64,000 bases of DNA, taken from Ignavibacteria bacterium. GTDB taxonomy: Bacteria > Bacteroidota > Ignavibacteria > Ignavibacteriales > SURF-24. Below, in pieces: positions 1 through 64,000 of this stretch. The stretch is from the NCBI GenBank assembly GCA_025612375.1, contig JAAXKN010000009.1, forward strand, positions 62,001 to 126,000, written 5' to 3'. A program made the position numbers and the translations under genes. Each line of letters starts with the position of its first letter. The first letter of the stretch is position 1. Below the pieces are notes generated by a model that did not search any database, had not been told where the DNA came from, and worked only from the letters and a program-made list of their open reading frames with translations.

Positions 1-527
1 GAGTCCTTAAATGACACAGCGAAGAATGGATTGCCGCTGGTGATATTTTCAACATACTGACAGAGCTCAAGCGATCTATTAAATTTCCTGCGGCTAAAGC
101 ATTCCTGAGCCTCTTTGAAATCCCTGTCGAGCGAGATTTTGATGCCTGAGATATAACTGTTCTTAAAAAAGCGGGCGATATAGAAATAAGTTATTGCCTC
201 ATCCTGTCTGCCCTTATTGGCCGAAGATTCGAATTTATCAAAAGCTCTTGAGGCCAGCATGCCTGCATAGGCTTCCGTATAGTGGCTCTTATTACTCCTG
301 GCCTGTCCGATAAGAATGTCCTTACTATCCAGGTTCGGGATCTCCTTTACGGATGAGATTATTCCCTGGTAGGAAGCGGCCTTAGATGCGTTTGCATTTT
401 TAAGAACTTCCTGAAGCTTAATAAAATTGCATTCAAGGAGCAATGAATCGGGATTATTACTTTCCTTCTGGGCAAAGGAGACAGTTGCAAAAAGGAATAA
501 GAAAAGGATTAAGAGGCGTGAAACCAT
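1..527 (-). CDS. Secreted helical protein of unknown function (3' end cut by window edge)
   Basis: The frame stays open from an ATG at 525-527 to the window edge, giving about 175 residues without a stop. The N-terminus (MVSRLLILFLFLFATVSFAQ) is a clear Sec signal peptide with cleavage likely after SFA. The rest is charged and helical, with spaced A/Y/F residues (for example YTEAYAGMLASRAFDKFE and AITYFYIARFFKNSY), which resembles helical TPR-like repeats. No catalytic motif is visible. The C-terminus lies outside the window, so length and any sorting domain are unknown. I do not recognise the family. It appears to be transcribed alone, with the prfB terminator upstream of it. Confidence 0.7.
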   Translation of the reverse strand, partial: MVSRLLILFLFLFATVSFAQKESNNPDSLLLECNFIKLQEVLKNANASKAASYQGIISSVKEIPNLDSKDILIGQARSNKSHYTEAYAGMLASRAFDKFESSANKGRQDEAITYFYIARFFKNSYISGIKISLDRDFKEAQECFSRRKFNRSLELCQYVENITSGNPFFAVSFKD

Positions 528-663
528 AATAAAGAGCTCCCCTGTTTTCGTTTTGAAATAGAAAAGAATATGAACGAGTCTGTAAAAACACGGATAAAAA
601 AATAGGGAAATATTAAACTAAAATCGAGGCGGGCAGGCTGAAAAGTCATATTAAAATAAAAAT

Positions 664-690
664 ACCCCGGAGGCTAAATATCTCCGGGGT
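664..690 (-). terminator. Rho-independent terminator of prfB
   Basis: ACCCCGGAG and CTCCGGGGT form a perfect 9-bp stem with a 9-nt loop. On the minus strand it is followed by an AT-rich, T-rich run. It lies 25 bp past the prfB stop codon. Confidence 0.8.
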
Positions 691-715
691 AGAAGTTAAA
701 GGAATTTCAAATTCA

Positions 716-1826
716 TCAAACTTTATTATTCTGTGAGAACATGAGGAGGTAAGCTTTGATGAATTTATTCAGGTCGCCATCCATAACCCCCTGCACGTCT
801 GAGGTCTCGACGTTTGTCCTGTGGTCCTTTACCATATTGTAGGGGTGAAAGACGTAGGAGCGGATCTGGCTTCCCCATTCGATCTTCATTTTGCCTTTTT
901 CAATTTCATCGAGTTCGGCAATCTGTTTTTCCCTTTCGATCTGGTAGAGTCTGGACTTGAGGAGCTTCATTGCGTTATTCCTGTTCTGAAGCTGGCTGCG
1001 TTCGGTCTGGCATGCAGCCACGACACCGCTCGGGATATGAGTTATTCTTACGGCCGTTTCCACTTTGTTGACGTTCTGGCCGCCTTTACCGCCGGAGCGG
1101 TAAGTATCTACTCTTAAGTCTGCCGGGTTGATCTCAATTTCAATTGAGTCATCTACTTCAGGTATTACGAATACGGAAGCAAATGAAGTATGCCGTCTTT
1201 TATTTGCGTCAAAAGGAGAAATCCTTACCAGGCGGTGGACCCCGTTTTCAGCCTTAAGGTATCCGTAGGCAAATTCACCAGTAACCTCGATTGTAGCGCT
1301 TTTAATGCCGGCGCCGTCGCCTTCAAGCACATCGAGAACAGCCATCTTAAAGCCGTTCTGCTCGCCGTAGCGAAGGTACATTCTCATGAGCATTTCAGCC
1401 CAGTCCTGTGCCTCGGTGCCGCCGGCTCCGGAGTGGATGGTAAGTATACAGTTTTTATCGTCATCTTTACCGCTAAGCATGTTCTTAAACTCAAGGTTCT
1501 CGAGTGTATCCCTGAGCGAATCGAGCTCGGTTTGAATGTCCTCTAAAAATGAATCGTCATTTTCGGAGCGGGCAAGCTCAATGATGTCGTGTATATTTTC
1601 GCTTCTTTTCCTGACGTCCTCGTACAAATCTACCCATTCCTGCAGTGACTTGATCTGCTGGAGGACTTTTTGTGCCTCTGTCTGGTCGTTCCAGAACGAA
1701 GGGTCTTCTGTTTTAAGCTTAAGCCCCCTTATTTTTTCTTCCCTGGCATCTAAGTCAAAGATAGCTCCGCAGATTATTGATTCTCGACTGGTAATCCGAT
1801 AACTTTCTTACTTCTTCATCGTACAT
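716..1826 (-). CDS. prfB: Peptide chain release factor 2, expressed by programmed +1 frameshift
   Basis: RF2 releases the nascent chain at UGA and UAA stops. The gene starts at ATG 1824-1826 ([19 protein letters not shown]) and meets an in-frame TGA at 1755-1757 as codon 24, in the context TAT CTT TGA C. A +1 shift on CTT continues with DLDAREEKI and then TEDPSFWND, the usual RF2 N-terminus. The whole span is 370 codons plus one nucleotide. RF2 hallmarks are present: SPF (within [11 protein letters not shown]), which reads UGA, and GGQ ([10 protein letters not shown]) for peptidyl-tRNA hydrolysis. Upstream of the shift site is an SD-like GGAG (within CGGAGC) rather than the E. coli AGGGGG. 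Calling only the zero-frame part from a TTG at 1627 would lose about 66 residues. The frameshift autoregulates RF2 levels in known systems. Confidence 0.96.
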
Positions 1827-1868
1827 TAAAAATCCCTGTTTAATTGTTAACTGAAATATATTAAAAAT

Positions 1869-1891
1869 GCCCCGTCCGCTAAAGACAGGGC
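1869..1891 (-). terminator. Terminator of the AtuA-like operon
   Basis: On the minus strand GCCCTGTC and GACGGGGC form an 8-bp stem with one G-U pair and a 7-nt loop, followed by ATTTTTAATAT. It separates the AtuA-like small gene from prfB. Confidence 0.65.
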
Positions 1892-1940
1892 TAAAGAAAA
1901 ACTTCCGGAATTGCAGACTATAAAGATCTTAAAAAAGACG

Positions 1941-2252
1941 TTAAATATCCAATTCCATTCTTAAAAGTGCCGCAGCCAGAGTTTTGCCCTGGGCGTCGTG
2001 TTTTAATGAAACGGTTCCACCGCCTCCTAAAGTTTCATGGAGCAGAAAATTTAAGGCTCTGAGGTTAGGAAGTTCAAAGCGTTCCACTTTCCCCTGGCAG
2101 ATTCCCTTAAAATGCTCTTTAACTTTTTCTGCCGTTAGGTATTTCTGCAGGATTTCAAAGCCTTTATCGTCATAGGCTATAACTCCAATATTAGCAGCAT
2201 CTCCTTTGTCGCCGCTGCGGCCGTGAGCGATGTCGCGCAGTTTAATTTTCAT
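1941..2252 (-). CDS. AtuA-like ferredoxin-fold domain protein, stand-alone
   Basis: A 103-residue protein (MKIKLRDIAHGRSGDKGDAANIGVIAYDD) that matches my recollection of the C-terminal ferredoxin-fold domain of AtuA-type proteins: the RSGDKGD-AN start, the LPNLRALNFLLHE segment and the glycine-rich GGGGT. In the Pseudomonas acyclic terpene utilisation protein AtuA this domain is fused behind a DUF1446 domain; here it is a separate gene whose start lies 1 bp past the stop of its DUF1446 partner. The two products are presumably translationally coupled and form one complex. Known AtuA proteins are linked to citronellol/geraniol degradation, but no other atu gene is present, so the substrate is open. 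Confidence 0.8.
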   Translation of the reverse strand: MKIKLRDIAHGRSGDKGDAANIGVIAYDDKGFEILQKYLTAEKVKEHFKGICQGKVERFELPNLRALNFLLHETLGGGGTVSLKHDAQGKTLAAALLRMELDI

Positions 2253-2253
2253 G

Positions 2254-3624
2254 TCAGTTCATCTCCATTATTTTAACTTCAGGGGTAACAAGATCCTTCG
2301 GGATTAAGGCCGGCCAGTATGCAACCACTTCAGAAGGCTTCGGACGTCCGCCGGCAAAGCCTGTTACGGCAGGAGGGCCGGTAAGGATTAAAGGTGCTAT
2401 TTCCTTGCCGAATCTTTCAATCGAATAGTAGTCGTCTCCCCTCACGGCAACGCGGAGCATTACTTCATTTATATCGTCTTCAGGCAGTTTTTTGGATAAC
2501 GGGCCGTGGCAGGCGTTAAAGCCCACGTATTCCGTTCTTATTTCATCAAATTTAAGCCCCAGGTTCTGAAGCCTTTCTCTAAGTATTCTGTCTGCCGCCT
2601 CTGCTTTTTTCAGGGCGTCGGGCCAGGAATAGGTAAGGCTTCCAACGGCCGAAAACCCTGCAGTATAGGAGCAGGAGACCTTATAGAACTCTGTTCCAGG
2701 TTTTCCTTTTACGTCAAAGACTCTGACCCTGTTAGCCCCCAGGTCCTCCAGATGAATGGAAGTAAAGTCGGCAATGCAATCGGGAGTAATGTATGATGCG
2801 GGGTCGCCTATTTCATAAACCAACTGTTCGGCGACGGTTTCAAATGATACCCTGCCTCCAAGCGACTCATGCTTGGTGATAATAAAGCTTCCATCGGGGT
2901 ATGCCTCTGCAATCGGGAAGCCGATATCGGCCATATTTTCAATCGTCTGCCAGTCGCCCAGGAAGTTTCCGCCCGAGGCCTGAGCGCCGCACTCCAGGAT
3001 ATGGCCTGCCACGGTGCCCGAGGCCAGGAGGTCATAGTCTTGTTTCCCCCATCCGAATTCATAGATCATTGGAGCTAGTGTAAGCCCGGTATCCGTTGTG
3101 CGGCCTGTAATTACGATGTCAGCGCCTTTAGAAAGCGCCTCAACGATCGGGAAAGCCCCGAAATAGACGTTTGCCGATAAGATCTTATCCAGGTAGCGCC
3201 CGATGGATTCCCCAGTTTCCATATTGTCCAGGTGCGTGCCGGTATGCACGAAGCCATCAAGTCTGGGCTTTATATTGTCGCCTAAGACAATGCCCACCTT
3301 AAGGCCGTTTATTTCAAGAGCCTTTGCGACCTCAAAAACGGCCTCGGCGCAGGCCATGGGGTTTACACCGCCGCCGTTAGTAATAATCTTAATTCCTTTT
3401 TCCCTGCAGACCGGAAGGATTCTGCTCATAAGTTCGGGAATATCCTTTGCGTAGCCAAGTTTCGGGTTTTTATTCTTCTGTTTCTGGAGAATTGACATTG
3501 TTACCTCGGCCAAGTAATCCATTACGAGATAATCCACCTGTCCTTTTGTCACCTGGTTAAAAGGGGCCTCAATTAAATCGCCCCAGAACCCCTGTCCTGA
3601 TGCAATCCTGATCTTTTCTTTCAT
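2254..3624 (-). CDS. AtuA-family (DUF1446) protein
   Basis: A 456-residue DUF1446 protein. Typical segments are the N-terminal IRIASGQGFWGD, the glycine-rich TNGGGVNPMACAE, ADIVITGRTTDTGLTLAP, and ECGAQASGGNF. The family includes AtuA of acyclic terpene catabolism, but its biochemical role is not settled. No signal peptide or membrane segment is visible, so it is cytoplasmic. It lies 49 bp downstream of miaA and immediately upstream of the small partner domain, in one run of minus-strand genes (pcm, miaA, this gene, partner). Lack of other atu genes makes terpene catabolism only one possibility; degradation of another branched acyl compound is another. Confidence 0.82.
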   Translation of the reverse strand: MKEKIRIASGQGFWGDLIEAPFNQVTKGQVDYLVMDYLAEVTMSILQKQKNKNPKLGYAKDIPELMSRILPVCREKGIKIITNGGGVNPMACAEAVFEVAKALEINGLKVGIVLGDNIKPRLDGFVHTGTHLDNMETGESIGRYLDKILSANVYFGAFPIVEALSKGADIVITGRTTDTGLTLAPMIYEFGWGKQDYDLLASGTVAGHILECGAQASGGNFLGDWQTIENMADIGFPIAEAYPDGSFIITKHESLGGRVSFETVAEQLVYEIGDPASYITPDCIADFTSIHLEDLGANRVRVFDVKGKPGTEFYKVSCSYTAGFSAVGSLTYSWPDALKKAEAADRILRERLQNLGLKFDEIRTEYVGFNACHGPLSKKLPEDDINEVMLRVAVRGDDYYSIERFGKEIAPLILTGPPAVTGFAGGRPKPSEVVAYWPALIPKDLVTPEVKIMEMN

Positions 3625-3673
3625 TGTGGCTCTTTATATTGTTGATGGGATAAAACAATATATTAAAAATTCC

Positions 3674-4594
3674 TTATTGAAAGAATCTTAAAATCTTTTC
3701 AGGTATGCTCAAGAGGTCATCTAATGAATGGATATCGAACCAGTTTATTTGGGTATTGCGTCTGAACCATGTCATCTGGCGCTTGGCGTAGCGCCTGGTA
3801 TTTCTTTTAATGAGTTCAACGGCCCTTTCCAGAGAAATTTCGCCAGAAAGATGCAGTATAATTTCCTTATATCCCACGGTATTAAGTGAATTGAGGTCCT
3901 TTGAATAGCCCATCTGAAGGATACTTTTAACCTCATCAACAAGTCCGGACTCAATCATCTCATCCACCCTCTTTTCAATATTCCTGTAGAGGACGTCACG
4001 CTGCCAGTTAAGTCCAAACTGCAGAAACTGAAAGTCGAGGTTTCTTTCATATTCCTCGTGGTGTTCCAGAATGGAGCGTCCTGTAAGGTGGAATACCTCA
4101 AGGGCCCGCATGACGCGTTTATAGTTCTGCGGGAGCATAGTTGAGGCTGCCTTAGGGTCTACTATTTTAAGTTCTTCGTAGAGGTGCTCGCGGCCTAAAG
4201 TCTCAAGTTTTGTTTTGATCTCCAGGCGGAGTTCCTCGTCTGTTGCGGCAGTTGTAGAGATTCCTTCAACGAGTGCTTTTATATAGAGGCCCGAGCCGCC
4301 GGCAACAACAGGGATTTTACCTTCCTTGTGAAGCCGCCGGATTATCTCCAAAGAGTCTTCCTCGAACCTGGAGACGTTAAAATCCTCATCGGGCGTAAGT
4401 GTTCCGATAAAGTGATGTTTTACTTTATTCAGCTCATCCACAGAGGGTTTTGCCGTTCCAATGTCCAGAAACCTATAGACCTGGCGGCTGTCGGCAGAGA
4501 TTACTTCCGAGGAAAGCTCTTTAGCCAGGGATATGGCCGTCAGGGTTTTACCAGAGGCTGTTGGCCCAAGAATGACTACTACTTTTCGTTCCAA
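3674..4594 (-). CDS. miaA: tRNA dimethylallyltransferase
   Basis: MiaA transfers a dimethylallyl group to N6 of A37 in tRNAs that read U-starting codons, the first step of ms2i6A formation. At 306 residues it has family length. The N-terminus carries the P-loop GPTASGKT and the conserved DSRQVYRFLDIGTAKP. Downstream are VAGGSGLYIKAL and the C-terminal KRNTRRYAKRQMTWFRR tRNA-contact segment. Its start overlaps the 3' end of pcm by 16 bp, so the two are cotranscribed and probably translationally coupled. Confidence 0.96.
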   Translation of the reverse strand: MERKVVVILGPTASGKTLTAISLAKELSSEVISADSRQVYRFLDIGTAKPSVDELNKVKHHFIGTLTPDEDFNVSRFEEDSLEIIRRLHKEGKIPVVAGGSGLYIKALVEGISTTAATDEELRLEIKTKLETLGREHLYEELKIVDPKAASTMLPQNYKRVMRALEVFHLTGRSILEHHEEYERNLDFQFLQFGLNWQRDVLYRNIEKRVDEMIESGLVDEVKSILQMGYSKDLNSLNTVGYKEIILHLSGEISLERAVELIKRNTRRYAKRQMTWFRRNTQINWFDIHSLDDLLSIPEKILRFFQ

Positions 4595-5217
4595 CCTTCT
4601 CTTCCGATGAGGGGTACAAATGCAAACTTGGGGACGTCTTCGGTTTCGAAGGTATCCTCGCCTGTTTTTGTAATAATTTTAAGTGTCTGAGACTTCTTAT
4701 CGCCGACGGGTATAACGAGTTTGCCCCCTATTTCCAGCTGTTTTTTCAGGTTAACCGGGACCACGGGGCTTCCGGCAGTTACAATAATTCCTTCATACGG
4801 GGCAAATTCGGACCATCCGATTGTACCGTCGCCGATGCGGCAGACGGCGCGGACGCCTAGTTTATCGAAAAGTTTCTGTGTCCTGAGGGATATTTCAGCA
4901 TTGCGTTCAATAGTATAGACCCTCATCCCCATTTTATAAAGAATTGCCGCCTGATAGCCCGAGCCGGTGCCGATTTCGAGGACTTTACTGCCAGGCTTAA
5001 GCCTGAGTGCCTGGGACATAAAGGCAACGGTATAGGGCTGTGAAATTGTCTGGCCATAACCTATCGGAAGAGCAACATCTTTATATGCATGAGAGATCAT
5101 AATCTCAGGGACGAAAAGGTGTCTTTCCACTTCTGAAAGAGCTTTTAACACCGCCTTATCAGTTATTCCGTTATTTTCTAGTTTTCGAACTAAATCTTCT
5201 CTTTCGCTTTCGTACAT
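4579..5217 (-). CDS. pcm: Protein-L-isoaspartate O-methyltransferase
   Basis: A 212-residue PCMT that methylates isoaspartyl residues in damaged proteins using S-adenosylmethionine. Visible family features are the N-terminal LVRKLENNGITDKAVLKAL, the ISQPYTVAFM substrate loop, the SAM-binding VLEIGTGSGYQAA, and EGIIVTAG. No signal peptide is present, so the enzyme is cytoplasmic. First gene of a minus-strand run, overlapping miaA by 16 bp and divergent from the UPF0316 gene across a 92-bp AT-rich gap. Confidence 0.95.
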   Translation of the reverse strand: MYESEREDLVRKLENNGITDKAVLKALSEVERHLFVPEIMISHAYKDVALPIGYGQTISQPYTVAFMSQALRLKPGSKVLEIGTGSGYQAAILYKMGMRVYTIERNAEISLRTQKLFDKLGVRAVCRIGDGTIGWSEFAPYEGIIVTAGSPVVPVNLKKQLEIGGKLVIPVGDKKSQTLKIITKTGEDTFETEDVPKFAFVPLIGREGWNEK

Positions 5218-5309
5218 TTTTTATGCTAAAATATTAATATTTACAAAGCAATTTAAACTTTATTTAGGTCAAATTAAATATTATGTTTGGATAAAATATA
5301 AGTTACACC

Positions 5310-5828
5310 ATGATTGAAACAATACTTGGCGCAATTTTAATAGCCGGCATGAGAGTCTGCGATGTAACGATCGGGACCATGCGGACAATTCTAGTAGTTC
5401 AGGGAAAGAAGTACTATGCAGGGCTTGCGGGTTTTTTTGAAGTCCTGATATGGATAACAGCTATGCGCTACATTGTGCAGCACATGGATCAGACTATAAA
5501 TCTTTTCGGTTATGCAGCAGGTTTTGCCCTGGGCAATATATTAGGGATTACGCTTGAGCAGAAGATAGGTTTAGGTTTCATACAGCTGAATGTAATTTCG
5601 AGGCACTGCACGGATAAGATAGCCGACATGTTAAGAAAGTCGAAATTTGGTGTAACGATATTGCCCGGTGAAGGTGCTTCAGGGGGAGTAGCAATACTGG
5701 TGATTGTAGTAAAAAGGAAGCAGCAGAAACTTTTAGTACAGCTTGTAGAATCGTTAGATCCGGAAGCTTTCATTTCAATACAGCCGTCTGTTCCGTACAG
5801 AGGTTTTATACACGGATCGAGGAAATAA
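5310..5828 (+). CDS. UPF0316 / DUF2179 membrane protein
   Basis: A 172-residue protein with hydrophobic segments at roughly residues 3-22, 38-56 and 65-82, then a soluble C-terminal domain (VTILPGEGASGGVAILVIVVKRKQ) typical of DUF2179. The opening GMRVCDVTIGTMRTILVVQGKK is characteristic of UPF0316 proteins. The function is unknown in the family; the C-terminal domain also occurs in YitT-like membrane proteins. It is a single gene followed by the tRNA pair on the other strand. Confidence 0.85.
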   Translation: MIETILGAILIAGMRVCDVTIGTMRTILVVQGKKYYAGLAGFFEVLIWITAMRYIVQHMDQTINLFGYAAGFALGNILGITLEQKIGLGFIQLNVISRHCTDKIADMLRKSKFGVTILPGEGASGGVAILVIVVKRKQQKLLVQLVESLDPEAFISIQPSVPYRGFIHGSRK

Positions 5829-5883
5829 AATTATTTAGAGAGTTCGGGTGTAATCAGATCTGCTTAAATCGGAAGGGACACAA

Positions 5884-5915
5884 AGAAAGCCCAAATCTTT
5901 TGATTTGAGCTTTCT
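5884..5915 (-). terminator. Hairpin downstream of the tRNA-Gly/tRNA-Cys pair
   Basis: AAGAAAGCCCAAATC pairs with GATTTGAGCTTTCTT over 15 bp with one non-Watson-Crick position; the loop is only 2 nt. It lies just past the tRNA-Cys 3' end on the minus strand and could also serve the plus-strand UPF0316 gene. Confidence 0.6.
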
Positions 5916-5917
5916 TG

Positions 5918-5991
5918 AGGCGCCGGTCGGATTCGAACCGACGAATAAAGGTTTTGCAGACCTTCGCCTTGGACCACTTGGCTACAGCGCC
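5918..5991 (-). tRNA. tRNA-Cys (GCA)
   Basis: The reverse complement folds as a full cloverleaf. Acceptor GGCGCTG pairs with CGGCGCC, the anticodon loop contains GCA, the T-loop is GGTTCGAATCC, and the discriminator is U73, as expected for tRNA-Cys. CCA is not encoded. It lies 49 bp from tRNA-Gly, probably on one transcript. Confidence 0.96.
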
Positions 5992-6040
5992 TTATTATCT
6001 AGAAACAAAAAAATCCACTCATGCGGTAAGTGGATCCTTG

Positions 6041-6113
<73 letters not shown>

Positions 6114-6252
6114 GTTTCAATTTTCGTTAAGAACAATCTTAAAAATTGTGCATTAAATATACCACCATTTTCGAAATTTTGCAAATGAATTCTATAAAAA
6201 TATTCTAAACTTTTCATATTTATTTTTAATCTGGCGATTTTACTCAAAATAT

Positions 6253-9102
6253 TTACCTGCTTAACTCAATGGGCTGTCCGTTGTAATTTAACGACCTGTC
6301 GGGCTTTGAAGATTCATCTCCTCCGGTGCCGTGATTTTTGTTTACCCAGATGATATTAAATGTCATCTTCTCCGGCATGCCGGGGAAGGTGCCTTCTCTT
6401 TTTCCGATTGTTAGCTCCTGATCTTTTTCATTCCAGCGGATTGGGATAACTGAATAGGTACCTTTTTCGTAATTGTAATTGTCCCCCTCATCGTCATATA
6501 AATCAAATGAGGCATCGGCCCCAGTGTAGATTCTGAGCTCAATCGGGCCACGGACTTTCTCTGATGCATACTGTTCAGCGGGACCCATCGGAAATATGGA
6601 GCCGGCTTTTATGTACAAGGGTATGATATCAATTGGAACTTCTCTTTTTAAGGTTTTGCCGCCCTGGGTGCGCTCGCCTGTCCAGAAGTCGTACCACCCT
6701 CCCGGCACATCAGGAAGGTAAACCTCCCTTGATCCGTTTTCTTTTAAGGGATCAAACTGCTTTGGAACCATGCCGGGTGTCCTCCAGGCAAGACGCAGCT
6801 TTGTGGCGTTTGCCATGCGGGCATATTCAATTTTGAAACTATGCCACGATCCCGCTTCCATAGGCATTTTAATGCGGTATGTTGTATCAATTCCTTTATT
6901 GTTCCAGCCGTCAATGATCTCTTTCCCATCCATATAAAACCTGACTGCATCGTCACTTGTCAGCCAGAATTCATACTCCCCTGCGCTAAGGGTCTTAAAA
7001 GATCCTGTCCACCTGATGCTGTTGCGCTCCCAGTTGACCTGAGGCGGAAGGTCCTGCCCGAGATAAAGGTCGAACAAGGTTGCGGACTGCAGGCTATCTA
7101 CTTTAAGCGTATCAAAATTAACTCCGTTAAAATACTCCGCGCGGTAGAAGCCCTCAAGGCCCCATGGTGACCTGAGGCACGAGGAAGGAATAAGCCGGTT
7201 TTCATATCCTTCACCGTAATACATATGCTCTGTGACCGGATTAACCATTATTGAAGGACCGAACATGAACTGGTCTCCGATTGTGTAAAGCGTTGTATCC
7301 TCCGGGAAATCCATCGGGAGCGCGCGCATCATTGTGTAGCCGGAATGGGTCACTTTCCATGCAAGTGAATATATGTAAGGCATGAGGCGGTAGCGAAGCC
7401 TGTCATATTTCAGCAGGGCATCATAAGCCCATGAGCCGGGCTTACCGAAATTCCAGGGCTCGCGCGGCGTATCGGTGCCGTGAGAGCGGAATATGGGATT
7501 AATTGCCCCGAACTCAAACCAGCGCACATAGAGTTCCCTATAGCCCGGGTTATCTACTCCACCCGGGAAGGCTCCGTAGCGCCTGACGTGAAAGCCCCCG
7601 ATATCGTTTGTCCAGTACGGGATTCCGGTCATGCAGAAATTAAGTCCTGCCGGGATTTGGTTACGGAGGACGAGCCAGCCGGCTACAATGTCGCCCGACC
7701 AGGTAGTTGCGGCGTTTCTCTGCTGCCCCAGGAAAGCCGAACGAGTAAGAATATAAACTCTTTTTTTGGGGTCTGAGGCCCTTTGCCCTTCATACACGGC
7801 TTTAGTTGTAAGCAAGGAATAAGGGTTCAGGTATCTGGCCATAGTACCAAGCGTGTTGCGCACAGCGGCTTTAAGGGACCTTTCATTTGGAGCCAGTATT
7901 ATTTCGGGTTCAGTGGCATCCATCCAGAAGGCATCGACGCCCAGGGAAAAGAGCCCTTTATTAATTGCATTCCAATATATCCTCCGGGCAAGAGGGCTGT
8001 AAGCGTCATAGGTGTGGCCGTCGGTCCAGTGGTAAGGCTTAAACAAAAGTCCTTTTTTATTAAGCTCGTTATATAGGTCAGTTTTCCGGCCTGCAACGGG
8101 CCATATGCTTACCATCAGGCGTGCATGGTATTCCTTATGCAGGGAATCTATCATCCTGCTGGGATCGGGGTAGCGCGTGGAATCAAAGCGCATAGCGTTC
8201 CAGTATTCGTTATTATCGCCCCAGTACTGCCAGTCCTGCACAATGCAGTCAAGCGGGATATTAAGCTCACGGAATTTTCTGGCGGTATTTAATATCTCAC
8301 TCTGTGTCGTATAGCGTTCTTTGGACTGGAAGTATCCGTAAGCCCAGCGGCTGTACATTGGAGCCTGCCCGGTGGCCAGGCGGCAGCCTTGGATTACTTC
8401 ATCCATATCATCTCCTGAGGCGAAATAGTAGTCTATATTATCCGCAACTTCAAACCAGATGTAAGAGCTGTCAGAGCGGTCCTTAAACCTGATTTTGGAA
8501 TAGTTATCGAATATGAGGCCGTATTTTTTTGTCGACAAAAGAAAAGGTACCACCGCCTTTGTATTTTCCTGCACGAGGGTTTCTTCATGCCCCCTAAAGT
8601 TCATGAACCCATCCTGAAACTGTCCCAGGCCATAGACGCCTTCTTTCGGAGAAAAGCTGAGGTTTAGCTGTGCATTAAAGGTATGCTCACCAAGCATAAC
8701 CGCAGGGGTAAACACTGCGGCAGAGACAGGGTTTTCTGAAAAAATGATATTCCCAAGTAAGTCTGAAAAAGAAACTGAGCCTGAACGGAGATCTGCTTTT
8801 ATATGAAGTTTTTTAGTTTTAATTGTAGCGCTGTTTTTCGTGAGGCTTACCTCAAAGGGTACTCTCTTCCAGCGTGCAGTTACAGAAAGGCTTTTGGGGG
8901 GAAGAAGTGTTTTTTCAGGGCTATGAAGGATACGTATAATTTTGTCGGAGCATATTACAATCTGAAGGCCTCCTTTAGGGAGCAGTACGGTAACAGAGGA
9001 ATCGTTTTTTTCAAAGCGGTCCTGTGAATATGTCAGGCCGGAAGATGCAGTCTGAAGAATAATGGCAGCAATAGTAATGAGCCTGTAAAACATGGATGAC
9101 AT
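6253..9102 (-). CDS. Secreted GH31 glycoside hydrolase with PA14 insert (alpha-xylosidase/alpha-glucosidase type)
   Basis: GH31 enzymes remove alpha-linked glucose or xylose by a retaining mechanism. The start is taken at ATG 9100-9102, which has AGGGGAT 8 bp upstream; an earlier in-frame TTG at 9132 is less likely. The 949-residue protein begins with a hydrophobic signal segment. The catalytic barrel spans about residues 235-590, with the nucleophile in WMDATEP (about D395) and the acid/base in TWSGD (about D471). A PA14-like carbohydrate-binding module (GFYRAEYFNG ... YEFWLTSDDAVRFYMDGK) sits at about 650-780, inside the C-terminal beta region, which resumes with PDVPGGWYDFWTGE and ends in a DUF5110-like part. 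Substrate specificity cannot be fixed by eye; alpha-xylosidases of xyloglucan use can carry PA14 modules. No polysaccharide locus surrounds it. Confidence 0.92.
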   Translation of the reverse strand: MSSMFYRLITIAAIILQTASSGLTYSQDRFEKNDSSVTVLLPKGGLQIVICSDKIIRILHSPEKTLLPPKSLSVTARWKRVPFEVSLTKNSATIKTKKLHIKADLRSGSVSFSDLLGNIIFSENPVSAAVFTPAVMLGEHTFNAQLNLSFSPKEGVYGLGQFQDGFMNFRGHEETLVQENTKAVVPFLLSTKKYGLIFDNYSKIRFKDRSDSSYIWFEVADNIDYYFASGDDMDEVIQGCRLATGQAPMYSRWAYGYFQSKERYTTQSEILNTARKFRELNIPLDCIVQDWQYWGDNNEYWNAMRFDSTRYPDPSRMIDSLHKEYHARLMVSIWPVAGRKTDLYNELNKKGLLFKPYHWTDGHTYDAYSPLARRIYWNAINKGLFSLGVDAFWMDATEPEIILAPNERSLKAAVRNTLGTMARYLNPYSLLTTKAVYEGQRASDPKKRVYILTRSAFLGQQRNAATTWSGDIVAGWLVLRNQIPAGLNFCMTGIPYWTNDIGGFHVRRYGAFPGGVDNPGYRELYVRWFEFGAINPIFRSHGTDTPREPWNFGKPGSWAYDALLKYDRLRYRLMPYIYSLAWKVTHSGYTMMRALPMDFPEDTTLYTIGDQFMFGPSIMVNPVTEHMYYGEGYENRLIPSSCLRSPWGLEGFYRAEYFNGVNFDTLKVDSLQSATLFDLYLGQDLPPQVNWERNSIRWTGSFKTLSAGEYEFWLTSDDAVRFYMDGKEIIDGWNNKGIDTTYRIKMPMEAGSWHSFKIEYARMANATKLRLAWRTPGMVPKQFDPLKENGSREVYLPDVPGGWYDFWTGERTQGGKTLKREVPIDIIPLYIKAGSIFPMGPAEQYASEKVRGPIELRIYTGADASFDLYDDEGDNYNYEKGTYSVIPIRWNEKDQELTIGKREGTFPGMPEKMTFNIIWVNKNHGTGGDESSKPDRSLNYNGQPIELSR

Positions 9103-9189
9103 ATAATGATCCCCTGCTTTCTTTGCCGTCAAAATACTTCAAGGAAAAGTAATATGCAACCGGTGAAGTGGTTTATGGGAGCACCACCT

Positions 9190-9627
9190 TTATTTGCCTA
9201 TATCCTCGTTCCATAATTCAGGGCTTTTTTCAATAAAGCCTTCCATCATCTCAACGCACTCCTTAAGGCCAAGGACTTCAATTTTAACCCCTCTTGACGT
9301 AAGGAGCTCTTCCTCACCCATAAAAGTGCTGTTTTCACCGATAATTACTTTTGGTATGCCGTATAAAAGGACCGCGCCCGAGCACATGGAGCATGGTGAA
9401 AGTGTGGTATAAAGGACAGACTGGCGGTAGACTTCGGCCTTAAGGCGCCCGGCATTTTCCAGGGCATCCATTTCCGCGTGCAGTATTGCGCTTTTTTCCT
9501 GTATTCTTTTGTTGTGCCCGCGTCCGATAATTTTATCCTTATGGACCAGGACAGAACCTATAGGGATTCCACCTTCCAAAAGACCTTTTTGGGCTTCCTC
9601 AAATGCCGCACGCATGAACTCATCCAT
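9190..9627 (-). CDS. Cytosine deaminase, yeast FCY1-like
   Basis: A zinc-dependent deaminase of the CDA fold. The start at 9627 is chosen because GGAGG lies 5 bp upstream; the ATG four codons earlier precedes that SD. The 145-residue protein has the zinc/catalytic pair HAEMDALENAG and SPCSMCSGA. Its tail (GEEELLTSRGVKIEVL ... PELWNEDIGK) closely resembles the small fungal-type cytosine deaminases rather than TadA or GuaD. The likely reaction is cytosine to uracil plus ammonia, in the cytoplasm. It is monocistronic here, but a uracil-type permease lies 41 kb away in the same window. Confidence is high for the deaminase fold and moderate for cytosine as substrate. Confidence 0.83.
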   Translation of the reverse strand: MDEFMRAAFEEAQKGLLEGGIPIGSVLVHKDKIIGRGHNKRIQEKSAILHAEMDALENAGRLKAEVYRQSVLYTTLSPCSMCSGAVLLYGIPKVIIGENSTFMGEEELLTSRGVKIEVLGLKECVEMMEGFIEKSPELWNEDIGK

Positions 9628-9659
9628 AAAATCCTCCATTAGTTTTATAGCAGAAAAAA

Positions 9660-9687
9660 AGCCTTAAAAACGTGAGCTTTTAAGGCT
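9660..9687 (-). terminator. Bidirectional-looking terminator between the small helical gene and the deaminase
   Basis: AGCCTTAAAA and TTTTAAGGCT form a perfect 10-bp stem with an 8-nt loop. On the minus strand it is followed by TTTTTTTCTG. It lies 24 bp past the stop of the upstream gene at 9712. Confidence 0.8.
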
Positions 9688-9711
9688 TTTATTTCAAGAG
9701 GTTAAAGTCTC

Positions 9712-9936
9712 TTATTCATTTACCTGATGATCTTCAGGATTCTTGACCCCGCCTGAATAAATAGATGCCCTGAGCTCCTCAATGTTTTTATCCAAAGAAG
9801 CCAGGTGGTCAATAAACTCGGGTACTTCGCGTTCCGGCTGATGCGAAAGCATAGTCTTCATTGAATGCAGAGTCTGTTGAATGCAGGTAACCGCGTCAAA
9901 GAGCTTTTTATTAATTTCCTGCTGACTTAAAGCCAT
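9712..9936 (-). CDS. Small helical protein of unknown function
   Basis: A 74-residue protein (MALSQQEINKKLFDAVTCIQ). The start at 9934-9936 has AAAGGAGG 7 bp upstream and is preferred over an extension reaching 10011. The sequence is almost all amphipathic helix (IQQTLHSMKTML, FIDHLASLDKNIEELRASIY), which suggests a helical hairpin or small coiled-coil dimer. No signal peptide, cysteine pair or catalytic motif is present. I do not recognise the family. It is transcribed alone with its own terminator and is divergent from the tandem unknown genes that start at 10230. Confidence 0.68.
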   Translation of the reverse strand: MALSQQEINKKLFDAVTCIQQTLHSMKTMLSHQPEREVPEFIDHLASLDKNIEELRASIYSGGVKNPEDHQVNE

Positions 9937-10180
9937 AATTCCTCCTTTAGGGATTAAAATGAATACCCCTGATTTATATTTCAGTAATTTCGTATTCACT
10001 ATTCGGTCCAAAGCTAAATTCCCTGGATCGGTTAACTTAGAATATGCATTAAATAATTAAAATTCAATCATTTTCTTTCTTTTCCGCCCTTAAATGCGTA
10101 ATTCTTTGGCCAGTTTGCTAAAATCAGCCACTTCAAAGCCGGGCAGCGTAAAAAAACGAATAATAAGACAAAAAATCTTT

Positions 10181-10196
10181 TGGTACGGAATTAGTG
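10181..10196 (+). promoter_or_regulatory. TGGTACGG element, candidate sigma-54-like promoter upstream of tandem gene 1
   Basis: TGGTACGGAATTAGTG lies 34-49 bp before the start at 10230. The TGGNACG part matches a sigma-54 -24 box, but the -12 position reads GT instead of GC. The same TGGNACGG word occurs upstream of the genes at 11101 and 18900. It is a candidate element only. The rest of 9937-10229 shows no gene. Confidence 0.35.
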
Positions 10197-10229
10197 TATT
10201 AATAAGCAAATAGATCCGAGGTTTTGGAA

Positions 10230-10934
10230 ATGAACAAGTTAATACTAGATACGTTTTTATATGTAACAGATTTTGAACTGAGCTCGTATAGAATTCTGGA
10301 CAGTTTAAAAAATTACAACGGTGAATTCAACCATAACAGGCTTTACCCCGGCTTGTCAGAGCTGATAGAGTTAAATCTTCAGTTAAAAGATATAGATGAA
10401 AACAATCTGAATGACATCTATATAGAAAACTTTGCAAAGAAGAAGTCCAAAGATGAGCGCCTTATGGTTGAGACCATAGAGGTAACAGACGACTATATTC
10501 AGCAGGTAGTTGATCTTATCGAATGGGCAAAACCTCTGATCAAAGAAGCGATTGACGAGGGGAAAATCCTGTACGAATTCGTCAAAAAGAACATTTATAT
10601 TGAAGAAATCGGCATTGCCGACGCCAGCCGTGAAGAAGGCTACGTCCTTATCCCCGACAACAAGAAGTCGGTTATTCAGGTGCTCAGATACGATATTTCC
10701 ATGATGTCTACAGGGAAAAAGTCGCAGCGGAGGTTAAATACAAGGGTGCTACAGTCAGTAGACAAGATTTTTGTAAACCAGGCACCTAACGAAGTTATCA
10801 TGGATCTTTTTGAGCAGTTTGCAGATATGCCCAACTCATCAACCTTCATCTGCACGACAGACCTGGACTTTCCATTTACAGAGACAATACTTCCAGTGGT
10901 AAAAAGAAAGCTTATGTCGCGCATGGCAGCATAA
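10230..10934 (+). CDS. Unknown family, long member of a tandem paralogue pair
   Basis: A 234-residue cytoplasmic-looking protein. The start at ATG 10230 is supported by GAGG 9 bp upstream and by exact alignment with its neighbour (MNKLILDTFLYVTDFEL against MTYLTIDTFLYVNDFEL). Residues 1 to about 125 form a helical domain shared with the next gene, including the conserved stretch VVDLIEWAKPLIKEAIDEG. Residues about 130-234 form a second region (VLIPDNKKSVIQVLRYDIS ... TFICTTDLDFPFTETILPVVKRKL) that the neighbour lacks. No enzymatic motif, signal peptide or membrane segment is visible. I do not recognise the family. The second region has the look of an alpha/beta effector or binding domain, but this is inference. 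Confidence 0.75.
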   Translation: MNKLILDTFLYVTDFELSSYRILDSLKNYNGEFNHNRLYPGLSELIELNLQLKDIDENNLNDIYIENFAKKKSKDERLMVETIEVTDDYIQQVVDLIEWAKPLIKEAIDEGKILYEFVKKNIYIEEIGIADASREEGYVLIPDNKKSVIQVLRYDISMMSTGKKSQRRLNTRVLQSVDKIFVNQAPNEVIMDLFEQFADMPNSSTFICTTDLDFPFTETILPVVKRKLMSRMAA

Positions 10935-11045
10935 GAAAGTGCAATTTTAGCCAATTGTGGACGATAATATTGCGCAACTGTTCAATATTAGCCAGATTAG
11001 CTTTCAAATTTCAGTAAAATCCTATAATTGGTCTGGTTTTAATTC

Positions 11046-11062
11046 TGGAACGGTAATTGGAC
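11046..11062 (+). promoter_or_regulatory. TGGAACGG element, candidate sigma-54-like promoter upstream of tandem gene 2
   Basis: TGGAACGGTAATTGGAC matches the sigma-54 pattern TGGCACG-N4-TTGCA with one mismatch in the -24 box and one in the -12 box. It lies 39-55 bp before the start at 11101. GGAAC could instead be an ECF sigma -35 box. Confidence 0.4.
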
Positions 11063-11100
11063 TCATAATAACAGAGTTTATTTAAGAAGGGATGAAAGAA

Positions 11101-11493
11101 ATGACATACTTAACAATTGACACGTTTTTATATGTAAATGATTTTGAATTAGGCCAGTACAAAGTATTAGGCGCATTAAAGAAGTACACAGAAGAATTCC
11201 AGAATAAAAACACACACCCGTATTTAGCAGAGCTGACTTCTCTAGTAAACACGTTAATAAGAGTTGAGAAGAAAAGAAGCAAGATTATAGACCTCTTCCC
11301 TATTCCGGTTGAGAAAGTCGATGCCGAGAAAAAGCAGCTTGTCTTTGAAAATTTCGTCCTCTACAACGAAGATATTGAAAGAGTATTTGATCTTATCAAA
11401 TGGGCAATCCCAGTAATACACGACACTATAGATGAGGGCTTATGTGTCAGCAAGTCCTTTACAAAAGAGCGTTCAAGTGACGTTTTAGTTTAA
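11101..11493 (+). CDS. Unknown family, short member of the tandem paralogue pair
   Basis: A 130-residue protein homologous to the N-terminal half of the preceding gene. Shared segments include DTFLYVNDFELGQYKVLGALKKY and VFDLIKWAIPVIHDTIDEG at matching spacing. It stops where the neighbour continues into its second region, and no decayed remnant of that region is visible downstream, so it looks like a real single-domain version. The start at 11101 is chosen by alignment with the paralogue; an ATG at 11092 is an alternative. It has its own upstream TGGAACGG element and a terminator. Function unknown. Confidence 0.74.
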   Translation: MTYLTIDTFLYVNDFELGQYKVLGALKKYTEEFQNKNTHPYLAELTSLVNTLIRVEKKRSKIIDLFPIPVEKVDAEKKQLVFENFVLYNEDIERVFDLIKWAIPVIHDTIDEGLCVSKSFTKERSSDVLV

Positions 11494-11536
11494 GGAAAAA
11501 GAGTTTTAGAGTTATTTTTTATCCTCTCATTTCAAT

Positions 11537-11560
11537 CCCCATAACAGCAATGATATGGGG
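11537..11560 (+). terminator. Terminator after the tandem paralogues
   Basis: CCCCATA and TATGGGG form a 7-bp stem, followed by GTTTTCTATTTT on the plus strand. It lies 43 bp past the stop of the short paralogue. Confidence 0.65.
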
Positions 11561-11728
11561 GTTTTCTATTTTAAACCGATATATAGTAAGACAGGTCTAA
11601 TAATTAAATCAAAAAGAGGGTTAATCCTGAACTTCCCAAAATTAAAACTGTTTAAATGAGCAGGAGTCTTTTAAATTTAAAAAACCCTCTTTTTTTATTA
11701 TCTTTGAATAGTTTAACAGGAAACTCAT

Positions 11729-12946
11729 ATGAACAGAAATAAAATTATTCTTACCGGATTTTTTGTGCTAGTCATGATTTCCGCGGTTTTTGCCTACAGG
11801 CTCTTTTCAACGGACAAGGCAGGCAAGGATCTTTACTTTAATGTAAATGGCGGCGAGCGTACTCACGTTGTTACAACGCAGGAGCGTCAGGCGGTAAATG
11901 ATCAGATTACTTCATCGAGGAATAATCTCATTACTGAAACCGTAAAGGCTGTAAGTCCGGCCGTTGTAGGCATTAACGTCACCGAAGTGGTTCAGTACCA
12001 GGATCCCTGGGCAAGCGACCCGTTTTTCAGGCAGTTTTTCGGCGACCGGTCGTACAATCAGGAAGTAAAAAGCCTTGGTTCAGGCACAATAATTTCGCCT
12101 GACGGCTACATCCTTACCAATGATCACGTTGCCGGCAACGGAGTAAAGATTACGGTTACAATGACAAACGGCAAACAGTTAACGGCAAGGAAGATCGGGA
12201 CCGATCCGGCAAGTGATGTATGCCTTCTTAAGATTGACGGGAATAATCTTCCCTACATCCCGATGGGGAACTCGGATGATGTTTTAACAGGAGAATGGGT
12301 AATTGCATTGGGCAACCCGTTCGGGCTTTTTGAAATCAATGACCAGCCGACGGTTACAGTTGGTGTCATCAGCGCCAAGGGGATGAATCTTGAGCCTGAT
12401 AACAACAGGTATTACCTCGGCATGCTTCAGACAGATGCGGCAATCAACCGAGGCAACAGCGGCGGGCCGCTTGTCAATTCCGTAGGTGAGCTGATTGGAA
12501 TGAACACTTTAATTTATACAGCCGACGGCTCTTCAGGAAACATTGGACTTGGTTTTGCAATACCGATCAATAAGGCCAAGAGGATCATTACAGAGCTGAA
12601 GGCAAAAGGCATTGTAGACAGGAATTTCAAGATTGGTCTTGACGCACAGACAATTGACGAAGGGATTGCAGAATATTATAAGCTTGCAAGCACCCGGGGA
12701 GCCATTGTTACTGACGTAAAGCGCAACTCCCCTGCCGAGAAGGCCGGTCTGGAGCCGGGCGACATTATTGTGGAAGTTGAGGGCAACAAGATCATTAACC
12801 GCGGAAGCCTGGTAGGAGTATTCCAGGAGTTCCGTACGGGACAGACTATTAGTTTGACTATAATTAGGGAAAAACAAACATTAAACAAAAAAATGAGGCT
12901 TGAAAAAGCAGATGATCGAAAGATATACACTCCCCGAAATGGGTAA
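11729..12946 (+). CDS. HtrA/DegP-type serine protease, membrane-anchored, one PDZ domain
   Basis: A periplasmic protein quality-control protease of the DegS/DegP class, 405 residues. An N-terminal hydrophobic segment (about residues 6-24) acts as anchor or uncleaved signal. The trypsin-like domain has H133 (TNDHVAG), D163 (SDVCLLK) and S244 (RGNSGGP). A single PDZ domain (about 290-395) contains the ligand loop region NSPAEKAGLEPGDIIVEV. One PDZ plus a membrane anchor fits DegS-like architecture better than two-PDZ DegP. Its 3' end overlaps the purB start by 35 bp, so the genes are cotranscribed. A TATCTTTG motif just upstream, at about 11699, resembles the Bacteroidota -7 box. Confidence 0.93.
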   Translation: MNRNKIILTGFFVLVMISAVFAYRLFSTDKAGKDLYFNVNGGERTHVVTTQERQAVNDQITSSRNNLITETVKAVSPAVVGINVTEVVQYQDPWASDPFFRQFFGDRSYNQEVKSLGSGTIISPDGYILTNDHVAGNGVKITVTMTNGKQLTARKIGTDPASDVCLLKIDGNNLPYIPMGNSDDVLTGEWVIALGNPFGLFEINDQPTVTVGVISAKGMNLEPDNNRYYLGMLQTDAAINRGNSGGPLVNSVGELIGMNTLIYTADGSSGNIGLGFAIPINKAKRIITELKAKGIVDRNFKIGLDAQTIDEGIAEYYKLASTRGAIVTDVKRNSPAEKAGLEPGDIIVEVEGNKIINRGSLVGVFQEFRTGQTISLTIIREKQTLNKKMRLEKADDRKIYTPRNG

Positions 12947-14213
12947 AATCTGGCAGGATGAGTTTAAGTACCAGACATGGCTCAAAATTGAAATCCTCGC
13001 CTGTGAAGCAAGAGCTGCAATGGGAGAAATCCCGCAAAAAGATGTTGAGGTAATTAAGGCAAAAGCCAATTTCGATATCAAAAGGGTTCTTGAAATTGAA
13101 GAAACCACAAAACATGACGTAATTGCTTTTCTTACAAATGTTGCTGAATATGTAGGGCCCGAAGCAAGGCATATTCATTATGGAATGACGAGTTCAGACG
13201 TTCTGGATACCTCGCTTTCCTATCAGATGAAGACTGCAGGCGAACTTTTAATGAAAAAGCTCCTGGATTTTAAGGCGGTCTTAAAGGAAAGGGCTTTAGA
13301 GCACAAAAACACTCTCTGTGTTGGGCGCAGCCACGGCATACATGCCGAACCTACAACTATGGGACTAAAGTTTGCACTCTGGTATGAAGAGACCAGGCGC
13401 AACATTACAAGGCTTGAGGCCGCAATAAAATCTATCAGCGTAGGGCAGATCTCCGGCGCCGTAGGGACGTTTGAACACCTGTCACCCAAAGTTGAAGAAT
13501 ATGTATGCAATAAAATGGGTCTTAGCCCTGCTCCTGTTTCAACACAGGTAATACAGCGCGACCGTCATGCCGAGTTTCTTACGACACTGGCAATTATAGG
13601 CACCACACTTGAGAAGATCTCAGTTGAGATCCGCCACCTTCAGAGGACTGAAGTCCTGGAGGCGGAAGAATACTTCTCCAAGGGGCAGAAGGGTTCTTCG
13701 GCCATGCCGCACAAGCGCAATCCGATTACGTGCGAGAGGATTACAGGGCTTTCAAGGCTTTTAAGGAGCAACTCGATGGCAGCCATGGAAAACGTTGCAC
13801 TCTGGCATGAGCGCGACATATCACATTCCTCTGTGGAAAGAGTAATTGTGCCTGACAGTTGTATTATACTCGATTATATGTTACATTTATCTATAAAATT
13901 GATCAAGAACCTTCTGGTATACCCGGAAAACATGCTGAAGAATCTGAATCTGACGCGCGGGCTCATATTCTCACAGACTGTGCTTCTTAAGCTGGTAAGC
14001 AAGGGTGCAACAAGAGAAGATGCCTACAAGATGGTACAGACTCCGGCCATGGAAGTCTGGGCAGACAAGGGTAAAGACCTGAAAAGCGAGCTTTTGAAGT
14101 CTGAAGAGGTAAGTAAATATTTAAGCGAGCAGGAGCTCTCAGAGATATTCGGAAATCAGGCTACTCTGAAGAACGTAGATTTCATTTTTGCCAGAACCGT
14201 TGAAAAAGATTAG
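12912..14213 (+). CDS. purB: Adenylosuccinate lyase
   Basis: PurB catalyses two steps of purine synthesis: SAICAR to AICAR plus fumarate, and adenylosuccinate to AMP plus fumarate. The fumarase/lyase signature KGSSAMPHKRNP is present, together with TSSDVLDTSLSYQ, GRSHGIHAEPTT and the C-terminal NLTRGLIFSQ. The start at ATG 12912 (MIERYTLPEMGKIW) gives 433 residues, the usual length, and lies inside the end of the htrA-type gene. An upstream TTG at 12900 is possible but less likely. The product is a cytoplasmic homotetramer in known cases. Confidence 0.96.
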   Translation: MIERYTLPEMGKIWQDEFKYQTWLKIEILACEARAAMGEIPQKDVEVIKAKANFDIKRVLEIEETTKHDVIAFLTNVAEYVGPEARHIHYGMTSSDVLDTSLSYQMKTAGELLMKKLLDFKAVLKERALEHKNTLCVGRSHGIHAEPTTMGLKFALWYEETRRNITRLEAAIKSISVGQISGAVGTFEHLSPKVEEYVCNKMGLSPAPVSTQVIQRDRHAEFLTTLAIIGTTLEKISVEIRHLQRTEVLEAEEYFSKGQKGSSAMPHKRNPITCERITGLSRLLRSNSMAAMENVALWHERDISHSSVERVIVPDSCIILDYMLHLSIKLIKNLLVYPENMLKNLNLTRGLIFSQTVLLKLVSKGATREDAYKMVQTPAMEVWADKGKDLKSELLKSEEVSKYLSEQELSEIFGNQATLKNVDFIFARTVEKD

Positions 14214-14288
14214 ACAGGCGTTTAATGTTATAGAAAAAGTGTTATATTATAAAGAGGGCTGTTCCTAAAAAGAGCCATTACAAGAGGG

Positions 14289-14314
14289 GCCAATGTAAAG
14301 AAATTTACATTGGC
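14289..14314 (+). terminator. Strong hairpin between purB and the histidine kinase gene
   Basis: GCCAATGTAAA and TTTACATTGGC form a perfect 11-bp stem with a 4-nt loop, followed by ACCGTTATTTTTGG. It lies 75 bp past the purB stop. The other parts of 14214-14492 show no gene. Confidence 0.6.
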
Positions 14315-14492
14315 ACCGTTATTTTTGGAAGCATAAAATAAAATCAGTGATGCATTTCGGCAGTTTTTTCCGGAAACATAGCAGGCATCAGAATTTTCCC
14401 ATCCCCTGAGATTCACCCCCGTTTTTCTGAAAGATTTAATGCTTCAGAGGTGCCGGCTTTAGGAACTGAAATAATGTTAATGAGGGCACAAA

Positions 14493-17210
14493 ATGGAACA
14501 GAATCAAATTGCCAGGGCCTTAAAGGAAAGTGAAGACCGGTACAGGCAGCTGGTGGAATATCTTTCGGACGCAATAATCGTTCATTCGAGCGCCCAGATC
14601 TCATTTATTAATCCGGCAGGGCTGGAGCTCCTGGGAGCTGCATCCATTCAGCAAATTTTAGGCAAAGCCTTCATCAACTTTGTACATCCTTCCGACAGGG
14701 AATGCGTCCAGGAGCGCTTCAGGAAAGTAATAGTTGAAGGGGTTGAAAGCGGCTACTTTGAAGAAAGGCTGATGAGGCTGGACGGGAGTGAAATATTTGC
14801 CGAGACCATGCTCTCCCCTTTTACATTTCAGGGCGAGTGGGCAATTCTTATTGTAACGCACGACATCACAGGCAGAAAGCAGACCGAACAGGCTTTAAGA
14901 GAAAGTGAGGAACGCTTTAAGACAATGGTTCAGAACATAAGCGGCTATATATACAGCGTAACTTACAAGGGGAAAAAAGCCGTTTCTTCGTATCACAGCC
15001 CACAATGCCTCGTTATTACTGGATACTCCCCCGAGGAGTATCAGGAAGACCCCGATCTCTGGATAAAGATGGTTTATAAAGACGACCACGATCACGTTCA
15101 GATGGTTTTTGATTCCCTGAAGGAAAATCCGCAGCAGACGAGAGTCGAGCACAGGATTAACCATAAGGACGGCTCGATAAGGTGGATTGAGAACACGTAT
15201 ACTCTTCAGATAAATGAATCCGGCGAAATAGAAAGGATGGACGGGTTCATAATCGATATAACTGACCGAAAAACTGCAGAAAACGCGCTTCACGAGCAGT
15301 ATTTTTTCCTCCAGAGGCTTATTGACACCATACCTAACCCAATTTTCTACAAAGACATTAACGGGGTTTTCCAGGGTTGTAATATTGCCTATGAAAAGCT
15401 CATGGGGGCAAGCAGATTTGAAATTATAGGGAAAACTGTATTTGATCTGATGTCGAAAAGTGTTGCCCTGAGCATACAAAAGTATGACGAGGAGCTTTAC
15501 AGGCGCCGCGGAGTACAGATCTATGAAACTGAATTTGAGACACGGGACAGGAGAACGCTCAGCCTGATTCTAAATAAAGCGCTTTATTTCAATACTGACG
15601 GGACAGTTGCAGGGCATGTGGGGGTTTTGCTGGATGTTACGACATTAAAGCAGACACAGGAAGAGCTGAGGAGGGCTTTGCAGGAGCTGCGCGAGATGGC
15701 GATAATAATTAACAAGAGTCCTGCAATTGTATTTCTCTGGAAGGCAGTTGACAGCTGGCCCGTTGAATTTGTTTCAGATAATATAAATCAGTTCGGCTAC
15801 AATTCAGAGGACCTGATTAAAGGAAAGATAAAATTCTCGCAGATAATTCATCCGGACGACCTGCCCAGAATTGCAGCTGAAATGAACAGTTTTATGCTTG
15901 AGGAGGTAAACGAGTTTATACAGGATTACAGAATTCTGACCAAGGAAGGTGAAACCCGCTGGGTGGACGACCGAACATGGATAAGGAAGGATGAAAGCGG
16001 CAAGGTTACGCATTATCAGGGTATAATAATAGACATTACGACCAGGAAAAATGCCGAGCAGATGGTGCGGGAAAGTGAAGAGCGATACAGGGCGCTTGCT
16101 GAAAACTCCTATGACCTGATAAGTGAAATAAGCCAGGATCTGAAGTTCCTTTATCTGAGTCCCAACTTTTACGACGTCCTGGGATACCATCCCCCGGAAC
16201 TGATAAACAAGAGCATACTGGAGCTTGTGCATCCGGATGACGTGCCGTCGGCACTTTCATCCTTAAGGAGGGAATCAGGAAGTGCAGCACTTCGTTTCAG
16301 GCACAAGCAGGGAGAATGGTTCTGGTTTGAAAGCACGGGGAAGAAATTCCGCACGGCGCAGGGTGAAAACCGTGGTGTTATAGTTTCGCGCGACATTTCC
16401 GAGCGCAAGCGCCTGGAGCAGCAGATAATTCAGACCGAGAAGCTGATGGCCGTAGGTGAAATGTCGGCAATGATTGCCCATGAATTCAGAAATGCGCTCA
16501 CCTCAATTAAAATGATACTTCAGCTTCAGGGCGAGTCGGAGAACCTGACTATCTCAGAGAAGGAATCCTTTGGAGTAGCAATTAATTCCATTTATCACAT
16601 GGAATCTGTTGTGCAGCAGCTTTTGAACTTTGCCCACCCTGCCCCGATGGAGTCGCAGATTGAGGACTTAAACAGGGTTATGAGTGACTGTCTGCCTTTT
16701 ATAGATCTCCAGGCAGCAAAAAAATCGATACACGTTGTAAAGAAAATAGAGCAAAACCTTCCCAAAATGCCGCTAAACTCGGCAGGTCTTAAAGATGCAA
16801 TTATAAATCTCGTCTTAAATGCGGCGCAGGCATTTGACAGCGGCGGGAGCCAGGATAGAAGAAGAATTTCCATTATGCTAAAGAAAGTTGTACTGGATGA
16901 AACCCTGAGGGATTACGATTTCAGCGCCAGCGGCGATCACATGCTGATAAAGTACAGGAATGAGGAAAACCACGAGGTTGTTCTTGAGAAAGGCTGCCAG
17001 TGCGTGCTGATTGAAATTTCAGACAACGGCCCGGGCATACCAGAGGAAATTCTGGAGAAGATTTTTGAGCCTTTCTTTACCACAAAGGAAAAGGGTTCAG
17101 GCCTCGGGCTTCCGATAGTAAAAAGGACTGTAAATGCGCACGGAGGGGTAATTCAGGTCTTCAGCCGTGTAAATGAGGGTACGACATTCAGGATTTACCT
17201 GCCGGTTTGA
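14493..17210 (+). CDS. Cytoplasmic multi-PAS sensor histidine kinase
   Basis: A 905-residue kinase without signal peptide or membrane segments. Five PAS/PAC units can be followed at about 10-130, 140-260, 270-390, 400-520 and 525-640; several are separated by repeats of the linker ESEERY/ESEDRY and end in motifs such as [17 protein letters not shown] and VSRDISERK. The HisKA domain has phospho-acceptor H663 (IAHEFRNAL). The ATPase domain has the N box [10 protein letters not shown], the G1 box DNGPGIP and the G2 box GSGLGLP. The form matches soluble NtrB-like kinases that sense redox or small ligands. It ends 41 bp before an NtrC-type response regulator, its likely partner. The sensed signal is unknown. 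Confidence 0.94.
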
Positions 17211-17251
17211 AAAAGAAAAATGTGATGAAATAAAGTAATACAAAGGGAAAA

Positions 17252-18655
17252 ATGTCTGAAAAGCCAAGAATACTGATTGCCGATGATGACGAGAAGATCC
17301 TTTATGCATTCATGGAGCTGCTGAAGAAAGACAACTATAATGGAATAGTTGCCAGAAACGGCGAAGAAGCCTTAATAAAGGCATCGGAAGAAAAGCCGGA
17401 GGTAATATTTCTGGATATAACGATGCCCAGGTTCAACGGGCTGGATGTGCTGGAAGAGATAAAAAAGACAGATCCGCAGATCCCTGTTATTATTATCACA
17501 GGTTTCGGCACAATGAATACCGCTATTAAGGCGATAAAGCATGGTGCCTTTGAATATCTGACCAAGCCTTTGGACCTGACAAAAATAAGGTCTGTTATAA
17601 AGCAGGCACTTGCAAGCACACAAAGCTCTATCGTGACATTTAAGGACCAGGAGCACTACGATGCCCAGATTGTGGAGCGCTATGAACTGATTGGTAAAAG
17701 CGCCCTCATGCTTGAGGTCTACAAGCTTATAGGATCGATATCGATGACTCCAAATAACACCTCAGTACTCATTACAGGAGAAAGCGGCACAGGCAAGGAG
17801 CTTATAGCCCGGGCAATTCATAACAACAGTGAAAACTGCAATGAGCCTTTTATTGCAATAAACTGTGCGGCTTTTCCCGAGACTCTGCTTGAGTCGGAGC
17901 TTTTCGGCTATGAAAAGGGAGCTTTTACAGGGGCAATGGACAGGAAGCTCGGGAAGTTTGAGATTGCAGGAGAAGGCACAATATTCTTAGATGAGATAAG
18001 CAATCTGTCGTTAAATCTGCAGCAAAAGCTCCTGAGGGTAATACAAAACCGTGAATTTGAGCGTGTGGGAGGAAACGAGATTATTCCTGTACAGGCCAGG
18101 TTTATTGCAGCAACAAACATAGAGATTGTACCCGAGGTAAAAAAAGGGAATTTCAGGGAGGACCTTTATTACAGGCTTAACGTGGCCGCTGTAAACCTCT
18201 CCCCTTTGCGTGAAAGAAAGGAAGACATACCCCATCTTGCAAATTATTTCCTCTCAAAATATAATTACCAGTTAAAAAAGTCGATAAAGGGCTTTTCAGA
18301 CGAAGCCATGCAGATGCTTTTGTCCTACAATTATCCGGGCAACGTAAGGGAGCTTCAAAATCTGATTGAAAGGGCTGTTATGCTTTCAAAATCGGACGTT
18401 ATACTGCCCGAGGTTCTAAGCGAGCTGACCTCAGTAGACGGCAATAAGGATTATACGATTCCGATAATAAGCCAGGATTTCGGTAAGGCAAAGGAATATA
18501 TTATCGGATTATTTGAAAAAGAGTTCGTGGTAAACCAGCTGATAGAGAACTCGGGAAATGTTTCAAAAGCCGCTCAAAATTCAAATATGACGCGTCAGAA
18601 CTTCCAAAGAATGATGCGAAAGCACGATATAAAAGCCGACCAGTTCCGCAGGTAA
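17252..18655 (+). CDS. Sigma-54-dependent response regulator, NtrC family
   Basis: A 467-residue activator with three domains. The receiver (residues 5-120) has DDDE and phospho-acceptor D55 (IFLDITMPR). The AAA+ domain (about 150-385) has Walker A GESGTGKE and the sigma-54 contact loop GAFTGA. The C-terminal Fis-type helix-turn-helix (about 430-462) reads NVSKAAQNSNMTRQNFQRMM. It should be activated by the upstream five-PAS kinase and drive open-complex formation at sigma-54 promoters, which implies an rpoN gene elsewhere. Candidate targets are discussed under the palindrome at 18741 and the element at 18829. Confidence 0.95.
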   Translation: MSEKPRILIADDDEKILYAFMELLKKDNYNGIVARNGEEALIKASEEKPEVIFLDITMPRFNGLDVLEEIKKTDPQIPVIIITGFGTMNTAIKAIKHGAFEYLTKPLDLTKIRSVIKQALASTQSSIVTFKDQEHYDAQIVERYELIGKSALMLEVYKLIGSISMTPNNTSVLITGESGTGKELIARAIHNNSENCNEPFIAINCAAFPETLLESELFGYEKGAFTGAMDRKLGKFEIAGEGTIFLDEISNLSLNLQQKLLRVIQNREFERVGGNEIIPVQARFIAATNIEIVPEVKKGNFREDLYYRLNVAAVNLSPLRERKEDIPHLANYFLSKYNYQLKKSIKGFSDEAMQMLLSYNYPGNVRELQNLIERAVMLSKSDVILPEVLSELTSVDGNKDYTIPIISQDFGKAKEYIIGLFEKEFVVNQLIENSGNVSKAAQNSNMTRQNFQRMMRKHDIKADQFRR

Positions 18656-18740
18656 TATTGGTATTATTACGGACCTGCCTTTCTCCATGTAAAACAACAA
18701 GCCTGTATGTTTTGTAAAAAACGGGTACTACAACTCGCAG

Positions 18741-18756
18741 TTTACACAAGTGTAAA
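18741..18756 (+). promoter_or_regulatory. Perfect 16-bp palindrome, candidate activator-binding site
   Basis: TTTACACAAGTGTAAA is a perfect dyad (7-bp arms, 2-bp centre). It lies about 75 bp upstream of the TGGCACG element and just downstream of the NtrC-type gene, the usual place for an enhancer of a sigma-54 activator. It has no T-run and is too short a stem with too tight a loop for a good terminator. Confidence 0.45.
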
Positions 18757-18828
18757 TTCGGAATTTACGTCCTCTGAAAAAATAATTAATGAAACTTGAT
18801 TTTTAGCCCATTTATTATACTTTAATAG

Positions 18829-18846
18829 TTGGCACGGAAATGTTAT
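18829..18846 (+). promoter_or_regulatory. Candidate sigma-54 promoter of the receiver gene
   Basis: TTGGCACGGAAATGTTAT has a perfect -24 box (TTGGCACG), but the -12 region reads TGTTA instead of TTGCA. It lies 54 bp before ATG 18900 and downstream of the 16-bp palindrome. The context supports it; the poor -12 box argues against it. Confidence 0.4.
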
Positions 18847-18899
18847 ACATTTTAATGTGACGCATTATAACGTAAAGATTGATTAAAAAAGGAGGGCAA

Positions 18900-19388
18900 A
18901 TGTCTGTAAGGGAAGATTTTGATTCAGTTTCCCAGGAAGAAACTATTATTACTAAAGAGGTCTCAAAGGGCAATACCGGTAAAACGGTTTCAGTTGAAGG
19001 AGTTCAAGGGAAGCCAAACGTATTGGTAGTTGATGATGACAAAAAGATTTTAGAAGCATTTAAATATCTGATGGAATCCGAAAATTGCAACATGATTGGC
19101 GCATGTGATGTTGATGAAGTAATGCAGAAGATACAGGATGTGCATCTGGATTTAATTATCACGGATTTTATGCTGGAATCGAAGTCGAGTATTGAACTAT
19201 TTACATTGATCAGAAAATCGCAGCCGGAGGTTCCGGTTGTGGTAATGACCGGTTATCCGGAATTGATCAGTGAAAAAGACGTAAAGATGTTCGGAGGAAA
19301 TTATCTTTTAACAAAACCCCTTGAATTAGGCAGGCTGCGTGATGTAATCAGAACCTGCTGCAACCCGCTTAAAATAGTATCCTACTAG
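18900..19388 (+). CDS. Receiver-only response regulator with N-terminal extension
   Basis: A 162-residue protein. The start at ATG 18900 has GGAGGG 4 bp upstream. Residues 1 to about 38 are a polar, probably disordered extension. Residues about 39-155 form a receiver domain with DDD at the acidic pocket, phospho-acceptor D89 (LIITDFM), MTGYPE and the conserved lysine in LTKPLE. No output domain follows, so it likely acts through protein contacts, as a phosphate sink or by binding a partner. It follows the NtrC-type gene but is separated by 244 bp with its own candidate promoter. Confidence 0.88.
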   Translation: MSVREDFDSVSQEETIITKEVSKGNTGKTVSVEGVQGKPNVLVVDDDKKILEAFKYLMESENCNMIGACDVDEVMQKIQDVHLDLIITDFMLESKSSIELFTLIRKSQPEVPVVVMTGYPELISEKDVKMFGGNYLLTKPLELGRLRDVIRTCCNPLKIVSY

Positions 19389-19417
19389 AGAAAGCAACTA
19401 CTATTTAATAAAAATAA

Positions 19418-19439
19418 AAAGCCGGATCAGACCGGCTTT
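19418..19439. terminator. Shared terminator between convergent genes
   Basis: AAAGCCGG and CCGGCTTT form an 8-bp stem with a 6-nt loop, flanked by A-runs on the left and TTTTTT on the right. It serves the receiver gene on the plus strand and the AIM24-like gene on the minus strand. Confidence 0.85.
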
Positions 19440-19450
19440 TTTTAGCTAAC

Positions 19451-20263
19451 TTAGAAACTATCGTCTCCCCCGTTGTCTCCTCCGCCAAGAATTCCGCCAA
19501 GCAAAGAGCCTCCAAGAATAGCGCCCCCGATCGATCCAAGTCCGCCGAGGCCGCGTCTTTCCTCTTTCTGCTGGTAAGTAGCAGCAGCAAATATTCTGTC
19601 AGCAAGTCTTGAAAACGGCAGGCTCTGCAGGTAAACGGTACCAGGGCCAGTAAGTCTTACAAGGAAGAGTCCCTCTCCGCCAAAAAGAGCGTTTTTGAAG
19701 CCGCCGATAAACTGTATATCGTAATCGACGCTGGGAGCCAAAGCAACCAGGCAGCCCGTATCGACTCTAAGTGTTTCTCCCGGCTGAAGTTCCTTTTTAA
19801 TTATTGTGCCTCCGGCATGAATAAAGGCCATGCCGTCACCTTCAAGCCTTTGAAGAATGAAGCCTTCGCCTCCAAATAATCCGGCGCCGATTCTTTTTGT
19901 AAATTCGACCCCTATTTCAATTCCCTTTGCGGCACATAAGAATCCGTCTTTCTGGCATATAAATTTTCCTCCGAGGGAGCTTAAGTCGAGAGGAATAATT
20001 TTACCGGGGTAAGGAGCCCCCAAAGTAATGTGTCTTTTCGCGCGGCCGTTATTAAGAAAAGTAGTAATAAAGAAGCTTTCGCCTGTAACCATCCTCTTAA
20101 AGCCGCTGAAAAGACCTCCACCGGTGGAAGTCTGCATTTCGATACCGTCTTCCATAAACATCATAGCTCCTACCTCGGCACGGACGCCTTCGCCGGGATC
20201 GAGTTCCACTTCAACAACCTGAATATCGTCGCCTATAATTTTATAGTCAATTACATCAGCCAT
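19451..20263 (-). CDS. TIGR00266 / AIM24 family protein
   Basis: A 270-residue protein of the AIM24/TIGR00266 family (beta-rich TRAP-like fold). Typical stretches are VELDPGEGVRAEVGAMMFM, GGGLFSGFKRMVTGESFF, the repeated FGGEG, and GCLVALAPSVDYDIQ. The tail (LGSIGGAILGGSLLGGILGGG) is a glycine-rich, glycine-zipper-like segment that may contact membrane. The yeast relative is a mitochondrial membrane organiser; the bacterial role is not established. Transcribed alone, with the double hairpin at 20313 upstream of it. Confidence 0.85.
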   Translation of the reverse strand: MADVIDYKIIGDDIQVVEVELDPGEGVRAEVGAMMFMEDGIEMQTSTGGGLFSGFKRMVTGESFFITTFLNNGRAKRHITLGAPYPGKIIPLDLSSLGGKFICQKDGFLCAAKGIEIGVEFTKRIGAGLFGGEGFILQRLEGDGMAFIHAGGTIIKKELQPGETLRVDTGCLVALAPSVDYDIQFIGGFKNALFGGEGLFLVRLTGPGTVYLQSLPFSRLADRIFAAATYQQKEERRGLGGLGSIGGAILGGSLLGGILGGGDNGGDDSF

Positions 20264-20312
20264 TTTTATTGTCTCCAGTCATTTAATTGTAATAGCACAG
20301 TATTTAATTAAC

Positions 20313-20361
20313 AAATGCCCGTGTAAACCGGGACCAAGATCCCGGTAACAGGCGGGCATTT
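20313..20361 (-). terminator. Nested double hairpin downstream of the aldehyde dehydrogenase
   Basis: The outer stem AAATGCCCG / CGGGCATTT encloses an inner stem ACCGGGA / TCCCGGT, both perfect, with short spacers on each side. It begins 26 bp past the aldehyde dehydrogenase stop on the minus strand and has only a weak T-run. It most likely terminates that gene. Confidence 0.6.
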
Positions 20362-20387
20362 CAAGAAAAAAAAGTTATTTAAGGGAA

Positions 20388-21950
20388 TTATATGTCGAAT
20401 TTAATTCCCTGAGCCAGCGGCAGGTCGGTGCCGTAGTTAATTGTATTTGTCTGGCGCCTCATATAAGCTTTCCAGGCATCGGAGCCTGATTCGCGGCCGC
20501 CGCCTGTTTCCTTCTCGCCTCCGAAGGCGCCGCCAATTTCAGCACCCGAGGTGCCGATATTAACGTTTGCAATGCCGCAGTCGCTTCCTGCCGAAGAAAG
20601 GAAGGCCTCGGCCTCTCTTAAGTTATTTGTAAATATGGCAGATGACAAGCCCTGAACGACGCCGTTCTGAAGTTCAATTGCCTGACTGACGTCGCCAGAA
20701 TACTTAATGAGGTAAAGTATAGGGGCAAATGTTTCTTCCTGTACGATGCTAAAGCTGTTATCAGCTTCTACTATTGCAGGCATAACGTAGCAGCCGGACT
20801 CGTAGCCTTCGCCTGAGAGCGTCTGGCCACCGAAGATTACCCTTCCGCCTTCTTTTTCTGCTGTTTCGAGGGCTTTTGTAAACATGCTGACCGCAGATTT
20901 ATCTATAAGCGGGCCGACGTGGTTTTTCTCTTCAAGCGGGTTGCCAATTTTAAGTCCGCTGTATGCCTTAAGGAGAGAATCCTTTACCTTGTCATAGATT
21001 GATTCGTGAATAATGAGCCGGCGTGTAGTAGTGCAGCGCTGTCCTGCAGTACCAACGGCACCGAAGACGACGGCAGGCATTGCCATTTTGAGGTCGGCAT
21101 CGGGAGTAATAATAATAGCATTATTGCCGCCAAGCTCAAGGATCGATTTGCCGAAGCGTTTTGCAATTACTTCGGATGCATGCTGCCCTACTGCAGTAGA
21201 TCCTGTAATAGAAATAAGAGGTACTCTCTTATCCTTAAGCATCAATTCGCCTATTGTTGCACCGCGCCCTATAACGAGAGAGAAGATGCCTTCGGGGAGG
21301 TTATTTTCCCTAATTACCTCGCCTATAATGTTCTGGCATGCAATTGCCGTAAGAGGCGTTTTTGACGAGGGTTTCCAGAGGTTGACGTCTCCGCAGACTG
21401 CAGCAAGCATGGAATTCCAGGACCATACGGCTACAGGAAAATTGAAAGCCGATACAATGCCCACGATGCCCAGAGGATGGTACTGGTCGTACATTCTGTG
21501 GTTAGGCCTTTCCGAATGCATTGTAAAACCGTAGAGCTGGCGCGACTGCCCGAGAGAAAAATCGCAGATATCGATCATTTCCTGGACCTCGCCCAGGCCT
21601 TCCTGGAGTGACTTTCCCATTTCGTATGAAACGAGTGTACCCAGGGGCTGTTTGTATTTTCTTAATTTAAGGCCAATCTGGCGAACAATTTCGCCTCTTT
21701 TGGGAGCAGGGACCTTTCTCCAGACCTTAAAAGCCTCATATGCCGTTGCTACGACAGATTCATAATCCTTTTCTGATGCCTGATATACAGAGCCTATAAA
21801 TTCTCCGGTTGCAGGGGAATATATCTTAAGTTCGCCCTGATCGGTAGTTTCATTCCATTTTAATCCGCTTGAAGAACCGTAATTTTTTTCTTTGATCCCC
21901 AGGACTTTCAGAAAATCCAGGTTAGTGGCAGTTTCTTTTAACACTTCCAT
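20388..21950 (-). CDS. Aldehyde dehydrogenase, antiquitin (ALDH7) type
   Basis: A 520-residue NAD(P)-dependent aldehyde dehydrogenase. The catalytic cysteine lies in GTAGQRCTTTRRL and the general-base glutamate in LELGGNNA. The C-terminal GGAFGGEKETGGGRESGSD and the segment NYGTDLPLAQGIKFD match the antiquitin/L-piperidine-6-carboxylate dehydrogenase branch, which oxidises alpha-aminoadipate semialdehyde in lysine catabolism. No other lysine-degradation gene is adjacent, so the substrate is inferred from family only. Cytoplasmic; transcribed alone. Confidence 0.9.
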   Translation of the reverse strand: MEVLKETATNLDFLKVLGIKEKNYGSSSGLKWNETTDQGELKIYSPATGEFIGSVYQASEKDYESVVATAYEAFKVWRKVPAPKRGEIVRQIGLKLRKYKQPLGTLVSYEMGKSLQEGLGEVQEMIDICDFSLGQSRQLYGFTMHSERPNHRMYDQYHPLGIVGIVSAFNFPVAVWSWNSMLAAVCGDVNLWKPSSKTPLTAIACQNIIGEVIRENNLPEGIFSLVIGRGATIGELMLKDKRVPLISITGSTAVGQHASEVIAKRFGKSILELGGNNAIIITPDADLKMAMPAVVFGAVGTAGQRCTTTRRLIIHESIYDKVKDSLLKAYSGLKIGNPLEEKNHVGPLIDKSAVSMFTKALETAEKEGGRVIFGGQTLSGEGYESGCYVMPAIVEADNSFSIVQEETFAPILYLIKYSGDVSQAIELQNGVVQGLSSAIFTNNLREAEAFLSSAGSDCGIANVNIGTSGAEIGGAFGGEKETGGGRESGSDAWKAYMRRQTNTINYGTDLPLAQGIKFDI

Positions 21951-22164
21951 AAAATTCCTCCAAGGACAGAATGTTTAACAATTGATTTATAAAGGTAAGA
22001 TTTGCTTTTCGAGACAACATAAGGAATTTATTTTAATTTACAAAGTCTAAGTAATATAACGCTAAAAGTCAATCGGATTCAGGACAAAAGAAAATGACAG
22101 CTAAGTCTTTATCATTTTATTTCTTCAGGAATAGTTTATAATACTATTAATGGAGGGAGTTACA

Positions 22165-22839
22165 ATGAGAACAAGGGGTTTTGTTTTAATTTTGGCGCTG
22201 CCCGGGGTAATTTTGGTGGCGTTTCTTCTTTTATTCAATCCCCCGGCTGGAAGTAATTCAGGAGAGCGCTTTACGGGGGCAGTTTCAGCAGCTTTTGACC
22301 AGAAGGATGATGAATTAAGCGGTGTGCTGAAGGATATTTATAGCAAGGTTAAGGCCGTAAAGCTCACCAATAATCCTGAAAATGATTATTCCTTGGTTAT
22401 GGCTATTTTTCTGGGAGGTGCCATTTCCCTTTCTCAGAAAGAAATCTCAAAAGGCAAAGACAACACTATGAAGGACCTGGCCAAAAGGACAGATAAAAGA
22501 GTAAAAAGTGAAATAAGTGATTTTAATAAGGCAAAAGACAAACAGGCCTCGAAGAAAGAAAAGGAAACCGGGCAAGGCATAACGACGCGCACACTATTTA
22601 CCGCCATGGATCTCATGATTGACCGCCTGAGGAGTTACTCCCCTACGGGTGATCTTGATTATGATTTTGCCTCCATTCTAGTTATCCATCACCAGACGGC
22701 AACCGGTTTAAGCCAGGCATTTTTAGAAAACAGCATCGATTCGGATCTGACGAAGACAGCCCAAAAGCTGATCTATCAGGACGAGCAGGACATTGAGCAG
22801 ATGCTGGAATGGAAAGCCAAAAGAAAGTATTCCGAGTAA
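22165..22839 (+). CDS. Anchored periplasmic DUF305-like protein
   Basis: The start at ATG 22165 follows GGAGGGAG; an ATG at 22150 precedes that SD. The 224-residue protein has an N-terminal hydrophobic segment (GFVLILALPGVILVAFLLLF) and then a helical, lysine-rich domain. The C-terminal part resembles DUF305 ferritin-like four-helix domains: ASILVIHHQTATGLSQAFLE, then a second helix ending in DEQDIEQMLEW. DUF305 proteins often carry HH and M residues linked to metal, especially copper, handling. Here the usual methionines are sparse, so metal binding is uncertain. It converges on the M50 gene with only 20 bp between the stops. Confidence 0.6.
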   Translation: MRTRGFVLILALPGVILVAFLLLFNPPAGSNSGERFTGAVSAAFDQKDDELSGVLKDIYSKVKAVKLTNNPENDYSLVMAIFLGGAISLSQKEISKGKDNTMKDLAKRTDKRVKSEISDFNKAKDKQASKKEKETGQGITTRTLFTAMDLMIDRLRSYSPTGDLDYDFASILVIHHQTATGLSQAFLENSIDSDLTKTAQKLIYQDEQDIEQMLEWKAKRKYSE

Positions 22840-22859
22840 CAGGCCTCAAAAAGAAAAAA

Positions 22860-23540
22860 TCAGCCTCTTTTCAGATAATTCCTTACTAGAAGAAAAGTTA
22901 CCGTAACAGATACAATGAACATTATAACGCCCCAGCCCATAGCAGGAATATGGGTAGCGCGTGCAAGGACGCCTGCATCTGTATTTGTCTGTGAGGCTGA
23001 GGTAAGGAGGTCCTCCTTAATATCAATTATTACATAAAGGCAGCTCATAATGCCTATAGTTCTAAGGAGAAAAAAGTGAATAAAATTGGGAAGAAACCTG
23101 GGGGAAAGGAAAAAAAGGAGACAAAAACCCAGCGTAAAAAGAACGCCAAAGATCGTTTTAATGTAAAGAATAACCAGGAGGAGGAATACAAGAGCAAGCA
23201 CATCACAGACCGCGCGGCTGAAATTGAAATTTTTTGTTGAGGCAAATATCAGGGCTCCAAGCAGGGCGCTGCCTATGTAACCAGCAGGGGCGATAATAAG
23301 AGGGTTCCCTCCTTTTGCAACGCAGGCTCCTCCTAGCTGATAGGTGATCTGCATTTCGATTATTCTGCCACCTGTAAGGAGCGTCATCACTCCGTGTGAA
23401 GATTCATGCAGAAGCACCACAAGGAGTTTAACGGGGAAAGTCACGAATGAATTCCAGAAGAAGAAAGCCGCAATTACGACAGCCGTTAAAAGAAATATTT
23501 CGGTTAATTTTTTCCCTTTTGCAGACAGCCTGAATGCCAT
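22860..23540 (-). CDS. M50-like membrane metallopeptidase
   Basis: A 226-residue polytopic membrane protein with about six hydrophobic segments. The zinc motif HESSH (LLVVLLHESSHGVMTLLTGG) lies in the second segment, as in M50B peptidases, and the glycines that follow fit the family. The second zinc-ligand region (NPDG or similar) is not obvious, so it may be an M50B-like protein of altered activity. No PDZ or CBS domain is present. It would act within the inner membrane. Confidence 0.75.
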   Translation of the reverse strand: MAFRLSAKGKKLTEIFLLTAVVIAAFFFWNSFVTFPVKLLVVLLHESSHGVMTLLTGGRIIEMQITYQLGGACVAKGGNPLIIAPAGYIGSALLGALIFASTKNFNFSRAVCDVLALVFLLLVILYIKTIFGVLFTLGFCLLFFLSPRFLPNFIHFFLLRTIGIMSCLYVIIDIKEDLLTSASQTNTDAGVLARATHIPAMGWGVIMFIVSVTVTFLLVRNYLKRG

Positions 23541-23697
23541 AAAGTTTCTTGGAGTAAGTTATTAATACGGGAGCAAAGTTAATGCCGGAAGTGATATGAG
23601 ACAAGAAGAATTTTCTTTATTTTTGCTTGAAAAATAAGAATTAGTTATTTAATTTAATGATAGTTCTTTGACGCTTATCGGGACTAAAAAAAAAAAT

Positions 23698-23770
23698 GCG
23701 AGCGTAACTCAGTTGGTAGAGTGTCAGCTTCCCAAGCTGAATGTCGCGGGTTCGATCCCCGTCGCTCGCT
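23698..23770 (+). tRNA. tRNA-Gly (CCC)
   Basis: A 73-nt cloverleaf: acceptor GCGAGCG / CGCTCGC, anticodon CCC in loop TTCCCAA, T-arm GGTTCGATCC, U73. CCA is not encoded. It is the second glycine tRNA of the window, after GCC at 6041. Confidence 0.95.
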
Positions 23771-23860
23771 CTAAAAAAAAGCAAAGTAAAAGCAAAAAAG
23801 TATTTGCTTTTTGGAAATAATAGACTTATATTTAAGTCTCACTTTTTGAAAGACTGATAC

Positions 23861-23935
23861 GGGAGCTTAGCTCAGCTGGTTCAGAGCACCTGCCTTACAA
23901 GCAGGGGGTCATTGGTTCGAATCCATTAGCTCCCA
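23861..23935 (+). tRNA. tRNA-Val (TAC)
   Basis: A 75-nt cloverleaf: acceptor GGGAGCT / AGCTCCC, anticodon TAC in loop CTTACAA, T-arm GGTTCGAATCC, A73. CCA is not encoded. It lies 90 bp after tRNA-Gly(CCC). Confidence 0.95.
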
Positions 23936-23941
23936 CAAAAG

Positions 23942-23965
23942 AAAGCCTGACATTTGTCAGGCTTT
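23942..23965. terminator. Terminator shared by the tRNAs and the DUF4440 gene
   Basis: AAAGCCTGAC and GTCAGGCTTT form a perfect 10-bp stem with an ATTT loop, followed by TTATTTTTA on the plus strand. It sits between tRNA-Val and the convergent gene at 23993. Confidence 0.85.
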
Positions 23966-23992
23966 TTATTTTTAAAGAACAGTAAAAGTCAG

Positions 23993-24541
23993 CTACTTCT
24001 TTTCCCTGCCTCCGGTCATTTCATCATCTTTGTCTTTTTCATTCATCCTTGCGCTTTGGACTTCTTTGAGGCTCTTATCGGTATTAAATATATCAGCTAC
24101 CACCTTTAATGACCCGTCAGGCATCATCTTCCATACGGTAACATATTTCCCTTCATCATCAACCGGATTACTCATATTCTTCATCCGGATGGTATTCTTA
24201 TAAGTGCCAATCTCCATAAAGAGATTATTCTCTCCAAGTACATCAACGGTATTATATTCCACATTTGTAAACCTGTCGATGTTCTTGTTTTCGCCTTCAT
24301 AAAAGGCTTTGATGGCATCTTTGCCGCGGAGCATTTTGGCGTTTGGAGGAAGCACGACTGCACTATCGGCATAAAAATCCCATATTGCCTGGAAGTTACC
24401 GGTTTTATCGTAGTTTGCCCACTGTTCATTTATCTGTTTTAATTTGCTTTTTACCTGGTCTATTTTCCCCTGCCCGTACAGGGAGGAAAGAGCAGTAAAG
24501 CAGAAAGCCGCAATAATCAACCGAACCAATCCTTTTCTCAT
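23993..24541 (-). CDS. Secreted DUF4440 / SnoaL-like protein
   Basis: The start at 24541 is preferred because AAGGAG lies 7 bp upstream; the ATG two codons earlier is too close to it. The 182-residue protein has a signal peptide (GLVRLIIAAFCFTALSSLYGQ). The mature part is an NTF2-like fold of the DUF4440 type: IDQVKSKLKQINEQWANYD, YADSAVVLPPNAKMLRGKDAI and GKYVTVWKMMPDGSLKVVADIFN. Such proteins bind or convert small molecules, but no catalytic set can be assigned. The tail is short and charged (MNEKDKDDEMTGG). Periplasmic; transcribed alone. Confidence 0.8.
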   Translation of the reverse strand: MRKGLVRLIIAAFCFTALSSLYGQGKIDQVKSKLKQINEQWANYDKTGNFQAIWDFYADSAVVLPPNAKMLRGKDAIKAFYEGENKNIDRFTNVEYNTVDVLGENNLFMEIGTYKNTIRMKNMSNPVDDEGKYVTVWKMMPDGSLKVVADIFNTDKSLKEVQSARMNEKDKDDEMTGGREKK

Positions 24542-24659
24542 TTCCATTCTCCTTCATACTATTTATAAATTACAATTGTTATAAACTGATATAAAAAAGA
24601 AAGGTCACAATCAATGCCAGAAAAACAGCTGGAATGTTATACGGGAGCTGAAAAAGGTC

Positions 24660-25445
24660 TTATGTTCTGCCTTTTACTGCCCATGCCCTGGCCATTAGCG
24701 GGATTGAGCCGTCGCTGGCTGTGGGTAAGGACTTGCGGAGTTTAGTTTCAAGTTTTTGCCTGTCTTTTTCACCTAAGCCCATCACGTAGCCCGGTGCCGG
24801 ACCAACTTTTTCAAGAAAAGGCTCCCAAAAGTCGTCAAAATTACGGAATACAGTTTTAACCTCAATTGTCCTGGATTCAACCTGCTTTAACGCGGCTTTA
24901 AGAAAAAGAGATTCCAGAGCCCCCTTCCGGCATAAAGGGAACCTCAGGCCTTCGTCAGATTCTTCGGCACCACGGTCCAGTTCCACGGCGGCATCCCAGA
25001 AGAAACGCAGCATCTGCATCCCTTCGGCATAGTCCCATAGAAAAACACCTATTGTCCCGTCCGGCCTTGCAACTCTCTTCATTTCCGTAATTGCTGCCTC
25101 GGGATCAGGGACAAAGTTGAGGACGAGTCCCGATACTACGGCATCTATGGCGCCAGAAGGAAGTTCAAGTGACTGGGCTAAACCCACCTTAAAGCGGACA
25201 AGAGGGCTTGTAATATTTTTTTGTGCATGGGAAATAAAGTCATGCGAGGAGTCAACCGCCAAAATTCCCTCAGGATTTTGCTCTTTAAGAATGAGCCTTG
25301 TCAGTGTACCTGTGCCGCAGCCTACATCCAGCCAGGTTTTACCGGGAGGAACAGAAAGCCATTTCAGGAATTTGCGGGCAACCAGAGCGCTCCATCTGCC
25401 CATAAATTTATCGTAGGAATTGCCGCTCTGCCAGGAATCGTTCAT
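24660..25445 (-). CDS. Class I SAM-dependent methyltransferase
   Basis: The start at ATG 25443-25445 has AGGAG 10 bp upstream and gives 261 residues; a longer frame to 25523 lacks such support. The protein begins MNDSWQSGNSYDKFMGRWS and has the SAM-binding motif WLDVGCGTGTLTRLI, then VDSSHDFI, VSGLVLNFVPD and a Methyltransf_11/25-like core. The family is broad and the substrate cannot be read from sequence. No membrane segment. It has no obvious operon partner. Confidence 0.88.
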   Translation of the reverse strand: MNDSWQSGNSYDKFMGRWSALVARKFLKWLSVPPGKTWLDVGCGTGTLTRLILKEQNPEGILAVDSSHDFISHAQKNITSPLVRFKVGLAQSLELPSGAIDAVVSGLVLNFVPDPEAAITEMKRVARPDGTIGVFLWDYAEGMQMLRFFWDAAVELDRGAEESDEGLRFPLCRKGALESLFLKAALKQVESRTIEVKTVFRNFDDFWEPFLEKVGPAPGYVMGLGEKDRQKLETKLRKSLPTASDGSIPLMARAWAVKGRT

Positions 25446-25533
25446 AGATAAAAGACTCCTAAATTTGATATTCGTACCGCTTGCGTGTAATATAATGCTA
25501 AAGGTTAGAAAGGCAGGTTTCAAGAGTAAAGGA

Positions 25534-25568
25534 TTAACCCCGGACCTAGAAGGAAAGTCCGGGGTTAA
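25534..25568 (-). terminator. Terminator of the TonB/PorV-like operon
   Basis: TTAACCCCGGAC and GTCCGGGGTTAA form a perfect 12-bp stem with an 11-nt loop, 14 bp past the last gene of the operon. Confidence 0.8.
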
Positions 25569-25582
25569 TAAGAATCTGCTGA

Positions 25583-26608
25583 TTAGTAGCTGATACCTAC
25601 AGTAAAGTTATGAAGGTTGCCGAAAATTCCAAATTTTTGGAATGCGTAGTCGATTCTGAAAGGAACATTTGAAATTGTCTTTCTGAAACCCAGACCTGCG
25701 GAAAATCCTCTTTCATCTGTATTGGTAACGTAACCTGTTCTAACAAAAAATGTTTTCTCGTAGCTGTATTCAGCGCCATATTTCAGTTTTTCACCAAAAT
25801 CTCTCGGGTGGTTTGATTCAAACATCACAACCAGGTCGTGTCCCTGCATGTTCTGGAAAGCAAACTGCAAGGGAGCAACAGTAAAGCCGAAGCTGACAGC
25901 AAATGGCAGCGGGAATACTTCGTTCTCGTATTTCATTTCGCGCGAGACGTTGGAGAGTGTAGCGGCAAATGTTATTCCTTTGAATTTGAAATCGTAGTAT
26001 GTGCCGATATCAACAGCCACAGCGCCAAGCCCGTACTCCTTTAATTTAATCGTAGACTTACTGGCGTCCATGGAATCCATTGTAGCTGTCATCCAGGCGG
26101 AGCCCAGGTTCTGGTCAACGTATTTAATGTTTACGCCGTAAGAAAACCTGTCGGAGATCTTCTGTGCAAAACCTAGGCCCAGTGTAAAGGCTGTAGGAGA
26201 AAAAGTGCCAACTTCATCGTAGCCGTCTGAGGTAAGAGATCTGCGCGTTGCAATCAGGTCTCCATAGTTAACAATGGTACCGCTCAGAGTAACAACGCCG
26301 AAATCGAAAGCATTAAAGCTTGCGGCAACGGCATTATATGAGATATCGGCGATCCATTGATGGTAGTTCAGGCTGAGGTCGATATTTCCCGGAATCATGG
26401 AAGTAAGGGCAGGATTCCAGAAGATGCCGTTGGAATTAAATGTGGAATTAATGCCGGCAGTGCCCCTTCCGATCACCTCTGCCGAGACGGGATTGCTTAG
26501 AAACTTCATTCCAACCTGTGCCTTTTTAGTAATCTGGGCACTTGCCGGGACTGTAAAGATAAGCAGTCCAATCAGAACCATCAATTTATCTTTAATCTTA
26601 AAATTCAT
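25583..26608 (-). CDS. PorV/PorQ-family outer-membrane barrel protein
   Basis: A 341-residue protein with a signal peptide (LMVLIGLLIFTVPASAQ) and a FadL-like beta-barrel body. The N-terminus GMKFLSNPVSAEVIGRGTAG with NGIFWNPALTS is the hallmark of the PorV/PorQ (UPF0164) family. PorV proteins shuttle T9SS cargo from the translocon to the attachment complex. It is third in a three-gene operon behind a TonB receptor and a large secreted protein, a common order in Ignavibacteria-like genomes as I recall. It may be a dedicated partner of this operon rather than the housekeeping PorV. Confidence 0.85.
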   Translation of the reverse strand: MNFKIKDKLMVLIGLLIFTVPASAQITKKAQVGMKFLSNPVSAEVIGRGTAGINSTFNSNGIFWNPALTSMIPGNIDLSLNYHQWIADISYNAVAASFNAFDFGVVTLSGTIVNYGDLIATRRSLTSDGYDEVGTFSPTAFTLGLGFAQKISDRFSYGVNIKYVDQNLGSAWMTATMDSMDASKSTIKLKEYGLGAVAVDIGTYYDFKFKGITFAATLSNVSREMKYENEVFPLPFAVSFGFTVAPLQFAFQNMQGHDLVVMFESNHPRDFGEKLKYGAEYSYEKTFFVRTGYVTNTDERGFSAGLGFRKTISNVPFRIDYAFQKFGIFGNLHNFTVGISY

Positions 26609-26641
26609 TTTTTATCTCCATAAATTGAGTATTATAAATTC

Positions 26642-28807
26642 TTATCTAATGATAACGAATTTAACAAACTGTTGATCCAGCGGTTTGCCTTCAATGTCCT
26701 TGCAATCTGAAACAGCCAGTATATAAAGGCCGCTTGATACAAACTGATTATAGTCGGTCTTCTGGTTCCATTTTTCATCGGCAGTTCCGTAATGATTTTT
26801 CTCCCAGACCAGTTCCCCTGCCTCAGTAAAGATACTGAGTTTGCAAGCGAAGGGAAGATTATAGAAATTAATTTGATTCGGGTCCTGCACGTAATAATTC
26901 AGTGCTGCACCGGCAACGCTGGTAAAAGGATTCGGAACGACTCTGACCAGACTGCTTGTATTAAGTCCCGGTTTAAAAGGAGTGACAGGCACCTGTGTCA
27001 TATTAACGAATCTGGAGCTTTCGAGTCTTTCACCCGGCAAGTAGCCAGTAGTATTCTGAGATCCGTTATCGACAGCAGTTACTGCGTAATAGTAATCGTG
27101 GCCTCTTACAACGTTTGAATCCACAAATGACTTGATATTCCTGTCGCGGGTTGAATAGACAAGTTCCCATTTATTAATAACGCCTTCATCATTTGGGTCG
27201 AAAGTAAGGAAAGAACCTCCCTTTCTGTAAACTCTCCACTCGCTCCAGTCATCGGCATTTGTAACTGCGTCCTGAAAATAGGATTGGTCGGGGTAAGACC
27301 ATCCGACTGTAACAATGTCGGGTCCTGCGGTCACGTTAACATCCGGCGGTGGCGGGGCGGCAGGAAGCTTAATGCCCTTATTGATCTGGTTCCAAGCAAA
27401 GTTAGCCTTATCGAGCGTATTAAAGAGGGAGTCTTTGCCGGGTTCAATAAAGCCGGCATTTTTTTCCTCGTCAGTAATTTTCTTGCTCAACCAGTCGGCG
27501 CCGAGCTGCTGTGCCTTATCGATGCCTATTGAGCCGCATCCGACTGCATATACAAAGGTCACGGAATCTGCCCTGTTATGGGCCCTGTCGAGCGTAAGGT
27601 CGTAGGGGCCGTTAACGACAAATCTCATTGCACCCTGTTCATTCTGATTAGGCCTGAATTTCTGAAGGTCCTCAGGCGTCGGGAAACGACCGAGCTGCGG
27701 GTGGCGTCCGCTGTATAAAAGGGCATTTTCATCAGCCTTATTGGCCCATTTATCCTGCCTGATTGAGGCATAAGAAAGAGCAAAAGGCTGGGATTTATCG
27801 TCAGTTGTAACCTCGTTGGCGCTTTTGCTTGCAAAAAGCAGAGCGTAACCCGGGATCTGCGGAGCATATAGGTATCCTGTTGTCAGATCCGGATCGCCTG
27901 AATCGTCAGTTGAACCGTTGGGATAGGTCTTAGGGCTGAACTTTTTGGAATCCCAGAAATAAGCAATCTTCAGGGAGTCGCGGCTCTGTCCTTTTACAAG
28001 GTTAGATTTCCTTGCAAACCAGCTGTTCTTGTCGTCGTCAGGAATTCCGCCGTAGTCTGAAGTAGTTTTATAGGTTCCAAGTCTTGAAGGTCCCATGGTA
28101 AAAGTTACAGGCCAGTAAAGTTGTACGGTCTGGCTTGGCATAGTATCCGTCTTGCCGAAAGTTTTATCGGGGCCGGTTCTTTTATAGCTTACAACAACTT
28201 CGCCGGTAAACTTATGAGTAGCCTTCCAGATGAGGTAATCGTCGTTATCCGGGTCGGCAAAGGCATACGTAGTAACGTGGCTGCGGAAGCCGTTTTCATA
28301 GACGTCTTCCCACTCAACCTTAATATCAGCCTCAAGGTTTCTGTCGACATACCAGTCATAAGGAGGCTGGACCTGAACGCCGTCAACGATGATGCTGGGA
28401 GGCCTGTAGCGTCTGATTTGGCGTCCCCAGTCGACTTCGCAGAGGTTAACGCACTTGTCAACTCTGGTAGGGTGGACAGAATACTTCTTTTTTCTTCCCA
28501 GTGGGTCCACGACACCATTGACGAAGACCAGCGGCTGGAAGAGGTTAGTCATCATATCAGAACGGAACTGGTCGCGTCCCCAGTTAAAATTAAGGACTCC
28601 GCCGTAGTTCCAGCTAGGCTGAACAGAAAGCCCGCCAGCTTCGTTCTGATTCATCCCATACTTCCTCTGAAGGAAGAAAGTATAGTTACCCACGTCAATA
28701 TCCATCTTCGGGGGATCAAAGACAGGGGGCATGCTTTGCGCCGTAATCTCCCCTGTAGTAATAAGCAGCAGGAAGACAAAGCTAAAAACTGTAAATTTAT
28801 TCTTCAT
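26642..28807 (-). CDS. Large secreted protein with fibronectin-like region and T9SS-like C-terminus
   Basis: A 721-residue protein. The N-terminus (FTVFSFVFLLLITTGEITAQ) is a signal peptide. The first 450 residues are beta-rich without a recognised domain. A fibronectin type III-like region follows (VTVGWSYPDQSYF ... DYYYAVTAVDNGSQNTTGY, about 500-600). The C-terminus (VRVVPNPFTSVAG ... LSIFTEAGELVW ... FVSSGLYILAV) has the form of a type A T9SS sorting domain: PNPF, then paired beta strands and SGLY. It lies 38 bp downstream of the TonB receptor and 33 bp upstream of the PorV-like gene. Probable surface-exposed partner of the receptor. Confidence 0.8.
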   Translation of the reverse strand: MKNKFTVFSFVFLLLITTGEITAQSMPPVFDPPKMDIDVGNYTFFLQRKYGMNQNEAGGLSVQPSWNYGGVLNFNWGRDQFRSDMMTNLFQPLVFVNGVVDPLGRKKKYSVHPTRVDKCVNLCEVDWGRQIRRYRPPSIIVDGVQVQPPYDWYVDRNLEADIKVEWEDVYENGFRSHVTTYAFADPDNDDYLIWKATHKFTGEVVVSYKRTGPDKTFGKTDTMPSQTVQLYWPVTFTMGPSRLGTYKTTSDYGGIPDDDKNSWFARKSNLVKGQSRDSLKIAYFWDSKKFSPKTYPNGSTDDSGDPDLTTGYLYAPQIPGYALLFASKSANEVTTDDKSQPFALSYASIRQDKWANKADENALLYSGRHPQLGRFPTPEDLQKFRPNQNEQGAMRFVVNGPYDLTLDRAHNRADSVTFVYAVGCGSIGIDKAQQLGADWLSKKITDEEKNAGFIEPGKDSLFNTLDKANFAWNQINKGIKLPAAPPPPDVNVTAGPDIVTVGWSYPDQSYFQDAVTNADDWSEWRVYRKGGSFLTFDPNDEGVINKWELVYSTRDRNIKSFVDSNVVRGHDYYYAVTAVDNGSQNTTGYLPGERLESSRFVNMTQVPVTPFKPGLNTSSLVRVVPNPFTSVAGAALNYYVQDPNQINFYNLPFACKLSIFTEAGELVWEKNHYGTADEKWNQKTDYNQFVSSGLYILAVSDCKDIEGKPLDQQFVKFVIIR

Positions 28808-28845
28808 TGTTCTACCTTTTAAATCTTAAATAATAATTCATGCGA

Positions 28846-31800
28846 TTAAAGATTTACGCGAAGGCCGAGGACGACTCTTCTCGGGTTAAGGAAAAGGACA
28901 TTTTCCCAGGAGGCCGTGAAAATTTTAGCCAGGTTAGGAGACTTATAATCGCCCCACTGTCCTCCGTTGTTTATGATCTCATTTCTATAGGCTGAAGCTT
29001 CGGCCTGAGTCATGTTTTCAGTACTTAAGAACTTGTTGTTGGTCAGGTTTTTCACCGTAAGTGATAATTCAAACATGCTGTTGACAAATGAGATCTCCTT
29101 GGAGAGTCTGAAATCGATGTTCCACCAGTTAACCCTGTCAGCCCACTTCTCAAGTTTCACATCGACATTATTAGTGAGTTTTTCTTTCCCGCCGTCTCTC
29201 CATTCAAAGAAGAAGTTGGCAAGCCAGTTTCCAAAGAGCGCCCCAAAATCATCCGGAGTATGCAGGTTTAGATTGATATTTGCCCTTGGTTTTGCTATCG
29301 GTGTATACTGTGTCGCGCTTCTTAGTTTATTTTCCTTGTTTAATACAAGATTCTCATACATAGTTTCAAAACCTGTATAACCTTCTGAAGTAATCATGTA
29401 ATCGTACATTGAGCTAAAAGTAACAAACCTGCCGGCGTTTCTTTCAAACCTGAGTTCAACTCCTCTGATATCAGAGTACCTGTCAGGATAGTACTTAGAA
29501 ACTATATTGATTGCGTTGAAGTCCACGAACTGTCTTGTCATTGGCTCGTTGGATACATCCTTATAGTAAGCAGTAATATTGGCTAGAAAGTCCAGAGGGA
29601 GCACCTGTTCGTAGCCGAATTCATACTGTACAGTTCTGGCCATGATGAGATCCGGAGTCGGAATAACGGTCGACATGGCGTTCAGCTTCATATTGTAGAG
29701 AATGGAAGCCGCAGGCCTCTGGTAAAAATGACCGTAGTTGAAGTACATTTTGCTCTTTTCGGTAATGGGGAATGAAACACCGAGTCTCGGTGAGAGCTTA
29801 AGCTGTGCTTTAGATTCAACTTCTGGCCATCCGGGAGGGTTAGCCAGGAGTCCTCTGAAGAGGAGCCATCTTTCATAGCTGTTGTAAGATCCGGGCGTAT
29901 TGTTGTAAATATCTGTATAGAGTTTAGTATAGTCTTTATCCTCGGGGAATCCAACCTGGTAACCCTTTCTCATCGGATTGAAGTAATCTAACCTGAGTCC
30001 GGCATTCAAGATAATTCCCTCGAACTCAAGTTTATCCTGAGCGTAAAAACCGATATCGAGAGGAGAAGCCTTAAAGTACTGCCATGAATTCGGGGTAAAG
30101 GATACTACAGACTGATTCCAGTATCCGGCATAGACATTTATCTTCTGGAGCCCAGCGCTGAATCCAGCCTGGAACTGGTTAAACCTGTTAAACTGCCAGG
30201 TGAAATCGCCTTTCAGCTGGTAGCTATAAGAATATGAGGAATCGGCCCACTGCCCCCCGCCGTACATATTGAACTTGTTCATTGCGTCTAATGCAAGAAG
30301 GGTTGTTCCGTTCGGGACGCCGGAGGTAGGAAGGTTAAAATAGTACCATTTCTTTGCAGCCTGGCTGTACATCTTAACATAGTTATTACTGGAATCGGCA
30401 TTCATGTCCATCATCATAGGAGTAATATCCTGTCCCGTGTAGCCCATCTGGAAATCGATTGTAAAATATGAGTTAGGCATCGGGACGTGGGTGAACTTAA
30501 AGCCGCCCATGGCAAAAGTCTGGTCGAAGAACTGAAAGCGGCTCTTGTTATATATATAGGGGAAGTTCGTACCCCCAATTTGAGCAGCCTGCCTTACAAT
30601 TGACGAAGGTGTGTTATTATTCATATATGCAAAGGTCTGCGAGGCATCATAGCTTGCGGTCTGGCCGCTTGTGTTGCTATAGATTTTCGCGAGCATACCG
30701 TTTACGGACAACTTTGATTTTTCGTCAATTGTGGTAGTCAGTTTAAGCTGACCATTCCAGTCCTCATAGCTGTCTCTTGGGCCGATAGGGTAAACGAATT
30801 GTGAATTCTCGTATTTGAATGCAGCCATAAAAGCCGTATTAGGAATTACAAAAGGACCTGTAATGGTGCCTTCAATTACGTAGTCGGGCCTCCTGGCAAC
30901 TCCATACTGCGGATGCTGAAGTTTCCAGAGCTCCATTCTCTGCAATGTATCGAGTGCTTTAAGGTCACCGCCAGTAGTTTTTTTCCAGCCCTTAAAATCC
31001 TGGAGGTCAACAGGCAATGTAGGGTCAGTTGTAGGAGAACCGCTTGATGCATACTCCCCTGAATAGATTTTGTAAATCCAGGAGTCGTTGCTGAAAGGGT
31101 TAGTTCCGAAGAACCTGTACTGTCCTTCAGGGGTATAGTCGGTCTTAAGTGAGACAGTAAATCTTTCGCGGCTGCCGTCTTTAGTTTTGATATTAAGGAG
31201 GCCGCTTCTGATGCCGCCGTATTTTGCCTCAAAGCCGCCTGTTACGACCTGGATTTCATTAATTGTAGTTGAATTAAATCCCAGGTATGAGTTTTCACTT
31301 CTTGGGTCCTTCAGAGATATATCATCCATTCTGATGTCGGTTTCCCTTATTGCGCCGCCTCTAACAGAAAGGCCGTATCCGTCGGAGGAGCTTGAGAGCT
31401 GGATACCTTTAAGTTTACCCAGAAATTCGTCGACTCTTACGACCGGAAGGCTCTGAAGAGTTTCAGAAGAAATCATCTGCTGCGTGCTGTAGACGTCGGC
31501 CTTAATGATTTCTTTTTTAGCAGTAACAACAATTTCATCTGTTTGAATTGAAGCAGGTTCAAGTTCAAAGTTGAAATTAATTGTTCTGTCGGGATCGACC
31601 CTTACTTCTCTGGCAACTACTGATGTGTAACCAATAATACTTGCCTTGACGGTATATTCTCCGGAAGGGATATTAAGGATCACATAATATCCTTCCCCAT
31701 CCGTCCGTGCACCCAGGGGAGATGAAAGATTAATCATCTTCCCGTCCTGCAAGACTTGGGTAATAATGACGTTTGCAAAACCCAGCGCTTCACCGCTTTT

Positions 31801-31923
31801 CTTGTCAGTAATTCTTCCAGTCAGCTTGCCGCCGCCGGCAAAAACTGTCTGGGAGAGCAGCACTGCCAGAATAAAGAGCTGAAGGCTGGTTTTAAGTAGT
31901 TTTTGCAGATTCACTAAACTCAT
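28846..31923 (-). CDS. TonB-dependent receptor with carboxypeptidase-regulatory-like N-terminal domain
   Basis: A 1025-residue outer-membrane receptor. After the signal peptide, residues about 32-115 form a CarboxypepD_reg-like domain (GRITDKKSGEALGFANVIIT ... GEYTVKASIIGY). The plug follows (about 125-250: SLPVVRVDEFLGKLKGIQ, SVRGGAIRETDI, YGGIRSGLLNIKTK), then a 22-strand-type barrel ending in PRRVVLGLRVNL. It imports a substrate using TonB energy; which substrate is not visible. The first gene of a three-gene operon, it lacks a SusD partner, so it is not a standard Sus-type pair. GAGGTG lies upstream of the ATG. Confidence 0.93.
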   Translation of the reverse strand: MSLVNLQKLLKTSLQLFILAVLLSQTVFAGGGKLTGRITDKKSGEALGFANVIITQVLQDGKMINLSSPLGARTDGEGYYVILNIPSGEYTVKASIIGYTSVVAREVRVDPDRTINFNFELEPASIQTDEIVVTAKKEIIKADVYSTQQMISSETLQSLPVVRVDEFLGKLKGIQLSSSSDGYGLSVRGGAIRETDIRMDDISLKDPRSENSYLGFNSTTINEIQVVTGGFEAKYGGIRSGLLNIKTKDGSRERFTVSLKTDYTPEGQYRFFGTNPFSNDSWIYKIYSGEYASSGSPTTDPTLPVDLQDFKGWKKTTGGDLKALDTLQRMELWKLQHPQYGVARRPDYVIEGTITGPFVIPNTAFMAAFKYENSQFVYPIGPRDSYEDWNGQLKLTTTIDEKSKLSVNGMLAKIYSNTSGQTASYDASQTFAYMNNNTPSSIVRQAAQIGGTNFPYIYNKSRFQFFDQTFAMGGFKFTHVPMPNSYFTIDFQMGYTGQDITPMMMDMNADSSNNYVKMYSQAAKKWYYFNLPTSGVPNGTTLLALDAMNKFNMYGGGQWADSSYSYSYQLKGDFTWQFNRFNQFQAGFSAGLQKINVYAGYWNQSVVSFTPNSWQYFKASPLDIGFYAQDKLEFEGIILNAGLRLDYFNPMRKGYQVGFPEDKDYTKLYTDIYNNTPGSYNSYERWLLFRGLLANPPGWPEVESKAQLKLSPRLGVSFPITEKSKMYFNYGHFYQRPAASILYNMKLNAMSTVIPTPDLIMARTVQYEFGYEQVLPLDFLANITAYYKDVSNEPMTRQFVDFNAINIVSKYYPDRYSDIRGVELRFERNAGRFVTFSSMYDYMITSEGYTGFETMYENLVLNKENKLRSATQYTPIAKPRANINLNLHTPDDFGALFGNWLANFFFEWRDGGKEKLTNNVDVKLEKWADRVNWWNIDFRLSKEISFVNSMFELSLTVKNLTNNKFLSTENMTQAEASAYRNEIINNGGQWGDYKSPNLAKIFTASWENVLFLNPRRVVLGLRVNL

Positions 31924-31974
31924 TTTCTACACCTCTACTTTTTGAGCTTTTTGGTAGTTAAAGAATGATTTGTC

Positions 31975-31982
31975 CAAATATA
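31975..31982 (-). promoter_or_regulatory. TATATTTG, Bacteroidota-like -7 box upstream of the TonB receptor
   Basis: On the minus strand TATATTTG fits the TAnnTTTG -7 consensus of Bacteroidota primary sigma, 52 bp before the ATG. No clear -33 TTG is seen. The rest of the 346-bp gap 31924-32269 shows no gene and only an imperfect GGCTT/AAGCC dyad near 32224. Confidence 0.3.
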
Positions 31983-32269
31983 TTTTGGATTATTGAGACA
32001 GAATGTTATTAAATGAACAGATTCCGAAGTTACATTATCCAGAGATAGGCTAATGCTTCCGGAAGATATGTCATAAATAAGGTATTTTTTTTGACTTACC
32101 CAAAATATCGTTTTCATTAAAAGAAATCAAAAGTTTTTAATGATTTATTTAAAAAAATTGGGGGAATGCCTGATTTTATTTAAAGCCCTGGGTGAAATAT
32201 TTACGCCGCTAAAATATCATGGCTTAAAGCCGTGCGGTACATCTAGAAAAAGAAGAATTTCACTTTATT

Positions 32270-33508
32270 TCAGGATTTCTTAAAGGAGGGTTCCTGGACT
32301 TTTTGAAGCAGAAAAAGTCCGGCAACGAAGAAACTTCCAATGGCCAGGGCAGCAATCCTTTCGTTGGAGAAGTCGGCAACAATTCCATAGACCAGAGGGC
32401 CGACCACGGCAGAGGATTTACCAAAAAGGCCGTCATAAAACCCGAAGAACTCTGCTTCCCTTTCCTTTGGTGTTAAAAGTGCCATGAAGCTGCGGCTTGA
32501 GGACTGAGAGCTGCCGATTGAAAGCCCGGCAAGGAGCCCCACAATATAAAACTCCCAGATGGTGGTAACAAAGAATGCCCCAATTATAACGGCTATCCAG
32601 ATAAGCAGTGTAATGCTAATTGTTTTCTTGGGCCCGATATGGTCAGAGATGATTCCGAAGGCAAAAGATCCGAAAACCGCAGTGCTCTGAACGATGACGA
32701 AAAAGTAAATTACCTCCTGGTCTGTCATCTTCAGAATATTCGATGCAAAAATGGAGGCAAAAGCAATAATAGTCAGGATTGCGTCATTGTACAAAAAGAA
32801 AGCCAGAAGGAATCTTGAGACCGCGGGATATTCTTTTGTAAAAAACAGAGCCTTAAAGGTGGAAAAACTCCTCTGGAGCCCTTTTTTTACGAGGTTTTCC
32901 CTCTGAAGGAGTGTTACCTGGGGTTCCCTGACGAAGAAAAATAAGGGTATTGCAAAGACAAAAAAGAAAGAAGCCGCAACAACAAAAGAAAGCCTGATAT
33001 AGAAGTAGTATTCGGCCGAACTCTGCGGAGGAAGGAGCATCATAACGATTAAGAGCACTGCAAGAGCCCCGAGGTATCCCATTGCAAAGCCGTAGCCTGA
33101 GACGCGCCCGAAATTTTTCTTTTCTGTTAAATTCGGCAGGAAGGCATCATAGAAAACCAGCCCCCCTTCGAAGCCTATATTTGCCAGAACAAATAGTACA
33201 AAGCCCAGGAGTATATCCCCCTTGCCGACAAAAAACATTAAGGACGTGCAGACAATGGACAGGAGCGTGAATATGAGGAGAAATCTTTTCCTGTTCCTGG
33301 AACTATCGGCAATAGCGCCCAATGGAGGGCTAAGTATGGCAGCCAGTACCATAGAGATGCTGACTGCAAGCCCCCAGAGCCATCTTTTACCGCCGGTAAC
33401 ATAATTTGAAAAGTACTTTGAAAAAATAACAGTTACAATAATGACCGAAAAGGCGGTATTTGCAAAGTCAAAGAGAGTCCAGGCAAATATCCTACCTCTA
33501 TTCTTCAT
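32270..33508 (-). CDS. MFS transporter, UMF1/Atg22-like
   Basis: A polytopic permease. The start at ATG 33506-33508 (MKNRGRIFAWTLFDFANTAF) is preferred; the frame is open to 33670, but that part lies inside nusB and reads as nonsense. The 412-residue protein begins with WTLFDFANTAFSVII, the signature of the UMF1 branch, and has about 12 hydrophobic segments, with the cytoplasmic loop EPQVTLLQRENLVKKGLQRSF in the middle. Fungal Atg22 relatives export amino acids from vacuoles; bacterial substrates are unknown. The start overlaps the nusB 3' end by 11 bp, implying coupling. Confidence 0.88.
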   Translation of the reverse strand: MKNRGRIFAWTLFDFANTAFSVIIVTVIFSKYFSNYVTGGKRWLWGLAVSISMVLAAILSPPLGAIADSSRNRKRFLLIFTLLSIVCTSLMFFVGKGDILLGFVLFVLANIGFEGGLVFYDAFLPNLTEKKNFGRVSGYGFAMGYLGALAVLLIVMMLLPPQSSAEYYFYIRLSFVVAASFFFVFAIPLFFFVREPQVTLLQRENLVKKGLQRSFSTFKALFFTKEYPAVSRFLLAFFLYNDAILTIIAFASIFASNILKMTDQEVIYFFVIVQSTAVFGSFAFGIISDHIGPKKTISITLLIWIAVIIGAFFVTTIWEFYIVGLLAGLSIGSSQSSSRSFMALLTPKEREAEFFGFYDGLFGKSSAVVGPLVYGIVADFSNERIAALAIGSFFVAGLFLLQKVQEPSFKKS

Positions 33509-33995
33509 CCGCCTTATTTCTTTTAGGTTTCTTCTGTATCGTTTCGTCAATAAGGCCGCGGCCAGTTTTATTAAGGCTGCCCGTTTCCCTGAGGCCGGAG
33601 AGCACGGTGTCCAGAATTCCGTTGATGAACTTCCCGCTGTTAGGGGTGCTGAAATTCTTGGCAATTTCAATTACCTCGTTAATAGTAACCTTTGGAGGGA
33701 TATCGGGAAGATACATAAGTTCGCACAGGCCCATTCTAAGCAAGATTTTATCTATAAGAGCAATTCTGTTAAGCTCCCAGTTATTTACGCGCTCGTTAAT
33801 TTTTTTATCGAGCTCCGTCTGATGGACGAGGGTTTTGTTAACCAGTATCCGGCAGAATTCCTTGTCTGTTTCCTCTTCAAGATCTGAAAGTATACCCTCG
33901 GTGAGGGCTTCAAGTCCCTCGTTATTCATTTCAAATGCATACAGAATCTGTAAAACTTTTTCTCTAAGGATCCGCCTGTTTATCTTTTTTTTCAT
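33498..33995 (-). CDS. nusB: Transcription antitermination factor NusB
   Basis: A 165-residue NusB. The N-terminus KKKINRRILREKVLQILYAFEMN and the C-terminal half (IALIDKILLRMGLCELMYLPDIPPKVTINEVIEIAKNFST) are typical. NusB binds boxA of rRNA leaders with NusE (S10) to allow antitermination. The tail (KTGRGLIDETIQKKPKRNKADEE) is a charged extension. It overlaps the MFS gene downstream. Confidence 0.95.
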   Translation of the reverse strand: MKKKINRRILREKVLQILYAFEMNNEGLEALTEGILSDLEEETDKEFCRILVNKTLVHQTELDKKINERVNNWELNRIALIDKILLRMGLCELMYLPDIPPKVTINEVIEIAKNFSTPNSGKFINGILDTVLSGLRETGSLNKTGRGLIDETIQKKPKRNKADEE

Positions 33996-34031
33996 TTTCC
34001 CACAATATTTTTTTCAAAAAAACACCAACAA

Positions 34032-34078
34032 GCATTCAGTATCACTATGGGGTTTTAGGGTTATATAATACTGAATGC
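34032..34078 (-). terminator. Hairpin between leucine dehydrogenase and nusB
   Basis: GCATTCAGTAT and ATACTGAATGC form a perfect 11-bp stem with a 25-nt loop, 10 bp past the dehydrogenase stop. The loop is long and the T-run is poor, so the function is less sure than for the other terminators. Confidence 0.5.
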
Positions 34079-34088
34079 CCTGTCAGAT

Positions 34089-35201
34089 CTACTTCATAGT
34101 TAATTCACCAAGTCTACCGGAAAAGTTAGAAGTACCGGTATAAATTTTTCTAATGTTTCCCACGTGGCAGAGTCTTTCCTCTGCAATTTTATTTGATGCC
34201 ACATGAGTCGGGACATTTTCCTTCTTTGAGATATCGATAATTTTCTGAAGGACGTCATAGATTCCTTCGGCCTGCTTCATTGCCCTGTCCTGCCGATAGC
34301 CTTCGAGTTCATTGGCCACGTTAATGAGACCACCTGCGTTAATTACATAGTCCGGTGCATAGAGTATCCCCTTCTGCAGGAGTGCCTGACCGTGTTTTGC
34401 CTCATCCTCTAGCTGGTTATTAGCGCCTCCGGCAATAATCTGGAACTTGAATCTTGGCAGTGTCTCGTCGTTAATAATTGCGCCCAGGGCCGTAGGGGCA
34501 AAGATATCGGCGTCAATATCATAGATTTCTTCAGGTTTTACGACGTGTGCTTTAACCGTTTCAAGGAGGCGTTTTACTTTTGATTCAACGATATCCGTAA
34601 CAAATATTTCAGCGCCCTCGTTATAAAGGTGTTCGCAAAGGTAGCGGGCAACGTTTCCCGCGCCCTGCACTGCAACTTTTCTTCCCCTCAGAGAATCGGT
34701 GCCCCATTTTTCATGCGCACAGGCCTTAATGCCGACGTAAACGCCGTAGGCCGTTACAGGAGAAGGGTCGCCGCTGCCGCCCAAGGCCTTGGAGATACCG
34801 GTAACGAATTTGGTTTCCATGCGTACAAATTCCATATCGCGCACGTCTGTACCAACGTCCTCAGCCGTAATATAGCGGCCTGCCAGGCCATCGACAAATT
34901 TGCCAAAAGTTCTGAAGAGGACCTCATTTTTCTGTGTTGCCGAGTCGCCGATTATAACGGCTTTACCGCCGCCCAAGTTAAGGCCTGCAACCGAAGCCTT
35001 GTAGGTCATACCTCTTGAGAGCCTTAAAACATCCTTGAGTGCAGCTTCACTTGTGGTGTAGTTCCACATGCGGGTACCTCCCAGGGCAGGCCCCAGTGTG
35101 GTATTGTGAATCGCAATAATAGCCCTAAGTCCTGCTTCCTTATTGGTGCAGTAGATAACCTGCTCATGATTAAAAGTTTCCATCATTTCGAAATTAACCA
35201 T
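34089..35201 (-). CDS. Leucine dehydrogenase-type amino acid dehydrogenase
   Basis: A 370-residue member of the Glu/Leu/Phe/Val dehydrogenase family. It catalyses NAD-dependent oxidative deamination of branched-chain amino acids to 2-oxo acids. The catalytic lysine is in LNLGGGKAVIIGD; AIHNTTLGPALGGTRMW is typical of the leucine/phenylalanine branch; the NAD site is VAVQGAGNVARYL. GAGGAG lies upstream of ATG 35201. Length and motifs fit leucine dehydrogenase, but valine or phenylalanine preference cannot be excluded. Transcribed alone. Confidence 0.9.
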   Translation of the reverse strand: MVNFEMMETFNHEQVIYCTNKEAGLRAIIAIHNTTLGPALGGTRMWNYTTSEAALKDVLRLSRGMTYKASVAGLNLGGGKAVIIGDSATQKNEVLFRTFGKFVDGLAGRYITAEDVGTDVRDMEFVRMETKFVTGISKALGGSGDPSPVTAYGVYVGIKACAHEKWGTDSLRGRKVAVQGAGNVARYLCEHLYNEGAEIFVTDIVESKVKRLLETVKAHVVKPEEIYDIDADIFAPTALGAIINDETLPRFKFQIIAGGANNQLEDEAKHGQALLQKGILYAPDYVINAGGLINVANELEGYRQDRAMKQAEGIYDVLQKIIDISKKENVPTHVASNKIAEERLCHVGNIRKIYTGTSNFSGRLGELTMK

Positions 35202-35241
35202 TTAGGACTCCTCAAAATTGTTAAACTTCCTACAATTAAAG

Positions 35242-36288
35242 TTATAATGCAAACAACCAGAAAAGAAGTAATGCCAGGCTGTCCCTGAATTTATAGAAGA
35301 ACAGCTTTTCGAGGCTAAGCCGCAAGCCGGAAGCTATTCCGTCGGCTTTAACGTTATAAAAGTCGCACATTTCCATTGCCCGTTTCAGGTGGAACTGATC
35401 GGAGACAATAATAATTTTTTTAAGTCCTCTTTTGTCAATAAGGTTTTCTTTAATATATTCAATCTGTTCCGAAGTTGAGGATGTTTTTCTTTCGATCCAG
35501 ATATTCTCGGGATCGACGCCGTAACGGACCAGATACTTATAAGCTACTTCAGCCTCGCTCATCTCGCCGGGAGCGTTGCCGCCGGTAACGAGGAGTTTTT
35601 TCACCATTCCCGCGTTGTAGAGGTTATTTGCCTTCCCTATTCTTGAGGCAAAAATAGGGCTGGGTCTGTTCTTCGAGTAAACCGCAGCGCCCAGTATAAC
35701 GGCAACATCAGCCCTCGAGCCGTCCTTGAAATATTTCTCTGAATTATCCTCATATTCATTTTCATGAATAAAGGCGCCAATAACCAGTACAAAAATAACA
35801 AATAGTGAATACAATAACGAACGCAAGTACAAATAATTATTATTCCTGAAAACAATCAGCCAGGTTGCAGCAGTCAGATAAAACAGGAGAAACTGAAAAA
35901 TCGAAAACATCAGGGCCACATAAATATTCTCAAGAGGATAACCGAATAAATATTTAAATGGCAGGGGTAAATTAAACTCTTTAATGAATAAAGTAAATAT
36001 AAGCGGAATATTCATAACAAGCGTAATAAATAAAAGTCCGTAGAGCTTTTTAATTTCTATTTTTTCGGGGTAGAAAAAAAGAATTGCAAAGCCGAGGGCA
36101 GGGATCAGTGTAAAGAGGAAATTCAGTATATTGCCCGTGCTCCTGGGGTTAAATTCCAATATTGAGAGATTCTTATGAGAATACTTGCTCAGGTAAAGGA
36201 ATACCAGGTCGAACAGCAATATAAGAATAATGGACGTGCATATCCTTCTTTTAGCAATGGCATTATTTTTTTGTCCAGCTGAAGCCAT
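35242..36288 (-). CDS. Multi-pass membrane protein with DUF218 (YdcF/SanA-like) domain
   Basis: A 348-residue protein. Residues 1 to about 175 contain five or so hydrophobic segments; residues about 190-345 form a DUF218 domain: VAVILGAAVYSKNRPSPIFASRI, LLVTGGNAPGEMSEAEV, WIERKTSSTSEQIEYI. The family includes ElyC and SanA, linked to envelope integrity and vancomycin tolerance. Its ATG overlaps the stop of the ABC ATPase gene (TAATG), so the two are translated together. The link between an ABC ATPase and a DUF218 protein is unusual and unexplained. Confidence 0.85.
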   Translation of the reverse strand: MASAGQKNNAIAKRRICTSIILILLFDLVFLYLSKYSHKNLSILEFNPRSTGNILNFLFTLIPALGFAILFFYPEKIEIKKLYGLLFITLVMNIPLIFTLFIKEFNLPLPFKYLFGYPLENIYVALMFSIFQFLLFYLTAATWLIVFRNNNYLYLRSLLYSLFVIFVLVIGAFIHENEYEDNSEKYFKDGSRADVAVILGAAVYSKNRPSPIFASRIGKANNLYNAGMVKKLLVTGGNAPGEMSEAEVAYKYLVRYGVDPENIWIERKTSSTSEQIEYIKENLIDKRGLKKIIIVSDQFHLKRAMEMCDFYNVKADGIASGLRLSLEKLFFYKFRDSLALLLFWLFAL

Positions 36289-37094
36289 TATTTCTCATAA
36301 CCAGGTTTAATGACCACATTTACTCTTTGTGAGTCCTTGTCTATTCCGACCTCTGAATTTACCTCAAAGATTTTGTATATATTTTCCTTTGTCAGGATTC
36401 TGTCAGTTTTGTCGTCCTCAATAATTCCCCCCTGTTTCATCAGTATGATCCTCGAGCTGTAGAAGCCCGCGAGATTAAGGTCGTGTGAAACGCTCAGGAC
36501 AGTAAGCCCCTTCTTTTCATTCAGGCTTTTGATCAGGTTGAATACTGAAAGCTGATGTTTAATGTCGAGGTGTGAATTTGGTTCATCGAGCAGTATGAGT
36601 TTCGGTTCCTGAACGATTGCGCGGGCAATAAAAGCTCTTTGAGCCTCTCCGCCTGAGACCTCATTGATTCCTTTGTCCTTCAGGTGAGCGATATCAACCA
36701 TTTCAATAGCTTCCATAACGCGGTCGTGGTCCTCTTTTTTCTCGTAGCCGAACATATTCAGGTACGGAGTGCGCCCCATCATGACAATTTCATAGATTGA
36801 AAATGGGAAAATAGCCAGCGATGACTGAGGCACAAAGGCTATTGCCCTGGCAAGAGATTTCCTGGAAAGGTTCCTGTAATTCCGCCCCAGAAGGGTGATC
36901 TCACCCCGTGAAGGCTTTAAGAGTCCGGTAATTACTTTCAACAGGGTAGATTTGCCCGAACCATTTGGGCCCAGAACGGAGATAAATTCCCCGTCATCAA
37001 TAGTCAGGTGGATGTCGTTGAGCTGAAATTCAGTTTCATCCTTTGAAGAACTATTATAGGAAAAGCAAATATTCTTTAATTCAACCAGAGGCAT
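36288..37094 (-). CDS. ABC transporter ATP-binding protein, FecE/BtuD/HmuV type
   Basis: A 268-residue ATPase with Walker A GPNGSGKST, Q-loop FVPQSSLAIFPFSI, signature VSGGEAQRA, Walker B LILLDEPNSHLD and the switch histidine in VLSVSHDLN. The helical region and the phrase VMMGRTPY place it with iron-siderophore, haem and cobalamin importers. No permease or binding protein lies beside it; its only partner is the overlapping DUF218 membrane gene. The permease may be elsewhere. Confidence 0.92.
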   Translation of the reverse strand: MPLVELKNICFSYNSSSKDETEFQLNDIHLTIDDGEFISVLGPNGSGKSTLLKVITGLLKPSRGEITLLGRNYRNLSRKSLARAIAFVPQSSLAIFPFSIYEIVMMGRTPYLNMFGYEKKEDHDRVMEAIEMVDIAHLKDKGINEVSGGEAQRAFIARAIVQEPKLILLDEPNSHLDIKHQLSVFNLIKSLNEKKGLTVLSVSHDLNLAGFYSSRIILMKQGGIIEDDKTDRILTKENIYKIFEVNSEVGIDKDSQRVNVVIKPGYEK

Positions 37095-37138
37095 ATTATT
37101 TGTAAAAAATCTAGTTCAAATTAAGGAAAAAATGCGCT

Positions 37139-39187
37139 CTATTCAAGAATATTTAAGTCCCTCATAGCTTCTTTTAATTCCTCAAAGGAGAAGACGGGGC
37201 GTCTGCAGGTATAATTCTGGCAGATGTAGTAGGTAATTTTTCCCTCAATTACCCTTTTCCCCTTCTGGAGTTCAATTTTTGCCGGGCTGCCCTCGGTGCG
37301 GCAGGAGAGGATTGAGAACGGGAAAAACTCATTAAAAAAGAGTCTTATTACCTCTTTCATCTCAAGTTCGGTATTTGTTACGACGGCAACTTCACGCGGC
37401 TTCATGAAGTCGTAGTATACGGCCGAGAGCATATAGGAAAAGCTTTCCGGGTGTTTTATAAGGAGGTCGTGCATATAAGAGTAATCCATCCTGGCAATTT
37501 CAGCAAAGCGCTGTTTATTGCTAAAGACAGCAAGTTTAAGGAGAGCCGTTACGGCCGAAGAGTTGCCCGAAGGGACTGCCTGGTCGTAGAGTTCTTTGGT
37601 TCTTAAGATGAGGCCGGGAGATTGCCTCGGGGCGAAATAAAAATCATAGGAGGCCGGGTCGTAGAAATTTTCTATCATTATTTCGCAGAGCGTGTCTGCC
37701 CTTTCAAGCCAGACTTCCTCAGATGTCACCTCATATAGGGAGATGAAAGCCTCCAGGGTGAAGCTGTAATCGTCCAGGAAGCCGGGGCTTTTAATCTCCC
37801 CATCCTTAAATGCATGCAGGAGCGTGTTTTCCTTAAAGCAGTTATTCCAAATGAAATCTCCATTTTTTCTTGCGGCATTAAGGTATTTTTCGTTACCCGT
37901 AACGCCATATGCCAGTGCGAAAGCCTGCAGCATGAGGGCGTTCCAGTTTACAAGTATCTTGCCGTCGAGGCCCGGTTTAACCCTTTTTTCCCTCGAGGCA
38001 AAAAGTTTAGTGCGGACGCCGCTTATTATGCTTTCTGCCTGTGTGGGGGTAATGCCGAGCTGTAGGGAGAGTTCCTCAAGAGTAACGTGGCTTGTAAGTA
38101 TATTTTTTCCCTCAAAGTTCCCCTTCTTTGAAACGCCGAAGAATTTAAGTGCGGCTTCAAATTCAACTCCTGAAAGTATATTTTTAAGCTCGTCATAATC
38201 CCAAAGGAAAAACTTACCCTCAACGCCTTCCGTATCTGCATCCTGCGCCGAATAAAACCCGCCTGAAGAGTCTGTCATTTCGAGGATTACATAAGAAAGT
38301 GTATCTTCTGCAATTTTAAGAAAGAACCCGTTGTGTCTCAGCTGGTATGCTTCCAGGTATGTGCGGCTAAGGAGGGCGTTATCGTAGAGCATTTTCTCGA
38401 AGTGAGGTACAAGCCATTCATTATCTGTAGAATAGCGGTGGAAGCCTCCACCAATCTGGTCGTAAATGCCACCGTGGGCCATTTTCTTCAATGAATTTTC
38501 GACCATTTCAAGTGCGACCTTATTTTCCGTTCTGGAGGCGTAGCGCAGTAAGAACAACAGTGTCATTGCAGAGGGGAATTTTGGTGCTCGCCCGAATCCG
38601 CCATACTCCTCGTCGTAATCGTTCAGGATCACGGTAAAGACGCTGTTAAAGTCAGGAAGAGTAAATATATTCTTATTTTTCTTAAACTCCGAGGCCTTTG
38701 AGAGCGCATCGAGAATTCCTGGCGTCTGATTGAGTATATCATCTTTTCTAGTTCTGAAAATTTCAGAAATAGCGTTAAGTATCTGTACAAAGCCTGGCCT
38801 TCCGTATTTTTCCTCCGGGGGAAAATAGGTGCCGCCGTAGAAAGGAATGAGCTCAGGAGTCAGGAAGACCGTAAGAGGCCAGCCTCCGGATCCGGTTGTA
38901 ATCTGGACGAAATTCATATAAAGGCTGTCAATGTCGGGGCGTTCCTCCCTGTCGACTTTGACATTAACAAATTTCTCATTCATCAAAGAGGCGATTTCAG
39001 GGTTTTCGAAAGACTCGTGCGCCATAACGTGGCACCAGTGACAGGCGCTGTAACCGATGCTGAGCAATATCGGCCTGTCGAGTTCTTTGGCGCGTCTGAA
39101 GGCCTCATCACCCCAGGGATACCAGTCGACCGGGTTATCCTTATGCTGCTGCAGATAAGGTGAAGTTTCATATTGCAGTCGGTTCAT
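37139..39187 (-). CDS. DUF255 thioredoxin-like protein (YyaL/SPATA20 family)
   Basis: The start at ATG 39185-39187 directly follows AGAGGAGA; an upstream ATG at 39208 precedes that SD. The 682-residue protein has an N-terminal thioredoxin-like domain ([21 protein letters not shown], with the CxxC pair in [16 protein letters not shown]) and a long alpha/alpha-barrel body similar to N-acylglucosamine 2-epimerase-like folds ([33 protein letters not shown]). The family is widespread and its function is not settled. No signal peptide, so cytoplasmic. Confidence 0.92.
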
Positions 39188-39399
39188 AGTTCTCCTCTTA
39201 ATGTGCATCTATACAAGATAATACGCTTAAGACCGCAGTTCAAGGCAGTTAAAGAGATTACTGAATAAGAAATGGAATTTACAGCCAAGGATATAGCTAA
39301 GTTGTTGTTTTATTATAGTTTAGGGATTCTGCCGGAATTAAATTCCAGGGGATTTTTCAGTTTATATAAATGAAAAGTTATTAAAAGTCCCGTAAGGTT

Positions 39400-40701
39400 T
39401 TATTTCCCGTATTCCAGAACTGCCTTAGCTGCATCGTGACCGCTTTTAACTGCGCCTTCAATTGTAGCAGGAAGCCCTGTCTGTGTCCAGTCGCCAGCCA
39501 GGAAAAGGTTTTCTATGGATGAACGGGTTCCGGGCCTGTGTTTTATTATGTCAGGAGAAGGAATAAAAGTTGCCCTTTTTTCCTTAATGAGTTTTGCCCA
39601 AGAGACGAGACTCCGGTTAAACTGCGGGAAAAACTTTTCCAGCTCTAAGAAGATTATATCCTGAAGTTCTTCCCTGCTTTTGCCCGAAATTTCATCTGCA
39701 TTGCTTATTACAATTGAGATAAATTTCCCATGGTTAAAAACCCAGTGAACCGGAGAATCTATCAGTCCGTAGAATTCGTCCTTAAAGGGGTTTTCCTTAA
39801 GCCATAGGTTCAGCGACAAAATGGATGAGTAAGCGATGCCCTCAAGGCTAAGGCTATCAACAAACTCCCCGGGGAATACCCTGGAAAAAGCGTGGTAAGG
39901 AAGGGCGGAGATGACAAAATCAAAGCCGGTTACTTCCCTATCCTGAATGATGATCTTTTTTATTTTGTTATTCTTAATTTCAACCGATTTAACAGGCTCA
40001 GAAAGTGTGATATTTCCGCCGTGCCGGCAGATGAAATCTACCGAATCCTGGCAATAAAGCCCGCTTAGGCCAGTGCGCGGCAGTATAATTGAAGCTGCAC
40101 GGCTGCCTTTTAAGAACATCTCCTTAAGGATGGAGGCAAAAATGGATGCCGAGGCCCTTGTAATATCTGTATTTAACGCGCCAGTAGAAAGGATTTCCCA
40201 GAAGGCTTTTATAGTGCCCGGGCTTTGCTTTTCTTTTTTCAGCCACTGAAGAACGGTCAGGTCTTCTATACTTTCAGGCCTCAGGAGGATGAGCTTTGAA
40301 CAGAGGCCTATAATTTCAAGCCTTTCTGAAAACTTAAGCGCTTTGTAGGACATAAGTCCAAGAAGAAGGTTAAAAGGATAGAAAGCATTCCCTGTTTTAA
40401 GAGGAGTAAGTCCCAGCGTTTTATCCACGAAGCTAACCGAGAGGCTTTTCTGAATTTTAAGCTTATCTACAGAGCCGATCAGGCGAAGGAATCTGAGGGT
40501 TTCATTGTAGCAGCCCATCATGATATGCTGTCCGTTATCTATTACGTCGCCTGTTCGTGCTTCAGTAAAAGAGTATGCGCGGCCGCCAAGTTTCGGGGCG
40601 CTTTCGAAAAGTTCAACACCGATTCCTGCCTTTGCAAGACTAACTGCAGCGCTGAGGCCTGCAAGACCGCCGCCAATAATTACACACTTAGGCTTCATCA
40701 A
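39400..40701 (-). CDS. hpnE: Hydroxysqualene dehydroxylase
   Basis: HpnE is a FAD enzyme that reduces hydroxysqualene to squalene, the last of three steps from farnesyl diphosphate. The 433-residue protein has the dinucleotide motif IIGGGLAGLSAAVSLAKAG, the conserved DNGQHIMMGCYNETLRFL, and the C-terminal LAGDWTQTGLPATIEGAVKSG. Its ATG overlaps the stop of hpnD by 4 bp (ATGA), and hpnC precedes them, which confirms the assignment over other phytoene-desaturase-like oxidases. Confidence 0.94.
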   Translation of the reverse strand: MMKPKCVIIGGGLAGLSAAVSLAKAGIGVELFESAPKLGGRAYSFTEARTGDVIDNGQHIMMGCYNETLRFLRLIGSVDKLKIQKSLSVSFVDKTLGLTPLKTGNAFYPFNLLLGLMSYKALKFSERLEIIGLCSKLILLRPESIEDLTVLQWLKKEKQSPGTIKAFWEILSTGALNTDITRASASIFASILKEMFLKGSRAASIILPRTGLSGLYCQDSVDFICRHGGNITLSEPVKSVEIKNNKIKKIIIQDREVTGFDFVISALPYHAFSRVFPGEFVDSLSLEGIAYSSILSLNLWLKENPFKDEFYGLIDSPVHWVFNHGKFISIVISNADEISGKSREELQDIIFLELEKFFPQFNRSLVSWAKLIKEKRATFIPSPDIIKHRPGTRSSIENLFLAGDWTQTGLPATIEGAVKSGHDAAKAVLEYGK

Positions 40702-41540
40702 TAGACAAGGCTGTATTTTGCCCAGACTCCGAGTGCAATGCCGACTTTTTCAAATTTAGTAACTTTGATCTTCTTGTCGTAGACATTATAGTGGCTGGCC
40801 TCGATTTTCTGCAGCAGTTTATAATAAATATGCTGCATTGCGCGGGCAGCAAACATGGCAGGTTTATCCTCAAGGTCGAGTGCGTGGTTGGCCTTATCGA
40901 AATAGTTCTTGGCTCTTTCGGCTTCATACTTCATTAGCTGTACGAAATTTCCATTATAGACGCTGTTTAAGAGTTCCTGTTCAGAATAGTTAAATTTGAG
41001 GAGATCCTGCTGAGGCAGATATATGCGTCCGTTCTGTGCGTCGGTTTTAACGTCCCTTAAAATATTTGTAAGCTGAAGTGCAAGGCCCAGGTTGACGGCA
41101 AAATCCTTAGCTGATTTATTCTTATAGCCGAAGATTTCAATGCACATGAGTCCCACGGTTGAGGCTACCCTGTAGCAGTAGAGAGTCAGGTCTTCAAAAG
41201 AAAGGTAGCGGTTTTTCTGCAGGTCCATTTCCATGCCGCCTATGAGTTCAAAGAAAGGCTCAATCGGGATATGGAACTGCTGAATAATATGGGAGAGCTT
41301 GTTAAAAAACTGATAGTCGGAGCTTCCGGTTAAAGATTTTTCGAGCTCAATGCGCCATTTGCGCAGCATTTCGTACTTGACTTCCTCAGGCTCATTGCCG
41401 CTGTCTACAATATCATCGGTCTGCCTGCAGAAGGCATAAACAGTATTCATGGCGTCTCTTTTGTCGTTCGGCAAAAGGCTGAACGCGTAGTAAAAACTGC
41501 TTTTGCTGCTTTTGGCAATCTGCTGTGAAAAGTCTGTCAT
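40698..41540 (-). CDS. hpnD: Presqualene diphosphate synthase
   Basis: HpnD condenses two farnesyl diphosphates into presqualene diphosphate. The 280-residue protein has the first Asp motif in CRQTDDIVDSG and the second in NILRDVKTDAQNGR, with GGMEMDL and YCYRVASTVGLM between. Middle gene of the hpnCDE operon, 6 bp after hpnC and overlapping hpnE. Confidence 0.94.
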   Translation of the reverse strand: MTDFSQQIAKSSKSSFYYAFSLLPNDKRDAMNTVYAFCRQTDDIVDSGNEPEEVKYEMLRKWRIELEKSLTGSSDYQFFNKLSHIIQQFHIPIEPFFELIGGMEMDLQKNRYLSFEDLTLYCYRVASTVGLMCIEIFGYKNKSAKDFAVNLGLALQLTNILRDVKTDAQNGRIYLPQQDLLKFNYSEQELLNSVYNGNFVQLMKYEAERAKNYFDKANHALDLEDKPAMFAARAMQHIYYKLLQKIEASHYNVYDKKIKVTKFEKVGIALGVWAKYSLVY

Positions 41541-41546
41541 AAAAGC

Positions 41547-42479
41547 TCAAAAAATTGATTTAATTAAAAGGTTAAAATATTCCAGTTTACCAATGTGCGG
41601 CCTATGGCTTAGCACATCGCAGCCGTTAGCTTCGATCCTGCTTAGTATTTTCTCTCCGCCAAGAATGGTCCACTTAATTTCATAGTTAAGCGGTCTTGGC
41701 AAGTGCTCTAAAAGAGGCCTGCCTAAAAGGAAAAGTTCTCTGGCCCTATGGACCTGAAGCTTTATCAGTTGTTTAAAGTTAGTATTAATTTTCTTTAACT
41801 CAAAATCATTTTCATTCACCCCGAAACTTTTCATCTCCTCAAGAGGAATATATATTCTTCCTTTTGCATAGTCTATGCAGACATCCTGGTAAAAGTTGGT
41901 AAGCTGAAGCGCCGTACATATTTTGTCGGATAATAAGGCAAGGCCAGGATCTCTTTCACCGAAGAGTTCAAGTATAATTCTTCCTACGGGGTTAGCCGAA
42001 TAGCGGCAGTAGTCAAGAAGTCCATCAAATGTATTGTACCTTTTTACCTCAACATCCTGCCTGAAGGCCTTAAGGAGGTCAAAAAAGTAAGATGGGGTCA
42101 ACTGCATTTCATTTATTGTACTGCTTAAAGCCCGGTAGAACGGGTTATTTCCTTTGTCCTCCAAAGCAAACTTAAGGTTTGACTCCATCTCGTTTAAGGC
42201 CGAGATCCTTTTCGCAGGCAGGACGTCACCCTCGTCTGCCAGATCGTCCGCCATTCGGGCATACTTATAAATAACCGCAACATGCTTCCTTAGTCTACGG
42301 GGAACGAAAAGCGAGACGACAGGAAAGTTTTCATAGTGCGATGAAGCTGCTTCAAGTGAAGTCTTATATTCTTTTTGTAATTCTTTATTATCCAATATCT
42401 TATAACTATCCGAATGTTTAATAATGAGGCTCATAAAAGCCGGATAAAAACGCCCTTCTAATTTAGTGTATGTTTGCAT
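41547..42479 (-). CDS. hpnC: Hydroxysqualene synthase
   Basis: HpnC turns presqualene diphosphate into hydroxysqualene. The 310-residue protein carries VSLFVPRRLRKHVAVIYKYAR with the Asp motif ADDLADEGD and the second motif NFYQDVCIDYAKGR. It is the first gene of the hpnC-hpnD-hpnE operon. A CRP-like dyad at 42519 lies 40 bp upstream of its start. Squalene may feed hopanoids, but no squalene-hopene cyclase lies in the window. Confidence 0.93.
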   Translation of the reverse strand: MQTYTKLEGRFYPAFMSLIIKHSDSYKILDNKELQKEYKTSLEAASSHYENFPVVSLFVPRRLRKHVAVIYKYARMADDLADEGDVLPAKRISALNEMESNLKFALEDKGNNPFYRALSSTINEMQLTPSYFFDLLKAFRQDVEVKRYNTFDGLLDYCRYSANPVGRIILELFGERDPGLALLSDKICTALQLTNFYQDVCIDYAKGRIYIPLEEMKSFGVNENDFELKKINTNFKQLIKLQVHRARELFLLGRPLLEHLPRPLNYEIKWTILGGEKILSRIEANGCDVLSHRPHIGKLEYFNLLIKSIF

Positions 42480-42518
42480 TTAAAGCAAAATTACACGCCT
42501 GGTGCTGTGAATTCTTTC

Positions 42519-42534
42519 AGTGACAGCCGTCACA
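42519..42534. promoter_or_regulatory. CRP/FNR-family-like operator in the hpnC / outer-membrane protein divergent gap
   Basis: AGTGACAGCCGTCACA fits TGTGA-N6-TCACA in 9 of 10 fixed positions. It lies 40 bp upstream of hpnC on one side and 128 bp upstream of the gene at 42662 on the other. Binding by a CRP/FNR protein is inferred from the motif only. Confidence 0.45.
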
Positions 42535-42661
42535 ATAGTCCCGGGCCTGAGTCTGAAAAAGTTGCGGGGGTCACAAATTCGGTTACATTTAATATAAAGG
42601 GATGTACCCGGATACAGCTAAATTAAGACACGCTGCTACTTACAAAAAGAGATGACAAATT

Positions 42662-43786
42662 ATGAATATCAGAGGGATCCTTTTAATAATTATTTCATTG
42701 CTGCTTACCAACATACTCTTACTGGCACAAACCGACGAGACGGAAAAAATTGAATACTATCAGATGGAGCCATATAACGACAGCCTGTTTGTCAAGATAC
42801 AGGAAGAAGTCTTTATAGATCCGCCTGATCCGAAGGCCGAGATAATTGTGGATTTAAGGGACGCAAACAATCAGACTGTTTCAATTAAAGGTGCCTTATA
42901 CCCATTTTTATCTTTTACACCAGAGACGCGCGCAAAAATTATGACTTATCCATTCAAGATAAATCTGCTGGACGATATCAATTTCGGGAGTGTTTTTACG
43001 CGCGTTATAAGCAAGATCAGGATGAATAAGATTGTTGAGCCCCCGAGGAAAAACCAGATTGCCTCGACGCTGTTTTACGTTAATCCGTACCTGCAAATCT
43101 ACGGCTGGGAAAGGTTCGGCATTCCATTTAAGGACGACCTTGGAATTTCCGTAGGATTCGGGACCCCATATTCCGCCCCTTTGGAGACAAACTTTGCAGA
43201 GGCAAATGTCCATATTCTGGGCTTCTACGGCGGGGCTTTTACAAATATGGAGCCTATAATAGAGCCGAAATTCTTCCGCAACCCGCTAATTGCAACAACC
43301 GGCTATCAGGTGGGTTATGTAATTCCGCTCGGAAATTTCTTTGAATTTAATTATCAGAGGACTGTGGAGGACTTAAGTAAAGATTATATTTCCACAATAA
43401 TAAACGGCGACAGCCTGAAGCAGCTAAAGCTCATGCACGGCTCGTATTTCAACTGGGAATTCCGGTATCCTTTCAGGACCTTAGGCAGCAGCCGAGCAAA
43501 GCTTTATGTGGCTAAATATCAAAATGAGATCCACGTAGGTTATATGGGACGGGAATTATCACTGGCCGGGAGCACTTTTGACTTCAGATTCGACGCACTG
43601 GTAGAGACACACGACAGAAGGCACCAATATGCGCTTGATATACTGGTTCAGAGGGTTGCTTCGGGCTGGGGCTTTAGTACACTTGCCCTTGGCCCCAGCA
43701 TAGTAATGGCAAGGGATCACGACGGGCATTTCGGCTTCATGACGTTCTTTATAAATGCCAGGCTGAAGGTAGGAACTTCACTTTAG
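42662..43786 (+). CDS. Outer-membrane beta-barrel protein of unknown function
   Basis: A 374-residue protein with a signal peptide (GILLIIISLLLTNILLLAQ). The mature part has alternating polar/apolar strands, for example FFEFNYQRTVEDL, YFNWEFRYPF and FGFMTFFINARLKVG, and ends with a hydrophobic strand, as outer-membrane barrels do. An early segment (IIVDLRDANNQTVSIKGALYPF) may be a periplasmic lead. I do not recognise the family. It is divergent from hpnC and converges, 12 bp away, on a YwqK-repeat gene. Confidence 0.72.
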   Translation: MNIRGILLIIISLLLTNILLLAQTDETEKIEYYQMEPYNDSLFVKIQEEVFIDPPDPKAEIIVDLRDANNQTVSIKGALYPFLSFTPETRAKIMTYPFKINLLDDINFGSVFTRVISKIRMNKIVEPPRKNQIASTLFYVNPYLQIYGWERFGIPFKDDLGISVGFGTPYSAPLETNFAEANVHILGFYGGAFTNMEPIIEPKFFRNPLIATTGYQVGYVIPLGNFFEFNYQRTVEDLSKDYISTIINGDSLKQLKLMHGSYFNWEFRYPFRTLGSSRAKLYVAKYQNEIHVGYMGRELSLAGSTFDFRFDALVETHDRRHQYALDILVQRVASGWGFSTLALGPSIVMARDHDGHFGFMTFFINARLKVGTSL

Positions 43787-43798
43787 AAGTTGAGCGAT

Positions 43799-44629
43799 CT
43801 ATCCTGCAATTGCCAGGAAGATGATATAAACGGCAAATATTACGGCAAAAACCGCAGCTATTTTGAGCAATCCTCCGGCAATTTTTCTGGCTTTAAGCCC
43901 GGCTTTTTCATAGGCGGAAGATTCATAATTAAAGCCCGCCTGCTTTTCACCTTCAGGCACAACAACTTCCTTTTTTTCTCCGTTTTCATAAAGAATCCTG
44001 GCCTTAAGTTTACCAGATTCATCGAAGAGGAGGTTTTCGCCGTGTTTTTTGCCAGTGACAAAGTTAATTTTCTCCTTCAGCTTTCCGTCTTTAAAGAAAA
44101 TCTGCGTCGAGCCGTGGTCTTTACCGGCAGAGTAGTTTTTTTCTCCCAGGAGCTGGCCGTTTTCGTAATAAAACCTTGAAGGCCCGTCGGGGACGCCGTT
44201 TTTATAAGACCACTCCCCTTTGAGCATGCCGCTTTTGTAGTAAGTGGTCTTTTTCCCTTCAATTTTGTCGTCTACCAGTGTTTGATTTTCTCTTAGGGGG
44301 CCGGATTTGTAGAAAATTTTGGTTGGGCCGTTTTTCCTTCCGCCACAGTAGGAGACCTCAGCTTTTAGTTCCCCGTCCTCGTAATAATACTTAGCATCTC
44401 CGGAGATGAGGTCATCCTGGTACTGGATATCGCTTTTCAGTATACCGCTTTCAAAGTAAGTTCTTGAAGGGCCTTCTTTCTTCCCCGCCTTAAAGTAAGA
44501 AAGCTCCATTAAGCGGCCATCCGTGTAGTAAATTCTAGACTCCCCATCCGGAAGCCCGTTTTTGTAGCTGGTTTCTTCTCTTATGTTCCCGTTTTCGTAA
44601 TAGGTTGTAAAAATGCCGTCATATACCAT
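43799..44629 (-). CDS. YwqK/MORN-like repeat protein with C-terminal membrane anchor (member A)
   Basis: A 276-residue protein built from nine repeats of 23-24 residues (residues 1 to about 215) of the form YYxxGxLxxExxYxxGxxxGxxxx, as in NGLPDGESRIYYTDGRLMEL. Repeats of this type are annotated as MORN_2 or 'YwqK family antitoxin'. The C-terminus (LLKIAAVFAVIFAVYIIFLAIAG) is one transmembrane helix at the very end, so the protein is tail-anchored with the repeats in the cytoplasm. No signal peptide. It is head-to-head with a homologous gene at 44775. Role unknown; a scaffold or toxin-neutralising role is only suggested by family name. Confidence 0.85.
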   Translation of the reverse strand: MVYDGIFTTYYENGNIREETSYKNGLPDGESRIYYTDGRLMELSYFKAGKKEGPSRTYFESGILKSDIQYQDDLISGDAKYYYEDGELKAEVSYCGGRKNGPTKIFYKSGPLRENQTLVDDKIEGKKTTYYKSGMLKGEWSYKNGVPDGPSRFYYENGQLLGEKNYSAGKDHGSTQIFFKDGKLKEKINFVTGKKHGENLLFDESGKLKARILYENGEKKEVVVPEGEKQAGFNYESSAYEKAGLKARKIAGGLLKIAAVFAVIFAVYIIFLAIAG

Positions 44630-44774
44630 AAAGCTGTACCGGAAATTGTTGGGGAAATTGGTTTACGAGTGTAAAAATTTAAGATTTCAAAAAAAAATTG
44701 GAAAAACATATTTAATTATCGAAAACTTTTTCGAGTATTTAAAAGAAGAATTCAGAAAGTAGAAAACAGGACTA

Positions 44775-45815
44775 ATGGAAAACGAATATCCAAATTTAAC
44801 TCCGGATAATTTAGAGAAAGAATCTCCTTTTGATTACTCCAGCACATATTACGACAGCGGGAAAATCAAATGTGAGCGTTTTTTTACAGATGACCACCTC
44901 CTTCTTAAAGAGATTCACTACAGCCCTGCCGGACAGATCAGGGAGATAGTCAACTATAAGAAAGACGGGACGAAATATCTTCATCAGTATTTTCAAAATG
45001 AAATTGTAAAAAGCGGACTGGCACTTACTTATTATGAAAGCGGGGCCATACAGAGCCAGAAATACTATGTTGACGGAAAGGTGCACTGGGAGGAGAAGAT
45101 ATTCGGGCCCGAAGGGCAGCTTCTTGAGATAATTACATACATAAAGGGGGGTAAAACCGGGGTAAGCACAATATTCAACCAGCTGGGAGGTAAGATCAGT
45201 GAGATCACGTATAAAGATAATCAGCCCGAAGGGATATCCAGGTTTTATTATGACAACGGGCAGCTGAAGGCTGAAATAAGCTACATTAAGGGGAAGAAAA
45301 ACGGCGTCTCAAAAATATACTACCAGAACGGAATAATGAAAGTAGCCGAAAGCATGAGGGACGACGTACGCGACGGCCTTACAAAAACTTTTTATGAAAA
45401 CGGGGGTTCAAAGGAAGAGTGGTATTTTCTGGACGGAGAACTCAACGGAAACTGCAAGTTTTTCTACAGAACGGGGCAGCTCTTCGGGACCAAGAATTAC
45501 GAGAACGGCAAAGAAGAAGGACTCTCGCAGTTTTTTTATAAAAGCGGGAAATTAAAAGAAGAGATTATATACCATGAAGGGAATAAATGGGGTGTAAGTA
45601 AAGTATATGATGAGAACGGCAATATACAGGTTGAATATATATACAAGGATAACGAGATAATTGAAGAAAAGAGGAGCGCGCCTGTTTATCAGGAGCCGGC
45701 CGGCACATCATCAAAAAGTGAAAACGTCAGGAGAAATATCAATTATTTCCTTATATTTTCAGCTGTGCTGATAATGCTTTATCTGCTCTACGCATTTATT
45801 CTTTATGTAGTGTAA
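44775..45815 (+). CDS. YwqK/MORN-like repeat protein with C-terminal membrane anchor (member B)
   Basis: A 346-residue paralogue of the divergent neighbour. About 11 repeats of 24 residues (NQPEGISRFYYDNGQLKAEI and similar) run from residue 15 to about 300, some more diverged in the N-terminal half. A polar linker is followed by a terminal transmembrane helix (INYFLIFSAVLIMLYLLYAF). As in member A there is no signal peptide, so the repeats should face the cytoplasm. The two genes share a 145-bp AT-rich divergent control region. No toxin gene is recognisable beside them. Confidence 0.85.
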   Translation: MENEYPNLTPDNLEKESPFDYSSTYYDSGKIKCERFFTDDHLLLKEIHYSPAGQIREIVNYKKDGTKYLHQYFQNEIVKSGLALTYYESGAIQSQKYYVDGKVHWEEKIFGPEGQLLEIITYIKGGKTGVSTIFNQLGGKISEITYKDNQPEGISRFYYDNGQLKAEISYIKGKKNGVSKIYYQNGIMKVAESMRDDVRDGLTKTFYENGGSKEEWYFLDGELNGNCKFFYRTGQLFGTKNYENGKEEGLSQFFYKSGKLKEEIIYHEGNKWGVSKVYDENGNIQVEYIYKDNEIIEEKRSAPVYQEPAGTSSKSENVRRNINYFLIFSAVLIMLYLLYAFILYVV

Positions 45816-45856
45816 TAGGAACAACAGCTTCAGACGACAAATCCCGGGGACTGCTA

Positions 45857-46147
45857 TCAGGATTTGTTAAATTTTGTTCCTTTCAGCAGAAGATTGGCAC
45901 AGAAGACACTCACTCCGTAATTTTTCACATAATCGTTTAAGGCTTTTTCAAACTTCTTTTGGTCGGTGACATCGAAATCGAGCTCCTTCGAATAGAGAAG
46001 CTGATAGCAGAATTCGTTTGCTGTTATATCTTTTTTCAGATAACCTTTCATTGAGGAGGAGTCAGGAGTCTGAAGGACAAGACTAACGCCCATTGCCTTC
46101 TCCCACTCAGCAGGTGTTTTAACCGTTTGTTTCTGAAGGACTTCCAT
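45857..46147 (-). CDS. Small protein of unknown function
   Basis: A 96-residue protein. The start at ATG 46145-46147 is preferred; a GTG at 46159 is possible. The sequence (EVLQKQTVKTPAEWEKAMGV ... FCYQLLYSKELDFDVTDQ ... LNDYVKNYGVSVFCANLLL) is mixed alpha/beta with two cysteines, no signal peptide and no membrane segment. I do not recognise the family. It converges on the member-B repeat gene; a dyad ACAAATCC/GGATTTGT (45837-45867) spans its stop codon and may act as terminator. Confidence 0.6.
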   Translation of the reverse strand: MEVLQKQTVKTPAEWEKAMGVSLVLQTPDSSSMKGYLKKDITANEFCYQLLYSKELDFDVTDQKKFEKALNDYVKNYGVSVFCANLLLKGTKFNKS

Positions 46148-46419
46148 TATGCATCTCACTCCAATTATTGATGAGTAATTTTATTGATTTTCTTTTTAAT
46201 ATGCAATATGGGGAAATGAAAAATATAGATGGTGTTTATTTTACTTTCTCCCCCTTTTTTTTCCATCAGGCGGCAGACCAAATATTCCTGAATCTTTATT
46301 TCAAAAGGTGAATCTTATATAGAAGAACGTCATTAAGAGTTGTACAATACTATTTAATAAGAAGCTGTAATTAAGTCAACATTAATGACGCAATGCCATA
46401 AAATAAAGAAGGATATTTA

Positions 46420-46803
46420 ATGCCCGCAGGACAGATCATTTTTTATATTTTCATCGCTTTTGCCGTAATTTTGTACATCAGGAAATCGCTTAGAACAAAG
46501 TCTCTCAAAAATTACAGTACACACGAAGTAAAAGACAAGCTAAAGAGCAGTGCCCGTGACTTTGTACTTCTGGACGTCAGGACAGACGCCGAACGGGCCG
46601 ACAGGCATATAAAGGGCTCGATGCACATTCCGCTTAACGAGCTTAATTCAAGAGTGGAAGAGCTTAAAAAAGTAAAAGACAAAGAAATAATATGTTACTG
46701 CAGGAGTGGGAACAGAAGCACCACAGCCGCGCTTTTGCTTCAGAAAGGAGGCTTCAGGACCGCTAATATGAGGGGCGGCATGATGGCCTGGGACAACAGG
46801 TAG
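46420..46803 (+). CDS. Membrane-anchored rhodanese-like protein
   Basis: A 127-residue protein. Residues about 5-20 are a membrane segment (IIFYIFIAFAVILYI). The rest is one rhodanese domain (STHEVKDKLKSS ... FVLLDVRTDAERADRHIKGSMHIP) with active-site cysteine loop CYCRSGNRS and GGMMAWDNR at the end. It probably handles sulfane sulfur on the cytoplasmic side. GAAGGA lies upstream of the ATG. The upstream gap (46148-46419) holds no other gene. Confidence 0.9.
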   Translation: MPAGQIIFYIFIAFAVILYIRKSLRTKSLKNYSTHEVKDKLKSSARDFVLLDVRTDAERADRHIKGSMHIPLNELNSRVEELKKVKDKEIICYCRSGNRSTTAALLLQKGGFRTANMRGGMMAWDNR

Positions 46804-46825
46804 AAACCCTGAGGCAGATAAAAAT

Positions 46826-46852
46826 AAAGCCGCATTAAAGATATGCGGCTTT
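46826..46852. terminator. Terminator between convergent rhodanese and glycine-zipper genes
   Basis: AAAGCCGCAT and ATGCGGCTTT form a perfect 10-bp stem with a 7-nt loop. It lies 22 bp past the rhodanese stop. Confidence 0.8.
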
Positions 46853-46879
46853 GCAGCTTCGGCTTTCCAGCAGTGAGAC

Positions 46880-47443
46880 TTAAAATCTCCTGTTTTCAGG
46901 CGGAGCATCGGCATTATAGTCTCCAGATGCTTCGGAAGTCGAAGAAATGTCCTCAGCGCCTGTCTGCGAGAGCATTTCCTTAGCTCTTCTAACCCAGTTT
47001 TCGTCATCGCAGTGTACTGAGAGAAGGATTCCGCCTTTACGTATGCGTCCGTCGTAGCGTTTAGCCTCGAATTCAGGGATTCCCATTCCGATGAGTGTTC
47101 CGGTAATACCTCCAATAGCACCGCCAGCGCCAGCGCCTGCAAGTGCAGCTACAATAGGACCTGCAGCCAGGAAGGGGCCGATGCCAGGAATTGCAAGTGC
47201 CCCGATACCAGCCAGCCATCCTAAAGCTCCTCCTACAACCAGTCCAGTTCCGGCTCCTGCTGCAGCGCCTTCGGGGGCTTTAGTTCCCTTTTCCAGTGCA
47301 AAGTCTTTTGAGCCTTCATTTTCCTGCATTAAGACTGAAATATCTGTATTTCTAAAGCCTGCATTCTTAAAGGCATCCACAGCATTTTCGACGCCTAAGC
47401 GGGTATTATATATACCGAAGACCGCCGTGTTTTTGCCAGCCAT
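46880..47443 (-). CDS. General-stress-like protein with glycine-zipper hydrophobic centre
   Basis: A 187-residue protein. Residues 1 to about 50 (NTAVFGIYNTRLGVENAVDAF ... ISVLMQ) resemble the N-terminal fold of YflT/GSP17M-like stress proteins. Residues about 58-122 are a glycine/alanine-rich zipper (GAAAGAGTGLVVGGALGWLAG and GAGAGGAIGGITGTLIG). Then comes a small alpha/beta domain (YDGRIRKGGILLSVHCDD, AKEMLSQTGAEDISS). Such proteins occur in stress regulons; the molecular role is not known. No signal peptide. Confidence 0.75.
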   Translation of the reverse strand: MAGKNTAVFGIYNTRLGVENAVDAFKNAGFRNTDISVLMQENEGSKDFALEKGTKAPEGAAAGAGTGLVVGGALGWLAGIGALAIPGIGPFLAAGPIVAALAGAGAGGAIGGITGTLIGMGIPEFEAKRYDGRIRKGGILLSVHCDDENWVRRAKEMLSQTGAEDISSTSEASGDYNADAPPENRRF

Positions 47444-47571
47444 ATGTCCTCCAGTTAGTTCATATAAGTGTAATAATTTACATTAGGCATTTAATTCCGG
47501 TCAATCAAGTGACTTTTATGGTAGGAAAAAGCGAACTAGGTATTGTCTTACACCTGGTTTTCCAGTAATTC

Positions 47572-48108
47572 TTATTTATCCTGTCTTGTAATTTGAAAGC
47601 TTTTCGGGTCGTAGCCCTGTTTTTTAAGGATTTCCCAGGCTTCATTCAGCTTTTCAGCAGGAAGCTTTGGTGTCCGGCTTAAAATCCAGCCGTATTTTCT
47701 GTCGGGCGAGCCAATGACTGCATATTGATAATCCTTATCCAGGCCGATTATCCAGTAATCTCCCCAGAAGGGCCTGATTCCAAGAATGCTGAAGAAGCTT
47801 ACTTCGAGTTTTGAGTTTGTAGATTCCTCAACAATGCGGGCAATACCGGTGGCGACATTCCGTTTACCATCTTCCTCGTCGCAGCTATTAGTAACATTTA
47901 TTCTGCCGTCTTCTCTAAGCGAATACTCTGCTGTTGTGTTTCCGGTGCAGTTTTTCTGAAATCTGTTTGGAATTCTAGCAATTTCATACCACAGTCCCGC
48001 ATAGCTTTTAAGGTCGACGAAGGGCACGGTTTGAGGTTCATCTGTCTTTTTTTCCTGGGAGGAGACTATTCCGGCCAGGACCAATACTAAGGTCAAAGCT
48101 GTTTTCAT
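47572..48108 (-). CDS. Bacterial lipocalin, Blc-like
   Basis: A 178-residue secreted lipocalin. After the signal peptide (MKTALTLVLVLAGIVSSQ) it carries the lipocalin signature YAGLWYEIARIPNRFQ, then the second conserved region YWIIGLDKDYQYAVIGSPDRKYGWILSR (two segments) and ends KSFQITRQDK. Blc proteins bind fatty acids or lysophospholipids in envelope maintenance. Unlike E. coli Blc there is no lipobox cysteine, so it should be a soluble periplasmic or exported protein. Confidence 0.92.
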   Translation of the reverse strand: MKTALTLVLVLAGIVSSQEKKTDEPQTVPFVDLKSYAGLWYEIARIPNRFQKNCTGNTTAEYSLREDGRINVTNSCDEEDGKRNVATGIARIVEESTNSKLEVSFFSILGIRPFWGDYWIIGLDKDYQYAVIGSPDRKYGWILSRTPKLPAEKLNEAWEILKKQGYDPKSFQITRQDK

Positions 48109-48482
48109 GAATCAAATCCGGAAGTTTATACGTTAAAAGGGTGATTACTTAAAAATTTAGCACTGGAAACATCAAAATCAAGGCTGGAAGTGGTAAGGCA
48201 GAGATTTTTCGAGGGACCGGGAGCGAATTATTATTAAGCTTTATAGGGCCATATGCCTTATTAACATCACAAGAATAGATGATTAGCTTAATTTTTTAAT
48301 AGTATTTGAATAAATTCCTTTTATAATTTAAATAATAGCCTTATTTTTGTGGCGTAATTTGAGTTTTGATATTTATATTTAGCAGACGGGCATTCTGGAC
48401 AAAGCCCTTCCGTGAATTTATAAATATCATCTTAGTTTTATTTCACTTAAAGCAAAACTATAACAGGAGAAAGAAATCTTAC
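48109..48482. other. 374-bp intergenic region before the nucleobase uptake cluster
   Basis: AT-rich and without a supportable gene; an open frame from 48366 merely extends the DUF5020 gene upstream. TATTTTTG at 48342-48349 fits the TAnnTTTG -7 box, without a clear -33 partner. I see no purine riboswitch core. Confidence 0.4.
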
Positions 48483-49157
48483 ATGAAAAAGTACTTATTT
48501 ATACTGATGTTCTTTTTATCAGGTTCACTCATGGCTCAGAATTTACAGCTGCATTATGATATGGGAAAAGACAGGCACTATTTCACATCTACGCTCGAAA
48601 TGTTTAAGCCTGACGAATATGGTTCCACATTTTTATTTATTGATATGGATTACAACCGCGGCGGCAATAAAAGCGCCTCGCTGGGATATATGGAAATTGC
48701 CCGTTACGTAAACCTTCCCTTTGTAAAAGGTTTATCTGCCACGGTTCAGTATAATGACGGATTAGTTTACAATAAAGACCTGAATATGGATTTCCCGCTC
48801 GGGCCCGTATGGCTGGGTGGATTCAGCTATCCGATAGATTTAGGTTTTGTTACTTTGAACACAGATCTTTTATACCGCGCAGATTATCTGTCGGAATCGA
48901 AGGCAAACGCGCAGCTGACGACGGTATGGTTCAAGTCGTTTTTCGACAACAGGGTTAATTTTACGGGTTTTATGGATATCTGGTCAACAAAGCAGGCCGG
49001 GAAGAATCAGATTGTACTGCTTACAGAGCCCCAGATATGGTTTAATTTAGTAAATCACCTTGCAGTAGGAAGTGAAGTTGAAATAAGCAATAACTTTATA
49101 CCTGGCAAATCGAGTGTTCAGGTAAATCCGACTATTGCAGCAAAGTGGACATTTTAA
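48483..49157 (+). CDS. DUF5020 outer-membrane protein, Tsx-like channel
   Basis: The start at ATG 48483 (MKKYLFILMFFLSGSLMAQ) gives a 224-residue protein with a good signal peptide and AGGAG upstream; the longer frame from 48366 has no such support. The mature part (NLQLHYDMGKDRHYFTSTLE, TFLFIDMDYN, LGYMEIARYV) matches DUF5020, which is related to the nucleoside channel Tsx. The C-terminal strand (QVNPTIAAKWTF) ends in F as outer-membrane barrels do. It lies 22 bp upstream of a purine permease, which supports a role in nucleoside or base uptake across the outer membrane. Confidence 0.87.
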   Translation: MKKYLFILMFFLSGSLMAQNLQLHYDMGKDRHYFTSTLEMFKPDEYGSTFLFIDMDYNRGGNKSASLGYMEIARYVNLPFVKGLSATVQYNDGLVYNKDLNMDFPLGPVWLGGFSYPIDLGFVTLNTDLLYRADYLSESKANAQLTTVWFKSFFDNRVNFTGFMDIWSTKQAGKNQIVLLTEPQIWFNLVNHLAVGSEVEISNNFIPGKSSVQVNPTIAAKWTF

Positions 49158-49179
49158 CTAATCAAATCCGGGGAATAAC

Positions 49180-50511
49180 ATGTTAAGTCAATTTTTTGAG
49201 TTCGGGAAAAATAAAACAGACCTGAAGACGGAGATTCTTGCCGGAGCAACTACATTTCTTGCAGCGATGTATATAATTGTAGTGAATCCAGCGATTTTAA
49301 GCAAGACCGGGATGTCATTCAGTGCAGTGCTTACGGCAACCGTACTGGTTTCCGCATTCTGTACAATAATGATGGGTATATATGCCAAAAACCCGATACT
49401 TGTGGCGCCGGGCATGGGATTAAACGCATTTTTCACGTTTTCAGTTGTTCTGGGCATGGGTGTCAGGTGGGAAACTGCACTGGGAGCGGTTTTCTGGGCC
49501 GGTGTGGCATTTATGCTTCTTTCAATATTTAATATACGTACATTTATAGTAAAAGCGATTCCGAAGCAGATACGTTACGCTGTTTCAGCGGGAATAGGGC
49601 TATTTATTGCGCTTATTGGTTTTGTAAACGCAAAGTTCATAGTATCCAACCCCGCAACCATTGTGGGAATAGGGCACCTGGATGCGGTTACAATAACATT
49701 TCTTATTGGACTTCTTTTAACATCGGTACTTGTAATTAAGCGCGTCAAAGGCGCTCTTATCTTCGGTATTATTCTAACTACAGTTTTTGCCATACCGATA
49801 GGCAGGTTTTACGGGGATGCCTCGGCCATTAACTTCGGGGTTCCGACACTTGTAACCTGGAAGGGTCTTTTCTCCGCGCCGGACTTCAGTCTCATAGGCA
49901 AGCTGGATCTTTTAGGCTCTCTTCAGCTCTCGATCTGGCCTATTGCTTTTGCATTTCTTTTTACAGATATGTTTGACAGCCTTTCGACATTTGTTGGTGT
50001 TGCCGAGGCAGCCGACCTTCTGGACGAAAAAGGCGAACCGAGGAATGTAAAGCAGTCACTTATAGTTGATGCAGTTGCAACTGCGGGTGCAGGTTTGGTA
50101 GGCAGCAGCGCAGGCACGGCGTACATCGAATCGGCTACAGGTGTCGAGGAAGGCGGAAGGACAGGAATGACAGCTCTTACAGCAGGGCTATTGTTCATTC
50201 CCTTTATGTTCATTTCACCGCTTTTGTCCATTGTCCCTTCAATTGCCACCTCCCCTGCCCTTGTGCTGGTAGGTGTATTTATGATGAAGCCGGTTCTAAA
50301 GATAAACTGGTCGCAGTTTGACGACGCGATACCGGCATTTTTAGCTCTCGTACTGATTCCATTTACTTATTCAATTACGGAGGGCATAATATGGGGATTT
50401 CTATCCTGGACGGTAATTAAGCTGGCTCTGGGTAAGCGTAATGAAGTTTCCCCTATGCTGATAGTAATTGATATATTTGCAATTGTTGCCCTCGTATTGG
50501 CACAGAGGTAA
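49180..50511 (+). CDS. AzgA/PbuG-type purine permease
   Basis: A 443-residue inner-membrane permease of the NCS2/AzgA group, importing hypoxanthine, adenine or guanine. Characteristic stretches are LKTEILAGATTFLAAMYIIVVNP, GMGLNAFFTFSVV, FLFTDMFDSLSTFVGVA and AGTAYIESATGVEEGGRTG. About 12-14 hydrophobic segments. It is second in the cluster behind the DUF5020 channel gene. Exact base preference is not readable. Confidence 0.93.
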   Translation: MLSQFFEFGKNKTDLKTEILAGATTFLAAMYIIVVNPAILSKTGMSFSAVLTATVLVSAFCTIMMGIYAKNPILVAPGMGLNAFFTFSVVLGMGVRWETALGAVFWAGVAFMLLSIFNIRTFIVKAIPKQIRYAVSAGIGLFIALIGFVNAKFIVSNPATIVGIGHLDAVTITFLIGLLLTSVLVIKRVKGALIFGIILTTVFAIPIGRFYGDASAINFGVPTLVTWKGLFSAPDFSLIGKLDLLGSLQLSIWPIAFAFLFTDMFDSLSTFVGVAEAADLLDEKGEPRNVKQSLIVDAVATAGAGLVGSSAGTAYIESATGVEEGGRTGMTALTAGLLFIPFMFISPLLSIVPSIATSPALVLVGVFMMKPVLKINWSQFDDAIPAFLALVLIPFTYSITEGIIWGFLSWTVIKLALGKRNEVSPMLIVIDIFAIVALVLAQR

Positions 50512-50530
50512 TTGACGGTTATAGATTATA

Positions 50531-50550
50531 AAAAGGGCCTTGTGCCCTTT
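50531..50550 (+). terminator. Terminator between the purine and uracil permease genes
   Basis: AAAAGGGC and GCCCTTTT form an 8-bp stem followed by TTTTATG. It sits 19 bp past the azgA-type stop, so the uracil-type permease may have its own promoter or be read through. Confidence 0.75.
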
Positions 50551-50603
50551 TTTTATGAACCTTTTTTTAGTAAAAGCATTTTCGAATTTTAAGAAGGAGT
50601 AAA

Positions 50604-51896
50604 ATGGCAACCCGTGTTATTGATGTAAACGAAAGGCCCCCGGTGGCCGAAAGCATTCCATTAAGCTTCCAGCATTTATTTGCAATGTTCGGGGCATCGG
50701 TTCTGGTTCCAATACTTTTTAAGATCAATCCTGCTACAGTTCTTCTAATGAACGGAATAGGCACGCTGTTATACATTTTTATAACAAAAGGTAAGATACC
50801 TGCCTTTCTGGGGTCAAGTTTTGCGTTCATTTCCCCCGTATTTCTTGTCATCTCCGGGGGGAACTATCAGCAGGCCTTAAGCGGATTTATTGTTTCAGGG
50901 CTTGTATTTATTACGGTAGCAATTTTGTTCAGGTATTTGGGTACCGGATGGATTCACGTAGTATTTCCGCCTGCTGCAATGGGGGCAATTGTAGCTATAA
51001 TAGGACTTGAGCTGGCACCGGTTGCGGCTAACATGGCGGGTCTGATATCGAAGAACAATCAGCCTCTGGATCCGAAGGCCGTAACGGTTTCCATAAGCAC
51101 TCTTGCAGTGGTAATTTTAGGATCAATTCTGTTCAGGGGATTCCTGAAAATAATTCCTATACTGATAGGAGTTGTATTCGGTTATGTCCTTTCACTTTTA
51201 ATGGGAGTTGTAAACTTCTCTGCCATCAGTGGAGCATCGTGGTTTGCGCTGCCGACTTTTTACACACCAGAGTTCAGTGTTTCTGCAATTGTAGTTATCA
51301 TTCCGGCCTCTCTGGTTGTAATAGCCGAGCACATTGGCCATCTTATTGTAACGGGGAACATAGTAGGGCGCGACCTGGCAAAGGATCCGGGTCTGCACCG
51401 TTCACTGATGGGTGACGGGATTTCGACGACAATTTCAGGATTATTCGGTTCTGTACCTACGACCACATACGGAGAAAACATAGGGGTTCTGGCCATAACA
51501 AGAGTTTACAGCGTATGGGTAATTGGCGGCGCGGCAGTAATATCAATTGTAATATCATTTTTCGGAAAGTTTGCCGCTGCCATACAGACGATTCCACTTC
51601 CTGTAATGGGCGGAATTTCACTCATGTTATTTGGCGTTATTGCAGCCTCAGGAATCAGGATGCTTGTTGAGGCCAAGATAGACTACAGCAAGCCAAAGAA
51701 TCTCATACTGACTGCCTTTGTTCTTATAATCGGCCTTAGCGGCGCGCAGATAAAGATCGGTTCTGTGACATTAGCCGGAATGGCTCTGGCAACGGTGTTC
51801 TCAATTTTTATCAGTCTGGCGTTTAAGCTTTTTGACGTCTTAGGGCTGATGAATGAGGAAGAGGTCCAACGTCCGACGTCCGAGGTCCGTCAGTAA
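50604..51896 (+). CDS. uraA: Uracil permease (NCS2 family)
   Basis: A 430-residue permease. The start MATRVIDVNERPPVAESIPLSFQHLFAMFGA is typical of UraA; FLGSSFAFISP, FPPAAMGAIVAIIGLELAP, the helix-8 AEHIGHL and GLFGSVPTTTYGENIGVLAITRV are family hallmarks. It takes up uracil with protons. AAGAAGGAG precedes the ATG. The last 13 residues (EEVQRPTSEVRQ) derive from a short tandem DNA repeat and are probably not part of the fold. Confidence 0.93.
   Translation: MATRVIDVNERPPVAESIPLSFQHLFAMFGASVLVPILFKINPATVLLMNGIGTLLYIFITKGKIPAFLGSSFAFISPVFLVISGGNYQQALSGFIVSGLVFITVAILFRYLGTGWIHVVFPPAAMGAIVAIIGLELAPVAANMAGLISKNNQPLDPKAVTVSISTLAVVILGSILFRGFLKIIPILIGVVFGYVLSLLMGVVNFSAISGASWFALPTFYTPEFSVSAIVVIIPASLVVIAEHIGHLIVTGNIVGRDLAKDPGLHRSLMGDGISTTISGLFGSVPTTTYGENIGVLAITRVYSVWVIGGAAVISIVISFFGKFAAAIQTIPLPVMGGISLMLFGVIAASGIRMLVEAKIDYSKPKNLILTAFVLIIGLSGAQIKIGSVTLAGMALATVFSIFISLAFKLFDVLGLMNEEEVQRPTSEVRQ
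51862..51892 (+). repeat. Short degenerate tandem repeat (ACGTCCGA type) at the uraA 3' end
   Basis: Four near-copies of an 8-9 bp unit (GTCCAAC, GTCCGAC, GTCCGAG, GTCCGTC) run through the last codons of uraA. No other copy is seen in the window. Confidence 0.7.
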
Positions 51897-51923
51897 GAGC
51901 AGAGGAAGAATTATTTGATCAGG

Positions 51924-51949
51924 AGCCACGGTTTTGTTTAGCCGTGGCT
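51924..51949 (+). terminator. Terminator of uraA
   Basis: AGCCACGG and CCGTGGCT form a perfect 8-bp stem followed by TTTTTTG, 27 bp past the stop. Confidence 0.85.
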
Positions 51950-52122
51950 TTTTTGTATCTATTCCCCATCATTGATGCCGTAAAAGTTTGCACGGAGTCT
52001 GATAGATAATATTTATTACCCGATAAATGGGATTGATTTTAAGTTCAAAAGGGATTTATTTCGGAGTAATAGCACACATCTTCAGATTGGTTTTAAAACA
52101 ACTAATTCCAGGGGAGGTAATT

Positions 52123-54219
52123 ATGGTGAAGAAGAGGATACTTATTTCTTTTTTCGCAATCGTTCCCGTTTTACTCCTGTTATCATTTCAGACAATTTCC
52201 GCACAGACTTTAACCATTACAGTTGAAGGCCGTTCACCCGGACAGTTAAAACTAACCGAAACTACACAGATGTGGCCCGTTTCTTCGGGTCTGCCCGTTG
52301 TAGCACTCGGCAAGAGAGTATACCTGTCGGCAGATACAACTCGAGGGGGCGATACGACAGCCACAGCGCCTTTAGTGACATGGACGCTGACAGCAAAACC
52401 TGCAGGTTCAACTGCAACATTTGATTCGGCCGGTACAACCAGCGGGAATTCTTTCGTAGCCGATATGAGAGGCTTATATACGATAACCGCAACTATCGGC
52501 TCAAAAACGGCAACGCAGAACATTTTCGTCAGCGTATATAAAGGCATTACACTTACAAAGAACTGCGCCCCGTGCCACCAGACTCCGAAGACTATAGACA
52601 AATTTCCGCAGTGGAGCCAGTCGGCACATGCAACGATGTATAAGCGCGGCATCACAGGGCAGCTCTTCGGTGAATACGGTACATACTGCGTCAAATGCCA
52701 CACGACGGGATGGGATTCAACGCTGGCAAACGGAAACTTTGGTTACAGGGCAAAGATCACCGGATGGGACACAACATGGTACAAGCCCAGAAAACCAGTC
52801 AATGATACAATTCATATTACACCGGGAGATTCGAGCAGATGGACACTGCTTGAGACACAATACCAGAGTGTAGATTCAGTAGCTAACATCGGGTGCGAGC
52901 AGTGCCACGGTCCGGCACAGGACCACGCATCGACTGCCGATCCGACAAAGGTTGCTGTTTCACTTCAGGGCAGCGTATGCAACGTTTGCCATGACCTGCC
53001 GCCTAGCTATGTGGTGGGAGGCGACTGGAGGCAGTCGAACCATGCAACAATGCCTTTAAGCGGCGAGGAAGCCGGACGTACAACCTGCTACCCGTGCCAC
53101 AGCGGTGCTGCAATTGTAAAGTTCGCCAAGAACAAAACAACTCCGGGCTACAGTGCAACTACGGACAACGTTCCATCGATTTCGTGTGCAAGCTGCCACG
53201 ATCCTCATCAGGCGAAGAATACAACATTCTCGGTCAGGCTGCTTACGCTTGATTCACTTGTCAACGGCTACAAGCCGCAGAACCCGACCGGAACGGGATC
53301 CATGTGCATGAACTGCCATCATGCCCGTGAGAACTCACAGGTAAGGGTGACAAACCAGGCGAAGAAATTTGCCGACCGGTTCTATCCGCATTACAGCCCG
53401 CAGTCGGATATGTTCCTGGGCGCCAACGGATATGAATACGGGCAGAACTTTACAGGTGAAGGCACGCACAAGAATGTTATGCCGAATGCCTGCGTTACGT
53501 GCCATATGGCGGCAAATCCCGATACATCAGTCAACAGGTTTGCCGAGGCAAACCACTACATGAAGATGGTTGATCAGCAGGGCAAAGACAGGGTTTATGC
53601 CTGCAAGGGCTGCCACCCGTCGGTTACGAGCTCCTTTGATGACGTTAAGGCTTCAAGCGACTATGACAAGAACGGTAAAATCGAAGGTGTTCAGACGGAA
53701 ATCAGGGGATTACTCGACCAGCTGAAGGCAAAGCTTCCGAAGGATTCAACCGGTGAAGTTGTTACAATGGCAAGGGATTCCATGATCGTAAAGAACTTCC
53801 CGGGATATCCGAAGATTCTGGGACCGATGTGGGATTACTACTTTGTCAAGAACGACTGGAGCAACGGAGTCCACAACTCCAGATATGCCGTTTCACTGCT
53901 GCAGGCTTCACTGCTGCAACTGACCGGTGTTGAAATGACAAACAACGTAATTCCGCAGGCCTATTCGCTGCAGCAGAATTACCCGAACCCGTTTAACCCG
54001 GCAACAACCATTGAATTCTCAATTCCTGAAAATACAGACGTGACACTGAAGGTTTACGATGCCGTAGGACGCGAGGTTGAGACGCTCCATACAGGAACTC
54101 TAAAGACCGGGAACTACAAGATTATATGGAACGCCACCAATCTTGCCTCAGGAGTATACTACTACAAGCTTTCCACAGTTAACTATTCAACGGTTAAGAA
54201 GATGGTTTTCCTGAAGTAA
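52123..54219 (+). CDS. Secreted nonahaem c-type cytochrome with T9SS sorting domain
   Basis: The start at ATG 52123 (MVKKRILISFFAIVPVLLLL) has GGGGAGG upstream; the frame upstream to 52027 is not supported. The 698-residue protein has a signal peptide, a PKD/Ig-like domain (about 50-145, LGKRVYLSADTT ... GLYTITATIGS), and nine CxxCH haem sites: CAPCH, CVKCH, CEQCH, CNVCH, CYPCH, CASCH, CMNCH, CVTCH and CKGCH. Two pieces (WSQSAHATMYKR, WRQSNHATM) resemble cytochrome c554-like modules. The C-terminus (NYPNPFNPATTIEFSIPEN ... GVYYYKLS) is a canonical type A T9SS domain, so the cytochrome should be exported and attached at the cell surface. A role in extracellular electron transfer is inferred. 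Confidence 0.93.
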   Translation: MVKKRILISFFAIVPVLLLLSFQTISAQTLTITVEGRSPGQLKLTETTQMWPVSSGLPVVALGKRVYLSADTTRGGDTTATAPLVTWTLTAKPAGSTATFDSAGTTSGNSFVADMRGLYTITATIGSKTATQNIFVSVYKGITLTKNCAPCHQTPKTIDKFPQWSQSAHATMYKRGITGQLFGEYGTYCVKCHTTGWDSTLANGNFGYRAKITGWDTTWYKPRKPVNDTIHITPGDSSRWTLLETQYQSVDSVANIGCEQCHGPAQDHASTADPTKVAVSLQGSVCNVCHDLPPSYVVGGDWRQSNHATMPLSGEEAGRTTCYPCHSGAAIVKFAKNKTTPGYSATTDNVPSISCASCHDPHQAKNTTFSVRLLTLDSLVNGYKPQNPTGTGSMCMNCHHARENSQVRVTNQAKKFADRFYPHYSPQSDMFLGANGYEYGQNFTGEGTHKNVMPNACVTCHMAANPDTSVNRFAEANHYMKMVDQQGKDRVYACKGCHPSVTSSFDDVKASSDYDKNGKIEGVQTEIRGLLDQLKAKLPKDSTGEVVTMARDSMIVKNFPGYPKILGPMWDYYFVKNDWSNGVHNSRYAVSLLQASLLQLTGVEMTNNVIPQAYSLQQNYPNPFNPATTIEFSIPENTDVTLKVYDAVGREVETLHTGTLKTGNYKIIWNATNLASGVYYYKLSTVNYSTVKKMVFLK

Positions 54220-54249
54220 TTACTTAGAAGGGATCTGATGATGTAATGA

Positions 54250-54271
54250 AGCCCGGTTTAATAGCCGGGCT
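54250..54271. terminator. Terminator after the nonahaem cytochrome
   Basis: AGCCCGG and CCGGGCT form a 7-bp stem with an 8-nt loop followed by TTTTATTG. It lies between convergent genes, 30 bp past the cytochrome stop. Confidence 0.82.
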
Positions 54272-54304
54272 TTTTATTGCCATAAGGGAGTAAAAGAGGT
54301 ATCT

Positions 54305-54649
54305 CTATTTCTTAAAATTAAAACGCGTATAGCTCAGATTAACATCTTTTAAGAGTTCGCGGGCTTTATCGGCTTCGTCTTCCACGACCATAAGTATGGC
54401 GGGATCGACAATGGGGTTTATGTTCTGGATTATATCCCCGCTAATAAAGTAGTGGATCCCCTCGCTGTCAAGGATGCTTTTAATAAAAGCTATGTCCACG
54501 AGGTTAAGCGTACGGAGGATTTCAACGAAACGGATATCGGAATCTATCTCATGGTTTTCTTCGGGAAGTTTTTCAACCAGGTCAGCTCCGCAATCGGAGC
54601 ATTTTGTAAATCCTTCCCTGTATTCAGTTTTGCAGTTAGGGCAGAACAT
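54305..54649 (-). CDS. Zinc-ribbon DUF2007 protein
   Basis: A 114-residue protein. Residues 1-25 form a four-cysteine zinc ribbon (MFCPNCKTEYREGFTKCSDCG). Residues about 38-105 match DUF2007 (PII-like small fold: EILRTLNLVDIAFIKSILDSEGI ... LMVVEDEADKARELL). Function unknown in the family; it is presumed to bind a ligand or partner in the cytoplasm. Transcribed alone. Confidence 0.85.
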   Translation of the reverse strand: MFCPNCKTEYREGFTKCSDCGADLVEKLPEENHEIDSDIRFVEILRTLNLVDIAFIKSILDSEGIHYFISGDIIQNINPIVDPAILMVVEDEADKARELLKDVNLSYTRFNFKK

Positions 54650-54770
54650 ATAAATTCCCCTTTATTGTTAAAATAATATACAAAAATAATTTATAATTGC
54701 CAGTTTGACTAACCGGGCCATTGAGCACAGTTCGCCGTAGCTAAGGCTTAAAAATAAAACACTGAGAATT

Positions 54771-55802
54771 TCACATAAGTCTCCTGTCCTCCTTGAACCT
54801 GGTGCTTTTGGGATTGCCTTCTGCTCTATAGACCCGGTTATGTATAATATCAAAGATGGAGGACCAGACGGTATCAAAATTAAGAGACTTATCATACTGG
54901 CACATAAAGCCGAATCTGCCGCTCAGTATATTTTTTGCATGACCAATGGCATCGTTATATTCTCCATTTTTGAGGGCGTTATATGCCGTCAGGTATCTTT
55001 CTTCCGAAAAATAGGTATTCCCATTGCCTGCATCATATTTTCTCATTTGTCCAGATAAAAATTGATTTACAGTTATAATAAAGTTATTGCCGGCTTTGTT
55101 TTTTCCCGGATTCCTGATGTTAATTTCAAACGGGTTACATTCAACTACAGTCATTTTCCCGCTCGTGTCCGCCAAAAGTATGTTACAGCTTGATGCTATG
55201 GGTAAATTTTTCAAGGAATTTACTCCTTCAGCAACCGTATTGCAGTTTTCCAGAATATAGCGGACAAGGAAAACCGAATTCAGCCCGGGCATTATCTCTT
55301 CAATCTTCGGCATTACAAAGGTCATTGCCGCTACAAGTCCGTGCTCGTTAATTCCCTCCTCCCCGTTAATAAACGAAGAGGTATTCAGTATAAAACGGTT
55401 TTTGTTTTCAGGTTCATAATATTCACTCTTACTTACCTTTTTCAAAAAAGGCGGCAGGTCGTTATTCCTGGCGTAATAAATCTCCCCATTTTGAACGAAG
55501 CAAAAGGCTGTACAGCCTCTTACTTCAACGCTCTCAGACTCTTCCATATTATACATGCAGCATCCCATGCACATCATCCAGGAAGTAAAAAGTTCATTGT
55601 CATATCCTGCCGCATCAGTAACTCCTCTTATTTCCTCGGCGGCTTCAGGGAAATGCTCTTTTAAGAGTTTTGTGCTTTCTCTTCCAAATTCCCTCTGGAA
55701 TTTGTCCAGCCGGATAGGAAATTCTGCATTAGAGCGCCTGAAAATATTGCCCATTTTTTGGCCCATCAGATAATGAGCGCCCTTTAGTCTGGGATGATAC
55801 AT
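54771..55802 (-). CDS. C45 / acyl-CoA:6-aminopenicillanate acyltransferase-like hydrolase
   Basis: A 343-residue Ntn-hydrolase of the C45 family. In this family the enzyme cuts itself before an internal cysteine, which becomes the nucleophile; here C97 in VEVRGCTAF is the likely one, followed by ARNNDLPPFL and NEHGLVAAMTFV, as expected. The upstream YDNELFTSWMMCMGCCMY is cysteine- and methionine-rich. No signal peptide is visible, so the enzyme is cytoplasmic, unlike bile salt/penicillin hydrolases that meet external substrates. The substrate is unknown; N-acyl amino acids or peptides are possible. Transcribed alone. Confidence 0.84.
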   Translation of the reverse strand: MYHPRLKGAHYLMGQKMGNIFRRSNAEFPIRLDKFQREFGRESTKLLKEHFPEAAEEIRGVTDAAGYDNELFTSWMMCMGCCMYNMEESESVEVRGCTAFCFVQNGEIYYARNNDLPPFLKKVSKSEYYEPENKNRFILNTSSFINGEEGINEHGLVAAMTFVMPKIEEIMPGLNSVFLVRYILENCNTVAEGVNSLKNLPIASSCNILLADTSGKMTVVECNPFEINIRNPGKNKAGNNFIITVNQFLSGQMRKYDAGNGNTYFSEERYLTAYNALKNGEYNDAIGHAKNILSGRFGFMCQYDKSLNFDTVWSSIFDIIHNRVYRAEGNPKSTRFKEDRRLM

Positions 55803-55921
55803 TTTTCCCTTTTGTAAATGATTTTAATTAAAATTTACAAAGTTTACGCAGATATAAATACATTGTCAAGATTGTGAGGCACTTAAGAAAAAAGGGGTAG
55901 GATTTAAGGATTTGCGGAAAC

Positions 55922-56212
55922 TTAAATCTTTTGTAAGTAAAATGTTATTCCGACACGGTTTATGTGTTCAAGAAGATCGTTATTTGAAATTGCAGAATAA
56001 ATAGATAAGTCAATTTTATAAGGCAGGTCTAATTCGTCCAGTTCATTTAGAATCTTCAGAAGTGTGTCTAATTCTAATTCATCTCCTTCAAGAGTAAGGT
56101 CAATATCGGAGCCATTCTTAAAGTTTCCTTTTGCTCTTGAGCCGTACAGGATTGCTTTTTTTACTGAAGTGTATCTGGCAAAACGGAGTTTATTATTCAA
56201 TTGTTGTCTCAT
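55922..56212 (-). CDS. MntA-type nucleotidyltransferase (antitoxin of HepT/MntA pair)
   Basis: A 96-residue minimal nucleotidyltransferase. It has the GSX10DXD motif exactly: GS, ten residues, then DID (YGSRAKGNFKNGSDIDL), and the third Asp in YKIDLSIY. Proteins of this type AMPylate the HEPN toxin HepT and so block it. It lies 15 bp after the HepT-like gene in one operon. In the related Haemophilus HI0073/HI0074 pair the same two proteins form a complex. Confidence 0.88.
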   Translation of the reverse strand: MRQQLNNKLRFARYTSVKKAILYGSRAKGNFKNGSDIDLTLEGDELELDTLLKILNELDELDLPYKIDLSIYSAISNNDLLEHINRVGITFYLQKI

Positions 56213-56227
56213 TTAACCCGAACTTCA

Positions 56228-56653
56228 TTATGAGTCCTGTTCTTTACTTCTTAAATCTCCCAACTTCTGCTCCAGCAGAATGAATTCATTCAAGTATTTA
56301 TTTACTACGAGACTAATTATCCGCCCGGCCGTTTTTTCATCATAAGTGTGAGAGGTCATGTTCCTGCTCTGGATCATCTCAAGCCAGATATCGCCATTTT
56401 CAATTAGTCCAAACCTGAAGGCTTCCATTGAAGCATCCTTGGGGCCATAGATAGGCTGGTTTCCCCTGCTCTCCAGAAAATCCTTTAAAGTATTCCAGGC
56501 AAGTTCATGTGTAAATTCAAAAGCATGGATGAGACCCTGTCCCTCAAGTTTGGTAAGTTCCCTTTCCCTAGCTAATTCGACAGCCTTTTTTAACTGTTCC
56601 AATGCTTTATTGAAATTACTAAAACGCTGTATCCATCTGATGTCTTTATTCAT
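56228..56653 (-). CDS. HepT-like HEPN protein (HI0074 family)
   Basis: A 141-residue all-helical HEPN protein of the nucleotidyltransferase substrate-binding (HI0074) family. It has the RX4HXY motif exactly (R, four residues, H, T, Y within RNMTSHTYDEK). In HepT toxins this motif is the RNase site and the Tyr is the residue AMPylated by MntA. It precedes its MntA partner by 15 bp. Toxicity is not proven here. Confidence 0.87.
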   Translation of the reverse strand: MNKDIRWIQRFSNFNKALEQLKKAVELARERELTKLEGQGLIHAFEFTHELAWNTLKDFLESRGNQPIYGPKDASMEAFRFGLIENGDIWLEMIQSRNMTSHTYDEKTAGRIISLVVNKYLNEFILLEQKLGDLRSKEQDS

Positions 56654-56768
56654 TTCAGAGATCTCTCGGATGAGTCCTGTTTAATTTCAATAAACATAAA
56701 GAATTACAAATTTAACAGCAGAAATAGACTTAGGTTTCAATTGTAAATTAGCTAACCCAAAAAATAAA

Positions 56769-56800
56769 AAAGCTGCTTCTATTAACTAGAAAGCAGCTTT
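56769..56800 (-). terminator. Terminator of tRNA-Leu
   Basis: AAAGCTGCTT and AAGCAGCTTT form a perfect 10-bp stem with a 12-nt loop; on the minus strand it is followed by TTTATTTTT. It starts 6 bp past the tRNA-Leu 3' end. Confidence 0.82.
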
Positions 56801-56805
56801 CTTTT

Positions 56806-56892
56806 TGGTGCCCGGAGCAGGACTCGAACCTGTATGGGAGTTCTCCCACTAGACCCTGAACCTAGCGCGTCTACCAATTTCGCCATCCGGGC
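56806..56892 (-). tRNA. tRNA-Leu (CAG), long variable arm, CCA encoded
   Basis: The reverse complement folds as a class II tRNA: acceptor GCCCGGA / TCCGGGC, anticodon CAG in loop TTCAGGG, a variable arm GGGAGAACTCCC, T-arm GGTTCGAGTCC, A73. A CCA follows directly (minus strand), unlike the other four tRNAs of the window. Confidence 0.95.
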
Positions 56893-57013
56893 AGTCAGAA
56901 TTTGTAGAACAAATTTAAGCAATTTTTATGTTATTTGAAAAACATTTTTGCTTATAATTGAAAATATTTTTAATACTCAGAGCGCCCCAGAGGCGCTCTG
57001 AGCGTAAAATTCT

Positions 57014-59233
57014 TTAGAACGGAGAAATAGAGCCGCCCTGGTGGATATCGCATTTATCCGGAAGATCATTTTTGTTAATAATGTCTGTAACCTTCTCAGG
57101 GCAATATTCCGTTGCCAGCTTAGGCTTCCCTTCTGAAATGGTCTGAGCACAGAAGTCCACAGAAATTACATCCGACGGCAGCTGGAAATACTTCAGCGGC
57201 ATATCCACGTTCTGGTAAGCGCCTTCCATAAAGCGCCCCCAGATAGGAGCCGCAGCTTTTGCCCCCTGTCCGTACCATCCGGTAAAACTTACCCTTCTGT
57301 CGTCAAAGCCTACCCAAACACCTGCAACAAGCTGGGGTGTAAAGCCTACGAACCAGGCATCGCCGAAGTCCTGTGTAGTACCGGTTTTACCTGCAGCGGG
57401 TCTGTGGAAAAATCTCCTTACGCCGGCACCAGTACCGTAATCTACCACCGACTGCATCATGCTTGTGGTAATTGCAGCCGTAGACGCTGAAAGGGCCTCT
57501 GTAATTTTATCGGGATAGAATTTCTCTATCAGAATTCCGTCTTTATCCTTGATTTCCAGGATTGAAATTGGAGAAACATTTATGCCGTTATTGGCCAGGG
57601 TTCCGAATGCCGAGGTCAGCTCCAGAGGCGATACCTCCGAGGTGCCGAGTGCAATTGAGGGCACAAGGTCGAGCTTGCTTTGAATACCCATCTTCTTTGC
57701 TATGTTCCCTATCTGGCTTAAAGGAGCGTGCCCTTCAATAATAAGGCGTGCAGTAATAAGGTTCAGAGAATTTGCCAGGCCGCTTCTCATTGTAGTGTAC
57801 CCGCCTGTTGAAAAATCGCTGTTATGGGGCGACCAGCCATTGTATGTAAACGGCTGATTAAGAAGCGGAAACGAGGGATAAAGCCCGTTTTCAATTGCCG
57901 TAGCATAAACTATGGGTTTGAAGGCCGAACCAGGCTGGCGTTTAATGCCGGAAACATGGTTCAGTCCGTACTGGCTCTTCGGATCGGCTCCCCCAACCAT
58001 AGCCCTGATATGGCCGTTTGAAGGGTCAATTGCAACAAAGCCCACCTGTATGGATGTTTCCACTCTTTTAACCGAATCAATAAACCTCTGGTTAGATATT
58101 AACCTGTCATAAATCATTTTTCTTTCGTCAGGGTCTTTTGTGCCCAGGTACATCGGGTTGCTTTTAATCGCCTTATCGACCAGCTGTGTAAGAATATCCT
58201 TGTGTTTTTCCCAGTTCCAGCTCTTATTAAAAAGCGGCTGGTATTCTGCCAGGTGCTCGGCAACGGCCTTATTGGCTGCCAATTGCATTCTTGAGTCGAT
58301 TGTCGTATAGATGTTCAGGCCGTCGCGGTAGAGGTCATAGCCGTACTTGTCGGAGAGTTTTTCCATCTGCCGCCTGATATACTCCATAAAATGAGGGGCA
58401 ATTGTCTGATAGCTTTCAAACCTTTCGCTACCAAGGGCAATCGGAAGGTTTTTATACCTTTCGTAGAAATTTTCATTCAGGTAGCCTGCTTCCACCATAT
58501 TTGCCATAACAACATTACGCCTCTGGAGCGAGCGGTCGTAATGCTTTGCAGGGTCGTAATTGACAGATGATTTAAGGAGCGCCACAAGTACTGCCGATTC
58601 CGGTACAGTAAGATCCTTTGCGTCCTTATTAAAATAAGCATTTGCCGCCGTCTCAACTCCGTATGCCCCGCGCCCGAAGTAGGAGATATTCAGGTACATG
58701 TCCAGAATTTCATCTTTCGTGTATGTCTTTTCGATCTGAATGGCCGTAATCCATTCCCTGATTTTCCTGATCACGGTTTCAAATTTGTTTTCATTTTTAC
58801 TTTTAAGCTTATAGAGGTTCTTTGCCAGCTGTTGTGTAATTGTAGAGGCACCTTCGCGCATAGAAAGCGTAAAGACGTTCTTTACCATAGCCTTAAAGAA
58901 GCGTCCAACATCAACTCCCCAGTGATCGTAGAACTTCCTGTCCTCGGTAGCAATAAGAGCATTCTGGAGGTGTTTCGGGATACTGTCGAGCGGGACTTCT
59001 ATTCTGTTTTCGATAAAAAACTGTCCAATCAGTTCGCCGTCAATGCCGTAGACCTTACTGGCCAGAACAGGCTTAGGGTTTTCCAGTTCTTCAAGTGAAG
59101 GGAGCCCCTTAAAAATATATGCGCCTATAGCCAGGAATAAGATGATGGCAGAAATAGTAGAAATTCTGATAACTTTTTTTCTATCGTATTGGGAGGGTTT
59201 CTTTTTTTTATCAGTATTTGAAGTTTGTTCCAT
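57014..59233 (-). CDS. Penicillin-binding protein 1A, bifunctional
   Basis: A 739-residue class A PBP that polymerises and cross-links peptidoglycan. The start at ATG 59231-59233 lies 1 bp after the lpxH stop. An N-terminal transmembrane helix (VIRISTISAIILFLAIGAYIF) is followed by the GT51 domain (ALIATEDRKFYDHWGVD, EGASTITQQLAKNLY) and the transpeptidase domain with SXXK (GSAFKPIVYA), SXN (SLN) and KTG (AGKTGTTQDFGDAWFVG). The C-terminus is short and Cys-containing. Cotranscribed with lpxH. Confidence 0.95.
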   Translation of the reverse strand: MEQTSNTDKKKKPSQYDRKKVIRISTISAIILFLAIGAYIFKGLPSLEELENPKPVLASKVYGIDGELIGQFFIENRIEVPLDSIPKHLQNALIATEDRKFYDHWGVDVGRFFKAMVKNVFTLSMREGASTITQQLAKNLYKLKSKNENKFETVIRKIREWITAIQIEKTYTKDEILDMYLNISYFGRGAYGVETAANAYFNKDAKDLTVPESAVLVALLKSSVNYDPAKHYDRSLQRRNVVMANMVEAGYLNENFYERYKNLPIALGSERFESYQTIAPHFMEYIRRQMEKLSDKYGYDLYRDGLNIYTTIDSRMQLAANKAVAEHLAEYQPLFNKSWNWEKHKDILTQLVDKAIKSNPMYLGTKDPDERKMIYDRLISNQRFIDSVKRVETSIQVGFVAIDPSNGHIRAMVGGADPKSQYGLNHVSGIKRQPGSAFKPIVYATAIENGLYPSFPLLNQPFTYNGWSPHNSDFSTGGYTTMRSGLANSLNLITARLIIEGHAPLSQIGNIAKKMGIQSKLDLVPSIALGTSEVSPLELTSAFGTLANNGINVSPISILEIKDKDGILIEKFYPDKITEALSASTAAITTSMMQSVVDYGTGAGVRRFFHRPAAGKTGTTQDFGDAWFVGFTPQLVAGVWVGFDDRRVSFTGWYGQGAKAAAPIWGRFMEGAYQNVDMPLKYFQLPSDVISVDFCAQTISEGKPKLATEYCPEKVTDIINKNDLPDKCDIHQGGSISPF

Positions 59234-59234
59234 T

Positions 59235-59960
59235 TTATTTCCAATCAACTATTGAAAAGCAGCCGTCTTTAAAGCGGCCGTAACATGGGCCTGAGAGCCA
59301 GGAGCCCAGATTAATATAATATCCGTTATTGTACTTTTCGAGCGCACGTCTGTGAGAGTGCCCGAAAATAACGTAATCGAAGCCGGAATCGATTTTCTCC
59401 TTTGCGGCTTCAAACATGCCGTCGATCTCACCATAGTCCTTCTGCGTAGTATAATCGCGGCTTTTCCGGCTTGTAGCACTTGCAATGGCAATGCCCAGGT
59501 CAGGATGCAGAAGAGAATAAATTTTTTGTACAGTTTTATTTCTAAGAACTGTTTTCAGGATTTTGTATCCCAGGTCGTTTTTTACAAGTCCGTCGCCATG
59601 AGCCAGAAAGAAGTGCTTCCCATCGATTACAGGCTCTATTGGTAATTCATACATTTTGGCGCCGATTTCTGTTCCAAAAAAGTCCCTGTGCGAGAAGTCG
59701 TGGTTACCAATAATATAGTGCACTTTTGTGCCGCTTTCGGTCAAATCCTGCAGTGCAGTAAGAGTTCTGAAAAAGCCTTTCTGGTAAACGTACCTGTACT
59801 CGAACCAATAATCAAACAAATCTCCAAGTATATAAAGTTCTCTTGCTTCTTCCGAAGCCATCTGAAGAAACTTAACCAGGAGTCTTTCTTTACTTTTCTC
59901 GGTCTCTTTTGACTGGAGACCCAGGTGAACATCCGATATAAATAGATAGCTGTCTTTCAA
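59235..59960 (-). CDS. lpxH: UDP-2,3-diacylglucosamine pyrophosphatase-like metallophosphoesterase
   Basis: A 241-residue calcineurin-like phosphoesterase of the LpxH type, cleaving UDP-2,3-diacylglucosamine to lipid X in lipid A synthesis. Metal motifs are SDVHLG, GDLFDYW, GNHD, HGDG and FGHSHRRA. Its length and place directly before pbp1A (1-bp gap) fit an envelope-biogenesis operon. Some Bacteroidota-type homologues are annotated only as metallophosphoesterase; the LpxH function is likely but not certain. Confidence 0.85.
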   Translation of the reverse strand: MKDSYLFISDVHLGLQSKETEKSKERLLVKFLQMASEEARELYILGDLFDYWFEYRYVYQKGFFRTLTALQDLTESGTKVHYIIGNHDFSHRDFFGTEIGAKMYELPIEPVIDGKHFFLAHGDGLVKNDLGYKILKTVLRNKTVQKIYSLLHPDLGIAIASATSRKSRDYTTQKDYGEIDGMFEAAKEKIDSGFDYVIFGHSHRRALEKYNNGYYINLGSWLSGPCYGRFKDGCFSIVDWK

Positions 59961-60037
59961 AACGCCTTAGACTGATTATTTAATTTTCAAAAATACGCAG
60001 AAACGGGCAAAAATGCCCGCTTAAGTAAGCTTAAAAT

Positions 60038-61750
60038 TTACTCTTCCTTCTTAAATGAGGCCAGGAGCCAGCCTGAAGGATCCATGGTAATTCCCTTTAC
60101 CGGATGGCTGAGCTTAACTTCAAATTCCTGCTGGCGTTCATTTACATAAAAAACCTTTTTTATCTCGTTATCAGACCCTTCAGTCTTAATACTTACCTCC
60201 AGGGGGAACCTGAATGTCTGAAATCCTTCCTGGGTTTGCTTTACTTTTAATTTAAGAATGCTGGAATTACCCCCCGAGGCATGGGACTCCCAGTTATAAA
60301 CGAGGCTTATATTACCGGTACCGGTATAAACCCACTGCTTAAAGAAGTAAGAAAGATCCTTATGGGATTCATTTTCGCATACTTTTATAAAATTACCCGT
60401 TGTGGCGCTTTTATACTTATAGGTTTCATAGTACTTTTTAAGAGAGCTGAAAAAAGCGCTGTCGCCAATCTCCCAGCGCAGCATATGCAGCACCCAGGCC
60501 CCCTTGTCGTAGACCGTGGAGCTGAAGAGCCCGCTTTGAGGATTATAGAGCGTACCGCTAAAATGGTCCTGGAATTTCTGGAGCATGGTGGATCTGTAGG
60601 CCGATGGGCCTGACTCATGTTCTGCAAACAGGGCCTCGCAGTAGGTGGCAAAGCCTTCATTAAGCCAGATATCCTTCCACGTTGCAGGGCTTACGGCATC
60701 GCCAAACCACTGGTGAGCCAGCTCATGAATATAAAACTCGTTAAAAAAACGTTTTCCGTTCAGGAAATTTGAACCAATGCCTGTAATAGTCTGGTGCTCC
60801 ATTGCACCCATCTGCCAGAGGAACTCCGCAACGCCGTATTTTTCTTTAATAAACGGGTATTCGCCGAAAAGCCCCGAGAAGAACCTTATCATTTCAGGGT
60901 GCCCTTTGAAGTCGTTTTGCGCCATATCCAGGTGCTCCGGGAAAGCAAAATAGTCGATATTCATCGAATCTTTTGAGGCCGAGACGTACTTTTCCTCAAA
61001 ATGGCGGTAATCGGCCGAATAGAAGCAGATAAGGTATGTAGTAATAGGATAAAAGGTTTTCCAGTGATAGGTCCTTCTATCCCCTTTTGTCTTTACATCC
61101 ATGAGGCGGCCGTTTGAGACTGAAACCTTTGCGCTGTCGTTTGTTATACTCATATCCATCAGAGCCTTATCATCCGGCTTATCGTTGCATGGGTACCAGG
61201 TAGAGGCGTATATGGGTTCGCTCATATTGTAAGTAACAGAGCGCCCGTTAAAACTATCAAAAACAAAGGATCCGAACCCGAGCTTTTTCGGGGTGCCCTC
61301 GTAGACGACCCTCACATTAAAGGTATCGCTTCTAAAGCCGTTAAGGGGGACAGAAAGCCTGGTGTCCTTCTGTTCAAAGGATGAATTCTTTCCGTTGAGT
61401 GTAAGGCTTTTTATTTCCATATTCTCATAGAAATTCAGGTCAAGCCTCTCAAGCGATCTATCGAGAAGTACGCCTGATATGGTTACATCCCCTTTTAATA
61501 TTTTCTTTTCAGGGAATAATTCAATATTTATATCATAATGAGTGATATCGATCTTACTCTGGGCTGGTGTATTATAGGAATCGAGGTTATCCTGCTGCGA
61601 CATCCTGTATTCTACGTAGTACTCCAGATACGGAATTCCTGCAATAAGCGACTTTACCGGTTCATAATGTAGAGTCCATGATACAAACAGGAGTGCATTA
61701 AAAAAAATGACAGATGATATTTGGAATGCCCTCAATTTTAATTTTGTCAT
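60038..61750 (-). CDS. M1-family zinc aminopeptidase
   Basis: A 570-residue metalloenzyme. It has a hydrophobic N-terminal segment (ISSVIFFNALLFVSWTLHY) that acts as signal or anchor. An N-terminal beta domain (about 65-225) precedes the catalytic domain with HELAH (YIHELAHQWFGDAV) and NEGFA as the zinc glutamate 18 residues later; the substrate-amine-binding exopeptidase motif appears as GAMEH instead of GAMEN. The final 100 residues are a beta domain, and the large C-terminal helical domain of M1 enzymes is missing, as in short periplasmic members. Transcribed alone. Confidence 0.9.
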   Translation of the reverse strand: MTKLKLRAFQISSVIFFNALLFVSWTLHYEPVKSLIAGIPYLEYYVEYRMSQQDNLDSYNTPAQSKIDITHYDINIELFPEKKILKGDVTISGVLLDRSLERLDLNFYENMEIKSLTLNGKNSSFEQKDTRLSVPLNGFRSDTFNVRVVYEGTPKKLGFGSFVFDSFNGRSVTYNMSEPIYASTWYPCNDKPDDKALMDMSITNDSAKVSVSNGRLMDVKTKGDRRTYHWKTFYPITTYLICFYSADYRHFEEKYVSASKDSMNIDYFAFPEHLDMAQNDFKGHPEMIRFFSGLFGEYPFIKEKYGVAEFLWQMGAMEHQTITGIGSNFLNGKRFFNEFYIHELAHQWFGDAVSPATWKDIWLNEGFATYCEALFAEHESGPSAYRSTMLQKFQDHFSGTLYNPQSGLFSSTVYDKGAWVLHMLRWEIGDSAFFSSLKKYYETYKYKSATTGNFIKVCENESHKDLSYFFKQWVYTGTGNISLVYNWESHASGGNSSILKLKVKQTQEGFQTFRFPLEVSIKTEGSDNEIKKVFYVNERQQEFEVKLSHPVKGITMDPSGWLLASFKKEE

Positions 61751-61955
61751 AACAGATATTAAATAAAAGATGAATCGTTATATGACAAAGTTAAGCCTAT
61801 AATTTAAGTTTGACAAGTTAAATTTTCAGGTTTACACCTCACAGGAAGGCAGAGAGAGCTGAGGTTAAAAAATTGTTAATTTTTGATTTAATGGTTGCTT
61901 AAGTCAGGAATTTTTAATTTTTTTATATATCATTTAAAAGTAACGAGGAAAAATT

Positions 61956-63197
61956 ATGTTGTTTGCAGGTTCCGCACTACTTAGAGATACTCTATCGATG
62001 ATACTGGCAGGCGGACAGGGCGAAAGGCTGGCCCCGTTGACTGAACCGCGCTCAAAACCTTCAGTGCCCTTCGGAGGTAAATACAGGATAATCGACTTTA
62101 CTCTTTCGAACTGTCTTAATTCAGGCTTGAGGAAGATCTACGTGCTGACGCAGTATAAATCAGATTCACTTAATCAGCATCTTTACGAGGCCTGGAGCAT
62201 CTTCAACCCCGAGCTGGGCGAATTTATCTATTCGATACCTCCGCAAAGGAAAATAAGCGGAGACTGGTACACCGGAACCGCAAATGCAATTGAGCAGAAT
62301 ATCAACCTGATTGAAGTAAACAACAGCAAATGGGTGCTCATTTTATCGGGCGATCATATTTATAAGATGGATTACCTGAAGATGCTGCAGTATCACATTG
62401 ACAGGAAAAGTGACGTAACGATAGCAAGCATAGATTACCCAAAGGAACAGGCAAGCCGTTTCGGCGTAATAAATATCAATGCCGACTATAAGGTTTCAGG
62501 ATTTGTGGAAAAGGTGAAAAATCCCCCTGAAATTCCGGACAAGCCGGGCTACTCTTTCGTTAATATGGGAATGTACGTTTTTAATGCCAAGATGTTAATA
62601 GACGTATTCCGTGAGATGTCTGAAAAGAACCTGCCGAATAACGATTTCGGGAAGCACATCCTCCCATATATGATAAAAGCCGGTTACAGTATTTATGCAT
62701 ATAAATTTCAGGATGAGAACAAGAAAAACGACGTATACTGGAGAGACATCGGGACAATTGACAGCTATTTTGCCGCAAGCATGGACCTTATAAGCGTAAG
62801 CCCTGAATTTAACCTTTACGATACGAGCTGGCCCATAAGGACTCTGCAGCTGCAGCTTCCGCCTGCCAAGACGCTTTCGCACGAGGGGGAAAGAGTTGGC
62901 CGAAGCCTTAACTCGCTTATCTGCGACGGTACGATAGTCTCAGGAGGCCTGGTTGAGCGATCAATCATTGGGCCTAATGTAAGAGTAAACAGTTACTCCT
63001 ATATAACGGATTCAATTATATTCAACAACTGCAACATAGGGCGCCATGCAAGGATAAGGCGCGCCATTATTGACAAGAACGTCAACGTTCCGGAAGGCTT
63101 TGAGATCGGTTTTGATCCCGAAGAGGACCGCAGGCGTTTTGCTGTCTCGGAAACGGGCATTGTGGTTATACCTAAAAATTCGATATTAAAGAAGTAG
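61956..63197 (+). CDS. glgC: Glucose-1-phosphate adenylyltransferase
   Basis: GlgC makes ADP-glucose from glucose-1-phosphate and ATP, the committed step of bacterial glycogen synthesis. The 413-residue protein has SMILAGGQGERLAPLTEPRSKPSVPF (split by residue limit: ILAGGQGERL then KPSVPFGGKYRI), LNSGLRKIYVLTQY, LSGDHIYKMDY, and a C-terminal left-handed beta-helix with the IIGPNVRVNSYSYI repeat. GAGGAAA precedes the ATG. No glgA or glgB is adjacent. Confidence 0.95.
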   Translation: MLFAGSALLRDTLSMILAGGQGERLAPLTEPRSKPSVPFGGKYRIIDFTLSNCLNSGLRKIYVLTQYKSDSLNQHLYEAWSIFNPELGEFIYSIPPQRKISGDWYTGTANAIEQNINLIEVNNSKWVLILSGDHIYKMDYLKMLQYHIDRKSDVTIASIDYPKEQASRFGVININADYKVSGFVEKVKNPPEIPDKPGYSFVNMGMYVFNAKMLIDVFREMSEKNLPNNDFGKHILPYMIKAGYSIYAYKFQDENKKNDVYWRDIGTIDSYFAASMDLISVSPEFNLYDTSWPIRTLQLQLPPAKTLSHEGERVGRSLNSLICDGTIVSGGLVERSIIGPNVRVNSYSYITDSIIFNNCNIGRHARIRRAIIDKNVNVPEGFEIGFDPEEDRRRFAVSETGIVVIPKNSILKK

Positions 63198-63264
63198 GAA
63201 TTAAAGTCTCATCCCGGGAATACCGGGCGCAGTACTTTGAACCTGAGAGACGTTTTTTACGTTT

Positions 63265-63296
63265 AAATCCAATTAATGGTTTCATTAATTGGATTT
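63265..63296 (+). terminator. Terminator of glgC
   Basis: AAATCCAATTAATG and CATTAATTGGATTT form a 14-bp stem with a 4-nt loop followed by TTTATG. It lies 67 bp past the glgC stop and 55 bp before uvrC. Confidence 0.82.
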
Positions 63297-63351
63297 TTTA
63301 TGTATAGTAATGACGGGCAATATTTTCCCGCAGTATAAAATTAAAACTTAA

Positions 63352-64000
63352 ATGAACACTGAATTAGAGACAAAATTAAATAACCTCCCTACCAGTCCGG
63401 GGGTATATCAGTTCCTGAACGACAAGGGGAAGGTAATATATGTTGGCAAGGCCAAGAACCTGCGTAACCGCGTAAAGTCATATTTCCATACAAACATAGA
63501 TTCGGCAAAGACCAGGGCACTTGTAAGCAAGATTGAGGATCTTCAGCTTATTGTAACTGACACCGAGGTGGAGGCCCTGGTGCTTGAAAATAACCTTATC
63601 AAGGAGCTTACGCCAAGGTATAATATTCTTCTTAAGGACGACAAGACATTCCCCTATATTGTGGTTACAAACGAGCCTTTCCCGAGGATATACCCCACGA
63701 GGCAGGTTGTGCGTGACGGCTCTAAATATTTCGGTCCCTATACGGACGTCAAGAGCATGAAGAATTCGCTCCGGATGATAAACGAGGTCTTCCGGATCCG
63801 CAACTGCAAGTTTTACCTGGATGAGGCTGTAATTGAAGCGAGGAAAGTAAAACTATGCCTGGAATACCACATAAAAAAATGCGACGGGCCGTGCGAGGGG
63901 TTAATCTCGCAGATAGCCTACCGTGAGATGGTAAACGAGGCGATAAAGGTTTTAAGAGGAAAAACAGACGACCTTATTTCAGAGCTGCAGGGAAAAATGC
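63352..64000 (+). CDS. uvrC: Excinuclease ABC subunit C (5' part, cut by window edge)
   Basis: UvrC makes both incisions in nucleotide excision repair. The first 216 residues are visible. The GIY-YIG nuclease domain is complete: LPTSPGVYQFLNDKGKVIYVGKAKNLRNRV, with VYQF and IYVG as the GIY and YIG elements, then ARNNIL-type VLENNLIKELTPRYNI, KYFGPYTDV and the Cys-rich CLEYHIKKCDGPCEGLI. The UvrB-contact and endonuclease V-like parts lie outside. Start ATG 63352. Confidence 0.95.
   Translation, partial: MNTELETKLNNLPTSPGVYQFLNDKGKVIYVGKAKNLRNRVKSYFHTNIDSAKTRALVSKIEDLQLIVTDTEVEALVLENNLIKELTPRYNILLKDDKTFPYIVVTNEPFPRIYPTRQVVRDGSKYFGPYTDVKSMKNSLRMINEVFRIRNCKFYLDEAVIEARKVKLCLEYHIKKCDGPCEGLISQIAYREMVNEAIKVLRGKTDDLISELQGKM

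Follow-up and report, generated by a model that had tools for sequence, protein, structure and literature searches.

Gene and Protein Layout

How does a cytochrome with nine haem sites and a C-terminal sorting tail for type IX secretion (T9SS) fit into electron transfer across the outer membrane? The question is raised by a gene on the forward strand of the window, i.e., of the whole 64,000-nucleotide stretch of DNA that was analysed. A sequence-only reading of this gene had proposed that its product is exported or held on the surface by T9SS and offers a route for extracellular electron transfer that is distinct from porin-cytochrome (Mtr-type) systems. Our analysis refers to the following features.

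51921..51952, + strand: terminator-like hairpin between the upstream permease gene and the cytochrome gene
52110..52117, + strand: ribosome-binding site AGGGGAGG, by direct reading of the sequence
52123..54219, + strand: whole gene, 698 aa and a stop codon; encodes an OcwA-type cytochrome with nine haems and a type A tail for T9SS sorting
52123..52203, + strand: Sec signal peptide without lipobox, residues 1-27 (..TISA|Q); from the sequence and a predicted helix 2-26
52204..52536, + strand: N-terminal Ig-like beta-sandwich, residues 28-138 (AlphaFold2 strands 29-137)
52540..53922, + strand: nine-haem OcwA/NrfA-superfamily domain, residues 140-600, including C-terminal helices with a GVHN motif
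52564..52578, + strand: haem motif 1, CAPCH (148-152)
52687..52701, + strand: haem motif 2, CVKCH (189-193)
52894..52908, + strand: haem motif 3, CEQCH (258-262)
52978..52992, + strand: haem motif 4, CNVCH (286-290)
53086..53100, + strand: haem motif 5, CYPCH (322-326)
53185..53199, + strand: haem motif 6, CASCH (355-359)
53305..53319, + strand: haem motif 7, CMNCH (395-399)
53491..53505, + strand: haem motif 8, CVTCH (457-461)
53602..53616, + strand: haem motif 9, CKGCH (494-498)
53659..53700, + strand: EF-hand-like acidic loop DYDKNGKIEGVQTE, residues 513-526, with D513, D515, G518 and E526 invariant or nearly so
53953..54216, + strand: T9SS type A C-terminal sorting domain, residues 611-698 (PF18962, TIGR04183; fold matches)

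The start codon ATG 52123 is preceded by a strong ribosome-binding site, and a longer open reading frame from 52027 lacks a comparable one. Beside the listed hairpin, a second one with a T run is seen by eye directly 3' of the gene (about 54250-54275). Given hairpins on both sides, the gene is probably transcribed alone, i.e., as a single-gene transcript. It is solitary here, with a permease gene on one side and an unrelated gene on the other. The neighbours within its own genome give no functional clue; the flanking genes are kept in the sister species, yet are unrelated. Elsewhere in the window (43799-45815), two convergent genes encode proteins that have membrane helices at the C-terminus and are built from MORN-like repeats ('YYxNGxLKxExxYxxGxxxG').

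As the sequence-only reading had stated, the protein holds exactly nine CxxCH sites, which comprise all 18 of its cysteines. Shuffling the same protein 20,000 times yields a mean of 0.012 and a maximum of 2 such motifs. The Ig-like domain that had been noted ahead of the haems is recovered as a predicted fold, i.e., as a beta-sandwich (29-137) in the full-length AlphaFold2 model (mean pLDDT 82.5, pTM 0.78). Since the region matches no Ig family in Pfam, the label depends on this predicted fold. The acidic loop is a possible calcium site of EF-hand type, judging from its conserved residues.

Seven histidines outside the motifs (169, 268, 307, 362, 423, 478 and 584) are kept in 83/83 homologues and, in the alignment, fall on histidines of OcwA. 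As there are nine haems, two of them would be left without a distal histidine and may use a different distal ligand or none. In OcwA, two haems are open and one is of the His/Met kind. Where OcwA has its His-His pockets, the protein has Ser-Tyr and Phe-Tyr instead, such that it is uncertain whether these two haems behave as in OcwA; the second position of the first pocket is a histidine in 54/83 relatives.

Sorting Domain and Predicted Export

The claimed sorting domain at the C-terminus holds up, as the last 88 residues pass both curated cut-offs (Por_Secre_tail, PF18962: 41.7 bits vs. 27; TIGR04183: 42.8 bits vs. 23). This is also reflected in the full-length model, whose top PDB matches include the C-terminal domains of RgpB and mirolase as well as the T9SS-bound substrates NucA and RemA (E about 1e-3 to 1e-2). 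Among homologues, the tail keeps NPFNP, GxYxY and the terminal K.

With regard to the machinery, the organism's own genome encodes homologues of SprA and PorU, about 20 members of the PorV family above the cut-off, which is unusually many, and at least 150 sorting tails. A search for GldM gave no match in this genome and none in any control genome either, i.e., it is uninformative. A gene for a PorV-family outer-membrane protein lies within the window (25583-26608, - strand). The cytochrome shows features expected of T9SS type A cargo, namely a signal peptide together with a tail above the cut-off in a genome that has the machinery. Tail sequence and fold, conservation throughout the order and the SprA/PorU/PorV homologues support the proposed export by T9SS, which would place the cytochrome on the cell surface.

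We also assessed how stable the combination of haem domain and tail is within the order. The profile of the haem domain matches in 78/96 relatives (E<=1e-20). Without five matches to fragments or to shorter proteins with five haems, about 73 remain. Tailed nine-haem homologues are also carried by culturable members, namely Stygiobacter electus (L087) and a Melioribacter sp. (L092). The tail is present in 30/30 best homologues and in 56/56 sampled nine-haem homologues of the same order, 55 of which have nine motifs and one eight. That is, haem domain and tail stayed joined over large sequence distances. This conservation rules out a chance or assembly fusion of the two parts. The own genome holds a second T9SS-tailed nine-haem gene (G000:C2:181038-183164, i.e., L166:8033-10159), which is about 41% identical and also solitary. 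A search of plasmids returned matches to tails only.

Relationship of the Haem Domain

The full-length model gave only beta-domain matches, i.e., C-terminal domains of T9SS substrates, and the haem domain was therefore modelled alone. The stand-alone model, which contains no haems, reaches a pLDDT of 78 and a pTM of 0.79. Its top two PDB matches are OmhA of Carboxydothermus ferrireducens (6qvm) and OcwA of Thermincola potens (6i5b; E 2e-6 to 5e-6), followed by NrfA. The TM-scores to 6qvm and 6i5b are modest (0.45-0.47) for this model without haems. A sequence profile that covers the haem domain and includes relatives of many phyla gives the same two proteins, here with OcwA (E 4.5e-35) ahead of OmhA (1.4e-26), while NrfA (1.3e-12) and MccA (1.5e-8) rank lower. 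Based on profile and fold matches, we assign the haem part to the OcwA/OmhA branch of the NrfA superfamily.

OcwA is a nonahaem terminal reductase of the cell surface, whose acceptors comprise solids, electron shuttles and oxyanions (PMC6703420). The study on OmhA groups OcwA with nonahaems of Gram-negative bacteria (PMC7829351), i.e., the haem family as such is already known. The role in extracellular electron transfer put forward in the sequence-only reading thus gains support through homology to OcwA and OmhA.

Proposed Link to a Porin-Cytochrome Conduit

The sequence-only reading had also proposed to search the genome for porin-cytochrome partners, and an operon of this kind is indeed present, far away from the cytochrome gene (L165 = G000:C11:1-20000, 7853-14777). 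It encodes an 18-haem/cytochrome b fusion, a tetrahaem c554, a protein of about 426 aa, a 14-haem protein and a 6-haem lipoprotein. By its architecture, the fusion (b-type domain PF01292) would be a CbcL-like quinol oxidase, and the protein of about 426 aa, which has no Pfam match, is read as a putative outer-membrane barrel. The cytochrome inventory of this genome combines family searches with selected stretches and may miss members.

The barrel gene is found in 87/96 relatives. In ten of the relatives (L178, L213-L221), a T9SS-tailed nine-haem gene lies directly upstream of the c554-barrel-14-haem-6-haem series on the same strand; nine of these genes belong to a shorter subfamily without the Ig-like domain and one (G044) is of the long form. 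Contigs from KSB1, Calditrichota and Bacteroidota also show a nine-haem T9SS gene that adjoins a barrel of the same family. In the own genome and in the genomes closest to it, the operon has the quinol oxidase in this place instead, and the nine-haem genes are located elsewhere. Of the barrel-less genomes, 7/9 lack the nine-haem gene, too (Fisher p 8e-5 to 5e-4, with kinship among genomes ignored); the other two (G075 and G079) carry it without a detected barrel.

Two observations concern the variation of these clusters. Five-haem proteins of 378-404 aa (L222:7110-8321, L223:5513-6646), which distantly resemble the C-terminal half of the nine-haem domain, end the porin operon in some relatives whose operon has no nine-haem gene. 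Within the same porin cluster of a Calditrichota member (L081:7556-10555), there is a second T9SS-tailed multihaem protein (999 aa, 7 CxxCH) with a haem domain of the ethylbenzene-dehydrogenase type (PF09459).

A route distinct from porin-cytochrome systems is not supported by these results, i.e., by the barrel and 14-haem operon in the own genome and by the T9SS nine-haem gene that heads such an operon in ten relatives. Distinctness from the Mtr type is to be kept in part. An MtrB/PioB barrel was searched for in the own genome without any PF11854 match at E<=1, such that the system is not of Mtr type in the narrow sense; the porin-cytochrome operon that is present is of another kind. MtrC-like Pfam matches are explained by haem-motif similarity.

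Proposed Mechanism and Alternatives

We consider it likely that the cytochrome is an extracellular terminal electron-transfer protein of the OcwA/OmhA type that is delivered by T9SS and fed by the porin-cytochrome conduit. Sec would export the chain and nine haems would be attached in the periplasm. The type IX machine (SprA/PorV/PorU) would then recognise the beta-sandwich tail and carry the folded cytochrome across the outer membrane, to remain at the cell surface or within the extracellular matrix. Electrons would reach it via the conduit, i.e., the barrel, the 14-haem protein and the 6-haem lipoprotein, which in turn would be fed by the CbcL-like quinol oxidase and the tetrahaem c554. From the cytochrome, they would pass to minerals, to electrodes, to soluble acceptors or to other cells. 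The domain make-up, tail identity, OcwA kinship, T9SS parts, conduit operon and operon linkage in relatives are read directly from sequence, whereas the location at the surface, the partner and acceptor of the electrons and the direction in which these flow are inferred. We conclude that T9SS probably delivers the protein and that electrons would cross by the conduit; the operon of the own genome, the operon linkage in relatives and the co-absence of barrel and nine-haem genes speak for the conduit. What speaks against this reading is that the gene stands by itself here, far from the conduit operon, and that the residues of OcwA's His-His pockets are replaced.

The strongest competitor, which we regard as unlikely but worth keeping in mind, concerns the substrate: the protein could be a T9SS-exported reductase of the NrfA superfamily that mainly acts on a soluble compound (nitrite, hydroxylamine, a sulfur oxyanion or similar) and not on minerals. 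Its fold family includes NrfA, octahaem nitrite reductases and MccA; with seven invariant distal histidines for nine haems, two haems may admit substrate, and OcwA itself reduces nitrite slowly (PMC6703420). However, the nearest kin are OcwA and OmhA rather than NrfA or MccA, the residues of OcwA's His-His pockets are not kept, and the genomic linkage is to an outer-membrane conduit and not to Nrf genes; a locus that resembles Nrf, judging solely from its haem counts, lies separately in the own genome. The idea of the sequence-only reading that the T9SS cytochrome is itself the way across the outer membrane, in place of a porin-cytochrome complex, we deem improbable. The solitary gene and the two genomes with the gene and no detected barrel (G075, G079) would fit it, but an exported cytochrome no longer spans the membrane, such that a conduit would still be needed. 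A conduit operon is encoded in the own genome, the barrel gene occurs in 87/96 relatives, and ten relatives have T9SS nine-haem genes linked to such an operon.

Two further readings alter the location or the assembly of the protein. That it is a periplasmic cytochrome with an unused tail seems very improbable given that the tail, including NPFNP, GxYxY and the terminal K, is conserved in 56/56 members of the order over large sequence distance and that the own genome has at least 150 such tails together with T9SS parts. Even less probable appears a subunit of a cytochrome filament, i.e., a nanowire of the OmcS/OmcE kind. The protein is multihaem and predicted to be extracellular, as such a subunit would be, but its haem part matches the globular OcwA and OmhA and is flanked by Ig-like and sorting domains; OmcS is absent from the fold matches and shows a weak sequence match over one motif.

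Predicted Delivery of the Haem Domain across Phyla

Named genomes were scanned with the haem domain alone, i.e., without a bias towards tails, which resulted in 79 loci. T9SS tails are present on the complete members from Ignavibacteriota, Bacteroidota, KSB1, Neomarinimicrobiota and Glassbacteria. They are missing in Acidobacteria, Chloroflexi, Nitrospirota, Nitrospinota, Myxococcota, Gemmatimonadota and Planctomycetota, where many members have a lipobox instead, sometimes followed by collagen-like repeats. Calditrichota and Latescibacterota show both tailed and tail-less members. Members from Verrucomicrobia share a different C-terminal domain of about 130 aa ending in FFRV/FYRV, which is possibly another sorting or anchoring domain. 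When mapped onto a tree of 120 sequences, the T9SS label requires 7 changes compared to 32 in shuffles. That is, the tail tracks lineage, yet with several gains or losses.

Four tail-less relatives (L118, L121, L128, L107) have a collagen-like GPxGPx linker ahead of their haems; their hosts are from Gemmatimonadota, Latescibacterota, Myxococcota and an unclassified bacterium. The first three have a lipoprotein signal ahead of the linker, and L107 is cut at its N-terminus. The Verrucomicrobia C-termini are those of L066, L067, L072, L076, L080, L082, L085, L089, L104 and L110.

We lean, with some reserve, towards a broader statement: in Ignavibacteria and allied FCB phyla, T9SS would serve respiratory multihaem cytochromes in general as their way of delivery and would supply an outer terminal reductase to porin-cytochrome conduits that seemingly have none, with the same head being shipped by lipoprotein anchors and other tails elsewhere. 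If true, this would be one reductase module with lineage-specific shipping.

Comparison with Known Systems

Full-text searches of open journal papers gave no description of a multihaem cytochrome that is exported by T9SS, apart from one match to an unrelated paper, and the multi-omics paper on Melioribacter roseus does not treat such a T9SS cytochrome. What we did not find described is the T9SS tail on a known haem family as well as the link to the conduit operon. A T9SS-tagged OcwA-type reductase that is linked to porin clusters provides a candidate and testable mechanism for iron and anode reduction by Ignavibacteria and their relatives.

Porin-cytochrome (Pcc) clusters are reported for Ignavibacterium and Melioribacter (PMC4245776, PMC7399161, PMC6137239), and the operon of the own genome is comparable to them with its barrel, 14-haem protein, 6-haem lipoprotein, c554 and CbcL-like component. 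In passages from these sources, we found no mention of T9SS-tagged partners, and some Ignavibacteriales porin clusters are described there as having no nearby extracellular cytochrome (PMC6137239). The cytochrome studied here could fill this gap.

The Mtr system of Shewanella (MtrCAB) has the same end role, i.e., an outer-surface multihaem reductase, but differs in fold class and in its barrel, as no MtrB/PioB was found in the own genome. Usual T9SS cargo is an enzyme or an adhesin and differs from the multihaem c-type cytochrome found here. The tail, on the other hand, is alike in sequence and fold to that of T9SS type A cargo (PF18962, TIGR04183). If exported, a protein with nine covalently bound haems would be T9SS cargo, which makes it a strong test that this system moves fully folded, cofactor-loaded proteins.

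OcwA is the closest counterpart by sequence and shares the nine haems, an alignment over most of the haem domain and the three-helix C-terminal part with GVHN. It sits on the wall of a Gram-positive cell and lacks a T9SS tail, whereas the cytochrome here adds the Ig-like domain, the acidic loop and the sorting domain. OmhA, second-best by sequence and the best fold match by E-value, differs in that it is an S-layer protein with eleven haems and no T9SS tail.
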